Source of the DNA: Betaproteobacteria bacterium Ga0077527
GTDB taxonomy: Bacteria; Pseudomonadota; Gammaproteobacteria; Burkholderiales; SG8-41
NCBI GenBank assembly: GCA_001464815.1
Contig: LNDW01000024.1
Span: 192,712 to 256,711, forward strand
Direction: 5' to 3'
Length of the DNA stretch: 64,000 bases
Of the stretch, positions 1-64,000 are shown one piece after another (within the stretch, counting starts at the first letter, position 1; each line of letters begins with the position of its first letter). The notes under the pieces are model-generated. The model had not been told where the DNA came from and made no database searches. It saw only the letters and a program-made list of their open reading frames with translations. The position numbers and the translations under genes were made by a program.

Positions 1-51
1 CATCAGCGGCGACACGGTGGTTTTGGGATTGCTTTTGGATTTCTTGCTCAT
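1..51 (-). CDS. Start of an unknown gene (partial)
   Basis: Only the first 17 codons are inside the window. The ATG (51-49) overlaps the TGA stop of the upstream SDR gene in an ATGA arrangement, which suggests translational coupling in one operon. The visible N-terminus is rich in Lys and Ser (MSKKSKSNPKTTVSPLM) and gives no family clue. No function can be assigned. Confidence 0.5.
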   Translation of the reverse strand, partial: MSKKSKSNPKTTVSPLM

Positions 52-824
52 GGCATGATCACTCCGCCGTTGATGTGAATGGATTGTCCGGTGATATAGC
101 GTGCTTCCGGCCCGCACAACATGCGCACCATGGCCGCGATTTCCTGGGGTTCGCCGCGCCGGCCGACCAGCGGCAGGGTCTTGCGGTGGTCGGGGCGGGC
201 CGGCGCACCGGGCAGGCCGCGCACGGTGTCGATCGGCCCCGGCACCACGCAGTTCACGGTGATGTTGTTTTCAGCAAGGTCATGAGCCACCGCCTTGGTC
301 ATCGCGGCGAGGCCGCCCTTGGCCGCCACCACATGCGAGCGGTGCAGCGCGCCCTTGTGGCCGGTGAGCCCGCCGATATAGATCAGCGTGCCGCCGCCGG
401 CCTTGATCAGGTGCGGCAATGCCGCCTGCGACACCAGGAAGGCGCCATCCAGCACGGTCGAAATCACGCGCTTCCACTCTTCATATGTGATGCTTGCAAA
501 GGGGGTCTCGGCGCGAATCGCGGCGTTGCTGACCACCATGTCGAGGCGGCCGAACTGCTTCACGGTTTCATCGACCAGGTGCTGCACCGCCTTCGGATCG
601 GTGATGTCGCCCATGCACAGTGCGGCGCGGCCGCCGGCTTTCTGGATCATCGCCACCGTTTCCTCGCCGGCTTCACGCGAAGTGTTGGCGTTGATCATCA
701 CCGCGGCGCCGCCCGCGGCGAGCGAGCGCGAAATGGCGCGGCCGATGTTGCGCGCGCCGCCGGTGACCAGTGCGACCTTGCCGGCGAATTCATCGCCGGG
801 CCGCATTCCTATCGGGGAGGACAT
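48..824 (-). CDS. SDR-family protein lacking catalytic Ser and Tyr
   Basis: A 258-residue short-chain dehydrogenase/reductase fold protein of classical SDR length. The nucleotide-binding motif TGGARNIG is at residues 21-28, an NAA motif is near 100, and the C-terminal ITGQSIHINGG fits the family. In the active site only Lys169 remains: the Ser of the SxxG motif is Gly152 and the Tyr of YxxxK is Val165. A normal alcohol/ketone redox reaction is therefore doubtful; it may bind cofactor without catalysis or use another chemistry. An AAAGGAA ribosome site precedes the ATG. It lies 20 bp downstream of a Bug receptor gene and overlaps the next gene by 4 nt, so the three genes look like one operon. 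Confidence 0.85.
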   Translation of the reverse strand: MSSPIGMRPGDEFAGKVALVTGGARNIGRAISRSLAAGGAAVMINANTSREAGEETVAMIQKAGGRAALCMGDITDPKAVQHLVDETVKQFGRLDMVVSNAAIRAETPFASITYEEWKRVISTVLDGAFLVSQAALPHLIKAGGGTLIYIGGLTGHKGALHRSHVVAAKGGLAAMTKAVAHDLAENNITVNCVVPGPIDTVRGLPGAPARPDHRKTLPLVGRRGEPQEIAAMVRMLCGPEARYITGQSIHINGGVIMP

Positions 825-844
825 AAATATTCCTTTAAAAACAA

Positions 845-1816
845 TTAGTTAGAAGAAATCTTGGCTTCGCGCACCAGCTTGCCCCATTTTGCGATCTGGC
901 CATTCAGGTAAGTCGTGAATTCCTGTGGCGTGTTCGCGACCAGCTCCGCGCCCTGCACGGCCGCGCGTTCCTTGATGTCGGCCAGTGTGGTCACCTGCCT
1001 TATTTCGCGCCCCAGGCGTTCAATCACCGTCGCCGACGTGCCGCGCGGCGTCATCACCCCGTTCCACGCACTGACATCAAAACCGGGCAGACCGGACTCG
1101 GCGACTGTGGGAATGTCGGGCAACGCGCCCGAGCGGTTCTGTGAGCCCACGGCGATGGCGCGGGCGCGGCCGCTTTTGACAAAAGGCAGCGCTGCCGGCA
1201 CGGAAGCAAAAGTGAACTGTGTTTCGCCGCTGACCACCGAAGTGAGTTGTGCGCCCGTGCCTTTGTACGGCACATGCACGATATCGATCTTGGCCATCGA
1301 TTTCAGCAGTTCCCCCGAAAGGTGTGCCGTGGCGCCGGTGGTGCCCGCCGCGTAGTTGATCTTGCCTGGCCGCGCCCTGGCGTAGGCGATCAGCTCAGGC
1401 ACGGTCTTTACCGGCAGGTTGTTGTTGACCAGCAGCACGCCGGGGAACAACGCGAACAGGCTGACCCGCTCGAAGCTCTTGATCGAGTCGTAGGACAGCC
1501 TGGGATGCAGGCTGGGCATCACCGAAAAACTGGTGTGGGTGTAGAGCACGGTGTAGCCGTCGGGCACTGCCTGCGAAACGATTTCCGAAGACACGATGCC
1601 GCCGCCGCCGGGGCGGTTGTCGATCACCACCTGCTGGCCGAGGCGTTCGCCGAGGGACTGCGCCAGCATCCGCGACATGATGTCGGTGGTGCCACCCGGT
1701 GCCGAGATCACCACCATGCGGATCGGCCGTTCGGGGTAGGCCGCGGCGGCCGGCAGCACCGGCAGCAGTGCGAGCAGGGTGCAGGCGGCGCGGACGCCTT
1801 GCGCGGACAGTCGCAT
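845..1816 (-). CDS. Bug/TctC-type periplasmic solute-binding protein
   Basis: A 323-residue tripartite tricarboxylate transporter receptor. The N-terminus (MRLSAQG...LPAAAAYPERPI) is a Sec signal peptide, followed by the family pattern YPERPIRMVV, PGGTTDIMSR and VIDNRPGGGG. These proteins bind carboxylates or other small polar compounds in the periplasm. The ATG at 1816 was chosen because AGGAGA lies 8 nt upstream and the signal peptide begins there; a longer reading frame to 1864 has no such site. No TctA/TctB membrane genes are nearby. It probably leads the operon with the SDR gene. The ligand cannot be told from sequence. Confidence 0.9.
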   Translation of the reverse strand: MRLSAQGVRAACTLLALLPVLPAAAAYPERPIRMVVISAPGGTTDIMSRMLAQSLGERLGQQVVIDNRPGGGGIVSSEIVSQAVPDGYTVLYTHTSFSVMPSLHPRLSYDSIKSFERVSLFALFPGVLLVNNNLPVKTVPELIAYARARPGKINYAAGTTGATAHLSGELLKSMAKIDIVHVPYKGTGAQLTSVVSGETQFTFASVPAALPFVKSGRARAIAVGSQNRSGALPDIPTVAESGLPGFDVSAWNGVMTPRGTSATVIERLGREIRQVTTLADIKERAAVQGAELVANTPQEFTTYLNGQIAKWGKLVREAKISSN

Positions 1817-1987
1817 CGTTGATTTCTCCTCGTGTGTGGGGGCGGGTCGTGTGCGGAAGGCCACGGCAGCGGTTGCGCGGCAGACAGCGCCGGGCGATTC
1901 TAGCAGCCCTCTTTCGCTCCAGTGACTGCATGTCCGTACTGTAAAATATTGCTTTAATCACCGGCCGTTTGCGCCAGGGACCCTGCG

Positions 1988-2506
1988 GTGGAAAAGGCAG
2001 CCAAAGCAGCAGAAAAAAAACCGCGCGTCGGCATCGTCATGGGCAGCCAGAGCGACTGGGACGTGATGCAGCATGCGGTGGCGATGGTGCAGCACTTCGG
2101 CGTGACCTTCGAGGCGAAGGTGGTCTCCGCGCACCGCACACCGGACCTGCTGTACCAGTACGCCGAAACCGCCGAAGCCCGCGGCCTGCACTGCATCATT
2201 GCCGGCGCCGGCGGTTCCGCCCACCTGCCCGGCATGCTCGCCGCCAAGACCATCGTGCCGGTGCTCGGCGTGCCGGTCACCTCGCGCGCGCTGCAGGGCC
2301 TCGATTCGCTGCTGTCCATCGTGCAGATGCCCAAGGGCATTCCGGTGGCCACCTTTGCCGTCGGCGAAGCCGGCGCCGCCAATGCCGGGCTGTTCGCGGT
2401 GGCGATGCTCGCGCGAAACGACCTGAAACTCGCCAAAAAACTGGCCGCCTTCCGCAAAAAGCAGAGTGCTTCGGTGCGGGCGATGAAACTGCCGGTGAAA
2501 AAATGA
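1988..2506 (+). CDS. purE: N5-carboxyaminoimidazole ribonucleotide mutase
   Basis: A 172-residue class I PurE, which moves the carboxyl group of N5-CAIR to C4 to give CAIR in purine synthesis. The conserved GSQSDWDVM motif near residue 19 and SAHRTP near 46 form the nucleotide and CO2 site. The frame starts with GTG at 1988; no in-frame ATG precedes the conserved core, and CAGGGA lies just upstream. It is divergent from the Bug receptor gene (171 bp apart) and is followed by purK, the enzyme that makes its substrate. The gap to purK is filled by an inverted-repeat element. Confidence 0.95.
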
Positions 2507-2526
2507 GTTTCAAAGGCGAAAACCTT

Positions 2527-2668
2527 TTAGCCACAGAGGGCACAGAGGGCACAGAGAAAAACCGGGGTTTTTGTTTTGTCCTTGGTCTGTCGACGGATAT
2601 CAACACCGTGCAGATCGTTCAATATCCTAAGAACCCTCTGTGCTCTCTGTGACCTCTGTGGCTGCTTT
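2527..2668. repeat. CACAGAG-type inverted-repeat element, copy 1
   Basis: The left arm (2529-2558) contains three tandem copies of a CACAGAGGG-like word. The right arm (2633-2664) is its near-perfect reverse complement (for example AGCCACAGAGG against CCTCTGTGGCT). The arms enclose about 75 bp of unrelated sequence. The element fills most of the 174-bp purE-purK gap. A second copy with a different centre is at 34192-34320, so this is a dispersed repeat and not a local coincidence. Confidence 0.85.
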
Positions 2669-2680
2669 GGATTTTTGCCC

Positions 2681-3817
2681 ATGATCTTTCCGGACGCCAT
2701 GCTCGGCATGCTCGGCGGCGGCCAGCTGGGCCGCATGTTCACGCTCGCCGCGCACAGCATGGGTTACCGCGTCACCGTGCTCGATCCTGATCCGCTGAGC
2801 CCTGCCGGCGCGATTGCCGATGTGCACCTGAAGGCGGCTTATCAGGATGTCGAAGCGCTGCAGCAGCTCGCCGATACCTGCGAGGCGGTGACCACCGAAT
2901 TCGAGAATGTCCCCGCCGAAAGCCTGCGCTGGCTGGCCAGACACTGTGCCGTGCGACCGGCCGGCGATGCGGTGGCCATCGCGCAGGACCGTGCGAAGGA
3001 AAAGAACTTTGTGCGCAGTTGCGGCATCGAGGTTGCGCCTTTCGCCGTCATCGAAAAAGACGCCGATCTGGATGGCGTCGACAACAAGCTGTTCCCCGGC
3101 ATCCTCAAGCGTGCGCGTTTTGGTTACGACGGCAAGGGCCAGGCGCGGGTGGCGAATGTCGTCGAGGCAAAGCAGGCGTTTGCCGACATGGGTTCCGAAT
3201 CCTGTGTGCTCGAGCAACGCATCGACCTCGCCTGTGAAATTTCGGCGGTGGTGGCGCGCGGCGCGAATGGCGTGGGCACCGCCTTCCCGGTGGCCGAAAA
3301 CCGCCACCGCAACGGCATTCTTGATGTCAGCATTGTGCCGGCGCGTGTCAGCCCGGAACTCGCGCAACGCGCCGCCGAATGGGCACTCAAGATTGCGACC
3401 AAGCTCGAGTACTGCGGCGTGCTTGCCGTGGAATTCTTTGTCACCAAAAACGGCGAGCTGCTGGTCAATGAAATGGCCCCGCGCCCGCACAACAGCGGCC
3501 ACTACACCATAGACGCCTGCATGACTTCGCAATTCGAGCAGCAGGTGCGCACGCTGTGCGGCCTGCCGCTGGGTAATACGCAGCTGCTGTCGCCGGTGGT
3601 GATGGTCAACCTGCTTGGTGAAGCCTGGCGTCGTGGCGCACCGGCCTGGGACTGGGTGCTGGCGATGCCCGAGGCCAAGCTGCATCTCTATGGCAAACAC
3701 GAGGCCCGCCCGGGGCGCAAGATGGGTCACTACTGCGTGCTCGGTGACAACGCCGACACCGCGCTGAAGAGCGCGCTGGCCGCCCGTGCCGCGCTGTATC
3801 CTGACTGGAAAGACTGA
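2681..3817 (+). CDS. purK: N5-carboxyaminoimidazole ribonucleotide synthase
   Basis: A 378-residue ATP-grasp enzyme that carboxylates AIR with ATP and bicarbonate to N5-CAIR, the substrate of PurE. The N-terminal [12 protein letters not shown] motif begins at residue 8, the ATP-grasp region includes the [13 protein letters not shown] segment, and the C-terminal part has [16 protein letters not shown]. The ATG at 2681 starts just before the conserved GMLGGGQ motif. A longer in-frame extension to 2576 would translate the repeat element and is rejected. The order purE-purK-purC supports a purine operon. Confidence 0.95.
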
Positions 3818-3837
3818 TCCATCCAACCGGAACAACG

Positions 3838-4725
3838 ATGAGCAATACCCCGCTGTACCAGACCGACCTTAAAAGCCTGCCCTTCCTGCATCGCGGCAAG
3901 GTGCGTGACATTTATGCCGTGGGCGACGACAAGCTCCTGGTGGTGCAGAGCGACCGGTTGTCGGCCTTCGACGTGATTCTCGACGATCCGATTCCGGGCA
4001 AGGGCCGCGTGCTGACCGAGTTGTCGCATTTCTGGTTCGACAAGCTGAAGCACATCGTGCCCAACCACCTGACCGGCATCGACCCGGCCACCGTGGTGGC
4101 GCCAAATGAACGTGACCAGATTGCCGGCCGTGCGATGGTGGTCAAAAAGTACACGCCGTTGCTGGTCGAGGCGGTGGTGCGCGGTTACATCATCGGTTCC
4201 GGCTGGAGCGATTACCAGAAGACCGGCGCGATCTGCGGCATCAAGCTGCCCGCGGGCCTGAAGCAGGCGCAGAAACTCGCCGGACCGATTTTCACGCCGG
4301 CGTCAAAAGCCCCCGCCGGCCAGCACGATGAAAACATCAGCTATGAGGATGTTGTGAAAACCATAGGCGCGGCGCATACGGCCAAGGTCAAGGACATTTC
4401 GATCCAGCTCTACCAGGCTGCCGCCGAGTTTGCCGCGACACGCGGCATCATCATCGCCGACACCAAGTTCGAGTTCGGCACCGATGCCGCCGGCAATGTG
4501 GTGCTGATTGACGAGGCACTGACGCCGGATTCCTCGCGCTTCTGGCCCGCCGCCGAATACCGCACCGGCATCAGTCCACCGAGTTTCGACAAGCAGTTCG
4601 TGCGCGACTGGCTGGAAACCCAGCCCTGGAACAAAAAAGCCCCGGCGCCGCGGCTGCCGGCCGATGTGCTGAAGAAGACCTCGGAGAAATACCGCGAGGC
4701 GCAGACCATGCTGCTGGGAAGCTGA
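3838..4725 (+). CDS. purC: SAICAR synthetase
   Basis: A 295-residue phosphoribosylaminoimidazole-succinocarboxamide synthase, which joins CAIR and aspartate using ATP. Visible family motifs are [17 protein letters not shown] near residue 20, [31 protein letters not shown] and [12 protein letters not shown]. The length fits the proteobacterial long form. It follows purK by 20 bp and is followed after 1 nt by the next gene, so purE-purK-purC-dCTP deaminase probably form one transcript. Confidence 0.96.
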
Positions 4726-4726
4726 G

Positions 4727-5899
4727 ATGAATGCTGAAGCCGGCCAACTGTTTTTTGAGGGTGACCGTGATGCCGCGCATGCGGTGACCACCGGCATCCT
4801 GCCCGACCGTGACATCGCCAAGCTGATTGAAGGCGGGCGCATCAGCGCCGAAGGCGGTGTCGATGCGTCGCAGATTCAGCCGGCAAGCCTGGATTTGCGC
4901 CTGGGCGCCGTGGCCTGGCGTGTGCGTGCGAGCTTCCTGCCCGGCAAAACCTCGACGGTGCAGGCCAAGATCGACCGCCTGCAGATGCACAAAATTGATC
5001 TCACCAAACCCACCGTGCTCGAAAAAGGCTGTGTCTACATCGCCGAGCTGATGGAGGAACTGAAGCTGCCCGCCGACATTGCCGGCAGCGCCAACCCGAA
5101 AAGCTCCACCGGGCGGCTCGACATATTCACCCGGCTGATCACGGATGCCGGCGCCGAATTCGAAGGTGTGGCCGCAGGCTACAAGGGCAAGCTGTATGTG
5201 GAAATCATGCCGCATACCTTCAGCGTGCTCGCGCAGCAGGGCACACGGCTCAACCAGATTCGTTTTGTCCGCGGCAATCCGCCGCCTTCCGACACCAAGC
5301 TCAGCGAACTAGACCAGACGCTGCAACTGGTTTACAGCGACAGCGACGGCCCGCAGCCGGCGATGATCAAGAACGGCCTGTGGGTGTCGGTCGATCTCGA
5401 GGGCGACTCGAGCAACGGCGTCATCGGCTACCGCGCCAAGCACCATGCGCCGCTGATCGACCTTTCGAAAATCAATCACTACGATCCGCTCGATTTCTGG
5501 GAACCGATCCAGCGCAGCGCCGACCGCTCGCTGGTGCTGAACCCGGATGATTTCTACATCCTGGTGTCGCGGGAACGGGTGCGTATTCCCAACAGCTACG
5601 CCGCGTCGATGGTGCCCTACGATCCATCGGTCGGTGAATTCCGCATCCACTACGCCGGTTTCTTCGATCCCGGCTTTGGCTACGGCGCCAACAACCTCAA
5701 GGGCGCGCGTGCGGTACTCGAGGTCCGTTCACACGATGTGCCGTTCATGATCGAACACGGGCAGGACGTCGGCCGCCTGATCTACGAACGCCTGCTCGGC
5801 GAGCCGGAAACCATCTACGGCGTGAACATCGGCTCCAATTACCAGTCGCAGGGACTGAAGCTGTCGAAGCAGTTCAGGCCGCTGGCGATGCCGGTTTAG
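4727..5899 (+). CDS. 2'-deoxycytidine 5'-triphosphate deaminase, long form
   Basis: A 390-residue protein of the long dCTP deaminase family, which has two Dcd-like domains in one chain. Domain 1 shows QPASLDLRLG (about residue 48) and GSANPKSSTGRLDIF (about 122). Domain 2 shows FYILVSRERVRIPNSYAA and GFFDPGFGYG (about 313). The reaction converts dCTP to dUTP for dTMP supply. This form is about twice the length of E. coli Dcd. The ATG is 1 nt after the purC stop, which indicates cotranscription with the purine genes. A terminator follows. Confidence 0.88.
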   Translation: MNAEAGQLFFEGDRDAAHAVTTGILPDRDIAKLIEGGRISAEGGVDASQIQPASLDLRLGAVAWRVRASFLPGKTSTVQAKIDRLQMHKIDLTKPTVLEKGCVYIAELMEELKLPADIAGSANPKSSTGRLDIFTRLITDAGAEFEGVAAGYKGKLYVEIMPHTFSVLAQQGTRLNQIRFVRGNPPPSDTKLSELDQTLQLVYSDSDGPQPAMIKNGLWVSVDLEGDSSNGVIGYRAKHHAPLIDLSKINHYDPLDFWEPIQRSADRSLVLNPDDFYILVSRERVRIPNSYAASMVPYDPSVGEFRIHYAGFFDPGFGYGANNLKGARAVLEVRSHDVPFMIEHGQDVGRLIYERLLGEPETIYGVNIGSNYQSQGLKLSKQFRPLAMPV

Positions 5900-5930
5900 C
5901 CGGCACTGTTGCGCCGGCTGAAAGCGGCAA

Positions 5931-5957
5931 GGCGCTGGCTCCGGCCAGCGCCTTTTG
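5931..5957 (+). terminator. Rho-independent terminator after the pur operon
   Basis: A 9-bp GC-rich stem (GGCGCTGGC / GCCAGCGCC, 5931-5939 with 5944-5952) and a 4-nt loop are followed by TTTT. It lies 32 bp after the dCTP deaminase stop codon and just before the end of the convergent thioredoxin-like gene. Confidence 0.8.
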
Positions 5958-5974
5958 TCATTGCAGCGGCGGAA

Positions 5975-6211
5975 TCAGCGCAGCGCGTCGATCGAAGCGC
6001 CGAAGTTGATGTGGAAGGGCGCGCCATCAAGCACCAGCGCCGGCACCGACTTCACGCCAGCGGCGTCGGCCTCCTTCAGACGCGATTTCTGCTGTCCCAG
6101 GTGCACGATTTCGACCTGGTATTTCGCCGGATCGATGGCCATCGCGACATTGCGTTCGGCTTCGATGCACACGGGGCATCCGGCGTGATAAAACACGGCT
6201 TTGCTTTTCAT
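5975..6211 (-). CDS. Small thioredoxin/glutaredoxin-like protein with CPVC
   Basis: A 78-residue protein with a thioredoxin-fold start (KAVFYHAGCPVCIEAERNV) and a CPVC redox motif near residue 12, then the SVPALVLDG segment that carries the cis-Pro of the fold. It likely performs thiol-disulfide exchange in the cytoplasm; no signal peptide is seen. The ATG at 6211 has AAGGAGA upstream; a longer frame to 6292 is cysteine-rich and implausible. It is divergent from an HxlR-type regulator, which often controls a neighbouring redox gene. Confidence 0.75.
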   Translation of the reverse strand: MKSKAVFYHAGCPVCIEAERNVAMAIDPAKYQVEIVHLGQQKSRLKEADAAGVKSVPALVLDGAPFHINFGASIDALR

Positions 6212-6333
6212 GCGGGTCTCCTTGGACGATGGGTTTGTGCAACAGGCACACAGGCATGCTAGGTGGCGGGCACAGGCTGCAACAGCAGGCACCTTCCGGA
6301 GTCCCGGGCACTTATTGGTGTAAATCGGTGAAT

Positions 6334-6666
6334 ATGAACGCGAAAAAAAATCTGCCCGCAGCCTCCGAATACCACCAGCTTGAAGATGTGGTCGGCTGTA
6401 AATGGTCGGTCTCGGTGCTGCAGGCGGTTGCGTCCGGCATCACGCGGCCCGGCGCGCTGGAGCGCCACATTGCCGGCATCTCGACCAAGGTGCTGTCGGA
6501 ACGCCTGCGCAAGCTCACGCTTTACGGCCTGCTCGACAAGCGGGTGTATGCCGAAGTGCCGCCGCGCACCGAGTACGCGCTGACCGCATACGGGCAGAAA
6601 CTGGTGCGCATCATCAGCCAGATTCGCAGCCTTGACGACGCCATCCGGAATACCGGTGAGCGCTGA
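6334..6666 (+). CDS. HxlR-family transcriptional regulator
   Basis: A 110-residue winged-helix protein. The family core GCKWSVSVLQAV is near residue 19, followed by ISTKVLSERLRKLTLYGLL as the recognition-helix region and a wing with YALTAYGQKL. HxlR proteins bind DNA as dimers, and several respond to thiol-reactive compounds through a Cys near the GxKW motif; here Cys precedes KW. The ATG at 6334 is chosen; a GTG at 6328 is an alternative. It is divergent from the CPVC protein with 122 bp between them, so regulation of that gene is a reasonable inference. Confidence 0.85.
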   Translation: MNAKKNLPAASEYHQLEDVVGCKWSVSVLQAVASGITRPGALERHIAGISTKVLSERLRKLTLYGLLDKRVYAEVPPRTEYALTAYGQKLVRIISQIRSLDDAIRNTGER

Positions 6667-6693
6667 CTTAATCAACATAAGTATTTGTTTTTA

Positions 6694-6722
6694 TTGATTA
6701 TTTTTTTGCGCTGCGGCATAAT
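6694..6722 (+). promoter_or_regulatory. Putative sigma70 promoter of the Sua5 gene
   Basis: TTGATT (6694-6699) and CATAAT (6717-6722) are separated by 17 bp, inside an AT-rich stretch in otherwise GC-rich DNA. The expected start of transcription falls on or within 1-2 nt of the ATG at 6729, which would give a leaderless message. This is a prediction from spacing only. Confidence 0.5.
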
Positions 6723-6728
6723 CGAAGA

Positions 6729-7709
6729 ATGAATGCCGCTGTAACTTCCACCGACATCACCCGTGCCGCCGCCCTGCTCAAGGCCGGCGAGCTGGTTGCT
6801 TTTCCCACCGAAACCGTCTACGGCCTCGGTGCGGATGCGTCGAATACGGATGCGGTGCGCAAGGTGTTCGCGGCCAAAGGCCGGCCGGCGGATCATCCGC
6901 TGATCGTGCACATCGCCGATGTGGCGCAGCTTGAAGGCTGGGCACGCGAAGTGCCGGTGTTTGCAAAACGGCTGGCGCAAAATTTCTGGCCAGGTGCGCT
7001 GACCCTGGTGTTCAAGCGTAATCCGCAAGTGCCCGATGCTGTTACCGGCGGGCAGGATACGGTCGCGATTCGTGTGCCCGCGCATCCCGTCGCACAGCAA
7101 TTGCTGCGCAGCTTTGGCGGCGGCATCGCGGCACCTTCGGCCAACCGTTTCGGCCGGGTGTCGGCGACCACCGCAGCCCATGTGCGCGAAGAATTCGGCG
7201 AGGCGCTGTGCTGCGTGATCGACGGCGGCGCGGCTGATGTCGGCATCGAATCGACCATTGTGGATTGCTCACGCGCGGCGCCGGTGCTGCTGCGTCCGGG
7301 CTCGATCACGCCGCAGCAGCTTGAAAATGCGATGAACATGCCGCTTGCGGCACCCGATGCCCACGCTCCGCGGGTATCCGGCTCACTGGAAAAACACTAC
7401 GCGCCCCGCACCCCGGTGATGCTGATGGAAGGCGACCTGATCGTTGAGCTTGCACACAGCCTCGCGCGCCAGGGCAAACGGGTTGCCGTGCTCGCGCGTA
7501 CCGCGCTGCAGCCACTGGTTGAAGGCCTGGTCTGGCAGGCCGCGCCGCAGGATGCCGCAGCTTATGCGCATGAGCTCTATGCCAGCCTGCGCGCGCTGGA
7601 CCAGGCGGGCTGCGACGCGATGCTGGTCGAACAGCCGCCCGATGAACCCGAATGGCTGGCCGTGCGCGACCGCCTGATGCGCGCCGCAGCCGGCGCAGGC
7701 GGAAATTGA
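6729..7709 (+). CDS. Threonylcarbamoyl-AMP synthase, Sua5 type
   Basis: A 326-residue protein with an N-terminal YrdC/TsaC domain (TETVYGLGADA near residue 27, SANRFGRVSATTAAHV near 138) and a C-terminal Sua5 domain. It makes threonylcarbamoyl-AMP from Thr, bicarbonate and ATP for the t6A modification of ANN-decoding tRNAs. E. coli TsaC has only the first domain, so the Sua5 name fits better. No clear Shine-Dalgarno site precedes the ATG, in line with the leaderless promoter prediction. Confidence 0.93.
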   Translation: MNAAVTSTDITRAAALLKAGELVAFPTETVYGLGADASNTDAVRKVFAAKGRPADHPLIVHIADVAQLEGWAREVPVFAKRLAQNFWPGALTLVFKRNPQVPDAVTGGQDTVAIRVPAHPVAQQLLRSFGGGIAAPSANRFGRVSATTAAHVREEFGEALCCVIDGGAADVGIESTIVDCSRAAPVLLRPGSITPQQLENAMNMPLAAPDAHAPRVSGSLEKHYAPRTPVMLMEGDLIVELAHSLARQGKRVAVLARTALQPLVEGLVWQAAPQDAAAYAHELYASLRALDQAGCDAMLVEQPPDEPEWLAVRDRLMRAAAGAGGN

Positions 7710-7836
7710 TCACAGACTTGGTCCGGATTTTGGCGCACAATATTAGGAAGTTGTTGAAGTAAATGCTCCAGCACATCCCGGCGGTTTGATCCGCCGCCGG
7801 ACATAAAAACAGCCGGACTCCGACAGGGATTCAACC

Positions 7837-8796
7837 ATGCGCCGCAGTGATTTCGACATCACTGACAAGATCCGCACCACCGACGCCATCGAGGTATGCG
7901 ATGAGGTCGTACGCCTGTTCCGCGGGCTGTACCGCCACGGTGATGCGCGGCAGATGGTGCGTGCCTTCGGCGACATGTCGAAGATGTATCACGGCAAACA
8001 TCCCGACTATCACCCCTGCGACACCGAATACCACGACATCCAGCACGTGCTTGATGTGACGCTGGCGATGGCGCGGCTGCTGGACGGCTACCAGCGCGAA
8101 AACGAACTCACCGATCCGCTGCCGGCGCAGTACTTCGTGGTCGGCGTGATCACCGCGCTGTTCCACGACGTGGGTTACCTGCGCCGGCGCAATGATCGCA
8201 AGCACCGCTACGGTGCCGAATACACGCTCGTCCACGTCGGCCGTGGTTCCCGCTTTCTGCGCCGCTACCTGCCGCGCATCGGCCTGCGCCAGCATGCGCA
8301 GGCAGCCTCGGTGCTGATCCATTTCACCGGTTACGAGCGCGACGCCACCACCATTCGCATGTCCGACCCGCTGATGCGCCGGGTCGGTGAGATGCTCGGC
8401 AGCGCCGACGTCATCGCGCAGATGGCCGACCGCTGCTACCTCGAAAAATGCCAGGACCGGCTCTACCCCGAGTTTGTGCTCGGCGGCATCGCCCGGCGCA
8501 GGCAGCCTGACGGCAGCGAAATCGTGATCTACAAATCCGGGCGCGACCTGATCAGCAAGACCCCGGCGTTTTACGTCAACGCAATGAAGCGCCTCGACGA
8601 AAAGCTCAACCGCGCCTACCGCTATGCCGAAACCCATTTCGGGGGCAGGAACCTCTACATCCAGGAAATGCAAAAAAACGCACGCCACGCCGAAGCAGCC
8701 GTCCGCCACGGCAGTGGTGCCGGCCTGCGCCGCAGCGCACCCAAGACCCTGGCCAAGGGCGTCAAGGCCTTCCCGGAGACGCTGGTCATCCGCTGA
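7837..8796 (+). CDS. HD-domain metal-dependent hydrolase
   Basis: A 319-residue protein with an HD/PDEase-like domain. Putative metal ligands are His66/His70 (EYHDIQH), His110-Asp111 (FHDVGY), a His in the VHVGRG segment, and an Asp in LGSADVIAQMADR. This resembles the order H...HD...H...D of cyclic-nucleotide phosphodiesterase-type HD proteins. The substrate is unknown. The C-terminal 60 residues are basic and lack recognisable motifs. AGGGA precedes the ATG. It stands alone between the Sua5 gene and a dehydrogenase. Confidence 0.75.
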   Translation: MRRSDFDITDKIRTTDAIEVCDEVVRLFRGLYRHGDARQMVRAFGDMSKMYHGKHPDYHPCDTEYHDIQHVLDVTLAMARLLDGYQRENELTDPLPAQYFVVGVITALFHDVGYLRRRNDRKHRYGAEYTLVHVGRGSRFLRRYLPRIGLRQHAQAASVLIHFTGYERDATTIRMSDPLMRRVGEMLGSADVIAQMADRCYLEKCQDRLYPEFVLGGIARRRQPDGSEIVIYKSGRDLISKTPAFYVNAMKRLDEKLNRAYRYAETHFGGRNLYIQEMQKNARHAEAAVRHGSGAGLRRSAPKTLAKGVKAFPETLVIR

Positions 8797-8893
8797 TCCG
8801 CGCCACGGATTGCCGTCGAGGCCATTCCGTTCGCCCCGCGCCCTGCGGATCAACTCCTGTGGGTCAAGTCCGCCGAGGCCTCTTTATCCCGCC

Positions 8894-8918
8894 GTTCGCC
8901 CTGAGCCTGTTGAAGGGC
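8894..8918. repeat. REP-like short palindrome
   Basis: The stretch reads GTTCGCCCTGAGCCTGTTGA and then AGGGC. On the other strand it gives the TTCAACAGGCTCAG word, similar to a widespread bacterial interspersed palindrome type. A diverged relative is at 27433-27483. The rest of the 221-bp gap between the HD gene and the dehydrogenase shows nothing else recognisable. Confidence 0.55.
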
Positions 8919-9017
8919 GCAGCCTGAAGGCTGTTGCATGATCAATAACCCCCGGCGCCTCGCCGCGGTTTTGCACTACATTCACGTTTTCACCACATCA
9001 CCCGCGAAAGAGCGACG

Positions 9018-9956
9018 ATGAAACACGACCTCATCCTCACTGCAAAAGGCCATGCCGGCACCCAGAAACGCATGGAGCAGGAATTCAACCTGATCAAGCT
9101 GTGGGAACAGCCCGACCGTGCCACCGCACTGAAGGCCGCGGCACCCAAGGTGCGCGCGCTCGCCCACACCGGCCACAGCAAGGTCGATGCCGCGCTGATG
9201 GATGCGCTGCCCAAGCTCGAAATCATTGCCAACTTCGGTGTCGGTGTGGACCAGATCGACCTTGATGCGGCCAAGGCGCGCGGCATCATCGTCACCAACA
9301 CCGCCAATGCACTCAACGACTGCGTGGCGGACTGCGCGATCGCGCTGGTGCTCAACACCCTGCGCAAATTCAGCCAGGCCGACAAATACCTGCGCGCCGG
9401 CCTGTGGAAATCCAGGGGCACCTATCCCTTCACCACCTCGCTCGGCGGCAAGACCCTGGGCATCCTCGGCCTGGGCCGCATCGGCGAAGAAATCGCCAAC
9501 CGCGCCAAGGCCTTCAAGATGGAGATTCGTTATCACAACCGCAACAAGAAGAATGTGCCCTGGACCTACGACCCCGATCCGGTGACCCTGGCGAAAAACA
9601 GCGACGTGCTGCTCGCCATCACCCCCGGCGGTGTGGAAACCGACAAGCTGGTCAACGCTGCGGTGCTTGATGCGCTGGGCCCGCAGGGCTATTTCGTCAA
9701 CGTCGCCCGCGGCTCGGTGGTTGATCAGGCGGTGCTGTTGAAGTATCTGCAGGATAACAAGATCGCCGGCGCGGGGCTCGATGTGTTCGAAAAAGAGCCG
9801 GACGTGCCGCCGGAATTTTTCGAACTCGACAACGTGGTGCTGCTGCCGCACATGGCGAGTGCGTCAAACGAGACCAGGACGGCGATGGGGGATTTGCAGA
9901 TTGAGAACATCCGGTTAAAGCTCGACGGAAAACCGGTCAAAACCCCCGTAACTTAA
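9018..9956 (+). CDS. D-isomer-specific 2-hydroxyacid dehydrogenase
   Basis: A 312-residue NAD(P)-dependent dehydrogenase of the glyoxylate/hydroxypyruvate reductase type. The Rossmann motif GILGLGRIGEEIA is near residue 152. The catalytic Arg lies in NVARGSVVDQ (about 230), the Glu in GLDVFEKEPDVP (about 260) and the His in LLPHMAS (about 278). It reduces 2-keto acids such as glyoxylate or hydroxypyruvate, or runs in reverse. Glyoxylate-linked genes at 21.5-26.6 kb make such a role plausible but are not adjacent. It is convergent with a Bug receptor gene, 3 bp apart. Confidence 0.88.
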   Translation: MKHDLILTAKGHAGTQKRMEQEFNLIKLWEQPDRATALKAAAPKVRALAHTGHSKVDAALMDALPKLEIIANFGVGVDQIDLDAAKARGIIVTNTANALNDCVADCAIALVLNTLRKFSQADKYLRAGLWKSRGTYPFTTSLGGKTLGILGLGRIGEEIANRAKAFKMEIRYHNRNKKNVPWTYDPDPVTLAKNSDVLLAITPGGVETDKLVNAAVLDALGPQGYFVNVARGSVVDQAVLLKYLQDNKIAGAGLDVFEKEPDVPPEFFELDNVVLLPHMASASNETRTAMGDLQIENIRLKLDGKPVKTPVT

Positions 9957-9959
9957 ATT

Positions 9960-10952
9960 TCATTGTGCCTCGATCCCCGCGCTGGCCATGATCTTTTTGT
10001 AGCGCGGGATGTCCCTGGCCAGAACCGCTGCAAAATCCTCGGGGCTGTTGGCGATGATCTCGTTGCCGCGGGAGAGTGCGATATCCACCAGATCCTTCTG
10101 CGCCAGCACCTTGTTCGTTTCCGTGTTGAGCCTGCGGATCAGCGCAAGGGACGTGCCTTTCGGCGCGAGCATGCCGTGCCAGTTGCCGAATTCGTAGCCC
10201 GCCAGTCCCTGTTCCTGGATCGTCGGCACTTCCGGCAGCAGGAATGAACGCTTCGCGGTGGTGACGCCGTAGATTTTCATGCGCCCCTGACGCACATGCG
10301 GTGTGACCGTGGGGATCGACAGCAGCGCAGTCGAAACCTCGTTTGATAGCACCGCGATCTCTGAAGGTGAGCTGCCCTTGTACGGCACATTAACCAGCTT
10401 GATACCCGCCATGTATTTGAGGACTTCGGTGGCGACTGCGCCATTGGCGCCGGCTACCGCGATGGTTATGCGGTCCGGATCCTTGCGCGCGTAAGCCACG
10501 AACTCCTTGAAGTTGTTGGGCGTGAACTTCGGGTTCGCAATCAGCGCGGTGCCCGCCGATACCAGTTGCCCGATGGGCATGAAATCACGTTGTGGGTCGT
10601 AGGGCAGTTTTTTGTAGAGGCCGGTATTCATCACCATCGTGCCGATGTTGCCGATCAGCAGCGTATTGCCGTCCGGGGGCGCTTTGGCCGCGATTTCGGA
10701 GGCGACGATGCCGTTCACGCTCTGCCGGTTGTCGACGATGATGCTCTGGCCGATGGCTTCACTGAGTCGGTTTGATACCAGTCGCGCCGCGAAGTCGGAA
10801 GGTCCGCCGGGTGCTGATGGCACCAACAGCCGGATCGGACGCTTTTGTTCGACGGGTGCCTGCGCCATGGCGGCGAGCGGTGCGCCGAACAGGAGGGCAA
10901 TCAAAGTGGACGACCAAAATACCGGGCGATACGCGCGAGTGACTGGGTGCAT
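9960..10952 (-). CDS. Bug/TctC-type periplasmic solute-binding protein
   Basis: A 330-residue receptor with a signal peptide ending near AAMAQA, then RPIRLLVPSAPGGPSDFAAR and IIVDNRQSVNGIVASEIAA as in other family members. GGAGGAG lies just upstream of the ATG at 10952. It is a single gene divergent from a carboxymuconolactone-decarboxylase-like gene, which may share its regulation. No membrane partners are encoded nearby, and the ligand is unknown. Confidence 0.9.
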   Translation of the reverse strand: MHPVTRAYRPVFWSSTLIALLFGAPLAAMAQAPVEQKRPIRLLVPSAPGGPSDFAARLVSNRLSEAIGQSIIVDNRQSVNGIVASEIAAKAPPDGNTLLIGNIGTMVMNTGLYKKLPYDPQRDFMPIGQLVSAGTALIANPKFTPNNFKEFVAYARKDPDRITIAVAGANGAVATEVLKYMAGIKLVNVPYKGSSPSEIAVLSNEVSTALLSIPTVTPHVRQGRMKIYGVTTAKRSFLLPEVPTIQEQGLAGYEFGNWHGMLAPKGTSLALIRRLNTETNKVLAQKDLVDIALSRGNEIIANSPEDFAAVLARDIPRYKKIMASAGIEAQ

Positions 10953-11105
10953 GGCTCCTCCTGCGGTGGCTGCCTGGGGACTGCGTGTTATTTTCTTTTC
11001 GGGCTAGCATAGGCAAGCAACCGTGGTCTGACAACGCACTGTTCACAATGCAGTCCCCAAACCGCTTTTTCGGCTTGTTCCCATAACCGCAACGAGGAGA
11101 TTGCC

Positions 11106-11723
11106 ATGTCTGCATCCGCGCCACTGACTCTGCGCCATGAGTTGCTGCCCGAGCGCATGCCGCCGATTCCCGAGGCACAGCGCAGCCCGGTGCAGCAAGC
11201 TGCGGCTGATTTGATCAGCGCGGGTCCCCGCGGCGGGGTTAAAGGTCCCTACAACGCCATCCTGCGCAGCCCCGGACTGACCACGCCGATGCAGCAGCTC
11301 GGGGCCTACATCCGCTTCGAGTGCAAACTGGCGCTGCGCATCAATGAAATGGCCGCGCTGATCACCGCGCGCCACTGGAGCTGCCAGTTCGAATGGCAGG
11401 CCCACGAAAAACATGCCCGCGCCGAGGGCCTCGCCGGGGCCATCATTGCCGCGATTGCCGAAGGCCGGCGTCCCGACGGGATGGCTGGCGACGAGGTGGT
11501 GACCTATGACTTTGTCAGCGAGCTGCTGGCACGGCATGGCGTCTGCGATGCCACCTATGAACGCGGCATCAGCCAGTTCGGCGAGGAAGGCCTGATGGAC
11601 CTGATGGGGGTGGTCGGCTATTACTCGGCGCTGGCGCTGATCATGAACGTCGCGCGCACGCGTATACCCGGACGCGAGGACCTGCCACTGCTGCCGTGGC
11701 CGCTGCAGATGGCCCGGGCCTGA
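11106..11723 (+). CDS. Carboxymuconolactone decarboxylase-like protein
   Basis: A 205-residue, mainly helical protein of the CMD/AhpD superfamily. The core RINEMAALITARHWSCQFEWQ (quoted in part) followed by AHEKHA resembles the family helix carrying the active site. The CxxC pair of peroxidatic AhpD members is absent and only one Cys is present, so a peroxidase role is unlikely; related proteins act on aromatic-degradation intermediates or are of unknown function. AGGAG precedes the ATG. It is divergent from a Bug receptor and convergent with a thioesterase gene. Confidence 0.75.
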   Translation: MSASAPLTLRHELLPERMPPIPEAQRSPVQQAAADLISAGPRGGVKGPYNAILRSPGLTTPMQQLGAYIRFECKLALRINEMAALITARHWSCQFEWQAHEKHARAEGLAGAIIAAIAEGRRPDGMAGDEVVTYDFVSELLARHGVCDATYERGISQFGEEGLMDLMGVVGYYSALALIMNVARTRIPGREDLPLLPWPLQMARA

Positions 11724-11726
11724 ACC

Positions 11727-12194
11727 TTATGGGCTGGCTGCAGGCGGCACCGGCCGCGGCAGCATGATCTGCGTCTGGGTGACAATCGCCGCGACGCGGC
11801 CGTCGCCGCCCTTGATCGTGGTTTCCCAGACGGAAGTGGTGCGCCCGATGTGCAGCGGGATGCTCGTCGCCTTCAGCACCGGTCCAACTGCGGCGCCGAA
11901 AAAATTGGTTTTTGATTCGATGGTGCCGCCGCTGTGGTTGGGTGGCCGGTTGGCCACCGCGCCCGCGGCACCCATGACGTCGGCCATCGCCATCAGGATG
12001 CCGCCGCCGACGCGGTGGTTGCGGTTCATGTGATGCGGCTTGACCACCAGTATTGCCGTGATTTTGCGGCGGGTCACCAGCACCGGTTCCACGCCGATCA
12101 GCTTTGGAGGTCCGCTGTCAAAGAGCGCCCGGGCGCTGGCGAGCTGTGCGGAGAGGGGGGTGGCTGCAATTTTGCCGCGAACAGTATTGGGCAT
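11727..12194 (-). CDS. PaaI-like hotdog-fold thioesterase
   Basis: A 155-residue protein with a hotdog-domain pattern: HHMNRNHRVGGGILMAMADV in the central helix region and GGTIESKTNFFGAAV in the strand that follows. Such enzymes cleave acyl- or aryl-CoA thioesters. The ATG at 12194 (AAGG upstream, 22 bp after the preceding stop) is preferred over a TTG at 12227 that would overlap the upstream Bug gene. It is the second gene of a two-gene unit with that receptor. Confidence 0.8.
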   Translation of the reverse strand: MPNTVRGKIAATPLSAQLASARALFDSGPPKLIGVEPVLVTRRKITAILVVKPHHMNRNHRVGGGILMAMADVMGAAGAVANRPPNHSGGTIESKTNFFGAAVGPVLKATSIPLHIGRTTSVWETTIKGGDGRVAAIVTQTQIMLPRPVPPAASP

Positions 12195-12216
12195 ACTTTT
12201 GCCTTGAGAAGCGGCT

Positions 12217-13179
12217 TTATCGTTCAAAAGTCAGGTTTGCGGCCTTTACCACGCGCCGCCATTTTTCGATGTCCCTGCGGATGTAGTCGGTGAATTCATC
12301 GATGGTCATGGTCAGCGGATCGGCACCGACGGCGAGCAGGCGTTCACGGATGGCCGGCGTGTTGACGGTGCGGATGATCGCATCGTGCAGCTTTTGCGCG
12401 ATGTCGCGGGACACCTTGGCCTGGGTGAGCAGGCCGTAGTAGTTGAGCATGTCGATGTTCTCGAAGCCCTGTTCCCTGGCCGAGGGAATGTCGGGGAAGT
12501 GCGGCGAGCGTTGCTGTGCCGCCACGGCAATCGCTTTCACCCGGCCCGATTTCACATAGGGCGAGATCACCGGCAAATCGACAAACATGCCCTGGATCTG
12601 GCCGGCAGTGACATCAACCACCGCCGGCGCCGCACCCTTGTAGGCGACATGGGTGATCTTGATCTTGGCTTCGGCCATCAGCATCTCGAGGCCGAGGTGC
12701 AGCGTGCCGCCGAGGCCGGCGGAACCGAAGGCGATCTGGTTGGGGCGGGTCTTGGCGAAGGCGACAAACTCTTTCAGGTTTTTTACCGGCATTGACGGGT
12801 GCAGCACAATCAGGCTGCCGGTGGTCATCACCGGCGACAGCGGCAGCATGTCGCGCAGCGTGTCGTACGGCGGCTTGGCGTAGGTGACCATGTTGATCGA
12901 GGTCACGCTGGCGGTGGTCATCAGCAGCGTGTGGCCGTCCGCGGGGGAGCGGATCATCGCTTCGGCGCCGATGGTGCCGTTGCCGCCGGCGCGGTTGTCC
13001 ACGACGATGCTCTGCCCGAGCAGTTCACCCAGGCGCGGCGCGATGTTGCGCGAGGTGATGTCGGCGGGGCCGCCCGCGGCAAAAGGCACCACAATACGTA
13101 TCGGCCGCGACGGGAAGGTTTGCGCAGATGCGGAAACCGCAGTCAGCAATCCGGCGGCGAGCAGAATCAGGTGTTTCAT
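12217..13179 (-). CDS. Bug/TctC-type periplasmic solute-binding protein
   Basis: A 320-residue receptor with signal peptide MKHLILLAAGLLTAVSASAQ, then FPSRPIRIVVPFAAGGPAD and IVVDNRAGGNGTIG. The ATG at 13179 follows GGGAGGAG and begins the signal peptide; the open frame up to 13305 has no such support. It is 22 bp upstream of a thioesterase gene, so the transported ligand may be a compound degraded through CoA thioesters. That link is inference. Confidence 0.9.
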   Translation of the reverse strand: MKHLILLAAGLLTAVSASAQTFPSRPIRIVVPFAAGGPADITSRNIAPRLGELLGQSIVVDNRAGGNGTIGAEAMIRSPADGHTLLMTTASVTSINMVTYAKPPYDTLRDMLPLSPVMTTGSLIVLHPSMPVKNLKEFVAFAKTRPNQIAFGSAGLGGTLHLGLEMLMAEAKIKITHVAYKGAAPAVVDVTAGQIQGMFVDLPVISPYVKSGRVKAIAVAAQQRSPHFPDIPSAREQGFENIDMLNYYGLLTQAKVSRDIAQKLHDAIIRTVNTPAIRERLLAVGADPLTMTIDEFTDYIRRDIEKWRRVVKAANLTFER

Positions 13180-13276
13180 GACTCCTCCCAGAGCATGAGT
13201 GGTTGTTTTTTTTAGACGTTCTTTTTTGGGATCATTATAGCCAGCGCCCGGTCCAATGCGTATAAAGCCCGCTGTA

Positions 13277-13894
13277 ATGACCATCGAAGCACCATCACCG
13301 TCCATTCACCCGAAAAGCCGTGCCGCCTGGCGTGCATGGCTGCAGCGGCAGCATCTGCGCGCTGCAGGGGTATGGCTGATCACGTTCAAAAAAGGCACCG
13401 GCAAACCACGCGTTGAATACGATGCCGCAGTCGAAGAAGCGTTGTGCTTCGGCTGGATCGACAGCAAACCCAGTGCGCTGGATGATGAGCGCTCGATGCT
13501 GTGGTTCTCGCCGCGCAAGCCGCGCAGCGGCTGGTCAAAACCCAACAAACAGCGGGTGGCGAGATTGACGGCTGCGGGCTTGATGGCAGAAGCGGGGCTT
13601 GCCGTCATTCGTGCCGCCAAACGGAATGGTTCGTGGACAGCGCTGGACGCGGTCGAGGCGCTTGAAATCCCGCCAGACCTCAAACGTGCGCTGGCGGCGC
13701 AGCCACCGGCCACGGAAAATTTCGCGGCCTTTCCGCGTTCTGTGAAGCGCGGCATTCTTGAATGGATACAGTCGGCGAAGCGCCCAGAAACCCGTGCCGT
13801 GCGTGTTCAGACTACCGCAGACATGGCCCGCCGCAATGAACGCGCCAATCAGTGGCGTGGTCCGGCGGGACGTAAACAGCCTGGAGCTACTTGA
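13277..13894 (+). CDS. YdeI/OmpD-associated family protein
   Basis: A 205-residue protein of the YdeI family. The N-terminal HPKSRAAWRAWLQ, the EALCFGWIDSKPSALD segment near residue 56 and WFSPRKPRSGWSKPNK near 77 are typical. Members are cytoplasmic proteins of poorly defined role, some linked to protection from peptides or stress. The ATG at 13277 fits family starts best; 13256 is possible. It is divergent from the Bug receptor gene and followed after 1 nt by a membrane protein gene. Confidence 0.75.
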   Translation: MTIEAPSPSIHPKSRAAWRAWLQRQHLRAAGVWLITFKKGTGKPRVEYDAAVEEALCFGWIDSKPSALDDERSMLWFSPRKPRSGWSKPNKQRVARLTAAGLMAEAGLAVIRAAKRNGSWTALDAVEALEIPPDLKRALAAQPPATENFAAFPRSVKRGILEWIQSAKRPETRAVRVQTTADMARRNERANQWRGPAGRKQPGAT

Positions 13895-13895
13895 C

Positions 13896-14450
13896 GTGAA
13901 CATGCTTAAAAAACTGGGTCGATGGGCGCTGATAGTTGCCGTATTCATCGCGCTGCTCAGCGGCATCGGCCGCCTCACCACTTATTTCACCGCCGAGCGT
14001 TATTTCGAGGGTGCGGTGCCGAGCCGGCTGTTTCCGGTGATCAAGGTCGTGGAAGGGCCCGGTCGTTACGAACTGCTGCGCTGGCATCAGGTAAAGGCCG
14101 CGGCCACGGAAACGGCGCTGCCGTTCCGGCTGGGCGAGGACAAGGGCGGTTTTACCGTCCCCGACAACAGCGGCTACGAACCCGAAGTGCGCTTCAAGGT
14201 CAGTGCCGCGGATGGCGGCGGGCAGCGCGTCGAGCTTGATGTGATCGAGGATGACTACGTGATTCACGCCGCTTACGAAACCGATGGCAGCAAGGTGAAG
14301 CCGGTATACCTGCGGGTGTGGGGGCCGACGGCGATGCTGCTCGCGGTGTTTCCGGCAGCGGTGCTGACGCTGATTTTTGCGCGGGTGCTGCGGCGGCGCC
14401 AGACGCGTGCGGCGGAGGCTGGCGCAACTTCAGGTGGAAGCTCAGCCTGA
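13896..14450 (+). CDS. Unknown two-pass membrane protein
   Basis: About 184 residues with a hydrophobic helix near the N-terminus (LIVAVFIALLSGIG) and a second near residue 145-165 (AMLLAVFPAAVLTLIFARV), followed by an arginine-rich tail. The roughly 110 residues between them are soluble, probably periplasmic, with no recognised motif. GGAG at 13882-13885 is well spaced for GTG at 13896; ATG at 13902 is the alternative. It starts 1 nt after the YdeI-like gene. No family is recognised. Confidence 0.6.
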   Translation: MNMLKKLGRWALIVAVFIALLSGIGRLTTYFTAERYFEGAVPSRLFPVIKVVEGPGRYELLRWHQVKAAATETALPFRLGEDKGGFTVPDNSGYEPEVRFKVSAADGGGQRVELDVIEDDYVIHAAYETDGSKVKPVYLRVWGPTAMLLAVFPAAVLTLIFARVLRRRQTRAAEAGATSGGSSA

Positions 14451-15563
14451 ACGTTTGGCGGTCAGGCTGAATTCGCCGAGCGCGACGGCACGGCCGTTGA
14501 GCAGGACTTCAACCTTGTGCCCGCCGGGATAATGGCGGCGTGTGCTGAGGTCGGCCAGCGACAGGTTTTTGGCGAAGGAGATTGCTTCGCGCGCACCGAA
14601 TTCCACGGTCTTCAGCTTGAACACCTTGGGCGCGGACTGGCCGTTCGACTTGATGTAGTGCACACGCAGGTCCACCAGCACACGCTGCAGCCGGGGCAGG
14701 CGGTTCACCAGCTCAAAAGCGATGCGCACCTTGCCGCCGGTGGCCACCCGCTCGGGTGCGACGGTGGTGTTGCGCACGGTGACTTCGGCCCTGGCACCGA
14801 AGCCGCTGACCGCCAGCGCGCCGGCATTCCCACGCTTGATCGCCGAGCGCAGCGCATGGCGCACGATCCAGGCCCGTTCTGCTGAAGCGCCCTTGAGCCA
14901 GCGCTTGGCCACGGCATTGAGCAGCTCCGGATGGTCCTTGCCGATGTCGTTGAGGTGGTTGGCCACCGAGCGCCGCACGTACAGCGAAGGGTCATCTTTC
15001 AACAGCTCCAGCAGCTCCAGCGCCGGACGCGGATCGCGTTGCAGCGCGCGCAGCCGCGGTGCCCAGGGCAGGCGCGGGCGTGTGCCTTCGGACACCAGGC
15101 GGCGCACATGCTCGCTGGGGTCGCGCGTCCACGCACGCAGCCGCGCCAGCGTGCGTGCCTGGTCACGTTCGATGAAAGGACGGATGCTGAACTCGGCGGT
15201 AAAGCGCTGGGTCAGCGCGTACTGCGCGCGCATCGCGTCCTCGAAATGATCCAGCGCATAACTGGCGACATACACGGTATGCGGCATGAACAGGAATGAA
15301 GCCATGGAGCCGCTGATGTCGTCACGTGGCGCATCGAGCGAGGCGAGCAGGATGTCCAGCGCCGCCGGCACGTCCTGCGGCAGATGGGCGCGCAGCGCGG
15401 CGGCGATATGGCGGCCGCGCGGCATCAGCTCCAGCGCTTCGTAACCGTTCAGGGCGTCACGCAGGAAGGCGGCTTTGGGAAAGGCCGGATGCACCTGCGC
15501 GATCATCGCCGCGATGCACCGCGGGATGGCCCGGCCGTACTGGTTCTTCAGGGGTTCGGCCAC
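14442..15563 (-). CDS. DNA alkylation repair protein with HEAT-like repeats
   Basis: A 373-residue all-helical protein of the AlkD-like group. Repeated HEAT-type helices are visible, for example HVRRLVSEGTRPRLPWAPRL near residue 152 and SLYVRRSVANHLNDIGKDHP near 192. This pattern (R-L-V-S-E-G-x-R-P-x-L-P-W) is characteristic of the family. The C-terminal 110 residues form a separate beta-rich region. The likely role is recognition or removal of alkylated bases. The start is GTG at 15563. Its 3' end overlaps the convergent membrane protein gene by 9 bp. Confidence 0.82.
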   Translation of the reverse strand: MAEPLKNQYGRAIPRCIAAMIAQVHPAFPKAAFLRDALNGYEALELMPRGRHIAAALRAHLPQDVPAALDILLASLDAPRDDISGSMASFLFMPHTVYVASYALDHFEDAMRAQYALTQRFTAEFSIRPFIERDQARTLARLRAWTRDPSEHVRRLVSEGTRPRLPWAPRLRALQRDPRPALELLELLKDDPSLYVRRSVANHLNDIGKDHPELLNAVAKRWLKGASAERAWIVRHALRSAIKRGNAGALAVSGFGARAEVTVRNTTVAPERVATGGKVRIAFELVNRLPRLQRVLVDLRVHYIKSNGQSAPKVFKLKTVEFGAREAISFAKNLSLADLSTRRHYPGGHKVEVLLNGRAVALGEFSLTAKRSG

Positions 15564-15587
15564 GGATTTATTTCCGTTTCATGGCTT

Positions 15588-16790
15588 TCAGTTGAACGCC
15601 GACAACCCCGTCTGAGCGCGGCCCAGCACCAGCGCGTGGATGTCGTGGGTGCCCTCCAGGGTGTTCACCGTTTCGAGGTTGAGCATGTGGCGGATCACCG
15701 GGTATTCGTCGGAGATGCCGTTGCCGCCGAGCATGTCGCGCGCGGCGCGCGCGATGTCCAGCGCCTTGCCCGTCGAATTGCGCTTGAGCAGCGAGACCAT
15801 TTCCGGCGTCGCCTTGCCTTGATCGCGCAGCCGGCTGACATGAAGGCAGGCGAGCAGGCCCAGCGCGATCTCGGACTGCATGTCGGCGAGTTTTTTCTGG
15901 ATCAGCTGGTTAGCGGCCAGCGGCTTGCCGAACTGTTTGCGGTCCATCGTGTACTGGCGCGCGCTGTGCCAGCAGGCCTCGGCCGCGCCCAGTGCGCCCC
16001 AGCAGATTACAAAACGCGCGTTGTTGAGGCAGCCGAAAGGGCCTTTCAGGCCGGACACATTCGGCAGCCGGTTGGCCTCGGGCACGAACACGTTGTCCAT
16101 CACGATTTCGCCGGTGGGCGAAGCACGCACCGAGAACTTGCCCTCGATCTTGCGTGTGGCGAGGCCGGCCATGCCGCGCTCGAGGATGAAACCGCGGATC
16201 ATGCCTTCGTCATCCTTGGCCCATACCACCATGATGTCGGCAATCGGCGCGTGGGTGATCCACAGCTTGGTGCCGGTCAGCCGCCAGCCGCCATCCATCT
16301 TGCGCGCGCGGCTCAACATGCTGCCGGGGTCGGAGCCGTGGTCGGGTTCGGTCAGGCCGAAACAGCCGAGCAATTCGCCGGTGGCCATTTTCGGAAGGTA
16401 TTTCTGCCGTTGTTCTTCACTGCCGTAGGCGTAGATCGGCGTCATCGCCAGACCGCCCTGCACACCCACGGCGGAACGGAAGGCGGTATCGACACGTTCC
16501 AGTTCACGCATGATCAGGCCGTAGGCGACATAACCAATGCCGGCGCAGCCGTAACCCTGCAGCGGCGCACCGAGAAAGCCCATCTCGCCCATTTCACGCA
16601 TTACTTCACGATCGAAGGTTTCGTGGCGGTTCCAGTCGCGGATGCGCGGCGCGAGTTTGTCCTGCGCATACTGGCGCGCGGCATCGCGGATCATCCGCTC
16701 ATCTTCGGTCAGCTGCGCCTCGATCAGCAGCGGGTCGGCCCAGTCGAACCGGCCGCCGGTGAGGGTGACACTGCCGCGGTCGGCACTCAC
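15588..16790 (-). CDS. gcdH: Glutaryl-CoA dehydrogenase
   Basis: A 400-residue acyl-CoA dehydrogenase. FAD-site motifs [17 protein letters not shown] and [16 protein letters not shown] are present. The C-terminal [20 protein letters not shown] carries the catalytic Glu in the glutaryl-CoA dehydrogenase arrangement. The enzyme oxidises and decarboxylates glutaryl-CoA to crotonyl-CoA in lysine, tryptophan and aromatic degradation. It begins with GTG at 16790, overlapping the upstream TGA by 4 nt (GTGA), so it is coupled to the flavin-binding-fold gene before it. A CoA-transferase gene, often its neighbour, is instead at 31.7 kb. Confidence 0.9.
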
Positions 16791-17338
16791 GTGTTGCGCT
16801 CCAGGATTTGTGTCGGCAGGCCGTCGATGCTGGCCTGGTTATTCTGCGCCCAGTAGTCGCGCACGCCGGCTTCGCCCTTTTTTTCAGCCCAGGCCTCGAG
16901 TGAACCGCGTTCACCACGGTAATCCATCAGCGGCACACCCATGCCGCAGGAGGTCTGGACATGGCTCACCGCGAGGTCAAAAATCTGCCGTGCACCGGGC
17001 AGCGGTTTGAAGCGCGAGTACAGCGAGGGCCAGTCGGCGTCCTTCTGGTGAACCACACGCGCCTTGCCGTAAAGGCGCAGGATCAGCGGCGCGCCGTCGA
17101 AGGCGCAGAACATCAGCGTCATCCGCGGATCAACGGGTATATGCGCCGCGGTTTCGTTGCCGCTGCCGGTGACGTTGAGCCAGGCGACGCGGTTGGCATC
17201 GAGCACACGCATCGAGTCCATGCCCTTGGGCGACAGGTTGATGCGGCTGTCTGCGGTAGCGGTGGCGACAAAAAACAGTTTTTGTACGGCGATGAACTGC
17301 TGATGGCGTCCGGACAGCTCGGTGTACATCTGGGCCAT
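16787..17338 (-). CDS. Pyridoxamine 5'-phosphate oxidase-like FMN protein
   Basis: A 183-residue split-barrel flavin-binding protein. It has [20 protein letters not shown] near residue 22, [17 protein letters not shown] near 51 and [11 protein letters not shown] near 72. These fit the PPOX family of FMN- or F420-binding proteins, not genuine PdxH. The substrate is unknown. GGGAG precedes the ATG. It overlaps gcdH by 4 nt. Confidence 0.82.
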
Positions 17339-17385
17339 GACGGGCTCCCGCGTTTCAGAGCCACCGATGATAACGCGGGCGCGGC

Positions 17386-18087
17386 CTATTTCAGGAAGGG
17401 CGGCGAGAGCAGGCGCAAGCCCACCGAAAACCAGCGCGCACCGGGCTTGTCGCCGTACTGGTTACCGTAGGTGGCATCGATCTGCACACGGTTGGGCACC
17501 AGCCACAGACGCAGGCCTGCCTGATAAGCCGCGTTGCCGCGGCTTTCACCGAAGGTTTCGGCAATCAGGAACACCCGCGGTGTGATCAGGGTTTCTGAAC
17601 CGGCGCCCCAGGTCGCGCGGGCATGGTCGTTGCGGACATGGCGCGCGCCGCCGTTCAGGTGCAGCACCACGCGGTCGTCGGCAAAGGAAAAACTCGCCGG
17701 CACATAGAAATAGGGGTCACCAAGGTTGCGGCCGTTGAAATCCGCCGGATGTGCGCCGTAACCGATGGCGAGGCCGACGCCATAGCCATTGGTTTCCAGC
17801 GGCTTGAGCAGGGTCTTGCCCTGCAACACGACATCGCTGGTCGAACTGCCGCCGCCTTCTCGCGTCACCGCACCGCCGAGGGTCAGCTCGAGATTGCCGG
17901 TGAAATTGCAGGCGGGCAGCGCCCACAGCTCGCGGCTGCCGCGGTTGGTGCGTGACCAGGCTTCGACCTGGCAGGCTTTGGCGTCGACGGTGCGCGCGTC
18001 GTCGGTGATCATCGGCCGCGCGGGGTGCGCCACCGTGGGCGCGAGCATCAGCGCGAAGGTGATCGCGCGGATGCGGCGGGTGTTCAC
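17386..18087 (-). CDS. Secreted, probably outer-membrane beta-barrel protein
   Basis: A 233-residue protein with an N-terminal signal sequence (ITFALMLAPTVAHPA). Alternating hydrophobic strands such as LELTLGGAV, GYGVGLAIGYG, DRVVLHLNGGA and WFSVGLRLLSPPF are typical of outer-membrane barrels. Two cysteines (CQVEAW, LPACNF) could form a disulfide. No family can be named with confidence. The GTG start at 18087 overlaps the upstream alpha/beta hydrolase stop by 4 nt, so the two exported proteins are probably made together. Confidence 0.65.
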   Translation of the reverse strand: MNTRRIRAITFALMLAPTVAHPARPMITDDARTVDAKACQVEAWSRTNRGSRELWALPACNFTGNLELTLGGAVTREGGGSSTSDVVLQGKTLLKPLETNGYGVGLAIGYGAHPADFNGRNLGDPYFYVPASFSFADDRVVLHLNGGARHVRNDHARATWGAGSETLITPRVFLIAETFGESRGNAAYQAGLRLWLVPNRVQIDATYGNQYGDKPGARWFSVGLRLLSPPFLK

Positions 18088-18821
18088 CGTGTCACGCGGT
18101 CGAGGAACAGCTTTACCGTGCGCACCAGTTCGGTTGTTGAACCATTGAAGTAGTGATCGGCGCCGGCAACCTGGATTTGCGCCGAGCCGCGGATGCCCGT
18201 GATCGAAGCCGCGCGCTTTTGCGCGAGTCCGAGCACACCGGGAAAATCTTTTTCACCGTAGAGATCGAGCACGGGCATGTCAAAAGTTTCCGGTCGCGTG
18301 TATTCGCTGGTGATGCCTATCGACACCCAGGCATCAATCGCCGGCCGGCCCGGCGTGTTCAGAAAAGCATTGCTCATGCGCGCGCCAAGGCTGTGGGAGA
18401 CGATGGCGATTTTGCGCAGGCCATTGTTGCGCAGATATTGCACGGCAGCGGCAATACGTTCGGCCGCTTCCGGAAACAGCTGCGGATAGGCGCTGCCCGG
18501 TGCATCGGCGGCGAGCACCGGCATCTGCACCGACAGCGTGGTGTAGCCCTGGTCGGAGAGCTGGCTGCGCAGTGGATTGATCAGGCCCCAGTCCGGATGT
18601 ACGCCCTGGCCGTGAACCACAACCACACCGGCCTGCGCCTTGGCATTGGGCGTGTGGATGGCGAGGAATTTTCGCCCCGACGGCAGCGTCAACGGCACCG
18701 GGTCACCGACCAGTATTGTTGGCGTGATCTCGTCGGCCCAGCGCTGCTCGCGGGCGTAGTCGGCCTGGGCCAGCACGTTCAGGCTGAAGAACAGACTGAA
18801 CAACAGCAGGAAGGTGCGCAT
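18084..18821 (-). CDS. Exported alpha/beta-hydrolase-like protein (DUF3530 type)
   Basis: A 245-residue protein with a signal peptide (MRTFLLLFSLFFSLNVLAQA). An oxyanion-side motif VVVHGQGVHPDW is near residue 67, a nucleophile elbow SHSLGA near 143, an Asp in YGEKDFPG and a His in GADHYFNG, giving a full Ser-Asp-His set. The pattern fits the DUF3530 group. The natural substrate is unknown. Its start overlaps the stop of the upstream crotonase gene by 1 nt (TGATG), and its stop overlaps the barrel gene. Confidence 0.75.
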   Translation of the reverse strand: MRTFLLLFSLFFSLNVLAQADYAREQRWADEITPTILVGDPVPLTLPSGRKFLAIHTPNAKAQAGVVVVHGQGVHPDWGLINPLRSQLSDQGYTTLSVQMPVLAADAPGSAYPQLFPEAAERIAAAVQYLRNNGLRKIAIVSHSLGARMSNAFLNTPGRPAIDAWVSIGITSEYTRPETFDMPVLDLYGEKDFPGVLGLAQKRAASITGIRGSAQIQVAGADHYFNGSTTELVRTVKLFLDRVTR

Positions 18822-19600
18822 CAGCGTCCCCTGAAATCCGGTTTGGTCTTGGCGAGGAAGGCACGTACGCCTTCCTTGTAGTCTTCGGTGTCGAAACAGG
18901 CGAAACCTTTATTCCATTCGCCGGACGGAATGTCCGCGCACGGTGTCAGGCGCTCGATGAACTGTTTATGCCAGCGTGCGACCAGCGGCGCGCCGTCGGC
19001 GATGCGCCGTGCCAGCGCATAGGCTTCCTTTTCGACGTCACCATCGGCGACCACGCGGTTGACCAGGCCTTTGTGGAAGGCCTCGGCGGCATCGAAGACG
19101 CGGCCCTCGAGCAGGATTTCCAGCGTCACCGCGCGGCCGACCAGCGCGAGCAGTCCGGCGAGTTCGCCATAACCCATGGTCAGGCCGAGTTTGCTGATCG
19201 GCACGCCGAAGCGGCTGGAGCTGCCACAGATGCGCATGTCGCACATCGCGGCGATTTCGAGGCCGCCGCCGACGCAGGCGCCTTCGATCAGAGCCACGGT
19301 TGGATGTTTGCATTGCGCCACCGCCTGCATCGTGGCGTGGATCAGCTCGCCATACTCCCTGGCCTGGCGCGCGTCGGTACGTTCGCTGGCGAATTCGGCG
19401 ATGTCGGCACCCGCAGCGAAGGCCTTGCCGCCGGCGCCGCGCAGCACGATGCAGCGCAGGCTGTTGTCGGACGACAGTTCGCGGATGTGGTTGCCTAGGC
19501 CTTCCCACATCGCGCGGTTCAGCGCGTTGAGCCGTTCGGGGCGGTTCAGCGTGAGGGTGGCGATGTCGCCGTCACGCGAGAGCAGCAGGCCATTGTCCAT
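18821..19600 (-). CDS. Enoyl-CoA hydratase/isomerase family protein
   Basis: A 259-residue crotonase-fold protein. The oxyanion-hole segments GKAFAAGADIAEF and GACVGGGLEIAAMCD are present; the latter keeps the first catalytic Glu. The second Glu, in PE-x-x-LG of true hydratases, is Ile here (FGVPISKLGL), so simple enoyl-CoA hydration is uncertain. The ATG at 19600 (MDNGLLLSRDG) is chosen because the frame upstream runs into the previous gene. It follows a sugar isomerase-like gene by 22 bp. A paralogue with the same Glu loss is at 30854-31639. Confidence 0.85.
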   Translation of the reverse strand: MDNGLLLSRDGDIATLTLNRPERLNALNRAMWEGLGNHIRELSSDNSLRCIVLRGAGGKAFAAGADIAEFASERTDARQAREYGELIHATMQAVAQCKHPTVALIEGACVGGGLEIAAMCDMRICGSSSRFGVPISKLGLTMGYGELAGLLALVGRAVTLEILLEGRVFDAAEAFHKGLVNRVVADGDVEKEAYALARRIADGAPLVARWHKQFIERLTPCADIPSGEWNKGFACFDTEDYKEGVRAFLAKTKPDFRGR

Positions 19601-19622
19601 GTTGTTGTTTATGTGACCGACT

Positions 19623-20453
19623 TCATGCCGTGGCAACGCCGGCATCGCGGGCATGGCCGGCAAGTACTTCGCGCGCGGCGAGCATGTCATCGAGCGTGCC
19701 GAAGGCATTGGTGTAGGTGCCGCGAAAACCCTTGTCTTCGATCAGCCTGAACATGGCTGCAAAGTCGAGATCACCGCGGCCCGGAATCAGGTGTTGTTCC
19801 TTGCCGTTGCGAAAACAATCGGCAAGGCGCACTTCTCCGACGCGCGCGAAATCAAGTGCGGCGACAAAACCCCCGATGCCCTCGGGCACCAGGTGGGCGT
19901 GGTTCGCGGTGAAGGACAGTTTGAATGCCGGTGAGGCGATGTCCCAGTAGTACTGCCATTCCTCGAGGTTATGGGCGAGGTAATGGACTTCGGCGTCGGC
20001 CGGCTCCTTGTTTAAATTCTCCAATAAAATCAATGACTTATGTTTTTCAGCATAGGCAACTATACGTTTCAGACGGTCCTTGCCGCTTTGCATGCGCAGT
20101 GCACGGTCGGAACCGAAGTGATAGCCGGCATGGACCACGATCCACTGCGCGCCAAGCTTGGGCGCAACTTCAACATAGCTGCGCAGATAGGCTTCGACGC
20201 CGTCGCCGACATACGGTGAATACTCGGCAACGTTGACCGCCGACAGCGTATGCAGCGCCAGATCCACACCGTGCTGCTCGAGTGCGGAGCGGATGCGCGC
20301 GCAGCGTGCGTCATCAAAGGTGTTGACGGCGTTGGCCGCGGTGTCGAGCTGGATGTCGATGTGGCGCACGCCATTACGCGCGGCCCAGGAAATGGCTTCT
20401 TCCAGCGGCAGGCGGCGGCCGATGTCGATGCCGATGCGGTCGATGAAATTCAT
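19623..20453 (-). CDS. Sugar phosphate isomerase/epimerase family protein
   Basis: A 276-residue TIM-barrel protein of the AP endonuclease 2/xylose isomerase-like superfamily. Likely metal-site segments are HTLSAVNVAEYS, WIVVHAGYHFG, LILLENLN and LSFTANHAHL. Members isomerise or epimerise keto acids and sugars, or act on inositol-like compounds. The substrate is not evident. The ATG at 20453 (MNFIDRIGIDIG) fits; an upstream frame to 20540 has no support. It lies between a Bug receptor and a crotonase gene on the same strand. Confidence 0.78.
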   Translation of the reverse strand: MNFIDRIGIDIGRRLPLEEAISWAARNGVRHIDIQLDTAANAVNTFDDARCARIRSALEQHGVDLALHTLSAVNVAEYSPYVGDGVEAYLRSYVEVAPKLGAQWIVVHAGYHFGSDRALRMQSGKDRLKRIVAYAEKHKSLILLENLNKEPADAEVHYLAHNLEEWQYYWDIASPAFKLSFTANHAHLVPEGIGGFVAALDFARVGEVRLADCFRNGKEQHLIPGRGDLDFAAMFRLIEDKGFRGTYTNAFGTLDDMLAAREVLAGHARDAGVATA

Positions 20454-20497
20454 GGTGTGTAGTTGGGATCGGGGGAAATTGTAAAAACAATGACAGT

Positions 20498-21460
20498 TTA
20501 CTCGGGCTTGGCGCCGGTGGCCTTGACCACCTTGCCCCATTTCTCGGTTTCAGATTTCAGGTAGGCGGTGAATTCAGCCGGCGAATTCATCACGGGATCA
20601 ACACCCTGCTGCTCCAGCCGCTGGCGGATGTCGTCGCGGCGCAGCACCCTGTGTGTGGCGGCGTTCAGGGTGTCGATCACCGCCTTAGGCGTGCCGGCCG
20701 GCGCGAGCAGGCCGTACCAGGTGCTGTAGTCGAAACCCGGTACGCCGCCCTCAACCAGCGTTGGCACATCGGGCGTTGCTGGCGAGCGTTTCGCAGTGGT
20801 CACCGCCAGCGCGCGCATACGGCCGCTTTTGACATGGGGCAGCGCCGAGGCAAAAGTTGACACCATCATGTTGACCTGGCCGCCGAGCAGATCGGTCAAC
20901 GCCGGGCCGGTGCCCTTGTACGGCACATGCACGATATCGATTTTGGTCAACAGCTTCAGCAGTTCCGCGGCGAGATGGGTGCCGGAACCGGTGCCGGCGG
21001 AGGCGTAGTTGTATTTGCCGGGATTGGCGCGCGCAAGGTCGATGAACTCCTTCAGGTTGCGCGCCGGAATCGCCGGGTGGATCACCATGATGTTCGGTTG
21101 CACCGCGGCCAGCGTGACCGGCGCGAGGTCGCGCAGCGTGTCGTAACGCAGCCTGGTGTACAGCGTGGCGTTGAAGGCGAGGCTGATGTTGCCGAACAGC
21201 AGCGTGTAACCGTCGGCCGGCGACTTGGCGGCGATTTCGGTGCCGAGTGTCGAGCCGGCGCCGCCGCGGTTATCGATCACCACCGGCTGGCCCAGCGCTT
21301 CGCTCAAGCCCTGACCGACAATGCGGCCGATGATGTCGGTGCCGCCGCCCGGTGCGAACGGCACCACCATGCGAATTGGCCGCTCGGGATATTTTTGGGC
21401 GTGGGCTGGCGGCGCCGCTGCGAGCAACGCAGCGAAAAAGATGGCAGCGCGTGTGGACAT
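20498..21460 (-). CDS. Bug/TctC-type periplasmic solute-binding protein
   Basis: A 320-residue receptor with a signal peptide (FFAALLAAAPPAHAQ), then KYPERPIRMVVPFAPGGGTD and VIDNRGGAGSTLG. GAGGAG lies before the ATG at 21460; the frame upstream to 21565 is not needed. It sits between the aminotransferase gene and the sugar isomerase gene, all on the minus strand, so it may supply the substrate of that pathway. Confidence 0.9.
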   Translation of the reverse strand: MSTRAAIFFAALLAAAPPAHAQKYPERPIRMVVPFAPGGGTDIIGRIVGQGLSEALGQPVVIDNRGGAGSTLGTEIAAKSPADGYTLLFGNISLAFNATLYTRLRYDTLRDLAPVTLAAVQPNIMVIHPAIPARNLKEFIDLARANPGKYNYASAGTGSGTHLAAELLKLLTKIDIVHVPYKGTGPALTDLLGGQVNMMVSTFASALPHVKSGRMRALAVTTAKRSPATPDVPTLVEGGVPGFDYSTWYGLLAPAGTPKAVIDTLNAATHRVLRRDDIRQRLEQQGVDPVMNSPAEFTAYLKSETEKWGKVVKATGAKPE

Positions 21461-21572
21461 GGGACTCCTCGTTCGGGTATTGCCGGAGTCCGCAGTCTTG
21501 TTGCAACCGCGGCAGGTGACCGCTGTGCTGCTGCAATATGCTCCGGGGAAACCGGAGCATATCACCGGCGTT

Positions 21573-22772
21573 TCAGGCAGCCTTGGCGCTGCGGGCCGCT
21601 GATTTGCCGCCGGTCAGGTAATCCATCGCCGCGGTGACACCGCCCTTTTTGTGCGGCACACCGGCCAGCTCGAGGCCCATCTCGACACCGGCCAGTGTGC
21701 CGAGCAGAGTGAGGTCGTTGAAGTCGCCGAGATGGCCGATGCGGAACACCTTGTCGGCGATCTTGCCCAGGCCGCTGCCCAGCGACATGTTGAAGTGCTC
21801 AAGTACGACTTTGCGGAAGGCCACCTCGCTGTGGCCTGCGGGCATCAGCACCGCGGTCAGCACGCCGGAGTATTCGGCCGGGTTCTGGCACAGCACCTCA
21901 AGGCCCCAGGCATTCACCGCGCGGCGCGTGGCTTCGGCATGGCGCTGGTGGCGCGCGAACACCTGGTCGAGGCCTTCTTCATCGAGCAGCATTTTCAGCG
22001 CCTCGCGCAGGCCGTAGAGCAGGTTGGTCGCCGGGGTGTACGGGAAAAAGCCGTTCTTGTTCGGCGCCAGCATTTCATCCCAGGACCAGTACGAGCGCGG
22101 CAGCTTCGCATTCTGGCTGGCAGCGAGGGCCTTTGCCGAAATTGCATTGAACGACAGACCCGGCGGCAGCATCAGGCCCTTCTGAGAACCGGCAACCGTG
22201 ACATCGACACCCCATTCGTCATGGCGATAATCGACCGAGCCGAGGCCGGAGATGGTGTCGACCATGAACAGCGCGGGATGCTTCGCGCGGTCGATGGCTT
22301 TGCGCACCTCACCGATGCGCGAGGTGGCGCCGGTGGAGGTTTCGTTGTGCACCACGCACACCGCCTTGATCGTGTGACCCTTGTCTTCGAGCAGGCGCGC
22401 TTCGATCGCCGCCGGATCGGCGCCGTGACGCCAGTCGCCGCTGATGAATTCGGGCTTGAGGCCGAGGCGTAGCGCGAGGTTTTTCCACAGCGTCGCGAAC
22501 TGGCCGCTTTCATACATCAGCACGGTGTCGCCGGGCGACAGCGTGTTGACCAGCGCCGCTTCCCAGGCGCCGGTGCCGGAGGCCGGGTAGATGATGACGT
22601 CGGCCTGGGTTTTGAACATGCGCTTCATGCCGGCGAGTACATCCTTGCCGAGCCGGGCGAATTCGGGGCCGCGGTGGTCGATCACCGGCATGTCGATGGC
22701 GCGCATCACGCGCTCGGGCACGGTGCTCGGTCCGGGAATCTGCAGGAAATGACGGCCGGCGGTGTAGGTCAT
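21573..22772 (-). CDS. Class V aminotransferase, serine-glyoxylate type
   Basis: A 399-residue PLP enzyme. The N-terminus HFLQIPGPSTVPERVM and the segment VDTISGLGSVDYRHDEW are characteristic of alanine/serine-glyoxylate aminotransferases, and the PLP-binding Lys is in AGSQKGLMLPPG near residue 200. It would convert glyoxylate to glycine with serine or alanine as donor. The ATG at 22772 follows GGGAG. It is divergent from a GntR regulator with a shared operator motif, and across it from an FAD/Fe-S dehydrogenase of the glycolate/lactate type. Confidence 0.87.
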   Translation of the reverse strand: MTYTAGRHFLQIPGPSTVPERVMRAIDMPVIDHRGPEFARLGKDVLAGMKRMFKTQADVIIYPASGTGAWEAALVNTLSPGDTVLMYESGQFATLWKNLALRLGLKPEFISGDWRHGADPAAIEARLLEDKGHTIKAVCVVHNETSTGATSRIGEVRKAIDRAKHPALFMVDTISGLGSVDYRHDEWGVDVTVAGSQKGLMLPPGLSFNAISAKALAASQNAKLPRSYWSWDEMLAPNKNGFFPYTPATNLLYGLREALKMLLDEEGLDQVFARHQRHAEATRRAVNAWGLEVLCQNPAEYSGVLTAVLMPAGHSEVAFRKVVLEHFNMSLGSGLGKIADKVFRIGHLGDFNDLTLLGTLAGVEMGLELAGVPHKKGGVTAAMDYLTGGKSAARSAKAA

Positions 22773-22837
22773 GGCAATGCTCCCAGGGCAGGTAGAGCCG
22801 GCATGGTAATCCCGGCAGGTCTCGACAGGCAATCAAT

Positions 22838-22851
22838 TTTTGTATGCAAAA
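22838..22851. promoter_or_regulatory. Putative GntR operator near the aminotransferase gene
   Basis: TTTTGTATGCAAAA is an imperfect palindrome (TTTTG-N4-CAAAA). It shares the 10-nt word TTTGTATGCA, in the opposite orientation, with the site beside the regulator gene at 22961-22970. FCD-type GntR regulators commonly bind TTGTATACAA-like palindromes. The pairing at both ends of the divergent region suggests control of both transcripts. Confidence 0.5.
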
Positions 22852-22932
22852 TTTAATATTACGCGGAATCTAAGATTTATCGCGCCCTAATAATCAACAT
22901 AAATAATTGTTTTAATTGAATTATTTGTATAA

Positions 22933-22970
22933 TTGCCCGAATCGTCCATAGCGGGTATTATGCATACAAA
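22933..22970 (+). promoter_or_regulatory. Putative promoter and operator of the GntR gene
   Basis: TTGCCC (22933-22938) and TATTAT (22956-22961) are spaced by 17 bp. The word TGCATACAAA (22961-22970) starts at the last base of the -10 element and is the reverse complement of part of the site at 22838-22851. This placement would allow repression of the regulator by itself. It is inferred from sequence only. Confidence 0.45.
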
Positions 22971-22993
22971 GTGATATTCAAGGATCAACCCTG

Positions 22994-23704
22994 ATGACCC
23001 CGGTAACCCATTCAATCCCGGCCAATGTGACTTCGCTGTCCGAACACCGCCTGCTGCACGAGGCCGTCATCGACCGCCTGCGCGACCTGATTGTGACCGG
23101 CGAACTGGCGCCCGAGGCCAAGCTCAACGAACGGGTGCTGGCCGAGCGGCTCGGCACCTCGCGCACGCCGTTGCGCGAGGCGATCAAGTTTCTGGCGTCC
23201 GAAGGCCTGGTCGAGCTGGTGCCGAACCGTGGCGCGGTGGTGGCTCCGCTGAAGCCGGAAAAAATGCGCGAGGTCTTCGTGGTGCTCGGTGCCCTTGAGG
23301 CACTCGCCGGTGAGCAGGCCTGCCGCAACGCCAGTGAGGCCGACATCGCCGACATCCGCGCGCTGCACTATCACATGCTCGCCCACCATGCCCGCGGCGA
23401 GCTGGCGCAGTACTTCCGCTACAACCAGTTGATTCACCAGCGCATTCTGGATTGCGCCCGCAATGTCACGCTGAGCCAGACCTGGAGCGCGCTCAACGCC
23501 CATGTCCGGCGTGCCCGTTACATGGCCAACCTGTCGCGTGAACGCTGGGACCAGGCAGTGAAGGAGCATGAGGAGATGCTCGATGCGCTGAGCCGGCGCG
23601 ATGGCGCAAAACTGCAGGCGTTGCTGCGCGACCACCTCGCCAACAAGCTGGTGCTGGTGATGGAAGCACTCGGCGGTGGCGTCGCGGCGGAGGGTGCACG
23701 ATGA
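22994..23704 (+). CDS. GntR-family regulator with FCD domain
   Basis: A 236-residue regulator. The winged-helix part has LHEAVIDRLRDLIVTGEL near residue 21 and the recognition region LAERLGTSRTPLREAIKFL near 52. The C-terminal FCD ligand domain carries the metal-type residues in FRYNQLIHQRIL, HVRRARY and EHEEML. Ligands of this subfamily are often hydroxy or keto acids. It overlaps the downstream dehydrogenase by 4 nt (ATGA) and is divergent from the aminotransferase gene, so it probably controls both. Confidence 0.9.
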   Translation: MTPVTHSIPANVTSLSEHRLLHEAVIDRLRDLIVTGELAPEAKLNERVLAERLGTSRTPLREAIKFLASEGLVELVPNRGAVVAPLKPEKMREVFVVLGALEALAGEQACRNASEADIADIRALHYHMLAHHARGELAQYFRYNQLIHQRILDCARNVTLSQTWSALNAHVRRARYMANLSRERWDQAVKEHEEMLDALSRRDGAKLQALLRDHLANKLVLVMEALGGGVAAEGAR

Positions 23705-26628
23705 ACGCCCCCGCACAACCGGTGCATTTCACGCGCACCTCGCCCGACCGCAGCACATTGGCGCGCAAGCTGCGCCGCGAAGTGCGCGGCGCGGTGCTGT
23801 TCGACGCCGCCTCGCGCGGCCGTTATGCCACCGACGCCTCGATCTACCAGATCGAGCCGGTCGGTGTGGTGGTGCCGCGAGATGACAATGACGCGCTGGC
23901 GGCGATGCAGATCGCGATCGAGGCCGGCATCCCGGTGCTGCCGCGCGGCGGCGGCACCTCGCAGTGCGGGCAGACTGTCGGCGCGGCACTGGTGCTGGAT
24001 GTATCGAAGCACCTCAATGAAATCCTCGCCTTCGACCGCGATGCCGCCACGGTGACCGTGCAGCCGGGAATGGTGCTCGACCACCTCAATGCCTGGTTGA
24101 AGCCCCACGGCCTGTGGTTTCCGGTGGATGTCTCGACCAGCGCGCAGGCCACCATCGGCGGCATGACCGGCAACAATTCATGCGGCTCGCGCTCGATCCA
24201 GTACGGCAACATGGTGCACAACGTGCTGGGCATCGATGCCTGGCTTGCCGATGGCGCCTCGTACCGCTTCGGCGCGCTGCCGCAAAACTTCGAGCAACTC
24301 GATGCTCCGCAGGGTTATCGCGAACTGGTGGCGCGCATCAACGCCATCGCCCGCCGCGAGGCCGAGGAAATCGAGCACCGCTATCCCAAGGTGCTGCGCC
24401 GGGTCGGCGGCTACAACCTTGACATGATGCTGCCCGACGGCGCCAACATGGCGCATCTGCTGGTCGGTTCCGAGGGCACGCTGGCGTTCTCGCGGCGCAT
24501 CGAGCTCAAGCTCTCGCCGCTGCCCAAACACAAGACCCTGGGCATCTGCCACTTCCCGACCTTCTATCAGTCGATGGAGGCGCCGCAGCACATCGTCGGC
24601 CTGAAGCCGGCGGCGGTGGAGCTGGTCGATGACACGATGATCGCGCTGGCGCGCAGCAACCCGGCCTTCCTGCCCATCGTCAACCAGTGCGTGAATGGCG
24701 AGCCGGCGGCGATCCTGCTGGTGGAATTCGCCGGCGAGGATCGCGATGAGCAGATCCGCCGGCTGAAACAACTGTCCGAACTGATGGCTGACCGCGGCCT
24801 GCCGGGCAGCGTGGTTGAAGTGATAGACCCGGCGCTCCAAAAAGAGTTTTGGGAAGTGCGCAAGGCCGGACTGAACATCATGATGTCGATGAAGGGCGAC
24901 GGCAAACCGGTATCCTTCATCGAGGACTGCGCGGTGCCGCTGGAACACCTCGCCGAATACACCGACCGCCTGACCCAGGTCTTTCACAAGCACGGCACCA
25001 GGGGCACCTGGTACGCGCACGCCTCCGTAGGCTGCCTGCATGTGCGGCCGATCCTCGACATGCGCCGCGACGGCGCGCAAAAAATGCGCGCCATCGCCGA
25101 AGAGGCGGCGGCGATGGTGAAGCAATACAAGGGATCCTACTCCGGCGAGCATGGCGACGGTCTGGTGCGCTCGGAATGGATCGCGCCTTTCTTCGGTCCG
25201 AAGCTGGTCGCCGCCTTCGAGGAAATCAAGGACCTGTTTGATCCAAAAGGGGTGATGAACCCCGGCAAGATCGTGCGCCCGTCGAAGCAGGACGACCGCA
25301 GCCTGTTCCGTTTCAAGCCCGACTATGCCGCCAAGCCACCGGTGCCCGCACTCGACTGGTCCGCGTGGGAAGTGGGCGCCGAAAATCGCGGCGCCGGCTT
25401 CGCCAAGGCCGTCGAGATGTGCAACAACAACGGCCACTGCCGCAAGTTCGACGCCGGCACCATGTGCCCCTCGTACCGCGTCACCCGCGACGAGCAGCAC
25501 CTGACACGCGGCCGCGCCAACACCCTGCGCCTGGCGTTGTCCGGCCAGCTTGGCGATAACGGCCTGACTTCGCCCGCGGTGCGTGATGCGATGGAGCTGT
25601 GTGTGTCGTGCAAGGGCTGCAAGCGCGAATGCCCGACCGGCATCGACATGGCCAAGATGAAAATCGAGTTCCTGCACCACTGGCGGCGCCATCACGGGCT
25701 GAACCTGAAGGAACGCCTGATCGCCTTCCTGCCGCGTTACGCGCCCTGGGCCGCCGCTTGGGCGCCGCTGATGAACGGGCTGCAGCGCCTGGGCAAACCG
25801 CTGCTCGGCTTCGCGCCGCAGCGTTCCTTGCCGTCATGGCGCAGCAACCCCTTCATCGATCCGGCACAGCCGGTGGCCGGCACCGGCCGCGAAGTGGTGC
25901 TGCTGGTTGATACCTTCAACCGTTATTTCGAGCCGGAGAATGCGCGCGCCGCGGTGCGGGTGCTGCAGGCCGCGGGATACACCGTGCACCTGCCGCAGGC
26001 TGCTGACAGTGATCGCCCGCTGTGCTGCGGCCGCACCTTTCTCGCCAGCGGTCTGGTGGACGAGGCACGGCAGGAGGCGCAGCGCACGCTGGATACGCTG
26101 CGGCCTTATGTACAACGCGGTGTGCCGGTGGTCGGACTGGAACCGTCCTGCCTGCTCGGTCTGCGAGACGAATTCCTGTCCATGCTGCCGGGTGCGGATG
26201 CCGAAGCGCTGGCTGGTCAGGCGCTGCTGTTCGAGGAATTTCTCGCCCGCGAGCATGAAGCCGGGCAGTTGCAACTCAAACTGAAGGCGCTGCCGCAACC
26301 GAAAGCGCTGTTACACGGCCATTGCCACCAGAAAGCCTTCGCTGCGATGCCGGCAGTGCAGAAAGTGCTGGGCCTGGTGCCGGGGCTGAAAGTCGAGACC
26401 GTCGAATCCAGTTGCTGTGGCATGGCCGGCAGTTTTGGGTATGAAGCGAAACACTACGACGTATCGATGCGCATGGCCGAGGCCTCACTGCTGCCGAAAG
26501 TACGCGAGGCTGGCGAACACACACTGATCGTTGCCGATGGCACCAGCTGCCGCCATCAGATTCAGGACGGCACGCGGCGCGAGGCGGTGCATGTGGCGCG
26601 GGTGCTGGAGGCGGCGCTCGCCGACTAA
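23701..26628 (+). CDS. FAD-linked oxidoreductase fused to Fe-S and CCG domains
   Basis: A 975-residue protein. Residues about 40-220 form an FAD-binding type 4 domain (VLPRGGGTSQCGQTV, GGMTGNNSCGSRSIQYGN), followed by an FAD-oxidase C domain to about 540 with HASVGCLHVRP and GEHGDG. Next is a ferredoxin-like segment with CNNNGHCRKF and CVSCKGCKRECPTG, and then two cysteine-rich CCG motifs (LCCGRTF, SCCGMAGSFG). The layout matches YdiJ-like and D-lactate/2-hydroxyacid dehydrogenases that feed electrons to the membrane. Glycolate is a possible substrate given the glyoxylate aminotransferase next door. It is translationally coupled to the GntR gene. Confidence 0.88.
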   Translation: MNAPAQPVHFTRTSPDRSTLARKLRREVRGAVLFDAASRGRYATDASIYQIEPVGVVVPRDDNDALAAMQIAIEAGIPVLPRGGGTSQCGQTVGAALVLDVSKHLNEILAFDRDAATVTVQPGMVLDHLNAWLKPHGLWFPVDVSTSAQATIGGMTGNNSCGSRSIQYGNMVHNVLGIDAWLADGASYRFGALPQNFEQLDAPQGYRELVARINAIARREAEEIEHRYPKVLRRVGGYNLDMMLPDGANMAHLLVGSEGTLAFSRRIELKLSPLPKHKTLGICHFPTFYQSMEAPQHIVGLKPAAVELVDDTMIALARSNPAFLPIVNQCVNGEPAAILLVEFAGEDRDEQIRRLKQLSELMADRGLPGSVVEVIDPALQKEFWEVRKAGLNIMMSMKGDGKPVSFIEDCAVPLEHLAEYTDRLTQVFHKHGTRGTWYAHASVGCLHVRPILDMRRDGAQKMRAIAEEAAAMVKQYKGSYSGEHGDGLVRSEWIAPFFGPKLVAAFEEIKDLFDPKGVMNPGKIVRPSKQDDRSLFRFKPDYAAKPPVPALDWSAWEVGAENRGAGFAKAVEMCNNNGHCRKFDAGTMCPSYRVTRDEQHLTRGRANTLRLALSGQLGDNGLTSPAVRDAMELCVSCKGCKRECPTGIDMAKMKIEFLHHWRRHHGLNLKERLIAFLPRYAPWAAAWAPLMNGLQRLGKPLLGFAPQRSLPSWRSNPFIDPAQPVAGTGREVVLLVDTFNRYFEPENARAAVRVLQAAGYTVHLPQAADSDRPLCCGRTFLASGLVDEARQEAQRTLDTLRPYVQRGVPVVGLEPSCLLGLRDEFLSMLPGADAEALAGQALLFEEFLAREHEAGQLQLKLKALPQPKALLHGHCHQKAFAAMPAVQKVLGLVPGLKVETVESSCCGMAGSFGYEAKHYDVSMRMAEASLLPKVREAGEHTLIVADGTSCRHQIQDGTRREAVHVARVLEAALAD

Positions 26629-26682
26629 AACGTATCGCCCCTGCGTACCACACCACCATTTTGATGAAGAGCATCAGCCATC

Positions 26683-27354
26683 ATGCACCTGCGCAACGCA
26701 TTATTATTCGCCTTGACCCTCGCATACACGGCATCGGTCATGGCGGCTGACAAAAAACTGCCCAGCGATAACTACGAGCAGCCAAAGTATCGCGTCCTGG
26801 AGCAGATCGGACCGATCGACATCCGCGAGTACGCGCCGATGCTGCTGGCCGAGGTGGATGTGACGGGCGACCGCGGCGCGGCCGCAAGCGAGGCCTTCAG
26901 GGTGCTGGCGGGTTTTATTTTTGGCGGCAATGTCAGCCAACAGCGTATCACCATGACTTCGCCGGTGACCCAGGTCGATATCACCGGGCGTGGCGAGAAA
27001 ATCGCCATGACCTCACCCGTGACCCAGGTCGCGGTTGATGGCGGTGCCGGAGAGGTTGCACCGCGCTGGACGGTCGCATTCATGATGCCGTCGCAGTACA
27101 CCCTGGCAAGCCTGCCCAAGCCCGAGACCGATCGCATCCGTTTCCGCATCACCGAACCCGAACGCCGCGCGGTGATTCGTTTTGCGGGATTTTCGACCGC
27201 ATCGAATCTGGAAAAACACCGGCTTGAGCTGGAGCAGTTCATCGCCAGCCGTCAGCTGAAAACCACCGGCACACCGATCATGGCCTTCTACGACGATCCC
27301 TTCACGCTGCCGTGGAACCGTCGCAACGAGTGGTGGGTGCCGATTGCGCCTTGA
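26683..27354 (+). CDS. SOUL-family heme-binding protein, exported
   Basis: A 223-residue protein with a signal peptide (LLFALTLAYTASVMA). It shows family motifs EQIGPIDIREYAP near residue 40 and the doubled MTSPVTQV near 88 and 106. The C-terminal FYDDPFTLPWNRRNEWW is also typical. SOUL proteins bind heme or related hydrophobic ligands; here the location would be periplasmic. It follows the large dehydrogenase by 54 bp and is convergent with an enolase-superfamily gene. Confidence 0.87.
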   Translation: MHLRNALLFALTLAYTASVMAADKKLPSDNYEQPKYRVLEQIGPIDIREYAPMLLAEVDVTGDRGAAASEAFRVLAGFIFGGNVSQQRITMTSPVTQVDITGRGEKIAMTSPVTQVAVDGGAGEVAPRWTVAFMMPSQYTLASLPKPETDRIRFRITEPERRAVIRFAGFSTASNLEKHRLELEQFIASRQLKTTGTPIMAFYDDPFTLPWNRRNEWWVPIAP

Positions 27355-27432
27355 GGATGCCCCAGCGCAGAAATTGTTGATGTCTGCCGCCAGCCGCGTC
27401 GCGGATCAAATCAGCGGCTAGCCATTCCCGCC

Positions 27433-27483
27433 GTTCGTGCCCGGGTCAACCCGGGGCAGGCTCTGGGTCTGTCGAAAGACGAA
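27433..27483. repeat. REP-like palindromic repeat
   Basis: The 143-bp convergent gap holds a short hairpin (GCCCGGG-TCAA-CCCGGGGC) followed by a sequence that on the minus strand reads TTTCGACAGACCCAGAGCC. This is a diverged relative of the TTCAACAGGCTCAG word at 8894-8918. Nothing else is visible in the gap. Confidence 0.45.
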
Positions 27484-27497
27484 GGGATCGCCGCGGA

Positions 27498-28604
27498 TCA
27501 AACTTCACGCGTATACCGCCGCAGCTTCGCCTCATCGACACGGATGCCCAGCCCCGCACCTTGCGGCACCTGCAGCCAGCCCTGCTCCAGGCGGATCGGA
27601 TCGGCCACGATATCGTCGGCAAGATAGGGGCTGGACAGGCTGACGCCCCAGTCCACCGCCGGAATTGCCGCAGCAAGGTGCATCAGTCCGGCACTGGCAA
27701 TGCCGGCTTCGGCGATCTTGCAGGCGAGGTTGACCTTCATGCCGAGTTCGTCACAGAGCAGCGCGGCGTCACGCGCCGGGCCCATGCCGCCCAACTTGAT
27801 GGTTTTCAGGCTGGCGCCGCGCGCGGCCTTCATCTCGTGGTGGCGGCGCAGGTCATCGAGGCTGTGCAGGCCTTCATCCACGCCGATAGCGACACGGCTC
27901 GCCGCGGCAACGCGCGCCATGCCGGCGACATCATGCGCGGCCACCGGCTGCTCGAAGAATTCAATGCGGGTGTCGGCGATGCCCTGCACGAAGCGGATCG
28001 CTTCGTCCGGCGTCCATGCCTGGTTGGCGTCGGTGCAGATCAGCACCTTGCTGTCCTTGACCGAAGCGGCCACCGCTCGGGCACGTTCGGCATCGGCCTC
28101 GGGTGAGGCGACACCGACCTTTATTTTTATCGCGACATAACCTTCGGCGAGGCGCTTCCGTGTTTCGGCGATGTCACCCTCGGTGCTGCCGGTGCCGATC
28201 AGGCGCAGCGCCGGCACCCGCTGGCGTTTGGCGCCGCCGAGCAGTTCGTACACCGGTTGGCCTTTGGCCTGGCCCAGGGCATCCCACATTGCCATTTCGA
28301 TCGCCGCCTTGGCGCTGTTGTTGCCGTAGAGGTACTGGCCGGCGCGGTGCATTGCACCGGCAATGTCATCGGCAGGCAGGCCTTCGAGCTTGTCGGCGAG
28401 GTAGCGGATCGCGGCGACCATGCTGCCGGGTGTTTCGCCGGTCATCGTTGGTGCCGAGGCGGCTTCACCCCAGCCGACGATGCCGTCGCTGGTTTCGATG
28501 CGGGCAATCACGTTTTCGGCGTTGCGCACCTCTTCGAAAGACATTTTCACCGGCTTCAACATCGGCAGGCTGACGGCGATGGCTTGGATGCGCTGGATAC
28601 GCAT
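27498..28604 (-). CDS. Mandelate racemase/muconate lactonizing family enzyme
   Basis: A 368-residue enolase-superfamily enzyme. The KxK pair is Lys160/Lys162 (AIKIKVG). Metal ligands are Asp192 (CTDAN), Glu218 (FFEQP) and Asp243 (GVDEG), and a second catalytic Lys is near 267-270 (LKTIKLGG). This places it in the muconate cycloisomerase/dipeptide epimerase subgroup. The reaction begins with proton removal next to a carboxylate; the substrate is unknown. It follows a Bug receptor gene on the same strand across a terminator, so the receptor may deliver its substrate. Confidence 0.85.
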   Translation of the reverse strand: MRIQRIQAIAVSLPMLKPVKMSFEEVRNAENVIARIETSDGIVGWGEAASAPTMTGETPGSMVAAIRYLADKLEGLPADDIAGAMHRAGQYLYGNNSAKAAIEMAMWDALGQAKGQPVYELLGGAKRQRVPALRLIGTGSTEGDIAETRKRLAEGYVAIKIKVGVASPEADAERARAVAASVKDSKVLICTDANQAWTPDEAIRFVQGIADTRIEFFEQPVAAHDVAGMARVAAASRVAIGVDEGLHSLDDLRRHHEMKAARGASLKTIKLGGMGPARDAALLCDELGMKVNLACKIAEAGIASAGLMHLAAAIPAVDWGVSLSSPYLADDIVADPIRLEQGWLQVPQGAGLGIRVDEAKLRRYTREV

Positions 28605-28630
28605 GGTGTTGCTCCAATCAAATTTCCATG

Positions 28631-28654
28631 AAAAAAGCGGCGCCGCAGCGCCGC
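28631..28654 (-). terminator. Rho-independent terminator after the Bug gene
   Basis: On the minus strand a 7-bp stem (GCGGCGC / GCGCCGC) with a TGCG loop is followed by six T residues. It lies 20 bp after the Bug receptor stop and before the enolase-superfamily gene, so read-through would be needed for joint expression. Confidence 0.75.
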
Positions 28655-28674
28655 CCGGAGAGGCAGGATCCGGC

Positions 28675-29628
28675 TTAAAGCTTGCCGATCTGCTGCACTG
28701 CCTTGGCCATGCGTCTGTAGTCGTTGTCGAAGAAGGTGCGGAATTCCGCCATGTCGCGGTAATCGGGGATCACCTGCACGTTTTTCAGCGCTTCAACAAA
28801 AGCCGGATCGCCGGCGGCGCGGCGCACCAGGTCGCGCAGCTGGGTCAGCGTTGCGTCGGGCAGGCCGGCGGTGGTGAACAGACCCACCCATAGATAAGCT
28901 TCCATGTCGATTTTCTGTTCGAGCATCGTCGGCGTGTTGGGGAAGGCGGGGTGACGTTTGGCGCCGGTGTTGCCGATCGGCTTGAGCTTGCCCGAGACCA
29001 CATGCGGATGGATGGCCGCCGCGCCGCTGGCGGTGGCATCGACGTGACCGCCCAGGGCCTGGGTGATCGCCGGGCCGCCGCCGGTGGTCGGCACATGGCG
29101 CATCTTGATGCCGACGGTGTTGATGAACATCTCGAAGGGCACATGGGTGATGCCGTACGGTCCCGAGGAGGAGTAGGTGTAGACGCCGGTGCGTTTGCGC
29201 AGCAGGTCGGAGAATTCGCGTGCGGTCTTCACCGGCACCGAGGGATGCACCACCATGATCAGCGGGTCCGCGCTCATCAGCGCCACCGGCTGGATTTGCG
29301 CCAGCGTATACGGTGACTTGATGCCGTAGAGCTTGTCCTTTTCCAGCGCCAGATAAAGGTTGGGCGTGGTCACCAGCAAGGTGTGGCCGTCGGCCGGCTG
29401 GTTGGCGACATAGGCAGTACCGACTGCGGCGGTGCCGCCGGGACGGTTGACCACCGGCGCGGGCTGCTTGGTCAGGCGCTCGATGATCGCCGACAGCGGC
29501 TGGGCGTGAATCTGGTTCATGCCACCCGGCGGGTTGGGCACGACGATGGTCATCGCCTTGTTGGGGAAACCCTGGGCAACAGCAGAGCCGGCCAGCACGC
29601 AGGCCGCGGCACACAACATTCGTTTCAT
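28675..29628 (-). CDS. Bug/TctC-type periplasmic solute-binding protein
   Basis: A 317-residue receptor with a signal peptide (MKRMLCAAACVLAGSAVAQG), then FPNKAMTIVVPNPPGGMNQI and PVVNRPGGTAAVG. It is the most divergent of the five in the window: NKAMTIVV replaces the usual xRPIRxVV, and the ligand-pocket Asp of GGxxD is replaced. GGAGGAG lies 6 nt before the ATG at 29628; a TTG at 29634 lies too close to that site. It is divergent from a 3-hydroxyacyl-CoA dehydrogenase gene. Confidence 0.88.
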   Translation of the reverse strand: MKRMLCAAACVLAGSAVAQGFPNKAMTIVVPNPPGGMNQIHAQPLSAIIERLTKQPAPVVNRPGGTAAVGTAYVANQPADGHTLLVTTPNLYLALEKDKLYGIKSPYTLAQIQPVALMSADPLIMVVHPSVPVKTAREFSDLLRKRTGVYTYSSSGPYGITHVPFEMFINTVGIKMRHVPTTGGGPAITQALGGHVDATASGAAAIHPHVVSGKLKPIGNTGAKRHPAFPNTPTMLEQKIDMEAYLWVGLFTTAGLPDATLTQLRDLVRRAAGDPAFVEALKNVQVIPDYRDMAEFRTFFDNDYRRMAKAVQQIGKL

Positions 29629-29901
29629 TGACAACTCCTCCTCGATGGATGGGGCGCCAGCCGGATGACAGGAATGGCCGTACGATGCAGCGGATGTTCC
29701 GGCGGATTTTTGTGGGTGATATTCCGTTGAACCTGATGTTGGGCAGGTCCGGAAAACGCCGGAAAACGTTAAACCGAAGCCCCTGGAGTGTCAACCGCCG
29801 CGGCAGTTGTCCGGCGCCGGCAAAGTGGTTAGCCTACGGCCTCCCGAAAACACGCCGCCGCCCGTCTGTATCGCGGCGCGCCCATCCGAAAGTTTCCGCT
29901 C

Positions 29902-30819
29902 ATGAGCAAAGCCATCAAGACCGTGCTGATTTACGGCTACGGCGTCATGGGTGCCGGCGTTGCCCGCACCTTCGCCAAGGCCGGTTTCGACACCATCATC
30001 CGCAGCAGCCGCGCCGCCGAACTCAAGGATCTGCCGCCCGGTGTGCGTGCAGTCACCACGCTGCCCGAGATGCCGCCCGACCTGGTGCTGGAGCTGGTAC
30101 CGGAAGAAGTGAAAACCAAGCAGGCGGTCTATCTCGAGGTCGAAGCCAAATATCCCGGCGCCGATGTGATCATCGCCACCGGCACCTCGGGGCTTGATCT
30201 GGTGGAACTGGCGAAGCCGCTGAAACACCCGGAGCGTTTTGTCGGCCTGCACTATTTCATGCCCGCCGATCAGGCGCTGGTGGTGGAAGTGATGGCGGGG
30301 CCATCCACGCCGCCGGAGCTGGTGGACCTGTGCACCGAGGTGATGCGCCGCACCGGCAAGGAGCCGGTGGTGCTCTACAAGCCCATCGTCGGCTTCCTGG
30401 TCAACCGCCTGCAGCACGCGATCCTGCACGAAGCCTATTACCTGATCGAAAAAGGCGTCGCCAGTGCCGCCGACATCGACCACGCCGCGCGCCGCATGCT
30501 GGCGCCGCGGATGTGCATCAACGGCCTGATCGCACAGAAGGACCTGAGCGGCCTGTCCATCCATGCCGGTGCCCAGGCTTCGATCGTGCCCGAGTTGTTC
30601 CACAACAACGTCGCCAACCCGATGCTGCAGGCGATGGTCAAGCGTGGCGAAACCGGCACCGCTGCCGGCAAGGGTTTTTACGACTGGGACGGCTGTGACA
30701 CCGCCGCGGTGCGCAAGCAGGCCTCGGTGCAACTCGCCAGGCTCACCGAGTTTCTTGACTCGGAGACAATGCAGCCGGGCCCGAAAACCCAGCCGAAGAC
30801 GCGCGATCCGCGCGCCTGA
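29902..30819 (+). CDS. 3-hydroxyacyl-CoA dehydrogenase family protein
   Basis: A 305-residue NAD-dependent dehydrogenase. The dinucleotide motif YGYGVMGAGVA is near residue 11. The catalytic His lies in GLHYFMPADQALVVEV near 114 with the partner Glu in the same segment, and VGFLVNRLQ is near 155. The C-terminal domain has the helical dimerisation part (ETGTAAGKGFYDW). It oxidises 3-hydroxyacyl-CoA or a related short 3-hydroxy acid. It heads a plus-strand group with a crotonase and a CoA-transferase, suggesting a CoA-linked degradation pathway. Confidence 0.87.
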   Translation: MSKAIKTVLIYGYGVMGAGVARTFAKAGFDTIIRSSRAAELKDLPPGVRAVTTLPEMPPDLVLELVPEEVKTKQAVYLEVEAKYPGADVIIATGTSGLDLVELAKPLKHPERFVGLHYFMPADQALVVEVMAGPSTPPELVDLCTEVMRRTGKEPVVLYKPIVGFLVNRLQHAILHEAYYLIEKGVASAADIDHAARRMLAPRMCINGLIAQKDLSGLSIHAGAQASIVPELFHNNVANPMLQAMVKRGETGTAAGKGFYDWDGCDTAAVRKQASVQLARLTEFLDSETMQPGPKTQPKTRDPRA

Positions 30820-30853
30820 TCCGCTGAGTGCTGATCGTCAACCGGCCTGCGCG

Positions 30854-31639
30854 ATGAGCGGCGAAATCCTGTTGGCGCGCGAAGGCGCGGTCGCGACGGT
30901 CACGTTGTCAAATCCCGGCAAGCTCAATGCGCTGACGGTGGCGATGTGGCGCGAACTGGCTGCGGTGTTCAACACGCTGTCGGCTGATGACGCGCTGCGC
31001 TGTGTGGTGTTGCGTGGCGCCGGCAGCGAGGCCTTTGCCGCCGGTGCCGACATTGCAGAATTCGCCACCGAGCGTAATACCGTCGAGCAGGGCAAGACCT
31101 ATCACCGCGAGCTGGTCTACGGCGCATTATGCGCGGTCGGTGAGTGCCGGCATCCGACGGTGGCGATGATCCACGGTGCCTGCGCCGGTGGCGGACTTGA
31201 ACTGGCCTGTCAGTGCGACTTGAGGCTGGCAGGAAAAAACGCGCGCTTCGGCGTGCCGATCAACCGCCTCGGCTTCGCCATCGCCTGGGATGAACTCGAT
31301 GCGCTGCTGCCGCTGATCGGCCGTGCCGCGGCGCTGGAGATCCTGGTCGAGGGCCGGATGTGGGACGCGCAGGAGGCGTACGACAAGGGCCTGCTGACGC
31401 GGCTGGTGGATGACGACATGCTGGCTACTGAAACTGCGGCCACGGTCGGCCGCATCAGCGACGGCGCGCCGCTGGTGGCACGCTGGCACAAGCAGTTCAT
31501 CCGCCGGCTGACACCCAAGCCCAAGCCGCTGACCGAGGCCGAGCGAGACGCCAATTTTGACTACTTCAACACCGAGGACTATCGCATCGGCTACGATGCT
31601 TTCATCCAGAAGCGTAAACCACGCTTTGTAGGCCGTTGA
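30854..31639 (+). CDS. Enoyl-CoA hydratase/isomerase family protein
   Basis: A 261-residue crotonase-fold protein. GSEAFAAGADIAEF and GACAGGGLELACQCD form the oxyanion hole and keep the first catalytic Glu; the second position is Ile (FGVPINRLGF). The ATG at 30854 (MSGEILLAREG) is preferred because the longer frame back to 30563 overlaps the dehydrogenase gene. It is clearly paralogous to 18821-19600, sharing APLVARWHKQFI and RLTP near the C-terminus. It lies 34 bp after the dehydrogenase and 32 bp before the CoA-transferase. Confidence 0.87.
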   Translation: MSGEILLAREGAVATVTLSNPGKLNALTVAMWRELAAVFNTLSADDALRCVVLRGAGSEAFAAGADIAEFATERNTVEQGKTYHRELVYGALCAVGECRHPTVAMIHGACAGGGLELACQCDLRLAGKNARFGVPINRLGFAIAWDELDALLPLIGRAAALEILVEGRMWDAQEAYDKGLLTRLVDDDMLATETAATVGRISDGAPLVARWHKQFIRRLTPKPKPLTEAERDANFDYFNTEDYRIGYDAFIQKRKPRFVGR

Positions 31640-31671
31640 TTCTTATAATCTTTTGTTGACTGGAATTTTTC

Positions 31672-32895
31672 ATGGCCGGCCCCTTATCGCATATCAAAGT
31701 ACTGGACCTGTCGCGTGTGCTCGCGGGCCCGTGGACTGCACAGAACCTCGCCGACCTCGGCGCCGAAGTGATCAAGGTGGAGCGCCCGGGCAAGGGTGAC
31801 GATTCACGCGCCTACGCGCCACCTTTCCTGAAGGACGAGCAGGGCAATGAAACAAAAGAGGGCGCGTATTTCTGTGCCGCCAACCGCGGCAAGAAATCGA
31901 TCACCGTGAACCTGAGCAAACCCGAGGGCCAGCAACTGGTGCGCGAGCTGGCGAAGGGCGTCGATGTGCTGGTCGAGAACTACAAGGTCGGCGACCTGGC
32001 GCGTTACGGTCTGGGTTATGAAGACCTCGCCAAGCTCAATCCCGGATTGATCTATTGCTCGGTCACCGGCTTCGGTCAGACCGGTCCGTACAAGGACAGG
32101 CCCGGTTACGACTTCATGGCGCAGGGCATGGGCGGTTTGATGAGCATCACCGGTGAAGCCGACGGCGTGCCGGGCGGCGGTCCGCAGCGTGTCGGCATTC
32201 CGATCATCGACATGACCACCGGCATGTACGCGTCAATCGCGATCTGCGCGGCGCTGGCCAACCGCGCGGTCACCGGCAAGGGGCAGTGGATTGATGTCGC
32301 GTTGCTGGACAGCTGCGTGGCCTTCCTCGCCAACCAGGCCATGAACTACTTCGCCACCGGTGAGTCACCCACGCGCATCGGCAACGCCCATCCGAACATC
32401 GTGCCCTATCAGACCTTCAAGACCAAGGACGGCGCGATCATCCTCGCCTGCGGCAACGACAACCTGTTCAACAAGTTCTGCGATGCCGCCGGCTGCGCCG
32501 ACCTGCCGAAAGACGCGCGCTTCGCCACCAATGCCGAACGCGTGAAAAACCGCGCCGAGATCACGCGGCTGTTGAATGAGGTATTCGAACAACGCACGAC
32601 CAAAGAGTGGGTCAAGCTGCTCGATGATGCCGGTGTCGCCAACGGGCCGATCAACAGCATCAAGGAAGTATTCGAGGAGCCGCAGGTGATCGCCCGCGGC
32701 ATGAAAATCGAACTGCCGCACGCAGCGGCCGGCAAGGTGCCGCTGGTCGCGAGTCCGATGAAATTTTCCGGTACCCCGCTGCAGCACGACATTCCGCCGC
32801 CGGTGGTGGGGCAGCACACCGATGAAATCCTGCGCCGCGTGCTGAAGAAGAGTGATGCGGAAATCGCCGCGCTGAGGGCGGCCGGCGCGATCTGA
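31672..32895 (+). CDS. Class III (CaiB/BaiF-type) CoA-transferase
   Basis: A 407-residue family III CoA-transferase. The N-terminal KVLDLSRVLAGPWTAQNLADLGAEVIKVE (quoted only as start and end: LDLSRVLAGP, GAEVIKVERPG), NRGKKSITVNL near residue 70 and the catalytic Asp in GYDFMAQGMGG near 145 are diagnostic. It moves CoA between carboxylic acids, often succinyl-CoA to a dicarboxylate. A role supplying glutaryl-CoA for GcdH at 15.6 kb is possible but not shown by position. It ends at a terminator convergent with the TauE/SafE gene. Confidence 0.92.
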   Translation: MAGPLSHIKVLDLSRVLAGPWTAQNLADLGAEVIKVERPGKGDDSRAYAPPFLKDEQGNETKEGAYFCAANRGKKSITVNLSKPEGQQLVRELAKGVDVLVENYKVGDLARYGLGYEDLAKLNPGLIYCSVTGFGQTGPYKDRPGYDFMAQGMGGLMSITGEADGVPGGGPQRVGIPIIDMTTGMYASIAICAALANRAVTGKGQWIDVALLDSCVAFLANQAMNYFATGESPTRIGNAHPNIVPYQTFKTKDGAIILACGNDNLFNKFCDAAGCADLPKDARFATNAERVKNRAEITRLLNEVFEQRTTKEWVKLLDDAGVANGPINSIKEVFEEPQVIARGMKIELPHAAAGKVPLVASPMKFSGTPLQHDIPPPVVGQHTDEILRRVLKKSDAEIAALRAAGAI

Positions 32896-32920
32896 TCAGA
32901 AAAAGCTGATCAGCATTTTT
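32892..32920 (+). terminator. Possible terminator over the convergent gene ends
   Basis: Two copies of CTGATCAG (32892-32899 and 32906-32913) pair across an AAAAAG loop and are followed by CATTTTT. The first half contains the CoA-transferase stop codon, and the hairpin extends into the 3' end of the convergent permease gene. Confidence 0.5.
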
Positions 32921-33693
32921 GTCGCCAGCGTGAACAGCACGGCGGCGAAGATTTTCTTGAGCAGTGCACCCGGCGTGCGGTGCGCGAGTTTCGCGCCCAG
33001 CGGCGCCAGCAGCATGCTGGCGACGACGATGCCGGCCAGCCCCGGCAGGTAGACATAACCGATGCTGAAATCCGGCAGCGCAGGCTGGCGCAAGCCGGTG
33101 ATCACATAACCCGCGGTGCCGGCAGCAGCGAGCGGCCAGCCGATTGCCGCCGCGGTGCCGATGGCTTCATGGACGCGGATGCCGCGCCGGACCATCCACG
33201 CCACCACCAGGGCCGCGCCGCCGGTGGCGGTCAGGCTGGAAATCACGCCGATGAATGCCGCCGAGGTGTTGAGTCCGGCGGTGGTGACCGGCAATGCCCC
33301 GGCTTCGGGTTTCTTGCCAAAGAACATCTGCGCCGAGATGTAATAGATCAACAGCGTGAACACCACCGAGAGCAGGCGCACGTCGAGCACGCTGGCGAGC
33401 AACGCGCCGCCGAAAGTGCCGGCGACAATGCCCGGCGCCATGCGTTTCACCATCTGCCAGTTCACTGCGCCATGGCCGTGATGGGCGCGCACGCTGGATA
33501 TCGAAGTGAACAGGATGGTCGCCATCGAGGTGCCGAGCGCGAGGTGCACCACCTGTCCTGCGTCAAAACCCTTGGCGGCGTAGATGAAGGCAAGCACGGG
33601 CACCATCGCAGCCCCGCCACCGATGCCGAGCAGGCCGGCAAAAAATCCGACAAAGGCGCCGAGCGCGAGATAGGCCCACCACCATTCAAACAT
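32896..33693 (-). CDS. TauE/SafE-family sulfite/anion exporter
   Basis: A 265-residue membrane protein with about eight hydrophobic helices. The first repeat begins YLALGAFVGFFAGLLGIGGG near residue 8, and the second shows the related GVISSLTATGGAAL near 149. This GIGGG-type repeat is typical of TauE/SafE permeases, which export sulfite, sulfoacetate or other organic anions. It stops directly against the convergent CoA-transferase and is followed by the EVE gene upstream on the same strand. Confidence 0.85.
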   Translation of the reverse strand: MFEWWWAYLALGAFVGFFAGLLGIGGGAAMVPVLAFIYAAKGFDAGQVVHLALGTSMATILFTSISSVRAHHGHGAVNWQMVKRMAPGIVAGTFGGALLASVLDVRLLSVVFTLLIYYISAQMFFGKKPEAGALPVTTAGLNTSAAFIGVISSLTATGGAALVVAWMVRRGIRVHEAIGTAAAIGWPLAAAGTAGYVITGLRQPALPDFSIGYVYLPGLAGIVVASMLLAPLGAKLAHRTPGALLKKIFAAVLFTLATKMLISFF

Positions 33694-33708
33694 GCCGGGG
33701 CGGTCCGT

Positions 33709-34164
33709 CTATTTTTTCATCAGGCCGAGGATGTACTTCCACTCGGCCGGATCGACCGGGGTGATTGACAGCCGGTTGCCACGCGCGAGCACGCGCATTC
33801 TTTCCAGCGGCTTGTGCCTGCGCAGCTCATCGAGCGAAACCAGCGGTGTTTTTTTGGCGAAACGGAAATCGACATGCAGCCAGCGCGGATTTTCCGGCGT
33901 CGATTTTTCGTCGTAGTACTTGCTCTTGCGGTCGAACTGCGTGGCGTCGGGGTAGGCCGGTTTCGCCACTTCGGCAATGCCGACAATGCCCGGCGTCTCG
34001 CAGTTGGAGTGGTAGTAGAAGGCCTGGTCGCCGGGCTTCATCTGGTCGCGCATGAAGTTGCGCGCCTGGTAATTGCGCACGCCGGTCCACGGCGTGGTTT
34101 TGTCACGGGCGAGGTCGTCGATGCCGTAGACATCGGGTTCGGATTTGATCAGCCAGCAGCGCAT
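33709..34164 (-). CDS. EVE-domain protein
   Basis: A 151-residue single-domain protein of the EVE (PUA-like) family. Characteristic parts are the start MRCWLIKSEPDVYGIDDL, TPWTGVRNYQARNFMRD near residue 25, and GDQAFYYHSNCETPGIVGIA near 45. EVE domains bind modified bases in DNA or RNA. The gene stops 15 bp before the TauE/SafE start, so the two may be cotranscribed. Position near zapA and 6S RNA is common for this gene in betaproteobacteria. Confidence 0.9.
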   Translation of the reverse strand: MRCWLIKSEPDVYGIDDLARDKTTPWTGVRNYQARNFMRDQMKPGDQAFYYHSNCETPGIVGIAEVAKPAYPDATQFDRKSKYYDEKSTPENPRWLHVDFRFAKKTPLVSLDELRRHKPLERMRVLARGNRLSITPVDPAEWKYILGLMKK

Positions 34165-34191
34165 ATTGGAGTAAAGCCCTGAAAAAAATCT

Positions 34192-34320
34192 TTAGCCACA
34201 TAGGGCACAGACGACACAGAGAAAACCCAAGCCTCAAGAATTCAGGCTTTTGCATAAACGAATGCACCGAGGGGAGCCTGGCTAGTTTTGAAGTTCTCTG
34301 TGACCTCTGTGGCTGCTTTT
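34192..34320. repeat. CACAGAG-type inverted-repeat element, copy 2
   Basis: The left arm (34194-34223: AGCCACATAGGGCACAGACG onward) and the right arm (34293-34315) are inverted copies. They match the arms of the element at 2527-2668, including the identical right-hand CTCTGTGACCTCTGTGGCTG. The roughly 70-bp centres of the two copies are unrelated. This copy lies between the EVE gene and the 6S RNA terminator. Confidence 0.82.
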
Positions 34321-34339
34321 GACCTTGGTTGTACTGTGC

Positions 34340-34364
34340 AAAAAAAATGCGGCCAGGCCGCATT
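34340..34364 (-). terminator. Rho-independent terminator of 6S RNA
   Basis: On the minus strand the stem AATGCGGCC / GGCCGCATT is followed by a run of T. It lies directly after the 6S RNA 3' end and would stop transcription from the zapA direction as well. Confidence 0.85.
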
Positions 34365-34371
34365 GTTGTGG

Positions 34372-34552
34372 GGTCCCCCGCTTGTGCCGTCGCAGACCAG
34401 CATCCTGAACCAAAGGTTCAAGAGGGCCGCCTTCCGGATTTCTTCAGGCACATCCGCGTGGGACGCGCACACCGAAACCGCTTTGGTCGGCAGCCTGTGC
34501 AATGCTTATCGGTTCAAAGAATATATGGCCCGGACAAACACCGCAGGGGATT
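34372..34552 (-). ncRNA. ssrS: 6S RNA
   Basis: The region holds no credible protein gene and follows zapA on the same strand, the usual place of ssrS. The two ends can pair: a CCCCTGCGGTG segment near 34549-34539 with CACAAGCGGGG near 34386-34376. The middle is an irregular open region. Near the 3' part, CTTGAACC-TTTGGTTCA (34422-34405) forms the small hairpin typical of proteobacterial 6S RNA. Length of about 180 nt also fits. 6S RNA mimics an open promoter and binds sigma70-RNA polymerase in stationary phase. The ends given are approximate. Confidence 0.85.
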
Positions 34553-34578
34553 TCGTGGACGGCAAACGCAGGTAAAAC

Positions 34579-34890
34579 TCAGAACAGTTTGGTCTGTTCC
34601 GCCATCGCCTGATCGATGCTCGTCTCCATGCGCTGGATTCTACGCTTGGTTTCGGCGACATCAAAATTGCCGCCGACTTTCATCGACAGGAACTCGTGGG
34701 CGATGTTGAGTGCAGCCATGATCGCGACACGTTCAGTGCCGATGACCTTGCTGCGCTCCTTGACATCCTGCATCTTGCTGTTGAGGTAATCGACCGCTTC
34801 GAGCAGGCCTTTTTGCTCGTTTTCGGCGCAGGCGACGCGGAATTCGCGCCCCATGATGTTGATTTGCAGGCCTTTTGAATCAGCGCTCAT
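34579..34890 (-). CDS. zapA: Cell division protein ZapA
   Basis: A 103-residue protein with the ZapA pattern: the N-terminal GLQINIMGREFRVACAENE, then LNSKMQDVKE and TERVAIMAALNIAHEFL, and a C-terminal coiled coil. ZapA binds FtsZ and bundles its filaments at the division site. Its start overlaps the upstream TIGR02449-type gene by 4 nt (ATGA), and 6S RNA follows downstream. Confidence 0.93.
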   Translation of the reverse strand: MSADSKGLQINIMGREFRVACAENEQKGLLEAVDYLNSKMQDVKERSKVIGTERVAIMAALNIAHEFLSMKVGGNFDVAETKRRIQRMETSIDQAMAEQTKLF

Positions 34891-35087
34891 GCTTCCTCGG
34901 CGGGAATCTGCTCGACGATCTGCTCAAGGCGGGTGGTGGCGAGGCTGATTTTTTCTTCGAGCTGTTTGTTGCGGTGGAGTGCCGATGCCAATTCCTGACG
35001 CAGCCGCTGGGTATCCTCGCGCAGCTGCTGATTGGCTTCAATGAACTGGTTGAGTTTGTCTTCCAGCGCCTTGAGTTCCGCTTCCAT
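34887..35087 (-). CDS. TIGR02449-type small coiled-coil protein
   Basis: A 66-residue protein that is almost entirely coiled coil, with heptad-spaced Leu (ALEDKLNQFIEANQQLRED, LRQELASALHRNKQLEEKI). Proteins of this type are found directly upstream of zapA in gamma- and betaproteobacteria and are thought to be ZapB-like division accessories. It overlaps zapA by 4 nt. The small size and high charge agree with family members. Confidence 0.85.
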   Translation of the reverse strand: MEAELKALEDKLNQFIEANQQLREDTQRLRQELASALHRNKQLEEKISLATTRLEQIVEQIPAEEA

Positions 35088-35258
35088 GCGCGCACTATAG
35101 TGGGGATGGGGGCGAAAATCCAGACGGCTCAGTACTTAAGCCGGACTTTTGAAAGTAAGTTGGCATGAATGGTGACAGGGCCCGCAGGTTTTTGCAGGAG
35201 CAAATCCGGGTTTGTGGATTTAAATCATAACTTATTGTTTTTATTGAATATTTTTTAC

Positions 35259-35286
35259 TGACCTGACTCACATGCTGGAGTAGAAT
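35259..35286 (+). promoter_or_regulatory. Putative promoter of the btuB transcript
   Basis: CTGACC (35259-35264) and TAGAAT (35281-35286) are spaced by 16 bp, about 45 bp before the riboswitch core. Upstream at 35223-35259 is an AT-rich motif shared with the Sua5 and GntR upstream regions. The rest of 35088-35258 shows no other feature. Confidence 0.4.
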
Positions 35287-35329
35287 CGCGTTGTCCTGGA
35301 CGCGGCGCGACCGCAAGCGCTGGCGTCCG

Positions 35330-35600
35330 GATGTGATCCAGGTGCCGGCTGCCCGCAAGGGCGGCCGGTGAAACGGGAAACAGGTGCGGCCAGCAGGATT
35401 GAGGACTGAGGATTGAGGATCGAGTGGATAAGCCCACCGGTCTCTCAGTTCCCAGTCCTCAATCCTGCCCCAAAGCCTGTGCTGCCCCCGCAACGGTAAG
35501 CAACCGCATCCTTAACGGATGCAACGACGCACCACTCGCCACTGTTCCTGCTGGAACGGGAAGGCGGTGCGCTCGGGTTGTGAGCCCGGAGACCGGCCTT
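35330..35600 (+). promoter_or_regulatory. Cobalamin riboswitch with an enlarged L5 loop
   Basis: Conserved parts occur in order: GGTGCC (35341), ACGGGAA (35373-35379), the P5 pair ACAGG (35380-35384) with CCTGT (35476-35480), GCTGCCCCCGCAACGGTAAG (35481-35500), CACTGTTCC... GGGAAGGCG (about 35540-35566) and AGCCCGGAGACCGGCCT (35583-35599). These define a B12 riboswitch upstream of btuB. Loop L5, normally under ten nucleotides (for example TGCGAAT), is expanded to about 90 nt by a palindromic insert. A T-run at 35657-35663 downstream could belong to an expression platform. Adenosylcobalamin binding would normally reduce btuB expression. Confidence 0.9.
35390..35472. repeat. Palindromic insert inside riboswitch loop L5
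   Basis: A perfect 15-bp inverted repeat (CAGGATTGAGGACTG at 35394-35408, with its reverse complement at 35453-35467) surrounds 44 nt. The left arm also contains a direct repeat of AGGATTGAGGA (35395 and 35410). If the insert is removed, L5 becomes a short TGCGG-AAG-type loop closed by CAGG/CCTG, as expected for this riboswitch class. This looks like insertion of a small mobile palindrome. Confidence 0.75.
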
Positions 35601-35730
35601 GATCGCCGTATGGAAATGCCGCGGGGAAGCGGCGTCCGGCGTTCACGCGCGGTGCGTTTTTTTGCTTCCCTGGTGCGGTGTTTCCTCGTTGACTGATCAG
35701 CACGCGGCGGGCGTGTATACGAGGGATTGC

Positions 35731-37869
35731 ATGAAACACCAGAAGAAACATCATTACAAGCAGCAGCAACGCGTCACAACACCCAACACCCCGCTCAATG
35801 CGCGACACCGGGCGATAGCGGCAGCCGTCGCCCTTGCCGCGGCCACCCCGGCGATGGCGCAGCAAAGTATTGCCATGCTCGACACGGTGGTGGTTACCGC
35901 GAGCCGTTTCAAGGAGCGCCTCGACGACAAGCCGGTCAACATGACGGTGATCAGCGCCGAGGACATCCGCCGCAGTCCGGCGAAAACGGTGCCCGATCTG
36001 CTCGCCGAGCAGGCCGGCGTGCAGGTCCGCGATTTGTTCGGCAACAATGCCTCAAGCACCACCGTCGATATGCGCGGCTTTGGTGCCAATGGCAGGCAGA
36101 ACACGCTGATCCTGGTCGATGGCCGGCGTGTGTCCGACATCGATCAGTCTGGTGTGCAATGGTCGTCAATACCGCTGTCCGGCATAGAGCGCGTCGAGAT
36201 CGTTCGCGGCGGTGGTTCGGTACTCTACGGCGACGGCGCCGTGGCCGGGGTGATCAACATCATCACCCGCTCACCGCTCGACGGCAGGGAGCATGGCAGC
36301 CTGCGCGCGCGTGCCGGCGCTTACAACACCAAGGAAACCGGCATCACCGCCCAATACCGCAATGGCAACCTCGGTCTCGGCGCATCTGCGAGCAACCTGG
36401 AAAGCGATGGATTCCGCCGCAACAACCAGAACCGGCAGTCGAATGCCGCCGCCGACCTGCGCTGGCTGACCGAAAGTGGCGAACTGGCGCTGAGCATGGC
36501 CACCGACCACCAGGGCATCCGCCTGCCCGGAGCGCGCCAGGTGCAGCCGAGCACCGGGGTCAACCTGCTGGTCACCGACCGCCGCGGCACGCCGACGCCG
36601 CTCGACTGGTCGCAGCGCAACGGCAACCGCGTCAACTTCGACTGGCTGCAGCGCGTCGGCGACGCCGAATTCAATCTCGGCGCCGGCTGGCGCGACAAGG
36701 AGCAGATTTCCTATTTTGATTTCAGCGGCTTTCCCGATTTCCGCATCGCCGACCTGGATGTCTGGTCGCTGTCGCCGCGGGTGCGCTGGTCGCCGGATTT
36801 GCCCGGTGGCAGGCACACCTTCGTCGCCGGCATTGACTGGTATCAGTGGGACTACCGGCTGCGCCGCTCGAACTCGACCGTGAACATCGGCAGGCCGTCC
36901 AATACCGTGGATGCGCAGCAAAACAACCTCTCGGTCTATCTGCAGGACACGCTGCAGGTGTCGCAGCAGCTGACACTGGCCGCAGGCATGCGCCACGAGC
37001 GCTTCAAGGCCAATGCCACCGACACCCACAATGCCGCGGCGCCCGGCGGCGCCGGCGGTTCAGGCGCACCGCCCGCGGCGCAGAACGAGTCGGCGCAGGC
37101 GTACGAGGTTGGCGCGCGTTATGCGCTGACCCCGGTGCTGGCACTGACCGGCAAGACCGCGCGCAGCTACCGCTTCGCCAACATCGACGAGGTCTACGAG
37201 ACCTCGGCAGCCTTCCTCAATCAGTTCCAGTTCCTGCGTCCGCAAACCGCGCAGCACCATGAACTGGGCATGGAGTGGCGGCAGGCGGCGGCGTGGATGC
37301 GCGCGGCGCTGTTCGAGATCAATGTGCGCGATGAAATCCGCCTTGATGCCTTCACCAGCGGCACCGGCAACACCAATCTGCCACCGTCACGCCGGCGCGG
37401 GTTCGAGCTCGAAGGCCGCTGGAAACCGGCCAGTGCCTGGGCGCTTACCGGCGCGTATACCTACACCGACGCGGAATTCCGCGAAGGCGTGCTGCCCGGC
37501 GGTACTTTCAGGGTGGTCATCGCCGGGAAAACGGTGCCGCTGGTGGCCAGGCACAAGCTCAATCTGGGTGCGGCATGGACTCCCGCCCAGAGTACGCGGG
37601 TCAGCCTGACCGCGGTTCACGTCGGTTCGCAATACATGGACAACGACGAGGGCAACACGCTGGGGGTGAAGATTCCGGCCTACACCGTGGCCGATCTCAA
37701 GCTGTCGCAGCGCGTGGGTGGATGGACCTTCAGCGGTGTGATCAACAACCTGTTTGACCGCAAGTACTACAATTACGCGGTACGCAGCCAGTTTGTGCTG
37801 GATCGCTACAACGCCTATCCGTTGCCGGAACGTAATGCCGGGGTGATGGCCGAGTACGTGTTCCGCTGA
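35731..37869 (+). CDS. btuB: TonB-dependent cobalamin receptor
   Basis: A 712-residue outer-membrane receptor. A signal peptide (AAAVALAAATPAMAQ) is followed by a TonB box DTVVVTA near residue 51, as in E. coli BtuB. The plug domain shows PVNMTVISAEDIRRSPA and QNTLILVDGRRVSD, and GGSVLYGDGAVAGVINIIT marks the end of the plug. A 22-strand barrel follows, ending in Arg after YVF. The ATG at 35731 follows GAGGG; an upstream in-frame extension to 35599 lies in the riboswitch leader. The riboswitch supports cobalamin as ligand. Confidence 0.9.
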   Translation: MKHQKKHHYKQQQRVTTPNTPLNARHRAIAAAVALAAATPAMAQQSIAMLDTVVVTASRFKERLDDKPVNMTVISAEDIRRSPAKTVPDLLAEQAGVQVRDLFGNNASSTTVDMRGFGANGRQNTLILVDGRRVSDIDQSGVQWSSIPLSGIERVEIVRGGGSVLYGDGAVAGVINIITRSPLDGREHGSLRARAGAYNTKETGITAQYRNGNLGLGASASNLESDGFRRNNQNRQSNAAADLRWLTESGELALSMATDHQGIRLPGARQVQPSTGVNLLVTDRRGTPTPLDWSQRNGNRVNFDWLQRVGDAEFNLGAGWRDKEQISYFDFSGFPDFRIADLDVWSLSPRVRWSPDLPGGRHTFVAGIDWYQWDYRLRRSNSTVNIGRPSNTVDAQQNNLSVYLQDTLQVSQQLTLAAGMRHERFKANATDTHNAAAPGGAGGSGAPPAAQNESAQAYEVGARYALTPVLALTGKTARSYRFANIDEVYETSAAFLNQFQFLRPQTAQHHELGMEWRQAAAWMRAALFEINVRDEIRLDAFTSGTGNTNLPPSRRRGFELEGRWKPASAWALTGAYTYTDAEFREGVLPGGTFRVVIAGKTVPLVARHKLNLGAAWTPAQSTRVSLTAVHVGSQYMDNDEGNTLGVKIPAYTVADLKLSQRVGGWTFSGVINNLFDRKYYNYAVRSQFVLDRYNAYPLPERNAGVMAEYVFR

Positions 37870-37883
37870 GTCTGGCCGCAGCG

Positions 37884-37916
37884 ACAAAAAGGCCGCGCCT
37901 GGCGCGGCCTTTTTGT
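37884..37916. terminator. Bidirectional terminator after btuB
   Basis: A GC-rich hairpin (GGCCGCG-CCTGG-CGCGGCC, 37891-37909) is flanked by five A residues on the left and five T residues on the right, with further pairing of the flanks (CGACAAAAA / TTTTTGTCG). It lies about 15 bp after the btuB stop and separates it from msbA. Confidence 0.88.
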
Positions 37917-38007
37917 CGCCCCTTTTCCGCTGCCCTTGCCGGCTTTGCTTTGGGTCCAAGTTTTCCTTAATTATCAAAAGTTTGCTATTGTTCGGCCCGT
38001 GCAAACG

Positions 38008-39762
38008 ATGTCCGGAACCGAGCTCTATTTGCGCCTGCTGCGCCATGTGCGGCCGTATTGGCGCACCTTCGCGGTGGCGATCCTCGGCATCGTCGTCGTC
38101 GCTGCCACCGAGCCGGCGCTGCCGGCGCTGCTGAAGCCGCTGCTCGACGGTGTCTTCGTCAGCAAGGACGAAACGGTGATCCGCTGGACGCCGGTGTTCA
38201 TCATCGGCCTGTTCGTGATCCGCGGGCTTGCCGAATATGTCGCCCAGTTCGCGCTGTCCTGGGTCGGTAACCGGCTGGTGATGGATCTGCGCGCGCAGAT
38301 GTTCCACAAGCTGCTGACGCTGCCGGCGCGCTTCTACGACGACCAGCCCTCGGGCACGCTGATCTCCAAACTCACCTACGACGTGACCCAGGTAACCACC
38401 GCCGCCACCAGCGTGCTCACCGTGGTGTTCAAGGATGCGCTGGTGATCCTCGGCCTGCTCGGCTGGATGCTGTGGCTGAACTGGAAACTGACCCTGCTTG
38501 CGCTGCTGCTGATGCCGCTGATCGTGCTGGTGGTGCGGATGATCAGCATCCGCCTGCGCAATTCCAGTCGCGAAGTGCAGCGCCAGATGGGCGAGATGAC
38601 CCAGGTGGTGCAGGAGGCGATCGAAGGCCATCGCGTGGTCAAACTCTTCGGCGGCCAGGACTACGAGCAGCAGCGTTTTGATGCCCAGGCCAACAGTGTG
38701 CGCCGGCAGTTGATGAAGCAGGCGGCTGCAGCGGCGGCGAGTGTGCCGGTGGTGCAGTTTCTGGCCGCAGTGGCGCTGGCCACCATTGTCTATCTAGCCA
38801 CCCAGCAGTCGAATGCCGACCAGATCACCGTCGGTGGTTTTGTCTCCTTCATTGCGGCGATGCTGATGCTGACCGCGCCGCTGAAGCGGGTGACCAGCGT
38901 CAACGAGCCGCTGCAACGCGGGCTCGCCGCCGCAGAAAGCGTATTTGCGCTGATCGACCAGGCCGGCGAGACCGACAGCGGTCACAGCGAACCGGGCCGG
39001 GCGCGCGGTGAAATCCGCATCGAGGGCCTGCGTTTCGCCTACGGCGGTGCCGATAAGGAGGGCGACCGCGCCGCGCTCGACAACATCGATTTGACCATCG
39101 CGCCGGGTGAAACCGTGGCCCTGGTCGGTGCTTCGGGCAGCGGCAAGACCACGCTGGCGAATCTGGTGCCGCGCTTTTACACACCTTCGGCCGGCCGCAT
39201 CCTGCTCGACGGCCAGGATATCTCCAGCCTGAAACTCGCGGCGCTGCGCGCCAACATCGCGCTGGTCAGCCAGGACGTGGTGCTGTTCAACGACACCGTC
39301 GCCGCCAACATCGCCTACGGTGCGATGAAGGGCGCGACGCGCACCGGGATCGAGGTCGCCGCGCGTGCCGCGCATGCGCTGGAGTTCATCGAGCAGATGC
39401 CGCAGGGCTTCGACACCCTGATCGGTGAAAACGGCGTCCGCTTGTCCGGTGGCCAGCGCCAGCGCCTGGCGATTGCGCGCGCGCTGCTGAAAAACGCGCC
39501 GGTGCTGATTCTCGACGAGGCGACCTCGGCACTCGATACCGAATCCGAGCGCCATGTGCAGGCCGCGCTGGACGAGCTGATGCGCGGCCGCACCACACTG
39601 GTCATCGCGCACCGGCTGTCGACCATCGAAAACGCGCACCGCATTGTTGTGCTGGACGGCGGGCGCATCGTCGAAATCGGCAGCCATGCCGAGTTGCTGG
39701 CGCGCGGCGGCAAGTATGCACTGCTGTACCGCAACCAGTTCCAGTCCGTTGCGGAGCAATGA
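38008..39762 (+). CDS. msbA: Lipid A export ATP-binding/permease protein MsbA
   Basis: A 584-residue half-transporter: six transmembrane helices in residues about 20-310, then a nucleotide-binding domain. Walker A GASGSGKTT is near residue 374, the signature LSGGQRQRLAIARAL near 478, Walker B VLILDEATSALD near 500, and the H-loop VIAHRLSTIE near 533. MsbA flips lipid A-core across the inner membrane. The ATG at 38008 (MSGTELYLRLLRHV) matches family starts; an upstream frame to 37936 is not needed. It overlaps the next gene by 4 nt and heads the envelope gene run. Confidence 0.93.
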   Translation: MSGTELYLRLLRHVRPYWRTFAVAILGIVVVAATEPALPALLKPLLDGVFVSKDETVIRWTPVFIIGLFVIRGLAEYVAQFALSWVGNRLVMDLRAQMFHKLLTLPARFYDDQPSGTLISKLTYDVTQVTTAATSVLTVVFKDALVILGLLGWMLWLNWKLTLLALLLMPLIVLVVRMISIRLRNSSREVQRQMGEMTQVVQEAIEGHRVVKLFGGQDYEQQRFDAQANSVRRQLMKQAAAAAASVPVVQFLAAVALATIVYLATQQSNADQITVGGFVSFIAAMLMLTAPLKRVTSVNEPLQRGLAAAESVFALIDQAGETDSGHSEPGRARGEIRIEGLRFAYGGADKEGDRAALDNIDLTIAPGETVALVGASGSGKTTLANLVPRFYTPSAGRILLDGQDISSLKLAALRANIALVSQDVVLFNDTVAANIAYGAMKGATRTGIEVAARAAHALEFIEQMPQGFDTLIGENGVRLSGGQRQRLAIARALLKNAPVLILDEATSALDTESERHVQAALDELMRGRTTLVIAHRLSTIENAHRIVVLDGGRIVEIGSHAELLARGGKYALLYRNQFQSVAEQ

Positions 39763-40724
39763 GCATGCCGCATATTTCCATCGTCACCCCTGTTTACAAG
39801 GCCGAAGGCTGTCTCGACGAGTTGTATCGCCGACTGGTTGCCGCGCTGGAGACGATCACCGGTGATTTCGAGATCGTGATGGTCGAGGACTGCGGCGGCG
39901 ACCGTTCGTGGGAGATGGTGCAGCGGCTGGCCGCCGCCGATCCGCGGGTCAAGGGTCTGCAGTTCAGCCGCAATTTCGGCCAGCACTACGGCATTACCGC
40001 AGGGCTCGATGTCGCCGAGGGCGACTGGGTGGTGGTGATGGACTGCGATCTGCAGGACCGGCCCGAAGAAATCCCGGCGCTGTATGTAAAAGCGCAGCAG
40101 GGTTTTGATGTGGTGCTGGCGAGGCGAGGCGGGCGCACCGACGGGCCGTTGAAGCGCCTGTCGTCCTGGTGTTTTTACCAACTGCTGAGCTGGCTCGCCG
40201 ACACCGAATACGACAGCGCGACCGGCAATTTCCGCATCATCTCGCGCAAGGTGGTGCTGGCCTGCCGCCAGATGCGCGAGCAGCTGCGCTTTTTCGGCGG
40301 GCTGGTGAACTGGATGGGTTTCCCCACCGCGGCGATCGAGGTCGCGCACGCCGAGCGTCATGAAGGGCGCTCGACTTACACCTTCGCCAAGCTGTGGAAG
40401 CTGGCTGTGGACACCATCATTGCCTACTCCGACAAGCCGCTGCGGCTGGCGGTGCGCTTCGGCTTTGTGATGTCGCTGCTGTCCTTCGCCGCCGGCCTGT
40501 TCATCCTGCTGCGCGCGATGCTCTATGGCTCGCCGGTGGTGGGCTGGCCCAGCCTGTTCGTATCGTTGTACTTCATCGGCGGCATCATCATCAGCATCCT
40601 CGGCATGCTCGGAATCTACCTCGGCAAGACCTTTGACGAGGCAAAAAAGCGGCCGCTGTACATCGTGATGAACACGACATTTGACCATGCGCCCCGCCAT
40701 GCACCCCGCGATCCGGCGCGTTGA
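39759..40724 (+). CDS. Polyprenyl-phosphate glycosyltransferase (GT2, ArnC/GtrB-like)
   Basis: A 321-residue protein with a cytosolic GT2 domain: ISIVTPVYKAEGCLDELYRR at the start, VEDCGGDRSW near 47 and the metal-binding MDCDLQDRPEEIP near 95. Two C-terminal transmembrane helices lie in residues about 235-295. This architecture is that of enzymes that load a sugar onto undecaprenyl phosphate, such as ArnC and GtrB. It overlaps msbA by 4 nt. With the SMR-type and ArnT-like genes downstream it would be the first part of a periplasmic glycosylation system. Confidence 0.87.
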   Translation: MSMPHISIVTPVYKAEGCLDELYRRLVAALETITGDFEIVMVEDCGGDRSWEMVQRLAAADPRVKGLQFSRNFGQHYGITAGLDVAEGDWVVVMDCDLQDRPEEIPALYVKAQQGFDVVLARRGGRTDGPLKRLSSWCFYQLLSWLADTEYDSATGNFRIISRKVVLACRQMREQLRFFGGLVNWMGFPTAAIEVAHAERHEGRSTYTFAKLWKLAVDTIIAYSDKPLRLAVRFGFVMSLLSFAAGLFILLRAMLYGSPVVGWPSLFVSLYFIGGIIISILGMLGIYLGKTFDEAKKRPLYIVMNTTFDHAPRHAPRDPAR

Positions 40725-41367
40725 ATGGGACAGCGCGGCCTTCGGGCGCGACTGTTACGAAATCACCGCGGCTGACCAGGCTGCGCTGCAGGCAGCGGCT
40801 TCCCGGCCCGGCCACTATACGATCAAGGTCGACCCGCTGGCGGACAAGGCCGCGCTGCACGGCCACGGGTTCTACTACGTCGATACCCTGCTCGAGCCGT
40901 ACTGCCGCCGCGAGGATTTCGCCGGCCACCGCGATGCGCGCGCGCGCTGCACACGCGACGAAAAACTGGAGGACCTGCTGGCAATCTGCCACGGCGCCTT
41001 TGAACACGGCCGCTTCCACCGCGATTTCAACCTGCCCCGCGCGCAGGCCGACCTGCGTTACGACAACTGGCTGCACCAGGTGCATGCCGCCGGTGATGCC
41101 TGGGGCCTGCGTCATGACGGCGTACTCGCCGGTTTCATCGCGGTGATGGGCAACCGCCTGGTGCTGCATGCGATGGCGCCGGCCTTCCGCGGGCGCGGTC
41201 TGGCGAAGTTTCTGTGGACGGCGGTCATTGATGCGCTGTACGCACAGGGCCACGCTGAAGTCAGCAGCTCGATTTCCGCGTCCAACATCGCTGCGATCCA
41301 TCTCTACCAGGCGCTGGGCTTTCGCCTGCGTCATCCCGTCGATGTCTATCACCGGTGGACACCATGA
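40687..41367 (+). CDS. GNAT acetyltransferase, WecD-like
   Basis: A 226-residue GNAT-fold protein. The N-terminal WDSAAFGRDCYEI resembles the WecD-type start, and the acetyl-CoA loop is FRGRGLAKFLW near residue 171. The C-terminal ASNIAAIHLYQALGF is the usual last GNAT segment. WecD N-acetylates dTDP-4-amino-4,6-dideoxygalactose. A WecE-like aminotransferase three genes downstream supports this. The ATG at 40687 lies inside the end of the GT2 gene (38-bp overlap); ATG at 40699 is an alternative. Confidence 0.78.
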   Translation: MRPAMHPAIRRVEWDSAAFGRDCYEITAADQAALQAAASRPGHYTIKVDPLADKAALHGHGFYYVDTLLEPYCRREDFAGHRDARARCTRDEKLEDLLAICHGAFEHGRFHRDFNLPRAQADLRYDNWLHQVHAAGDAWGLRHDGVLAGFIAVMGNRLVLHAMAPAFRGRGLAKFLWTAVIDALYAQGHAEVSSSISASNIAAIHLYQALGFRLRHPVDVYHRWTP

Positions 41368-41738
41368 GCGCCACATTAAGCTATCTCTTTGTTTTTATTA
41401 CTGTTTTTTTGACAGTCTATGGGCAGATCGTGATCAAGTGGCAGGTCCTGGCGGCCGGTGCCCTGCCCGCAGCGACGCCGGACCGCATCTGGTTCCTGGC
41501 CAAGTTGATGCTGAACCCGTGGATCATCTCGGGCCTGCTTGCGGGTTTGCTTGCCGCGGTGTCGTGGATGGCGGCGATGACCAAGCTCGAGCTGTCGCAT
41601 GCCTATCCCTTCATGAGTCTTGCCTTCATCGGTGTGCTGGTGCTGAGCGCGCTGGTATTTCATGAGCCGGTCAATGCCTGGAAAATCGGCGGTCTGGTGC
41701 TGATCACGCTGGGCATCATCGTCGGGAGCCAGGGTTGA
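41364..41738 (+). CDS. SMR/EamA-type small membrane carrier (ArnE-like)
   Basis: A 124-residue protein with four hydrophobic helices: YLFVFITVFLTVYGQI, WIISGLLAGLLAAVSW, YPFMSLAFIGVLVLSALVF and IGGLVLITLGIIVG. The size and the LELSHAYPFMSL segment match the small multidrug resistance/ArnE group. Members flip undecaprenyl-phosphate sugars. It starts at ATGA overlapping the acetyltransferase stop. The first helix codons are unusually AT-rich for the region. Confidence 0.8.
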   Translation: MSATLSYLFVFITVFLTVYGQIVIKWQVLAAGALPAATPDRIWFLAKLMLNPWIISGLLAGLLAAVSWMAAMTKLELSHAYPFMSLAFIGVLVLSALVFHEPVNAWKIGGLVLITLGIIVGSQG

Positions 41739-42607
41739 GGCTGTGTCCCGGCTGCGGCCAGCCATTGGCAGGCCCGGCCTGGGATTGCGCCAACTGCGGT
41801 TACCGCGCACCACGCCGCGCCGGTTTTGTTGCACTGGCGCCCAAACTCGCGGAACAAGCCGAAGGTTTTGATCCCGCGTTGTTTTCAGAACTGGCGGCGC
41901 TGGAAGCGCGCAACTTCTGGTTTCGCGCACGCAACCGGCTGATCCTGTGGGCGCTGCAGCGTTACGTGCCGGGCTTCACCGATTTTCTCGAGGTTGGCTG
42001 CGGCACCGGCTATGTGCTGCAGGGGATTGCCACGGCGTTTCCGCAGGCGCGGCTGGTTGCCAGCGAGGCTGAGACCGAAGGACTGCGCTTTGCCGCCGAA
42101 CGCGTGCCACGCGCCGAATTCCTGCAGCTCGATGCGCGGCGCATGCCGTTTGAACAGGAGTTCAGTGCCATCGGCGCCTTCGACGTGATCGAACACATCG
42201 CGGAAGACGAGGTCGTGCTGGCGCAGATGCACCGTGCACTGAAGCCCGGCGGCCATCTGCTGCTGACCGTGCCCCAGCATCCCTTCCTGTGGAGCGAATA
42301 CGATGTACGTGCCCACCATGTGCGGCGCTACACGCGGACGGAATTGCGGCAGAAGCTTGAGCGCGCCGGGTACCACGTCGTTAAAATGACGTCTTTTGTG
42401 TCCCTGCTGCTGCCGCTGATGATGCTGTCCCGGATGAACAACACCGCGAAAGCCGCGGATTACGATCCGCTGGCCGAGTTGCGCATCGGCAGCATCACCA
42501 ATGTCCTGCTCGAGCGGGTTCTCGATGCCGAGCGTTTGCTGATCCGCGCCGGACTGTCGCTGCCCGCGGGCGGATCACTGCTTGCGGTGGCGCAACGGCC
42601 GGCCTGA
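41735..42607 (+). CDS. Class I SAM methyltransferase with N-terminal zinc ribbon
   Basis: A 290-residue protein. Two CxxC pairs at the start (CPGC, CANC) form a rubredoxin-like zinc knuckle. The methyltransferase domain follows with FLEVGCGTGYVLQGIA near residue 83, GAFDVIEHIAEDEVV near 148 and LKPGGHLLLTVPQHPF near 170. It starts with TTG at 41735, overlapping the previous stop by 4 nt (TTGA); no other start precedes the zinc motif. A sugar or lipid-linked sugar is the likely substrate from context. Confidence 0.8.
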   Translation: MRLCPGCGQPLAGPAWDCANCGYRAPRRAGFVALAPKLAEQAEGFDPALFSELAALEARNFWFRARNRLILWALQRYVPGFTDFLEVGCGTGYVLQGIATAFPQARLVASEAETEGLRFAAERVPRAEFLQLDARRMPFEQEFSAIGAFDVIEHIAEDEVVLAQMHRALKPGGHLLLTVPQHPFLWSEYDVRAHHVRRYTRTELRQKLERAGYHVVKMTSFVSLLLPLMMLSRMNNTAKAADYDPLAELRIGSITNVLLERVLDAERLLIRAGLSLPAGGSLLAVAQRPA

Positions 42608-42615
42608 ATGTTCAC

Positions 42616-43752
42616 ATGACCATCCCTTTCAACAAACCTTTCACGATCGGCGCCGAGCTCGACTACATCACCGATGCGGTGAAACGCGGCCATCTGTCGG
42701 GTGACGGGCATTACACGAAGCTGTGCCACCGCTGGCTGGAACAAAAACTCGGCGCCCGGCGCGCGCTGCTGACCCACTCCTGCACCGCGGCGCTGGAAAT
42801 GGCGGCGATTCTTTGCGACATCCAGCCCGGCGACGAGGTGATCATGCCCTCGTATACCTTTGTCTCCACCGCCAATGCCTTTGTGCTGCGCGGTGGTGTG
42901 CCGGTGTTTGTCGACATCCGCCGCGATACACTGAATCTGGACGAATCGCTGATCGAGGCGGCGATCACGCCGAAGACGAAGGCCATCGTGCCGGTGCATT
43001 ACGCCGGTGTGTCCTGCGAGATGGACACGATCATGGCCATCGCGCGCCGCCACAAACTGCTGGTGGTGGAGGATGCCGCGCAGGCGGTGCTGTCGGAATA
43101 CAAGGGCCGCCGGCCCGGCGCCATCGGTGACCTCGGCTGCCTGTCTTTCCACGAAACCAAGAACGTGATCAGCGGCGAGGGCGGTGCGCTGCTGATCAAC
43201 AATCCCGCCCTTGTCGAACGTGCGGAGATCATCCGCGAGAAGGGCACCAACCGCTCCCAGTTTTTTCGTGGCGAGGTCGACAAGTACACCTGGGTCGACA
43301 TCGGCTCCTCCTTTCTGCCCAGCGAGCTGATCGGCGCCTTCCTGTGGGCCCAGCTGGAACATGCCGAAGCGATCATCGCGCGGCGGCGTCGGGTCTGTGC
43401 GATCTATCGTGAGGCGCTGCAGGATCTGGCCGATGAAGGCCTGCTCAGCCTGCCGCAGATTGAACCCGAGGGTGTGGCCGGCAACGGCCACATGTTCTAC
43501 CTGTTCACCCGTACGGCGGCCGGGCGCGGCCCGCTGCTGTCCCATCTGAAAGCCGCCGGAGTTCACGCAGTATTTCACTACGTGCCGCTGCATTCCTCGC
43601 CGGCCGGCCGCCGCCATGGCCGCAGCACCGGCCCGCTGGCGGTGACCGATGACCTGGCAGAACGTCTGGTGCGCCTGCCGTTGTACTTCAATCTCGGCGA
43701 CGACGAAGCCGGCGCAATTGCCGGGCACGTACGCGCATTCTTCAAGCGCTGA
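42616..43752 (+). CDS. wecE: dTDP-4-amino-4,6-dideoxygalactose transaminase (WecE-like)
   Basis: A 378-residue DegT/DnrJ/EryC1-type PLP aminotransferase. MTIPFNKPFTIGAELDYI, LTHSCTAALEMAAIL near 52, MPSYTFVSTANAF near 77 and the Lys-bearing FHETKNVISGEGG near 178 match WecE/RffA closely. It transfers an amino group to dTDP-4-keto-6-deoxyglucose. The rml genes needed for that substrate are not in this window. The gene is 8 bp after the methyltransferase. Together with the WecD-like acetyltransferase it predicts dTDP-4-acetamido-4,6-dideoxygalactose. Confidence 0.9.
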   Translation: MTIPFNKPFTIGAELDYITDAVKRGHLSGDGHYTKLCHRWLEQKLGARRALLTHSCTAALEMAAILCDIQPGDEVIMPSYTFVSTANAFVLRGGVPVFVDIRRDTLNLDESLIEAAITPKTKAIVPVHYAGVSCEMDTIMAIARRHKLLVVEDAAQAVLSEYKGRRPGAIGDLGCLSFHETKNVISGEGGALLINNPALVERAEIIREKGTNRSQFFRGEVDKYTWVDIGSSFLPSELIGAFLWAQLEHAEAIIARRRRVCAIYREALQDLADEGLLSLPQIEPEGVAGNGHMFYLFTRTAAGRGPLLSHLKAAGVHAVFHYVPLHSSPAGRRHGRSTGPLAVTDDLAERLVRLPLYFNLGDDEAGAIAGHVRAFFKR

Positions 43753-43764
43753 AACCACAGCAGC

Positions 43765-45318
43765 GTGCTGTTCAATTCCCACGCTTTTATCTTCCTGTTT
43801 CTGCCGCTGACGCTGCTCGGTTTTTTTGCGCTCGGCCGCTTCAGCATGAAACTGGCGGCCGGTTGGCTGGCCGCGGCTTCTCTGCTGTTCTATGGCTGGT
43901 GGAGTCCGGCCTATGTCTCCTTGCTGGTGGCTTCCATCCTCGGCAATTTTTTTGCCGGCTCGGCGATTGCAAGGGCACAGGCGGGCGGTGATACGGCGCG
44001 CAGCCGGCGGTTGCTGCGGCTGGCGATCATCGCCAACCTGCTGCTGCTGGCGTATTACAAATACGCCAACTTTTTTGTCAGCAACTTCAACACTCTCAGT
44101 GGAGCCGGTCTGAACATCGGCGAGATCATCCTGCCGCTGGGCATTTCGTTCTTCACCTTTACCCAGATCGCCTTTTTGGTGGATGCCCATCAGGGCAAGG
44201 CGCGCGAGTACGACCTGGTGCACTACGGCCTGTTCGTCACCTACTTTCCGCACCTGATCGCCGGACCGATCCTGCATCACGGCGAAATGATGCCGCAGTT
44301 CGCACGCCGCGAAATCTACAGGCCGCAGCATGACCTGATCGCCGCCGGACTGACGCTGTTTGTGCTTGGCCTTGCGAAAAAAGTGCTGATCGCCGACGGT
44401 GTCGCGCCTTACGTCGGACCGGTGTTTGATGCGCCGGGCGCTGGCGTGACACTGACCCTTCTCGAGGCCTGGTGCGGCGCGCTGGCCTATACCTTCCAGC
44501 TTTATTTTGATTTTTCCGGTTATTCCGACATGGCGGTGGGCCTGTCGCTGATGTTTGGCGTGCGCCTGCCGCTGAATTTCCAGTCGCCGTACAAGGCGGT
44601 GAACATCATCGACTTCTGGCGGCGCTGGCACATGACGCTGTCGCGTTTTCTGCGCGACTACCTGTACGTGCCGCTGGGCGGCAACCGCAAAAGCCGCGTG
44701 CGGCGCTATATCAACCTGCTGGTCACCATGCTGCTCGGTGGCCTCTGGCATGGCGCGGGCTGGACCTTCGTGCTGTGGGGCGCGCTGCACGGACTCTATC
44801 TGGTGATCAACCACGGCTGGCGTGAACTGCGCCGCCGCCTCGGCCAGGACATCCACCGCACGACGCCATGGGGCCGCCGCGCCGGCTGCCTGCTGACCTT
44901 TGTCGCGGTGGTGGTCGGCTGGGTGCTGTTCCGCGCGCCGGATGTGGCGACCGCGAAGGCCATCCTCTGCGCGATGGCCGGGTTCAACGGCGTGGTGCTG
45001 CCGGAAGTCTGGCTGGCCAGACTCGGTGCGGCCGGCCAGACGCTGCAGCAACTCGGCATTGGCTTCGGTGCTACGCCGGCACTGGCACGCACCGGCGTGC
45101 TGAACTGGATCTGGGTGCTGTTGCTGGTGGTGTGGCTGGCACCGAATACGCAGCAGATCATGGCCGCGGCAAAACCGGCGCTCGCCGCGCTGCCCGAGGC
45201 TGTTTCGCGACTGCAGTGGAGAGTGTCCTTGCCCTGGGCACTGCTGACGCTGGCGCTGCTGCTGGCGGTGGTCGTCAATCTCGACCGCCATTCCGAGTTT
45301 CTCTACTTTCAGTTTTAA
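43765..45318 (+). CDS. MBOAT-family O-acyltransferase (AlgI-like)
   Basis: A 517-residue polytopic membrane protein. The signature segments QLYFDFSGYSDMAVGLSLMFG near residue 248 (quoted start YFDFSGYSDMA), FWRRWHMTLSRFLRDYLY near 286 and the catalytic His in LGGLWHGAGWTF near 327 are present. AlgI-type proteins carry an acetyl group across the membrane for polysaccharide O-acetylation, working with an SGNH partner. It starts with GTG at 43765. The partner is the next gene, separated only by a nested palindrome. Confidence 0.92.
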   Translation: MLFNSHAFIFLFLPLTLLGFFALGRFSMKLAAGWLAAASLLFYGWWSPAYVSLLVASILGNFFAGSAIARAQAGGDTARSRRLLRLAIIANLLLLAYYKYANFFVSNFNTLSGAGLNIGEIILPLGISFFTFTQIAFLVDAHQGKAREYDLVHYGLFVTYFPHLIAGPILHHGEMMPQFARREIYRPQHDLIAAGLTLFVLGLAKKVLIADGVAPYVGPVFDAPGAGVTLTLLEAWCGALAYTFQLYFDFSGYSDMAVGLSLMFGVRLPLNFQSPYKAVNIIDFWRRWHMTLSRFLRDYLYVPLGGNRKSRVRRYINLLVTMLLGGLWHGAGWTFVLWGALHGLYLVINHGWRELRRRLGQDIHRTTPWGRRAGCLLTFVAVVVGWVLFRAPDVATAKAILCAMAGFNGVVLPEVWLARLGAAGQTLQQLGIGFGATPALARTGVLNWIWVLLLVVWLAPNTQQIMAAAKPALAALPEAVSRLQWRVSLPWALLTLALLLAVVVNLDRHSEFLYFQF

Positions 45319-45611
45319 GAGCGCCTGACAGCATGAAACACGTGTGCGTTACAGCCAGAATCAGCCCTGACACGAAGCGCGGCGCGGCTCATATCGCGAA
45401 TATGAGCAAGCCGCGCGACAAAGTCAGGGCTGATTCTGGCTATAACCCGGTGATTTCGTTGGGTGTTCATGGTTTGTTTGGGGCTGGCGCGATTTTGGCC
45501 GGAGGCGGCGTCGCGGTCCTTGCGAATATTCCCGATATTCGCTGCGGACCACCCCTTGCCTCCAGCCAAAATCGTGTCAGCGCATCACGCGTTTCATGCT
45601 GTCGGGCCCTC
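45319..45611. repeat. Nested palindrome able to form a three-way junction
   Basis: An outer inverted repeat (45319-45348 with 45581-45611; perfect over GACAGCATGAAAC at 45327-45339 with 45591-45603) encloses two separate hairpins. Arm A pairs 45349-45371 with 45423-45445 (22 of 23) and has an inner stem GCTCATAT/ATATGAGC with a 5-nt loop. Arm B pairs 45491-45506 with 45558-45573 (15 of 16), with inner stems GGTCC/GGACC and GCGAATAT/ATATTCGC and a 5-nt loop. The element begins directly after the MBOAT stop codon and ends 2 nt before the ATG of the next gene. No transposase is present. Confidence 0.9.
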
Positions 45612-45613
45612 TA

Positions 45614-46756
45614 ATGACCCCGCGTGCCTACAACGGATGGGTCATCGGCGGGCTGCTGGTGCTGCTGGCACCGGTGCTTGCGCTTAACCTGATGCTGCTC
45701 GCCAACGACATCCGCCATGACAAGAACCGCCTGGCCAGCCGCTGGCAGCAGCAGACGGGTGGTGTCACCTACGCACCGCCGATCAGCCAGAACCGCGCCT
45801 TCAAGACCCTGCGGCTGGCCGACCGTTTGCCGGAAGCCGATACCATCGTCTTCGGCTCGTCAACGATGATGTCGCTGACCGCCGATGTTTTTCCGCCGCC
45901 ACTGCGCGTCTACAACTTCGCGCAAAGCGGCAACTCTCTGCTCAGCGTGATCGGCGAGGCGCAGGCGCTGCTTGAACTGCCGCAGGCGAAGCCACGGCTG
46001 CTGGTGATTCCCCTCGACTGGTCGCTGGGTTTTTTGCAGCAGGCGGGTGAGGTGCCGCCAATCAGTCTCGATCCCGCGACGCTGCCGCCGCAGCAGGCGC
46101 TGCCCTGGCCCGCTCGTCTGCGCGAGGCGCTGAGCCTGCCGCGGCTGCAGCTGCTGATGACCGGCCTGCGCGATGTTGCAGCAGCGGATGATCCGCTGGC
46201 GGCGGCGCGGCAACTGCTGTTCGAGGCCTCGGGTGCGGATTATCGCTGCTCCGATGGCGTGCCGGCCCGCGATTTTGATCCGAGCTTTCGCGGGCAGTGT
46301 GTCGGTTTTCGCGCCGACGGCAGCGCCACCTTTGCCGACCAGAAGCGGGTGAGCGAGGGGGCGGCCGCGGCCGTGCTCGCCCAGGCGGCCAGCGCCACCT
46401 CGCAGTATGCGCGGGCCCTGCAAACACCGCTGGCGGCGACCCTGCCCGATCAACTCGCCGCGCTGCAGCGACGGGCGCGCGACCGCGACGTAAGAATCCT
46501 GTTCCTGATGCCGCCGCTGCTGCCAGGGCTCGAGGCGCGGCTTGCAGCTTCCGCGCACAGCGGCGCGCAACTGGCAGCGATCAAGACGGCGCTGCTGGAC
46601 GGGACCCGGCACGAACGCTTGATGATGGTCGATGCCGGCCCGTCAGAACATTACGGCTGCGTCGCGAGCGAGTTCATTGACGCACACCATGCCCTGCCGG
46701 CCTGCTACCGTAAGGTTTTTGCCCGCATTGAAGCCCAGGGCCTGCTCCGGAGATGA
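45614..46756 (+). CDS. SGNH-like membrane-anchored protein, partner of the MBOAT
   Basis: A 380-residue protein with one N-terminal transmembrane helix (IGGLLVLLAPVLALNLMLLA) and a periplasmic domain. The nucleophile block FGSSTMMSLTADVF near residue 81 resembles SGNH block I, and a C-terminal DAHHALPACY offers Asp and His. DltD/AlgJ/AlgX-like partners complete acetyl transfer started by an MBOAT protein. The ATG at 45614 lies 2 nt after the palindrome and lacks a clear ribosome site; ATG 45596, inside the palindrome, is the other option. Confidence 0.72.
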   Translation: MTPRAYNGWVIGGLLVLLAPVLALNLMLLANDIRHDKNRLASRWQQQTGGVTYAPPISQNRAFKTLRLADRLPEADTIVFGSSTMMSLTADVFPPPLRVYNFAQSGNSLLSVIGEAQALLELPQAKPRLLVIPLDWSLGFLQQAGEVPPISLDPATLPPQQALPWPARLREALSLPRLQLLMTGLRDVAAADDPLAAARQLLFEASGADYRCSDGVPARDFDPSFRGQCVGFRADGSATFADQKRVSEGAAAAVLAQAASATSQYARALQTPLAATLPDQLAALQRRARDRDVRILFLMPPLLPGLEARLAASAHSGAQLAAIKTALLDGTRHERLMMVDAGPSEHYGCVASEFIDAHHALPACYRKVFARIEAQGLLRR

Positions 46757-48177
46757 GTGCCATACCCGATACCGAGATGATCGCGGCCACCCGCCGCTGG
46801 TGGTGGCTGTTTGTGATCGCCGCGGCGAGCTTCCTGCCGGCGCTGGGTTTTTATTACGTCGGTGAAGAGGCGATCTTCCCGAAGTCGGCGCTGGAGATGT
46901 GGTGGCACGGCGAGCCGATCCGCCGCCTGCTGTTCGGCGGCGATCTTCAGCACAACCCGCTGTTCACCTGGCTGATCATTCCGCTGTCGGCGCTGGCGGG
47001 CTGGGAGTGGATGCTGGTGGTGACCCGTGCCATCACGATTGCGGCGACCGTGCTGTCCGGTCTGGTGGTGGCGGGCCTGGCGCAGGCGCTTTATGGCAAC
47101 CGGATGTTCAGCGCGGTCGCGGCCGTGATTTATCTGACGCTGCTGGACCTGTTCCTGTACCGCGGCTGGCTGGCCTATGTTGATCCGCTGTTCGGCCTGC
47201 TGGTGTTTTCTTCGATTGCGGCACTGTGGCTGGCTTGCGAGCGGTGCAGCGCGGCCTGGCTCTGCGCGGCGGTGCTGGCGCTGGCCGGAGCTTTCCTGGC
47301 GAAAGCGTTGACGGCCTATGCCTTCTACGGCGGCGCTGCCATCGTGCTGTTGTTGCGTGGTCATTGGCGTTTTCTGCTCGGCCCGGCAAGCTGGGTGCTG
47401 CATGGGGCGGCGCTGGTATTTCCGCTGCTGTGGTTCCGCAGCGTGATGGCCAGCTCCGGCCAGGGCACACGCATGTTCAGCGAGATTGTCGCCAAGCTGA
47501 TGCCGCAGAGCTTTGCCGACTATGCCCTGAAGCTGCTGGCCTATCCGCTGGAGGCCCTCATTTGTCTGGCGCCCGCCGGGGTGATTGCGTTGTGGCTGCT
47601 GTTGCGGCGTCGTGTGGACATTGGCGGTGATCGCCACCTGTTGACGGCTGCGCTGATCCTGCTCGCCGGATTCCTGCCGTACTGGCTGGCGCCGCAAAGC
47701 CATGTGCGCTACCTGGTGCCGTTGTATCCGCTGGCCGGTCTGGTGATTGCCCGGCTGCTGTGGCTGGCGGGCGAGGGTGCGCTGGGTGCGACGCGCAAAT
47801 GGCTGATCGGACTGATCGTGATCAAGCTCGTGGTGGTGCTGGTTGCGTTTCCGGTCTACCAGCAGCGTTATCGTGGCGCCAACTATGCCGAAGCGGCGAA
47901 GGCGATCATCGCGCGCACGGCGGGTTTTCCGCTGTACACGCTGAATGTCAGCGCCAGCGGGCTGTCGGTGACGGCGTATATCGATGTTGCGCGGCTGCCG
48001 CTGCAACCGCTGGTGTTCCCTCCGGCCGAATGGAACGAAGGTTTCGTTCTGGCCTATGAGCCGGACGACAAGACCGGCCGTGTTGCGGAGCAGTATCGCC
48101 TCGGCGGCAATACGCTGTACCTGCTGTGCCGGGGCGCAGCCTGCGCGGCTCAGCCCGCAGCAGGCTTGCGCAAATAG
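46753..48177 (+). CDS. ArnT/PMT-like GT-C glycosyltransferase
   Basis: A 474-residue polytopic protein with about 11-12 transmembrane helices. After the first helix comes FYYVGEEAIFPKSALEM near residue 36, where the acidic pair in the first periplasmic loop corresponds to the catalytic Asp/Glu region of GT39/GT83 enzymes. PYWLAPQSHVRYLVPLYPL near 314 is also typical. Such enzymes move a sugar from undecaprenyl phosphate to lipid A or another periplasmic acceptor. It overlaps the SGNH gene by 4 nt and the convergent methyltransferase by 28 bp. Confidence 0.82.
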   Translation: MSAIPDTEMIAATRRWWWLFVIAAASFLPALGFYYVGEEAIFPKSALEMWWHGEPIRRLLFGGDLQHNPLFTWLIIPLSALAGWEWMLVVTRAITIAATVLSGLVVAGLAQALYGNRMFSAVAAVIYLTLLDLFLYRGWLAYVDPLFGLLVFSSIAALWLACERCSAAWLCAAVLALAGAFLAKALTAYAFYGGAAIVLLLRGHWRFLLGPASWVLHGAALVFPLLWFRSVMASSGQGTRMFSEIVAKLMPQSFADYALKLLAYPLEALICLAPAGVIALWLLLRRRVDIGGDRHLLTAALILLAGFLPYWLAPQSHVRYLVPLYPLAGLVIARLLWLAGEGALGATRKWLIGLIVIKLVVVLVAFPVYQQRYRGANYAEAAKAIIARTAGFPLYTLNVSASGLSVTAYIDVARLPLQPLVFPPAEWNEGFVLAYEPDDKTGRVAEQYRLGGNTLYLLCRGAACAAQPAAGLRK

Positions 48178-49034
48178 GCGAGCATGTCGTGGCCGCGGCC
48201 GACCAGTTGCGCCGGCAGGTTGAGCAGTTCGGCGGCGAGCTTGCCCGCAACATAAAGCGGGCGCGGCGTGTTTTCCTTGTCGTGGAATTTCACCCGCGCG
48301 GTATCCAGGCGGGCGACCGAGAAGCCGGCGTTGGCGGCGATTTTCGCCATCGAGCCCGGGTTGTAGAAGCTGATGTGGCCGCCATCCTTCTGCATGTCGA
48401 AATAATCCCAGCCTGAACCCATCACGGCGGCCGTCCAGCTCGCGGCGTTGGCGGTGCTGATCAGCAGGATGCCACCGGGTTTCAGCACACGACGGCATTC
48501 AGTGAGCAGCGGCAGCGGATCACGCAGGTGTTCGATGACTTCGAACAGCGTCAGTGCGTCGAAGCTGCCATCGGGGTAATTCTGTTCTTCGAGCAGGCCG
48601 GTCTTTACCGGCACACCGGCGGCGCGTGCCGCCTCGGCAATACGCGGCGCAGGCTCGACGCCTTCGGCACGATAACCGGCGGCGATGGCGGCGGCGACGA
48701 ACTGGCCGCGCGAGCAGCCGACATCGAGCACGCGGGTATCCGCGGCAGTTTTGCCCAACAGGGCCGCGATGCGCGACAGGCGTTGCCGTGCCACGGCCTG
48801 CCGCCGTTCGAGTTCATGGCCCTGCGGCGCATTGAAATCCGCGGCGTTGAACTGCGCCATGGTTTCGTTGTAACGCGCGGCGCTGGCGCGGCTCAGCAAC
48901 TGGCCGCAGCCGCTGCAGCGGCGCAGCGCGCCTTCGGCAACAACGATGCCGGTATCCGTGATTGGCGCCGTGCAGCCGACCGGACAGGCCGTGACATAGG
49001 GGCCGGCACCGGGGTTTTCAGAGGGATTTTGCAT
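48150..49034 (-). CDS. Class I SAM methyltransferase with Cys-rich N-terminus
   Basis: A 294-residue protein. The first 50 residues hold a probable zinc site (ACPVGC, RRCSGCGQLL), followed by a methyltransferase domain: RVLDVGCSRGQFVAAAI near 104, SFDALTLFEVIEHLRDPL near 158 and LKPGGILLISTAN near 185. It belongs to the group often found in O-antigen loci. The ATG at 49034 overlaps the end of the GT9 gene. It is the last gene of the minus-strand envelope block. Confidence 0.82.
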   Translation of the reverse strand: MQNPSENPGAGPYVTACPVGCTAPITDTGIVVAEGALRRCSGCGQLLSRASAARYNETMAQFNAADFNAPQGHELERRQAVARQRLSRIAALLGKTAADTRVLDVGCSRGQFVAAAIAAGYRAEGVEPAPRIAEAARAAGVPVKTGLLEEQNYPDGSFDALTLFEVIEHLRDPLPLLTECRRVLKPGGILLISTANAASWTAAVMGSGWDYFDMQKDGGHISFYNPGSMAKIAANAGFSVARLDTARVKFHDKENTPRPLYVAGKLAAELLNLPAQLVGRGHDMLAYLRKPAAG

Positions 49035-50100
49035 AAGCCATTGTTTTTATTGATAAAATTATTTTTTCGGCGGGGAGCTGTTGTAAACAGTCACTGGTGC
49101 TGTCGATGTGGCGGTCACAACCTTCCAGGCCGCAGGGTACACAGGCGGCGCGGCCCTGCAGCAACTGCACATTGCCGACGCGTTGGTCGCCCAGCCGTTG
49201 CCAGGGATTGTGCGTGGGTGCATGTCCTTTTGGCCACGGCGCCCATTTCACCGGATCCGTGGGGCCGAACAGCACGATGGTCGGCACCCCGGTGGCGGCA
49301 GCGATATGGGTCACAGCGGTGTCAGGGCCGACGAAAAACTGTGAACGTGCGATCAGCGCCGATGTGCCGCCCAGCGTGAGATGTCCCGCAGCATTGATGA
49401 TGCCGTCGGGCAACTGTGCTGCAATCGCATCGACATGGGCTTTTTCGGCGGTGTCGGGGCTGCCGGTGAGTGCGACGCGAAAACCGTTGTCGATCAACCA
49501 GCGCGCGACTGAAATCCAGCCATCTTCGCGCCACTGTTTGTAGCGAAACTTGGGCCAGGGATGGAGTACGGCGAGTGCGCTGCAGGGGCCTGTGATCAGC
49601 GCATCAACAGCCGCGCGGTCGCTGTCGCTCCACGACACGACCACATCAGATTGCGCCGTGATGCCCAGCGCGCCGGCCAGTGCCAGATGGTTGCGCAGCG
49701 TGTGTGTGTGATCGGGGTCGAAGGCCGCCCAGTGATGAAGAAGGCGCCGTTTCCAGCGCTGGTTGGGCCAGTCGACCAGCAGGCCCATTCGTTTTTTGCC
49801 GAACAGCCAGGCATACAGCGTCGGCCGGTCGCTGGGCACCAGAGACAGCGCGAGATCGTATTTGCGGAACAGTCGGGTGATCAGCGCGAGGTGTTCGCCG
49901 GTGCCGGGCCGCCCGGGCACGACGTGAACCGCATCAAGATCGGGATTGCCGGCGAGCACACCCTGGGTGCCGGCAAACACCAGGGCCTCGATACGTGTTT
50001 CGGGCCAGGCGCTTTTCAGTGAGCGGATCAATGGCGTGGCGAGCAGCACGTCGCCGATGCGGCGGGTGACAATGACCAGTATGCTGCGCGGTGCAGTCAC
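49018..50100 (-). CDS. GT9 heptosyltransferase-like glycosyltransferase
   Basis: A 360-residue protein of the ADP-heptose:LPS family. SILVIVTRRIGDVLLATPLI at the start, VLHPWPKFRYKQWRED near 180 and FVGPDTAVTHIAAATGVPTIVLFG (quoted here as VGPDTAVTHIA) near 260 are diagnostic. It likely adds a heptose to the LPS core. The start is GTG at 50100, overlapping the previous stop by 4 nt (GTGA). Its last codons contain the AT-rich motif seen elsewhere in the window. Confidence 0.88.
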   Translation of the reverse strand: MTAPRSILVIVTRRIGDVLLATPLIRSLKSAWPETRIEALVFAGTQGVLAGNPDLDAVHVVPGRPGTGEHLALITRLFRKYDLALSLVPSDRPTLYAWLFGKKRMGLLVDWPNQRWKRRLLHHWAAFDPDHTHTLRNHLALAGALGITAQSDVVVSWSDSDRAAVDALITGPCSALAVLHPWPKFRYKQWREDGWISVARWLIDNGFRVALTGSPDTAEKAHVDAIAAQLPDGIINAAGHLTLGGTSALIARSQFFVGPDTAVTHIAAATGVPTIVLFGPTDPVKWAPWPKGHAPTHNPWQRLGDQRVGNVQLLQGRAACVPCGLEGCDRHIDSTSDCLQQLPAEKIILSIKTMAYAKSL

Positions 50101-50927
50101 TGCGCTGATGAGTACTGTTCAAGTCCGCGCTCGGCCACCGTCCGTGACGAGGCGAGAAGATCATCGAGACGGCGCTGGTTTTCAGGCAGGCGGCTGCGGT
50201 CGTTTTCACGGTGCCAGAGGTGGAACAGCGGCGTCGCGAAGCGCGCGCTCTTGTGCAGCACGCCGGCATTGATCAGGCGGATCACCAGATCGGAGTCCTC
50301 GAGACCCCAGCCCGAATACGCCTCGTCAAAACCATTGACCCTGACCAGATCATCACGCCAGGCGGCGAGGTTGCAGGACTTGATGCCCTGCCATTGTCGC
50401 GGATGGCTGCGACGGAAGTCGCCATCCGGCAGGCGCAGCAGCGGCAGCAGGCGGTTGATGTCGCGTTTGATCCAGGCGACGAACCAGCGTCCGGCGCCCC
50501 AGGTATGCAGTGGCAGGCGTTCGGCCAGCGCGCGCCGGGTGAACGTCTCCGACAACAGCACCCGGTTGCCACCGAGAAAGCGGCCGCGTTCGGCGAGTGC
50601 GAGATGGCGGCGCACAAAATCCGGCGGCGGCACGCAGTCGCCGTCGATGAAGATGATGTATTCCGCTGCGGTGGCCGCCAGCGCGCGGTTGCGCGCGGCG
50701 CCGGGGCGGAAGCCCAGATCCTCCTGCCAGATGTGATGCAGCGCGACCGGTGCGCGTTGTGCGTAATCTTCGATCAGCCGGCGAGTGTCATCCGTGGAGC
50801 CGTCATCGGCGACCAGCACTTCGAAGCTGTCGTGGGCATTGATGTCCTGCGCCAGCAGGCCGTCGAGCACCGCGGCGAGCGCATCGGGGCGGTTGTAGGT
50901 GGTGGTAATGACAGCAGCGGTGGTCAC
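50097..50927 (-). CDS. GT2 glycosyltransferase with galactosyltransferase-like C-terminus
   Basis: A 276-residue protein. The GT-A domain shows AAVITTTYNRPDALAAVL, VADDGSTDDTR near 39, GFRPGAARNRALA near 72 and the DxD-like FIDGDCVPPPDF near 92. The C-terminal NGFDEAYSGWGLEDSDLVIR near 197 is the Glyco_transf_7C-type segment. It likely adds a hexose or amino sugar to LPS. It overlaps both neighbours by 4 nt. Confidence 0.87.
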   Translation of the reverse strand: MTTAAVITTTYNRPDALAAVLDGLLAQDINAHDSFEVLVADDGSTDDTRRLIEDYAQRAPVALHHIWQEDLGFRPGAARNRALAATAAEYIIFIDGDCVPPPDFVRRHLALAERGRFLGGNRVLLSETFTRRALAERLPLHTWGAGRWFVAWIKRDINRLLPLLRLPDGDFRRSHPRQWQGIKSCNLAAWRDDLVRVNGFDEAYSGWGLEDSDLVIRLINAGVLHKSARFATPLFHLWHRENDRSRLPENQRRLDDLLASSRTVAERGLEQYSSAQ

Positions 50928-51685
50928 TTGCTTTTATCGGACTGTTCACCGAGCAGCATCAGCTTCAGGTAGCGGTAATACGAGCCTTCGCCATTGGCCA
51001 CGGCGAGCATGAAGCCTTCGCGGCCGTCGAGGAAACCGAGGCGCAGGAAGTAGGTGCGGAAAAACGCCCAGCCGCCGTGCAGCAGCGCGGTCCAGATCGA
51101 GGCGCGACGGCCGTTCCTGTGGAACATGCGCGATGAGGACGAGGAATACAGGTTCATCTTGCCGATCATCTGGTCGAGATCGGTGATCGCCTCGTGCATG
51201 ATCGGCTGGCGCAGCTTGCCGGTGCTGCCCTGGATGATCAGCCGGTCATGGGTGTGATCCTCGGAAAAACGCGAGGCATCGCGGCGGAACAGCCGCACCA
51301 CGTGATCCGGCCACCAGCCGGAGTGCTTCATGAAGCGGCCGCAGAAGCTGGAGCGGCGGGGAATCGCATAGGCGGCGTGTTTGCCCGGGGCGGCCAGGGT
51401 TTTTTGCACCTCGTCACGCAGATCCGCGGGCATCCATTCATCGGAATCGAGGGACACGATCCATACGCCCTGCGCATGATCCAGCGCACGGTTTTTCTGC
51501 GGGCCGTGCCCGGGAAAATCCGGCGTGCGGTAAAAACGCGCGCCGAGCTCCGCGCAGATCACCTCGGTGGCATCGGTGCTGCCGGAATCAACGACGATGA
51601 TCTCGTCGGCCCAGGCCACCGATTCTAGACAGCGGCGGATCGTCGGCTCGGCGTTCTTGGTGATGATGATGGCGGAGACGTTCAT
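50924..51685 (-). CDS. GT2 glycosyltransferase, WaaE/KdtX-like
   Basis: A 253-residue protein with MNVSAIIITKNAEPTIRRCL, ADEIIVVDSGSTDAT near 26, GPQKNRALDHAQGVWIVSLD near 60 with the Asp pair of the DxD motif, and the C-terminal FFRTYFLRLGFLDGREGFML near 209. The last segment is typical of WaaE/KdtX LPS-core glycosyltransferases. Its 5' end is overlapped for 98 bp by the 3' end of the ligase gene, unlike the 4-nt overlaps around it. Confidence 0.87.
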   Translation of the reverse strand: MNVSAIIITKNAEPTIRRCLESVAWADEIIVVDSGSTDATEVICAELGARFYRTPDFPGHGPQKNRALDHAQGVWIVSLDSDEWMPADLRDEVQKTLAAPGKHAAYAIPRRSSFCGRFMKHSGWWPDHVVRLFRRDASRFSEDHTHDRLIIQGSTGKLRQPIMHEAITDLDQMIGKMNLYSSSSSRMFHRNGRRASIWTALLHGGWAFFRTYFLRLGFLDGREGFMLAVANGEGSYYRYLKLMLLGEQSDKSK

Positions 51686-52871
51686 GCAACAGCAGGCCGC
51701 TCATCCACGCGAAGAACAGGCCCTCGGCGTGGTCAAGCAGGAAGGAATTGAACAGGCAGCCGATGGCCATGGCGATGACAAGGCCGCGGGCGAGGCCGGT
51801 TTCCATGGGTGTCGGCAGGCGCGCGGAATAAAACCATTGCGCCGCGAACAGCACCAGCAGCGCCGCCAGGCCGATGAGCCCGGTCTGCGCTGCGATCATC
51901 AGGTATTCGTTGTGCGGATTGGCCGTCGGCAGCATGTCGGTGCCGGCGACCCTGGCGGCATAGGCGGCCGCGAAGCCGCCGGTGCCCACGCCCAGCAGCG
52001 GACGTTCGGCGATGATCCCGGCGGTGTTGCCGAAAAACTCCAGGCGCAAACCCGAGGATGAGTGGCGCTGGCCGACACCGGGTTGCCACTGCGCGATTTC
52101 CTGTTTGAAGACCTCGGCGCGGGTCGCAATCGGGCCGGGAACGGTCAGCAGAGTGGCGGCGATAAGCGGGGCCGAAATCCACGCCGCCAGACGCATGCGT
52201 CCCGGCAGTCGCGAGGCGGCCAGCCAAAAAGCCAGTGCAGCCAATACCAATTGCCCGGTGGCGCCTTCCACCATGAACAGTACGTTACAGATTGCCAGTA
52301 CGGCGAGGAGTCCCCAGATCTGCCGGATGCGCCGCCCGGCTGGATCAGTCATTGCAAACCATGCAAAGACCAGGGCGCCAAAAGCCATCAGAAAGTTATG
52401 GGTAATGCGGAATTTGAAGACCACAGGCGAATCTGTCGTGCCCGAAATGACGCCGCCGAAAGGCAAAACCCCGATCTTGACCAGCAACGACAACACCAGG
52501 ATCAGCAGCGACATGCCAGCAAACGCCATCAGGCCCAGACGGCGTGTTGTGGAATCACGGAAGTAGTGGAGGAACAGCGGAATGAATGCGAGATCGAGAT
52601 ATTTCAGCGCGGTTTTATGGGCGTCAGCAGCCGCCGACCAGGTCAGTCCGGCGAAGATCAATCCTGCCAGCAATAAAGCAAGAAGGCCCACCGGATGGCC
52701 GACCATTGCCCGCCATTTCTCGGAGTAGACACCACCAGCGAGCCAGCACAGCAGCAGCACCAGCAACAACAGATTGTCGAGCGCCACGGAACAGGGGATG
52801 GTTACGCCCAATGCGATGGCGGCCGCACGGCCACCCTGCTCGAAATTAACCGCGGCACGTATGGCGTTCAT
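51588..52871 (-). CDS. O-antigen ligase family protein
   Basis: A 427-residue membrane protein with about ten helices and a large periplasmic loop containing NPHNEYLMIAAQTGLIGL near residue 316, the WaaL/Wzy_C signature with its catalytic His. FNSFLLDHAEGLFFAWMSGL near 375 is typical of betaproteobacterial ligases. It joins polymerised O-antigen to lipid A-core. The ATG at 52871 overlaps the upstream stop by 4 nt. The last 33 or so residues, rich in His and Arg, are read out of frame through the next gene; a frameshift near 51690 would restore a normal ATGA overlap. Confidence 0.85.
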   Translation of the reverse strand: MNAIRAAVNFEQGGRAAAIALGVTIPCSVALDNLLLLVLLLCWLAGGVYSEKWRAMVGHPVGLLALLLAGLIFAGLTWSAAADAHKTALKYLDLAFIPLFLHYFRDSTTRRLGLMAFAGMSLLILVLSLLVKIGVLPFGGVISGTTDSPVVFKFRITHNFLMAFGALVFAWFAMTDPAGRRIRQIWGLLAVLAICNVLFMVEGATGQLVLAALAFWLAASRLPGRMRLAAWISAPLIAATLLTVPGPIATRAEVFKQEIAQWQPGVGQRHSSSGLRLEFFGNTAGIIAERPLLGVGTGGFAAAYAARVAGTDMLPTANPHNEYLMIAAQTGLIGLAALLVLFAAQWFYSARLPTPMETGLARGLVIAMAIGCLFNSFLLDHAEGLFFAWMSGLLLHERLRHHHHQERRADDPPLSRIGGLGRRDHRR

Positions 52872-54688
52872 TCCTGGCGTGCCCGGTATTCCGGAATCCA
52901 TGCGGACAACACACGTTTGACGTCTCCGGCATCGGGCTGGTCTGCTTCCCGGATCCATTGATCAAAAAGGCTGAGCAGCTCCCCATCCGCCCCCCGGGCT
53001 TTCGCCACACGCAATTTGGGGTGGGGTGTGGCCAGCGAATTTTCATTGGCGGCGAGCACCTCCTCGTACAGTTTTTCTCCGGGGCGCAGTCCGGTGTAGA
53101 CGATGCGGATGTCGTCCTCGCTGAAACCGGAAAGCCGGATCAGGTCGCGCGCAAGTTCCGCGATCTTCACCGGTTCGCCCATGTCGAGTACAAAAATCTC
53201 GCCGCCCCGGCCCATCAGACCGGCCTGCATAACCAGCTGCACCGCCTCGGGGATCGACATGAAGTAGCGGGTGATCTCGGGATGGGTGACCGTGACCGGA
53301 CCGCCGGCCGCGATCTGGCTGCGGAACAGCGGAATCACGCTGCCGGTGGAACCGAGCACATTGCCAAAACGCACCGTGATGAAACGTGTTCCGCTTTCAG
53401 GTTGCAGGGCCTGGCACAGCAGTTCGGCGAGGCGCTTGGTGGCGCCCATCACGTTGGTGGGATTGACGGCCTTGTCGGTCGAAACCAGCACGAATTTTTC
53501 GACACCGGCTGTAATCGCCGCCTCGGCAACGGTGCGGGTGCCGAGCACATTGTTGAGCACCGCCTGCCAAGCGTTTTCGTCTTCCATCAGCGGCACATGC
53601 TTGTAGGCGGCAGCATGGAAAATCACCGAGGGCCGCTCGGTGTCGAGCAGCCTGCGCACCCTCGCGCCATCCTTGACGTCGCCGATGACGCAGCGGATCG
53701 GCAGGTCGGGGAAGACCTGGCGAAATTCCTGCTCGATCGTGTACAGGGCGAATTCGCCCGTCTCGACCAGCACGATGCGCTGTGGCCAGTAGCGGGCGAC
53801 CTGCCGGCACAGTTCGGCGCCGATCGAACCGCCAGCGCCGGTCACCATCACCACCCGGCCACCCAGCCAGCCGCGAAGACCCGAGGTGTCCAGTTGAACC
53901 GGGTCGCGTCCGAGCAAATCGTCAAGTTCGACTTCGCGGATCTGGGATACCGTGACACGGCCACTGGCAAGATCGTCAAAGGAGGGCACCGTCAGGGCCT
54001 GAAGGCCTGCGGTCCGGGCCGCCTCCAGCGCTCGCCTCCGTGCCCGGTGGTCGGCCTCGGGCATTGCGATGATCGCGCGTCGCGCCTGCAGTGTTGGCTG
54101 AAGAACGGGCAGTTCCGAGATGGCGCCTTTGACGGTGATGCCGTGAAGCTGGCGACCATGGTGGCCCGGGTTGTCGTCGAAAATGCCGATCACCTGCCAC
54201 TGCGGACTGCGCGCAAGGTCTTTCACCAGGCTGGCGGCGGTCTCTGCCGAACCCAGCACTACCACCGGCTCGCGGCCGGTGTTGGCGGGAAGAGCCAGGC
54301 GGCGTTCCTTCCAGCCGCGATAGACAAGCCGGCTGCCGCCCATCAGCATGATCAGCAGCACCGGGCTCATCACCAGCACCGATCGCGGCACCGGTAACTG
54401 CAGCATGAACAGCATCGCCGGCACTGCCAGCGCTCCGCCGCCCACGGTCAGTACAATGCGCTGCAAGTCGGGCAGGCTGGCATAGCGCCAGATGCCACGG
54501 TACAGGCCTGCCCCGTAGAAAATGGCTCCGTACAATGGAACCACCCAGGGCAGCGACAGCCAGGCCTGTTCATCATGAGGTTCAGGCAGTTCAAGGTTGA
54601 AACGCAACCAGAACGCAATCAGCCAAGCCGCTGCAACAGCCAGCAGGTCGTGAAACACCGCAAGGAGTGTGCGCAGACCGTTAGGCAT
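52868..54688 (-). CDS. WbpM/FlaA1-like nucleotide-sugar 4,6-dehydratase
   Basis: A 606-residue membrane protein: four N-terminal helices (residues about 10-130), a CoA-binding-like region with VVVLGSAETAASLV near 145, and a C-terminal SDR domain with VMVTGAGGSIGAELCRQ near 288, FHAAAYKHVPLMEDE near 360 and GNVLGSTGSVIPLFRSQIA near 446. It converts UDP-GlcNAc to UDP-4-keto-6-deoxy sugar for the first O-unit residue. The ATG at 54688 starts before helix 1. It overlaps the WecA-like gene by 8 bp. The order epimerase, WecA-like, WbpM-like resembles wbpV-wbpL-wbpM of Pseudomonas aeruginosa. Confidence 0.92.
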   Translation of the reverse strand: MPNGLRTLLAVFHDLLAVAAAWLIAFWLRFNLELPEPHDEQAWLSLPWVVPLYGAIFYGAGLYRGIWRYASLPDLQRIVLTVGGGALAVPAMLFMLQLPVPRSVLVMSPVLLIMLMGGSRLVYRGWKERRLALPANTGREPVVVLGSAETAASLVKDLARSPQWQVIGIFDDNPGHHGRQLHGITVKGAISELPVLQPTLQARRAIIAMPEADHRARRRALEAARTAGLQALTVPSFDDLASGRVTVSQIREVELDDLLGRDPVQLDTSGLRGWLGGRVVMVTGAGGSIGAELCRQVARYWPQRIVLVETGEFALYTIEQEFRQVFPDLPIRCVIGDVKDGARVRRLLDTERPSVIFHAAAYKHVPLMEDENAWQAVLNNVLGTRTVAEAAITAGVEKFVLVSTDKAVNPTNVMGATKRLAELLCQALQPESGTRFITVRFGNVLGSTGSVIPLFRSQIAAGGPVTVTHPEITRYFMSIPEAVQLVMQAGLMGRGGEIFVLDMGEPVKIAELARDLIRLSGFSEDDIRIVYTGLRPGEKLYEEVLAANENSLATPHPKLRVAKARGADGELLSLFDQWIREADQPDAGDVKRVLSAWIPEYRARQE

Positions 54689-55664
54689 GTTGTTTTTTAC
54701 GAGAATGCCAGACACGGCCGATAAAAACGAGCAGCGCCACGTAAGCGCTTGTCGCGACAGCCAGCAGGAAGTGTTGTCCGGATACGCCAAGAGAAAGCCC
54801 CCATAACGCTGCGAGGGCACAGATGATCATCAGGGCAAACTCCGCGAGAGCCGTGTTACGGTGACCGAGCCCGAGCCGGACCAGCCTTTGATAATAGTGG
54901 TCGCGATGGGCCTCCCAGAAGCGGGAGCCAGAGACCAGGCGACGCAGTAACGTCATGCTGGCATCGACGATGAACGGTGAAAAAACCAGCAGCGGGAACC
55001 ACCATGGCCATTCACCCTGAAGCCAGCCGGTCAATCCGAATATCCCAGCCATGAAACCGAGGGGCACCGAACCGGCGTCCCCCAGAAAAATCCGCGCCGG
55101 ATGAAAATTGTGCAGCAGAAACCCGATGGCGGCTGCGGCAATGGCCAGTTGCATCAGGGCAAACGGCGTATTGCCAGCCTGCCACGCAGCAACGGCGTAG
55201 GCCAGAAAGCCGAATACAGCCATGCCTCCGGCCAGACCGTCGGAGCCATCCATGAAGTTGTACAGATTGCACATCCAGCCGATGCACAGGACGCAGAATG
55301 CCAGCAGCAAAAAATGCGAGCTGGCACCGGGCAGAGCGAAAGCCGCGAGAGTGGCGGCCAGCAGGTGCGCGACAAGGCGAACTGCCGCGGTCAGCCCGCG
55401 AAAATCGTCAACAAGGGAGACAGCAACCACAATGAACAGACCGGCCAGGACCGGCCATGTCAGTTGCGCCTGCGCAAAACCCCAACCGGCAGCAATACCC
55501 AGCAACAGGCCGATTCCGCCGGTGCGGGGCACGGGTCTGTCGTGCAGTGATCGGGCGTTGGGTTCATCCAGCGCCAGCCGCGCGGCACGGGAATGCGCCA
55601 GCCAGCCGACGGCCAGGGCCGCGGTGACGAAGGCGATAAGGGGAACAAGGAGGACTGGCCACAC
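54681..55664 (-). CDS. WecA/WbpL-like polyprenyl-phosphate glycosyl-1-phosphate transferase
   Basis: About 327 residues with ten or so transmembrane helices. The MraY/WecA family pattern is clear: DEPNARSLHDRPVPRTGGIG near residue 34, SLVDDFRGL near 83, the active-site NLYNFMDGSDGLAGG near 133 and FLGDAGSVPLGF near 192. It transfers a HexNAc-1-phosphate to undecaprenyl phosphate to start O-unit synthesis. No ATG is available between the upstream stop and the conserved core; GTG at 55664 is chosen. A frame from ATG 55781 would overlap the epimerase by 104 bp. Confidence 0.87.
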   Translation of the reverse strand: MWPVLLVPLIAFVTAALAVGWLAHSRAARLALDEPNARSLHDRPVPRTGGIGLLLGIAAGWGFAQAQLTWPVLAGLFIVVAVSLVDDFRGLTAAVRLVAHLLAATLAAFALPGASSHFLLLAFCVLCIGWMCNLYNFMDGSDGLAGGMAVFGFLAYAVAAWQAGNTPFALMQLAIAAAAIGFLLHNFHPARIFLGDAGSVPLGFMAGIFGLTGWLQGEWPWWFPLLVFSPFIVDASMTLLRRLVSGSRFWEAHRDHYYQRLVRLGLGHRNTALAEFALMIICALAALWGLSLGVSGQHFLLAVATSAYVALLVFIGRVWHSRKKQHA

Positions 55665-55677
55665 GGCGCGGAAGAAT

Positions 55678-56649
55678 TCAATTTTGGCGATGATGATACC
55701 ACTGCGCAGTAATGGTAAGTCCTTGATCTGCCAAGTATCGCGGGGTCCAGCCGAGGTCGTTGCGCAACCGGCTGGCATCAACCTGCAGCGAACCGGTGAG
55801 GCGTTGTGCTTCAGCCCGGCGGCCGAGCAGGGCCGCGCCGAGATTGAGCAGAGGCACTGGACAGGGCCACAAATTCGCCCGCCGATCCATGGCGGCCGCC
55901 ATGCGCCGGATCAATTCCGGCGTCGACCAGTCATCACCATCGCAGACCAGATAGGTTTTCCCGGCTGCGGCCGGTGCGTCGATGCAGCGGATGATGGCAT
56001 CAGCCAGATTACCCACGTACACCATGCTGCGCCGGTTGTGCACCGAAGCCAGCGGCAGCGGCACGCCGCGCTCCACCAGTCGCAGCAGCCGCAGGAAGTT
56101 GCCTTTTACGCCGGGGCCGTAGACCAGAGGCGGGCGCAACACGGTGGTTTCCAGCCTGGAGCCCGGTGCAAGTGTGCGCAGGGCGTCTTCGGCCTCCCGT
56201 TTGGTCTGGCCGTAGTAGTCCTGTGGCGCCGGGGTGTCCCCCTCGGTGAAAGGCTGTTCCCTGGTGGATTCGCCGTTGACCTTGATCGAGCTGAGGAAGA
56301 TCAGCCGCCTTACACCGGCTGCTGCGGCTTGTCTTGCCAGAGCCGAGGTGCCATGGAGGTTGATCGAACGGTAAGCCTCCAGTGGGTTCGTGCTGTCGTC
56401 ATGCAGCACGTGGGTACGGGCGGCGAGATGGACAACGCAGTCGATGCCGGCCAGCGCCTGTAGCCAGTCAGTTTGTCCGTCGATATCCCCGACGACAATC
56501 TGGTGGTCACCCAATTCAATCTGTGGCCTGCGGGTTGCGGCGACCCATTCCCGCCCAGTGGCTTCCAGTGCTGAGGTCAGCGCCCGGCCGACAAAGCCGC
56601 CGGCGCCGGTGATCAGGATACGGCTTCCGTTCCTGGCTATTTTGACCAC
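55678..56649 (-). CDS. NAD-dependent epimerase/dehydratase (WbpV-like)
   Basis: A 323-residue extended SDR. RILITGAGGFVGRALTSAL is near residue 10, VHLAARTHVLHD near 72, IFLSSIKVNGEST near 117 with the catalytic Ser, and YYGQTKREAEDAL near 149 with the Tyr and Lys. It likely reduces or epimerises the 4-keto sugar made by the WbpM-like enzyme, as WbpV does in UDP-QuiNAc synthesis. The start is GTG at 56649, overlapping the end of the 2-epimerase gene by 13 bp. Confidence 0.87.
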   Translation of the reverse strand: MVKIARNGSRILITGAGGFVGRALTSALEATGREWVAATRRPQIELGDHQIVVGDIDGQTDWLQALAGIDCVVHLAARTHVLHDDSTNPLEAYRSINLHGTSALARQAAAAGVRRLIFLSSIKVNGESTREQPFTEGDTPAPQDYYGQTKREAEDALRTLAPGSRLETTVLRPPLVYGPGVKGNFLRLLRLVERGVPLPLASVHNRRSMVYVGNLADAIIRCIDAPAAAGKTYLVCDGDDWSTPELIRRMAAAMDRRANLWPCPVPLLNLGAALLGRRAEAQRLTGSLQVDASRLRNDLGWTPRYLADQGLTITAQWYHHRQN

Positions 56650-57764
56650 ACCGTGCGGTTGACGTAGTCGGTGTAGCTCATGATGATGCGCAAAACCTTG
56701 GCGGAAACATTGCCGGACTGATAGTCGGCTACCGTCGCGAAAGGACGCGAATTGCGGCTGTAAGCCGACATTGTCGCCTTGACCGCTGCCAGCACGCGTT
56801 GCGGCTCCAGTCCGGACATGATCAGGGTTCCCTCGTCCATGCCTTCCGGACGTTCATGGGCCTGACGGATCATCACCGCGGGAAACCCGAGGATCGACGA
56901 TTCTTCGGTAAGGGTTCCGCTGTCAGACAGTACGCAGGCCGCGTCGCGTTGCAACCGCACGTAATCGAAAAAGCCCAGCGGCTTCAGGAATTCAACACCC
57001 TGTGGCAGCCTGCGCCTGCGCAGCGCGGACAGGCGTTTGCGGGTGCGCGGGTGCGTCGACATGATGATGCGCTTGCGATGACGCCGGGCCAGCGCGTCGA
57101 GGCTGGCCAGCAGTTGCTCGAGGTTGTGCGGGCTGTCGACATTTTCCTCGCGGTGGGCGCTCACCAAGAAAAAGCTCCGGGGCTCGAGCTTGAGGCGCTT
57201 GAGCACGCGCGAGCCTTCTATGTCGGCGGCGTGGTGTTCGAGCACCTCGCGCATCGGCGAGCCGGTCTTGATCACCGTTTCCGGACGCAGGCCCTCGGCC
57301 AGCAGGTAGCGCCGCGCGTGCTCGGTGTACGGCAGGTTGATGTCGCTGATGTGGTCGACGATGCGGCGGTTGATTTCCTCAGGCACCCGGTCATCGAAGC
57401 AGCGGTTGCCAGCCTCCATGTGAAAAACCGGCACCTTGCGGCGTTTTGCGGCAATGGCGGCGAGGCAGGAGTTGGTATCGCCGAGCAGCAGCAATGCGTC
57501 GGGCGCCTCGCGCTCGAGGATCACGTCGGCGCATGCGATCACCGCGGCAATCGTGCTTGCGGCGGTCTTGCCGGCGGCATCGAGGAAATGGTCAGGCTTG
57601 CGTATCTGCAGTTCGTCGAAAAAAACCTGATTGAGCTCGTAGTCGTAGTTCTGTCCAGTGTGCACCAGCACATGCCTGGTGTGACGGTCGAGTTCGGCGA
57701 TCACGCGCGAGAGCTTGATGATCTCGGGCCGGGTGCCCACGATGGTCATTACTTTGAGGCTCAT
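56637..57764 (-). CDS. UDP-HexNAc 2-epimerase, non-hydrolysing (FnlC/WbvD-like)
   Basis: A 375-residue WecB-like enzyme. KVMTIVGTRPEIIKLSRVI at the start, VHTGQNYDYELNQVFFDEL near 35, HMEAGNRCFDDRVPEEINR near 136 and SDSGTLTEESSILGFPAV near 280 are characteristic of the FnlC subgroup. It performs the last step, C2 epimerisation, in making UDP-2-acetamido-2,6-dideoxy-L-sugars. It follows the fnlA remnant by 21 bp and the set matches the known fnlA-fnlB-fnlC order. Confidence 0.9.
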   Translation of the reverse strand: MSLKVMTIVGTRPEIIKLSRVIAELDRHTRHVLVHTGQNYDYELNQVFFDELQIRKPDHFLDAAGKTAASTIAAVIACADVILEREAPDALLLLGDTNSCLAAIAAKRRKVPVFHMEAGNRCFDDRVPEEINRRIVDHISDINLPYTEHARRYLLAEGLRPETVIKTGSPMREVLEHHAADIEGSRVLKRLKLEPRSFFLVSAHREENVDSPHNLEQLLASLDALARRHRKRIIMSTHPRTRKRLSALRRRRLPQGVEFLKPLGFFDYVRLQRDAACVLSDSGTLTEESSILGFPAVMIRQAHERPEGMDEGTLIMSGLEPQRVLAAVKATMSAYSRNSRPFATVADYQSGNVSAKVLRIIMSYTDYVNRTVWSK

Positions 57765-57785
57765 GTCTTGGTCCCGGCCTCTGTC

Positions 57786-58824
57786 CTAGCGCAGCAGTTC
57801 GCCGTCGTCGGCACCGGCATCGCCGGGCATCAGCCGGTGCTGCTTCAGGAGTTTTATTGTGCCGGCCAGCGACAGCACGTTGTCGGCGGAGCTGAACTCG
57901 CGCTTCAGCGCATTCGGTTCCGCCTTCAGCTTCGCGGTGAGTTCGGGCAGCATCGGGCGGATCGCGTACCAGGCACCGCGTTTGACGCAGTGGTGCACCT
58001 CTTCCTCGGACACCATGATCTCGTGGAGTTTTTCGCCGGGGCGAATGCCGGTGGTTTTGGTTGCAATCTTGCGGTTGCCGATCAGTGCCCTGGCGATGTT
58101 GATGACGGTCGCCGAAGGCGCGTTGGGCACGTAAATTTCGCCGCGTCTGGCATTCTTGAGTGCCGCGAACACGGTATCCACCGCCTGGTTCAGGCTCAGC
58201 AGGAAACGCGTCATGTGCGGCGCGGTGATGGTGACCGGGCCGCCGTTGCGGATCTGGTCGTGAGGCGAGCACGTTGCCGTAGCGTACGCCGACGAAGCGG
58301 GTATCGGGATTGAGCACGTTGGCGGCGACGAAGATGCGTTCCTGTACGGCCTTGGTCATGCCCATGACGTTGACCGGCTTGGCTGCCTTGTCGGTGCTGA
58401 TGGCAACCACGGCTTCAACGGGGTAGCGGTGGGTCTGGATCGCGCGCACGATGTTCATTGCCCCGATGCAATTGGTCATCACCGCTTCCTCGGGGAAATA
58501 TTCGCATGAGGGCACCTGCTTCAATGCTGCGGCGTTGACCACCACATCGGCATCGCGCACCGCGGCGCTGACGGCGGTGAAGTCACGCACATCGCCGATG
58601 CGGAACTCCAGCACATTCATGAAGTTACGGAAAATCACTTCATCGGTGCTGACTGTCTTGTGCAGGTAGGCCATGCGCATGTCGTGCTGTTTGGCCTCGT
58701 CCCTTGAGTAGACGATGACTTTGCGCGGCAAGCCCAGTTCGCCCGAAAGCACGCGGCGCACGAAGGTCTTGCCCATGGAGCCGGTGCCACCGGTAACCAG
58801 AACTTTTTTATTCTTTAAAATCAT
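57786..58824 (-). pseudogene. fnlA: FnlA/WbjB-like 4,6-dehydratase/5-epimerase, frameshifted
   Basis: The N-terminal part (187 codons from ATG 58824) has the SDR motif VLVTGGTGSMGKTFVRR and NAAALKQVPSCEYFPEEA. It reads GNVLAS and then leaves frame at 58262/58263. The rest (HDQIRNGGPVTITAPHMTRF onward, ending in ELLR at 57786) continues in another frame. The intact pattern, seen in the WbpM-like gene of this window, is GNVL-GSTGSVIPLF-RSQI, so eight residues (RGSVIPLF in family members) plus 2 nt, about 26 bp, are missing. As read, it cannot make full-length enzyme. A sequencing or assembly error is possible. The start overlaps the RmlD-like stop by 4 nt. Confidence 0.85.
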
Positions 58825-59690
58825 ATAGTTGCATTATCTCCGGCAGCAGCTAATTCGTCAATCATCTCCGGCCATGAGGGTGGCATGTAGGCAAAATCCG
58901 CGCGAAAGCGTGCGGAGTCGAGACTGCGGTCGCAAACAAAGCCGTCATCGGGATTGATCGTGATGTCCAGGGCCATGCGCTCGCGGATCGCGCACAGCAA
59001 ATCGTACTTGTTGATTGCCGTTGCCGATACCTGGTATAGGCCGTGGGCAGGTCCCGGGCCGGAGAGTACGCGCTCGATGACGCGCGCCATCTCATGCGTG
59101 GTGAATCCGGAAAAAACGGCGCGACGGAAGCCGCTGATGCTGCGTCCCTGCTGGGCAAGGAACCATTCGAACAATCCGGTCTTGCGGTACAACTCGCGCC
59201 CGATGATCGAGGTGCGCAGCGTGATGCAGGGAGGTTGCGACACCTCGCCCAGCAGCTTGGAGCGCCCATACAGGTCCCCGGCGTCAGGGGTGTCGCTTTC
59301 AAGATAGTGGCCGCGTCCACCGGAGAAAACACAGTCCGTGCTCATATGCACGAAGCGCGCACCGGCATCGGCGCAAAGCTGCGCCATGCGGTGAGGAAAC
59401 AACGAGTTGATTTCGATGGAGGGCAGGGCGTCCTTTGCTTCAGCGCGCTGCTTGACGATGCCCGTGGCGTTGATGACTGCGTCCGGACGGAAGCCGGCGA
59501 ACACCCGCCGCACCGCTTCGAAATCCCGCACGTCGATGCCGTCACTGCTGTTGCCGGCATGGAACAGGCCGGAACCGGCGTAGTCGGCCAGAGCGCGGCG
59601 CAGCGTGACCCGCACCTCGTGGCGGCTGCCAAAATGCAGCAGCAACCGGTGGCCCAGCATTCCGTCACCGCCGAGAATCAGTATGCGCAT
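58821..59690 (-). CDS. RmlD-like nucleotide-sugar reductase (WbvR/QnlA-like)
   Basis: A 289-residue SDR of the RmlD type. MRILILGGDGMLGHRLLLHF is the cofactor-binding start. VINATGIVKQR near 76, VHMSTDCVFSGGRGHY near 114 and DLYGRSKLLGEV near 139 carry the Thr/Ser, Tyr and Lys. Classical FnlB/WbjC/CapF proteins are about 370 residues with a C-terminal cupin; that domain is absent here. This form matches the reductase of UDP-L-QuiNAc pathways better. The ATG at 59690 overlaps the upstream glycosyltransferase by 26 bp. Confidence 0.82.
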   Translation of the reverse strand: MRILILGGDGMLGHRLLLHFGSRHEVRVTLRRALADYAGSGLFHAGNSSDGIDVRDFEAVRRVFAGFRPDAVINATGIVKQRAEAKDALPSIEINSLFPHRMAQLCADAGARFVHMSTDCVFSGGRGHYLESDTPDAGDLYGRSKLLGEVSQPPCITLRTSIIGRELYRKTGLFEWFLAQQGRSISGFRRAVFSGFTTHEMARVIERVLSGPGPAHGLYQVSATAINKYDLLCAIRERMALDITINPDDGFVCDRSLDSARFRADFAYMPPSWPEMIDELAAAGDNATI

Positions 59691-60906
59691 GGTGTTCGTC
59701 AACGAGTTCCTGCATCCACTCTTCAAGTTGCCTGATCAGGTGGTCGCGGCGGAAATGGCGGCGAAAGTAGGCATTTCCGCCGCGGCCCATGGCTGTGCGC
59801 TGCTCCGCTGACAATCCCGCCATCCGCTCTACTGCCGCAGCCAGAGCAGCGGCATCTTCCGCCGGCACTACAATTCCGGCGCCAGACTCAACGAGGATGC
59901 GCGCGCCTTCCCCGTTCAGCGCGCCGAGGATTGGGCGTCCCGCAGCAAGATAGGACTGTATTTTACTGGGTATGGTCAACGCGAACACCGGATCAGCCCG
60001 CAGGGTGACCAGCAAGGCATCGCTGCCGGCGAAAAATGCCGGCATGTCCGATGTGGGGTGTCGTCCAAGCAGTTTCACTGTTGTGTCGAGCCGGCGTTTG
60101 GTGATTTCCGATGCGATTCTGTTGCGCTCCTGGCCATCACCTGCGATCAGCCAGAGGATGTCATCGCGTGTGCGCAGAAGTTCAGCGGCATCAAGAAGGG
60201 TGTCAAGCGATTGCGCGCTGCCAAGATTGCCGGCGAACATCAGCTTGAAGCCGTGCAGTCCCAGCAAGGCCGCAGGTGCTGCTTCAGGTGCTGGCTGCTC
60301 GTAAAGTTCCTCGGCCCAGTTCGGCAGATAGCGGATGCGCTCACCCGCAACGCCGCTGCGTTCGAGGCTGGGCGCGAAGGCTCTTGACTGCACCAGCACC
60401 CGGTCGCAGCGCCGGTGTATCCAGTGCGCAAGCCGTCCCGCGAAACGCGCTCCTGCGCCTTGAAGACCCATGGCGGCAAGGGTGTCTGGCCAAAGGTCCT
60501 GGATCCACAGCACCACAGGCAATCGGCGCAGCCCGCCGATCACCAACGCCGGCAAACCGACGGTGATGGGGGAGGGCTGGAACACGAACACGATGTCGTG
60601 GTCGCCACCGCAGCGAAGCGGTCCGAGGAGAGTTGCAAAGAACGCAAAGGAAAAATAATTCAACGCCAACCGCCAGTTGCGTTCCTGCCCGCGGCTAAGC
60701 ATCGGCACCCTTACGACGCGAACGCCCTCGAAGTGTTCCTCCGCCGGCCCCAGCCCGTTGTAACCCTTGTAAAAATGCCCCTCCGGATAGTTGGGCATGC
60801 CGGTTAGTACCGTTACTTCATGGCCTCGTTCGCGCAGGCAAACCACGAGGTCATTGATACGGAAGGGTTCCGGATGGAAATACTGGGTGACGATCAGGAC
60901 TCTCAA
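59665..60906 (-). CDS. GT4 glycosyltransferase, WbuB-like
   Basis: A 413-residue GT-B enzyme. VLIVTQYFHPEPFRINDL near the start, LTGMPNYPEGHFYKGY near 35, VLWIQDLWPDTLAAMGL near 131 and the C-terminal domain with LMFAGNLGSAQSLDTLLDAA near 230 match WbuB, the transferase that adds an L-FucNAc or L-QuiNAc residue. It directly precedes the genes for such a sugar. The start is TTG at 60906, overlapping the previous stop by 4 nt (TTGA). Confidence 0.87.
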   Translation of the reverse strand: MRVLIVTQYFHPEPFRINDLVVCLRERGHEVTVLTGMPNYPEGHFYKGYNGLGPAEEHFEGVRVVRVPMLSRGQERNWRLALNYFSFAFFATLLGPLRCGGDHDIVFVFQPSPITVGLPALVIGGLRRLPVVLWIQDLWPDTLAAMGLQGAGARFAGRLAHWIHRRCDRVLVQSRAFAPSLERSGVAGERIRYLPNWAEELYEQPAPEAAPAALLGLHGFKLMFAGNLGSAQSLDTLLDAAELLRTRDDILWLIAGDGQERNRIASEITKRRLDTTVKLLGRHPTSDMPAFFAGSDALLVTLRADPVFALTIPSKIQSYLAAGRPILGALNGEGARILVESGAGIVVPAEDAAALAAAVERMAGLSAEQRTAMGRGGNAYFRRHFRRDHLIRQLEEWMQELVDEHHAHTDSRR

Positions 60907-63395
60907 TGCCGACCCGCCTCTGATCCGCGCAGGTCATTGCCGGCTTGCCGGCCCGGAAACAGCCAGGTCAGCAGGAGGCCCCAAAGAAAAAAAGTCAGAA
61001 TTCCGGGATAAGGCTGGCGCATGCCCACCTTGAACGAATTGTCGACGATGATGATGAAAAGCACGGCTACAGCAAGCCCGGCATGGGGTGCCGAGCTTCG
61101 GAGCCGCGGCCACTGCCGGACGATGCCGGCCACGGTCAACCCAATCAATGCCAGCAATGGAAGCAGCGCCACAATGCCGAAGTTGTAGGCAAAGTCGAGA
61201 TAATAATTGTGCGCGCTGGGAAAGCGTGTCCGGTCGGGGGGCGCGACATGACCCAGCGCCGCTGTCTTGGTGCTTGACAGAATTTCGCCGGAGTAGAACT
61301 TCCAGTAGGCGATGCGCTGGGCAAGGTTCTTGGGGGCGAACAGCGTGGCATCGGCATGCAGCCTGACCATGTCGTACTTGCCGCCAAGTTTGCCGGCTGC
61401 GACGGAAAAATAAGTGATTGCGCATGTGGCAACAATCAGCGTCAGCAGCCATGCCCAGCGGGTGTTGCCGCCCTTGTCCGAAAAAAACATGGCGAGTCCC
61501 AGCACCCCGGCGATCAGGCAGGCCGTTGCCAGCGCGGAAACCGATGCTCCGGCATAAAGACCCATCACAGGACCAAGTAAAAACAGGATCCGGCGTGCCG
61601 GGGTATTCCACAGCGTGTACAGGGCCAGCAGGTATGCTGCGACAAAAATCATCGGCACATATTGCAGGTGCTGATATATGCTGAAAAGATAAAGATACGG
61701 GCTGAGCAGCAGATGTTCCTGTGCCCACGTGGCCAGCAACTGCAGGGGGGCCAGGATCACGAGTATCCACAGGAAGCCGCGCGCGATGATCGCGAGACCA
61801 CCCTGCCGCTGCGGCAGCGCCTGTCCCAGCACCAGTGCAAACATCGGCAGCACGAACTGGATGAGCAATATGAGCTTGGACTGCGCCTGCCCGGATTGCA
61901 CGTGAGCGAGCAGCACGCTGGAGGTCAGCATCAGCGTGAACGTGGCGAAAATCACCGTCAGCGAAAGCCGTGCCCGGGTATAACGTCCGAGCAGGATGAT
62001 GCCGCCATAACAGGCGAGCACGGATACCGGCACCGGAAGCCTTGACAACTGCCCCCCCGTGTCAAAGATGTATGCGGTATCGCGGAACACACTGCCATCC
62101 AGCTGCAGGAACAATGGAAACAGCAGCAATGCCGAGATCGTGGCTGTCAGGCCTGGCATCGAGGATTGCAGGCTACCCTCCCAGGCCAACAGGCTTTTTT
62201 CAGCGCTGACATAGAACAGCAGCGACAATATCGCGCTGAGCAGGTAAAGAAAGGCCAGCGACCCGGGCCCCAGCAGGTAGAAAACATAGGGCACTGCCGC
62301 GACGATCAGGATATTGGCCAGGACGTCAGGCCCGAACACATCCTGGTCGGCATGGTTCTGCAGCATCTGCAGCCGCGACCGCTGCGCCAGGATCATCATT
62401 GCACCACCGACAAGTGAGGCCCCGGCCGCCTGCCAGAACAGTGGGGATTTCCCCGCGAAACTGCTGTCTGTCATTGATGCTGCCAGAACATACACGACGA
62501 TTCCGGTCAAGGCTGCTGCGGCAAGTAGGACTGCAAGCCAGGCCGGGAAATGCGATGAGCCTCCTCCTCTGGAGGCCTGCAACGCCAAGGTCGGGCCGAT
62601 GGCCTGGGCGAATACCGATCCCAGAAGTCCCCCGATTGCGAAAGCGGTGAACAGGTCTCCGGCGATTGCCTTGCCGACCAGCAGCAGGATGAGCAGGCGG
62701 AATACATACACCGAGATGCCGATCACCGCGGTTGATCCGAAATGGGGCAGCAGCCGCTGCCAGTCCCGGACCGGTTGCACGGCGGCCCGCAAACGCACAT
62801 AGCCGAGGCTTAACCAGACCGGCGATGTTGCCCACGCAAAAACCACGGGCAGCGGAAACGGCAGGTCGGCCAGCAGCCATGCCGCCGTGATTACAAACAA
62901 CCCGCACTGCAGAAACAGGAAACGCAGCGCCAGAGCGCCGCCGTTTTGCGTCAGTTCCGTCTCGCTGAGATGCACTTCGGCGATCCATTCGGTGCAACGG
63001 CGCAACACCAGTGCCGCGGCAAGCGCGAATTCGACGCTGCCCAGACGCAGGCTCAACCACAGGGACAGCAGGCCGAGTGGAAGCATCAACAGAAGCCTGC
63101 TGCCAAGCAGCGTGGCGGCCGTGATTGACGAGGCCTGGTTCAGGATGATGCTGCGCGCATTGGCCGAGAACGAATACAGCACCGCCGTCGTAGCACCATG
63201 CACGATGCCGAAGTCCGCAGCGCTGGACGAATTGCCGAAAATGCCGAGAAGAATCATCACGGCCGTGATCGAAAAGGTATTGGCCATCAAGGCCGCGGGG
63301 TAGGCGTAGTTCATGCTGCCGCGCTGTATCGGGCCCGGGATGGCCGGCCCTGCCGGCGGTATTGGCGCGGAAGTGCCGGGGGATGCGGGCTTCAC
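60903..63395 (-). CDS. Fused O-unit flippase-polymerase (Wzx-Wzy-like)
   Basis: An 830-residue polytopic protein, about twice the length of Wzx or Wzy alone. After a Pro-rich cytosolic start, residues about 30-430 form a flippase-like half of about 12 helices (MNYAYPAALMANTFSITAVM, LLPHFGSTAVIGISVYVFR). Residues about 430-830 form an O-antigen polymerase/ligase-like half, with a periplasmic loop ending in PSAHNYYLDFAYNFGI near 730, the Wzy_C signature with its His. No separate wzx or wzy is seen in the window. GTG at 63395 overlaps the upstream stop by 4 nt (GTGA); GTG 63398 is equivalent. Frame is open throughout. Confidence 0.78.
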   Translation of the reverse strand: MKPASPGTSAPIPPAGPAIPGPIQRGSMNYAYPAALMANTFSITAVMILLGIFGNSSSAADFGIVHGATTAVLYSFSANARSIILNQASSITAATLLGSRLLLMLPLGLLSLWLSLRLGSVEFALAAALVLRRCTEWIAEVHLSETELTQNGGALALRFLFLQCGLFVITAAWLLADLPFPLPVVFAWATSPVWLSLGYVRLRAAVQPVRDWQRLLPHFGSTAVIGISVYVFRLLILLLVGKAIAGDLFTAFAIGGLLGSVFAQAIGPTLALQASRGGGSSHFPAWLAVLLAAAALTGIVVYVLAASMTDSSFAGKSPLFWQAAGASLVGGAMMILAQRSRLQMLQNHADQDVFGPDVLANILIVAAVPYVFYLLGPGSLAFLYLLSAILSLLFYVSAEKSLLAWEGSLQSSMPGLTATISALLLFPLFLQLDGSVFRDTAYIFDTGGQLSRLPVPVSVLACYGGIILLGRYTRARLSLTVIFATFTLMLTSSVLLAHVQSGQAQSKLILLIQFVLPMFALVLGQALPQRQGGLAIIARGFLWILVILAPLQLLATWAQEHLLLSPYLYLFSIYQHLQYVPMIFVAAYLLALYTLWNTPARRILFLLGPVMGLYAGASVSALATACLIAGVLGLAMFFSDKGGNTRWAWLLTLIVATCAITYFSVAAGKLGGKYDMVRLHADATLFAPKNLAQRIAYWKFYSGEILSSTKTAALGHVAPPDRTRFPSAHNYYLDFAYNFGIVALLPLLALIGLTVAGIVRQWPRLRSSAPHAGLAVAVLFIIIVDNSFKVGMRQPYPGILTFFLWGLLLTWLFPGRQAGNDLRGSEAGRH

Positions 63396-64000
63396 CACGG
63401 GTCGGATGACACCCGGTGCAGAAACTCCTGGGGATTGAGCAGGCGCGGCAGGGGTTCCGGCTGCTTCAGCAGGCGTCTGACTGCGCGTGCCAGCGACAGC
63501 GCCGATCCGGGATCAAAGGTCTGGTCCGGCTCCACGACGTCACGTACATAGTCCAGTTCCGGCGCAACGATGGCGAGTCCGGCCTGGCGTGCCTCCAAAA
63601 GCGGAAGCCCGAAAGACTCCAGCCGCGAGGCAAACACCAGCGCGGAGCAACGCCCGTAAAGGGTCTGAAGGTCGGCGGGCTCAAGCGGGCCGTGGTTGAC
63701 GACAGCCAAACCCGATTCGCCTGCTTGAAGGACGGCTTTTGCCACGGCAGTACCGGGCTCCACGGTCAGGTGCAGTTCGGCACGGATACCCCAATCGGCA
63801 AGCAGGCGCCATGCTGACAGCAGCAGCTCATGGTTCTTGTGGGGTTCTGCTGATGCCGGGTAGACAAAACGTGGCACACCTGTCTCATCCCGTACCGGAA
63901 CGGGTGATGCCCCATCACCGAAGAACGGCAGCACCAGCGATTCGATGCCGAGGTGGCGCTTCACCGCATCCCGCATCGAACGGGTCTGCACCACCAGCCT
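63392..64000 (-). CDS. GT4-type glycosyltransferase (partial, 3' end)
   Basis: The window holds the last 202 codons. FVYPASAEPHKNHELLLSAW opens the C-terminal GT-B domain, followed by VNHGPLEPADLQTLYGRCSA and LVFASRLESFGLPLLEARQA, where the Glu of the ExF-GxPxxE motif binds the nucleotide. The reading frame continues past the window edge, so the true start is outside. It overlaps the flippase-polymerase gene by 4 nt and belongs to the same O-antigen operon. Confidence 0.85.
   Translation of the reverse strand, partial: RLVVQTRSMRDAVKRHLGIESLVLPFFGDGASPVPVRDETGVPRFVYPASAEPHKNHELLLSAWRLLADWGIRAELHLTVEPGTAVAKAVLQAGESGLAVVNHGPLEPADLQTLYGRCSALVFASRLESFGLPLLEARQAGLAIVAPELDYVRDVVEPDQTFDPGSALSLARAVRRLLKQPEPLPRLLNPQEFLHRVSSDPW

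Follow-up and report, generated by a model that had tools for sequence, protein, structure and literature searches.

The MITE, transposons that lack a transposase of their own, are usually described as shrunken insertion sequences (IS), the interior of which has little meaning. The IS5 groups duplicate at the target either 3 bp of the form TNA (IS1031-type) or the 2 bp TA (IS427-type). The REP and REPIN are short hairpins with a GTAG-type tag and are mobilised by a REP-associated tyrosine transposase. The attC sites contain an R-box motif, serve as recombination substrates in the form of folded single strands and are more conserved in structure than in sequence.

Several bacterial representatives have been described. 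Chunjie, a MITE of Geobacter uraniireducens, measures 235 bp and is located in an operon, and MITE transcripts are presented in the same account as stable stem-loops (PMC10969869). In Pseudomonas syringae, MITEPsy1 is a 100-nt MITE, assigned to the family 'IS5?', that was trapped after transposition, and the ends of MITEPsy2 resemble those of ISPsy30, a Tn3-family element; the REPIN are introduced in that report as REP doublets that form hairpins (PMC3189936). The REP themselves are given a size of 20-40 bp (PMC3733652).

The window analysed here is a stretch of 64,000 nucleotides from the Betaproteobacteria bacterium Ga0077527 (contig LNDW01000024.1). A 293-bp element occupies window positions 45319-45611, between MBOAT, a membrane acyltransferase gene whose TAA stop ends at 45318, and the next gene, whose ATG starts at 45614 (Table 1). 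Positions 45319 and 45611 are the transposon ends as judged from related copies, and the gap between the two genes consists of the element plus two duplicated bases. A sequence-only reading of this DNA had described a nested palindrome filling the space from the MBOAT stop to the next start. Its placement was right to the base, with outer arms that enclose two hairpins, and so was its description of the hairpin tips, each formed by an 8-bp stem and a 5-nt loop and each containing GCGAATAT. Regarding the neighbouring genes, the MBOAT name is upheld by a Pfam match (1.6e-37), whereas the downstream open reading frame that was called SGNH has no Pfam hit. A coding reading of the palindrome was rejected, the open reading frame that runs through the element having no Pfam hit either. 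The predicted RNA fold of the element has an energy of -183.2 kcal/mol (z -15.6; none of 200 shuffles is as good), and its two outer ends pair with each other. The right end also provides, at 45596-45613, an in-frame ATG that lies six codons 5' of where the next gene natively starts; the insertion may thus lengthen the encoded protein.

Table 1. Parts of the element between the MBOAT gene and the next gene, in window positions
Part	Position	Strand	Basis
Left target duplication TAA, doubles as MBOAT stop codon	45316..45318		TAA recurs at 45612-45614
Left terminal inverted repeat (outer stem), GAGCGCCTGACAGCATGAAACACGTG	45319..45344	+	arm pairing, alignment of related copies
Outer arms, 27 nt, 89% complementary	45318-45344 / 45586-45612		
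Hairpin 1 (hp1), sense on + strand; three stacked stems, conserved internal loops	45344..45448	+	model score 101.8 bits
Hairpin 1 arms, 24 nt, 96% complementary	45348-45371 / 45423-45446		
hp1 2x2 internal loop, 5' side with closing letters, GAAG	45374..45377	+	A2 columns 35-38
hp1 tip: 8-bp stem, loop CGCGA	45387..45407	+	predicted fold, alignment
hp1 2x2 internal loop, partner side, CGAC	45416-45419	+	A2 columns 79-82
32-nt linker between the hairpins, also predicted to pair	45449..45480	+	predicted fold
Hairpin 2 (hp2)	45481..45583	-	hp1 model match on - strand, 80.6 bits
Hairpin 2 arms, 24 nt, 88% complementary	45483-45506 / 45558-45581		
Right terminal inverted repeat	45586..45611	-	arm pairing, alignment of related copies
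Right target duplication TAA; final base doubles as the A of the following ATG	45612..45614		flank comparison

The window holds further palindromes and structured sequences. Inverted pairs of short tandem runs (e.g. CACAGAGG, GGACTGAGGATTGAG) at 2529-2663, 34206-34311 and 35393-35468 represent another kind of intergenic palindrome, and the last of them falls within the region that the cobalamin riboswitch model covers (Rfam RF00174, 92.9 bits, 35323-35615). A 6S RNA (RF00013, 76.1 bits) is found on the minus strand at 34371-34552, and a perfect 19-bp hairpin with a 1-nt loop at 37881-37919 looks like a two-way terminator.

The genome of the host contains seven copies of the element, the window copy included. 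Two of the others are 92% identical over all 293 bp, one is 85% identical, and the remaining three are shorter, partial or more diverged (82, 75 and 83%). Two of the six own-genome copies examined (L001, L007) are located precisely at the TAA that terminates a mechanical reading frame upstream of them. The ends of the element are sharp, GAG..CTC, typically with TTA or TAA on each side; the flanks of the window copy are TAA and TAA. Among 40 non-redundant end pairs of the window-copy type, which include 50-bp forms and a few pairs from other phyla, identical 3-bp TTA/TAA flanks are present in 27, compared with 14.8 on average and at most 23 in 500 re-pairings of the flanks. The identity reaches 4 bp in none of the 40 pairs, and 13 pairs lack a perfect duplication. 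Longer elements with the same ends (301-507 bp; L058, L044, L049, L086) also occur, and L086 has an extra hairpin in place of the hairpin 1 tip, a sign that insertions may be nested.

A search of the 21 genomes of the genus recovered the MBOAT protein in 13, and the junctions were compared there, leaving aside L244, where the contig ends too early, and G012, the locus of which was not fetched. In nine congeners the MBOAT gene and the next gene adjoin without the element, and in six of these nine the stop and the start overlap as TGATG. Another congener, G001, has an insertion of its own at the same junction, in the opposite orientation and offset by 1 bp. This element is a relative with 68% identity, flanked by TTA and TCA, i.e. 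by an imperfect duplication. The simplest reading of both sequences is that the window and G001 elements represent two independent insertions at one junction, neither of which damaged a reading frame. The window element would have landed in TTTTAATG (the site minus the element and one TAA), leaving both frames whole, at a junction where the MBOAT stop probably overlapped the next start codon before the insertion.

Its location exactly between the two genes, together with the separate insertions at this junction in two species of the genus, might suggest a cis-acting regulatory RNA specific to the operon, which sets the ratio of MBOAT to SGNH. The separate insertion in G001 is compatible with tolerance as well as with an effect on expression. 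On the other hand, the nine congeners manage without the element, the same element is present at other sites of the same genome, and the pattern search detected neither a terminator nor a promoter at the element. An operon-specific regulator is accordingly quite improbable.

The element is short, gene-less and multi-copy and shows both terminal inverted repeats and target-site duplications, which are the features of a MITE. Judged by its sequence, it is a dispersed gene-less transposon-like repeat of this kind, with 26-bp ends and TWA duplications. A candidate partner was recognised in a relative (L088), where GAGCGCCTAACAAAATGA and GAGCCCCTAACAAAATGA delimit a 902-bp insertion sequence that has a TAA duplication and contains a two-frame transposase (DDE_Tnp_1, 7.1e-21; IS5_3, NCBIfam NF033580, 3.5e-39). 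The first 18 letters of the window copy agree with the first end of this IS at 15 of 18 positions, and those of sister copies such as L003 at 17 of 18. The host's own genome yielded no intact partner IS, only one weak transposase match of 66 residues (40% identity); its assembly is 91% complete, and repeats that collapse during assembly are often missing.

A second lineage is represented by the complete genome G247, where the cloverleaf is matched at 25 places (26 hits). Its cloverleafs and an IS of about 855 bp carry an identical 19-nt end, GAACCCATTTCATAAATAG. Five of the ten stretches fetched at single ends hold this IS (L317, L318, L322, L323, L325), with TA on both sides in all five, and the two frames of the transposase in L322 match NF033580 at 6.1e-32 and 1.6e-33. 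By their sequences, then, each of the two lineages, which differ in their ends, has an IS5-family partner to match: the ends are common to the gene-less and the autonomous element in both, the partners in L088 and L322 encode a DDE transposase of IS5 type, and the duplications (TWA for family-A ends, TA for the G247 IS) follow the IS5 rule. An IS5-family transposase acting in trans would move the element, as the ends, the targets and the partner elements suggest. The sequence-only reading had proposed a mobile palindrome moved by a transposase encoded elsewhere, and had pointed to further copies, duplicated targets and empty sites as the places to look for it; the seven copies, the 27 duplicated flanks, the nine element-free junctions and the IS5-family elements with matching ends now support that proposal strongly.

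Other elements have the same interior behind other ends, e.g. GGGCCTGTTAACA types, GAACCTATCTCA types and more. On the hp1 tree, which is poorly resolved, in which L277 is mislabelled and from which six unlabelled rows were dropped, the end types show 10 changes of 6 labels, compared with 27.6 in shuffles; this is only suggestive of ends that mostly follow the core, with some switches. Inverted pairs with family-A-like ends were also noticed in L107, L116, L132 (Nitrospinota), L172 and L129 (Planctomycetota), so such ends seem to be widely spread. The family-A ends read GCCTAAC...GTTAGGC, letters that fit R boxes and that would allow the element to be viewed as an integron attC or attC-like recombination site. 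Only the family-A ends fit, and R-box letters at both ends are not a property of all members; this candidate was rejected since the other members have quite different ends. The 3-bp flanking duplications and the IS5 partners account for the ends as well, which leaves an attC site with hardly any probability.

The elements follow a common order: end stem, hairpin 1, a small hairpin, hairpin 2 and end stem. The small hairpin, AACCC-N2..6-GGG, is found between the big ones in 74 of 96 distinct elements and completes a four-way cloverleaf, the window copy and its closest kin being among the 22 of 96 without this exact motif. Forms reduced to the terminal repeats (about 50 bp) and forms with a single hairpin also exist. 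The stems of hairpin 1 were compared in two alignments. In the first (A1; 46 of 51 candidates, almost exclusively from the bacterial family of the host), two-sided change is seen at 29 of 37 pairs and 94.9% of the cells are paired, against 28-39% in slid controls. In the second (A2; 56 of 58 sequences sampled across the order, the 58 hand-picked for diversity from about 96), two-sided change extends to 32 of 37 pairs and to 462 cells, and 93.5% of the cells are paired compared with 30-40% in slid controls. None of 500 shuffles matches A2 in any of five covariation measures; these shuffles ignore relatedness, which the slid controls retain. The pairing of the arms, which the sequence-only reading had offered for a covariation check, passed it. 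One element, L120, has the same architecture with very different stems and is in neither alignment.

The internal loop of hairpin 1 behaves differently from a stem. Its columns 37 and 80 are never a Watson-Crick pair: they are C..A in 34 sequences and A..G in 22, with no exception among the 56. On a tree built without the loop columns, their state changes at least 10 times; three independent pairs lie on well-supported branches and all are concordant, a number too small for significance (sign test, p 0.25). A looser pattern count, over 152 units of hp1 and hp2, is also dominated by these two combinations; a few units deviate. Taken together, the alignments indicate a cloverleaf of two inverted hairpin units that is conserved by compensatory change and found behind many end types.

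A simpler account would be an ordinary MITE with a decaying palindrome, whose structure persists through self-repair by template switching and through the youth of its copies. Template switching could keep the arms complementary without selection, and this could explain part of the Watson-Crick covariation. The arms are indeed very complementary, some genomes (G247) hold many copies with equal model scores, and the internally deleted 50-bp and single-hairpin forms imply that the interior is not strictly needed for mobility. However, template switching would turn the loops into perfect pairs, whereas columns 37 and 80 keep their two mismatched states in every sequence, and the two-sided stem changes point the same way. 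The ordinary MITE is for these reasons unlikely, and a MITE with a selected fold is the reading adopted here, with a probability of about 0.8.

The hairpins also differ in the strand on which they make sense. Hairpin 2 of the window copy has no match to the hp1 model on the plus strand at E <= 0.01 and is matched on the minus strand, so both hairpins are regarded as inverted units. When read in unit orientation, the consensus pairs contain G.U and A.C at a ratio of 201:23 in 100 hp1 and of 69:43 in 45 hp2, counted on the best 150 of 224 model hits. Model-based hits may favour G.U over A.C; an earlier set of 39 elements (39 of 50, after 11 truncated or nested-insert elements were dropped), which comes from BLAST and pattern hits only, gives 89:18 for hp1 and 23:10 for hp2. 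For hairpin 1, the consensus pairs give a firm strand signature, and such a one-strand ratio is a further point against an ordinary, decaying MITE. The minimum energy is lower on the plus strand for hp1 in 44 of 50 cases, for hp2 in only 14 of 50 and for the whole element in 37 of 50. The cruder count of G.U in the individual minimum-energy folds yields 118 on plus against 114 on minus for hp1, and 140 against 95 for hp2. This count disagrees with the strand signature, and the direction of hairpin 2 is therefore uncertain.

Both the covarying loop columns and the excess of G.U in hairpin 1 point to action as a single strand, and the presence of two inverted units argues for a role that is available in either orientation. 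On the sequence evidence the fold probably acts as a single strand, RNA or DNA. Each hairpin would be retained because, folded as a single strand, it works in the direction in which it reads, and the two inverted copies would ensure one sense hairpin whichever strand is transcribed or exposed. The favoured guess places the action of the fold in RNA, where it would soften the insertion into transcripts through processing, stability or anti-polarity; this role is given somewhat less than an even chance.

The main alternative to the RNA role is the folding of single-stranded DNA during transposition. A single strand would fold into the cloverleaf at replication forks or in supercoiled DNA, bring the ends together and raise transposition, perhaps with a host factor that binds the junctions or mismatches. 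The selfish benefit would be direct, the fold is common to elements with different ends, and the pairing of both ends in the predicted fold agrees with it. Copies show no bias towards the direction of replication, however: 53 of 93 copies in seven complete genomes are co-oriented with it (p 0.21), a result by which lagging-strand targeting as in IS200/IS605 was also rejected. This count draws on genomes in which the contig opens with a dnaA motif (8 of 18 examined) and leaves out G581 (44 hits with weaker scores), the place in G247 with hits on both strands and the hits presumed to be second hairpins beside a better hit. In G116 the orientation of the first 10 copies seemed biased, but the figure fell to 14 of 20 once further copies were counted. 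A single strand that folds as a whole also predicts hairpins with the same sense strand, whereas the consensus counts and the energies put hairpin 2 on the other strand; the raw G.U count in individual folds does not. A cloverleaf acting at the level of DNA is considered rather unlikely, though a serious candidate.

The distribution of the fold was followed in genome samples. In the order sample, the hp1 model is matched at E <= 1e-6 in 106 of 399 genomes and 55 of 158 genera. With a broader model, matches were obtained in 93 of 369 genomes (73 of 272 genera) of the class sample and in 66 of 398 genomes (39 of 213 genera) of the phylum sample, 42 of these 66 lying outside the class. Loci were inspected by eye, because the samples partly overlap and the E-values are rough. 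The inspection covered 26 of the 29 new class-level loci (all except L345, L365 and L366): 19 contain the whole cloverleaf, three a single hairpin between the ends (L350, L351, L360), three are degenerate or unclear (L343, L355, L357) and one is at a contig end (L349). At the phylum level, where 14 of 17 chosen loci were viewed and three short contigs were skipped, the cloverleaf is present in all 14, four of them from other classes. A plain DNA search with the 293-bp sequence gave no match when 40 genomes from the order's other families were scanned; kinship is thus seen in structure and not in plain sequence.

Plasmids carry related copies as well: two of Azotobacter chroococcum, one of a Halomonas and one of Pseudomonas aeruginosa. 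The plasmid copies show 70-75% identity across 73-80% of the query (about 75% across 80% in A. chroococcum), and the gene table, which is incomplete, lists no feature beneath them; the G247 element has no match in the plasmid collection. Two loci stand apart by their labels. L120 (JACPSQ010000028.1), labelled Candidatus Omnitrophota, reflects either a binning error or wide transfer, and L165 (CAMATZ010000040.1), in a metagenome bin labelled Bordetella parapertussis, contains an element like those of uncultured betaproteobacteria, so that this bin may be mislabelled. The resemblance to viral terminal repeats that the sequence-only reading had suggested has nothing but shape in its favour, and a viral terminal repeat was discarded as a candidate, the related element L376 having no match in phage records.

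A broader interpretation within the MITE with a selected fold regards the interior as an ancient, independently maintained module. It would be a single-stranded RNA or DNA fold, marked by a conserved purine loop, that survives across the phylum between the ends of whichever IS5-type IS is available, a parasite of parasites defined by structure and not a decayed IS, with two inverted copies that serve either orientation. This interpretation is tentative, its chance being nearly even. With a model of hairpin 1 matched in about a quarter of the sampled class genomes, a functional fold would be a common and uncatalogued structured element in the transcripts or the DNA of Pseudomonadota. It would also offer a way to ask how non-autonomous elements keep pace with changing transposases and how such elements enter operons harmlessly.

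The catalogues were searched for a described counterpart. In Rfam release 15, neither the element nor any of 11 related loci has a match that reaches the gathering score, and at E up to 10 there are only five sub-threshold matches, the best being a plant-type microRNA model (26.9 bits, compared with a gathering score of 88). Full-text literature searches gave no description of the cloverleaf family, which is weak evidence of absence given the thin coverage of subscription journals in the texts searched.

Among the known systems, the attC sites share with the present elements a structure that is more conserved than the sequence. The present elements differ from attC in their direct duplications and symmetric ends, and the members with other end types lack attC-like letters. 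The REP and REPIN are likewise dispersed, non-autonomous and made of inverted hairpin units. Unlike REP, the present element has long terminal repeats, target duplications and DDE (IS5) partners; its size, ends and duplications point elsewhere than to REP/REPIN membership. The IS5-family IS (NF033580) have matching terminal repeats in the L088 and G247 lineages and TA/TWA targets. The cloverleaf contains no transposase gene, whereas the interiors of the two IS inspected are transposase sequence and not cloverleaf.

The closest systems are the bacterial MITE. The end sequences of MITEPsy1 and MITEPsy2, as given in the account of these elements, both differ from those of the present elements (PMC3189936). 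Bacterial MITE of the Chunjie type are, like the element described here, short and gene-less, with terminal inverted repeats, target duplications and many intergenic copies, one of them in an operon; the portrayal of these MITE in that source, as far as it concerns their structure, includes no fold conserved by covariation across families with different ends, unlike the present case (PMC10969869). In the cloverleaf elements conservation falls on the interior, and it is the ends that vary.
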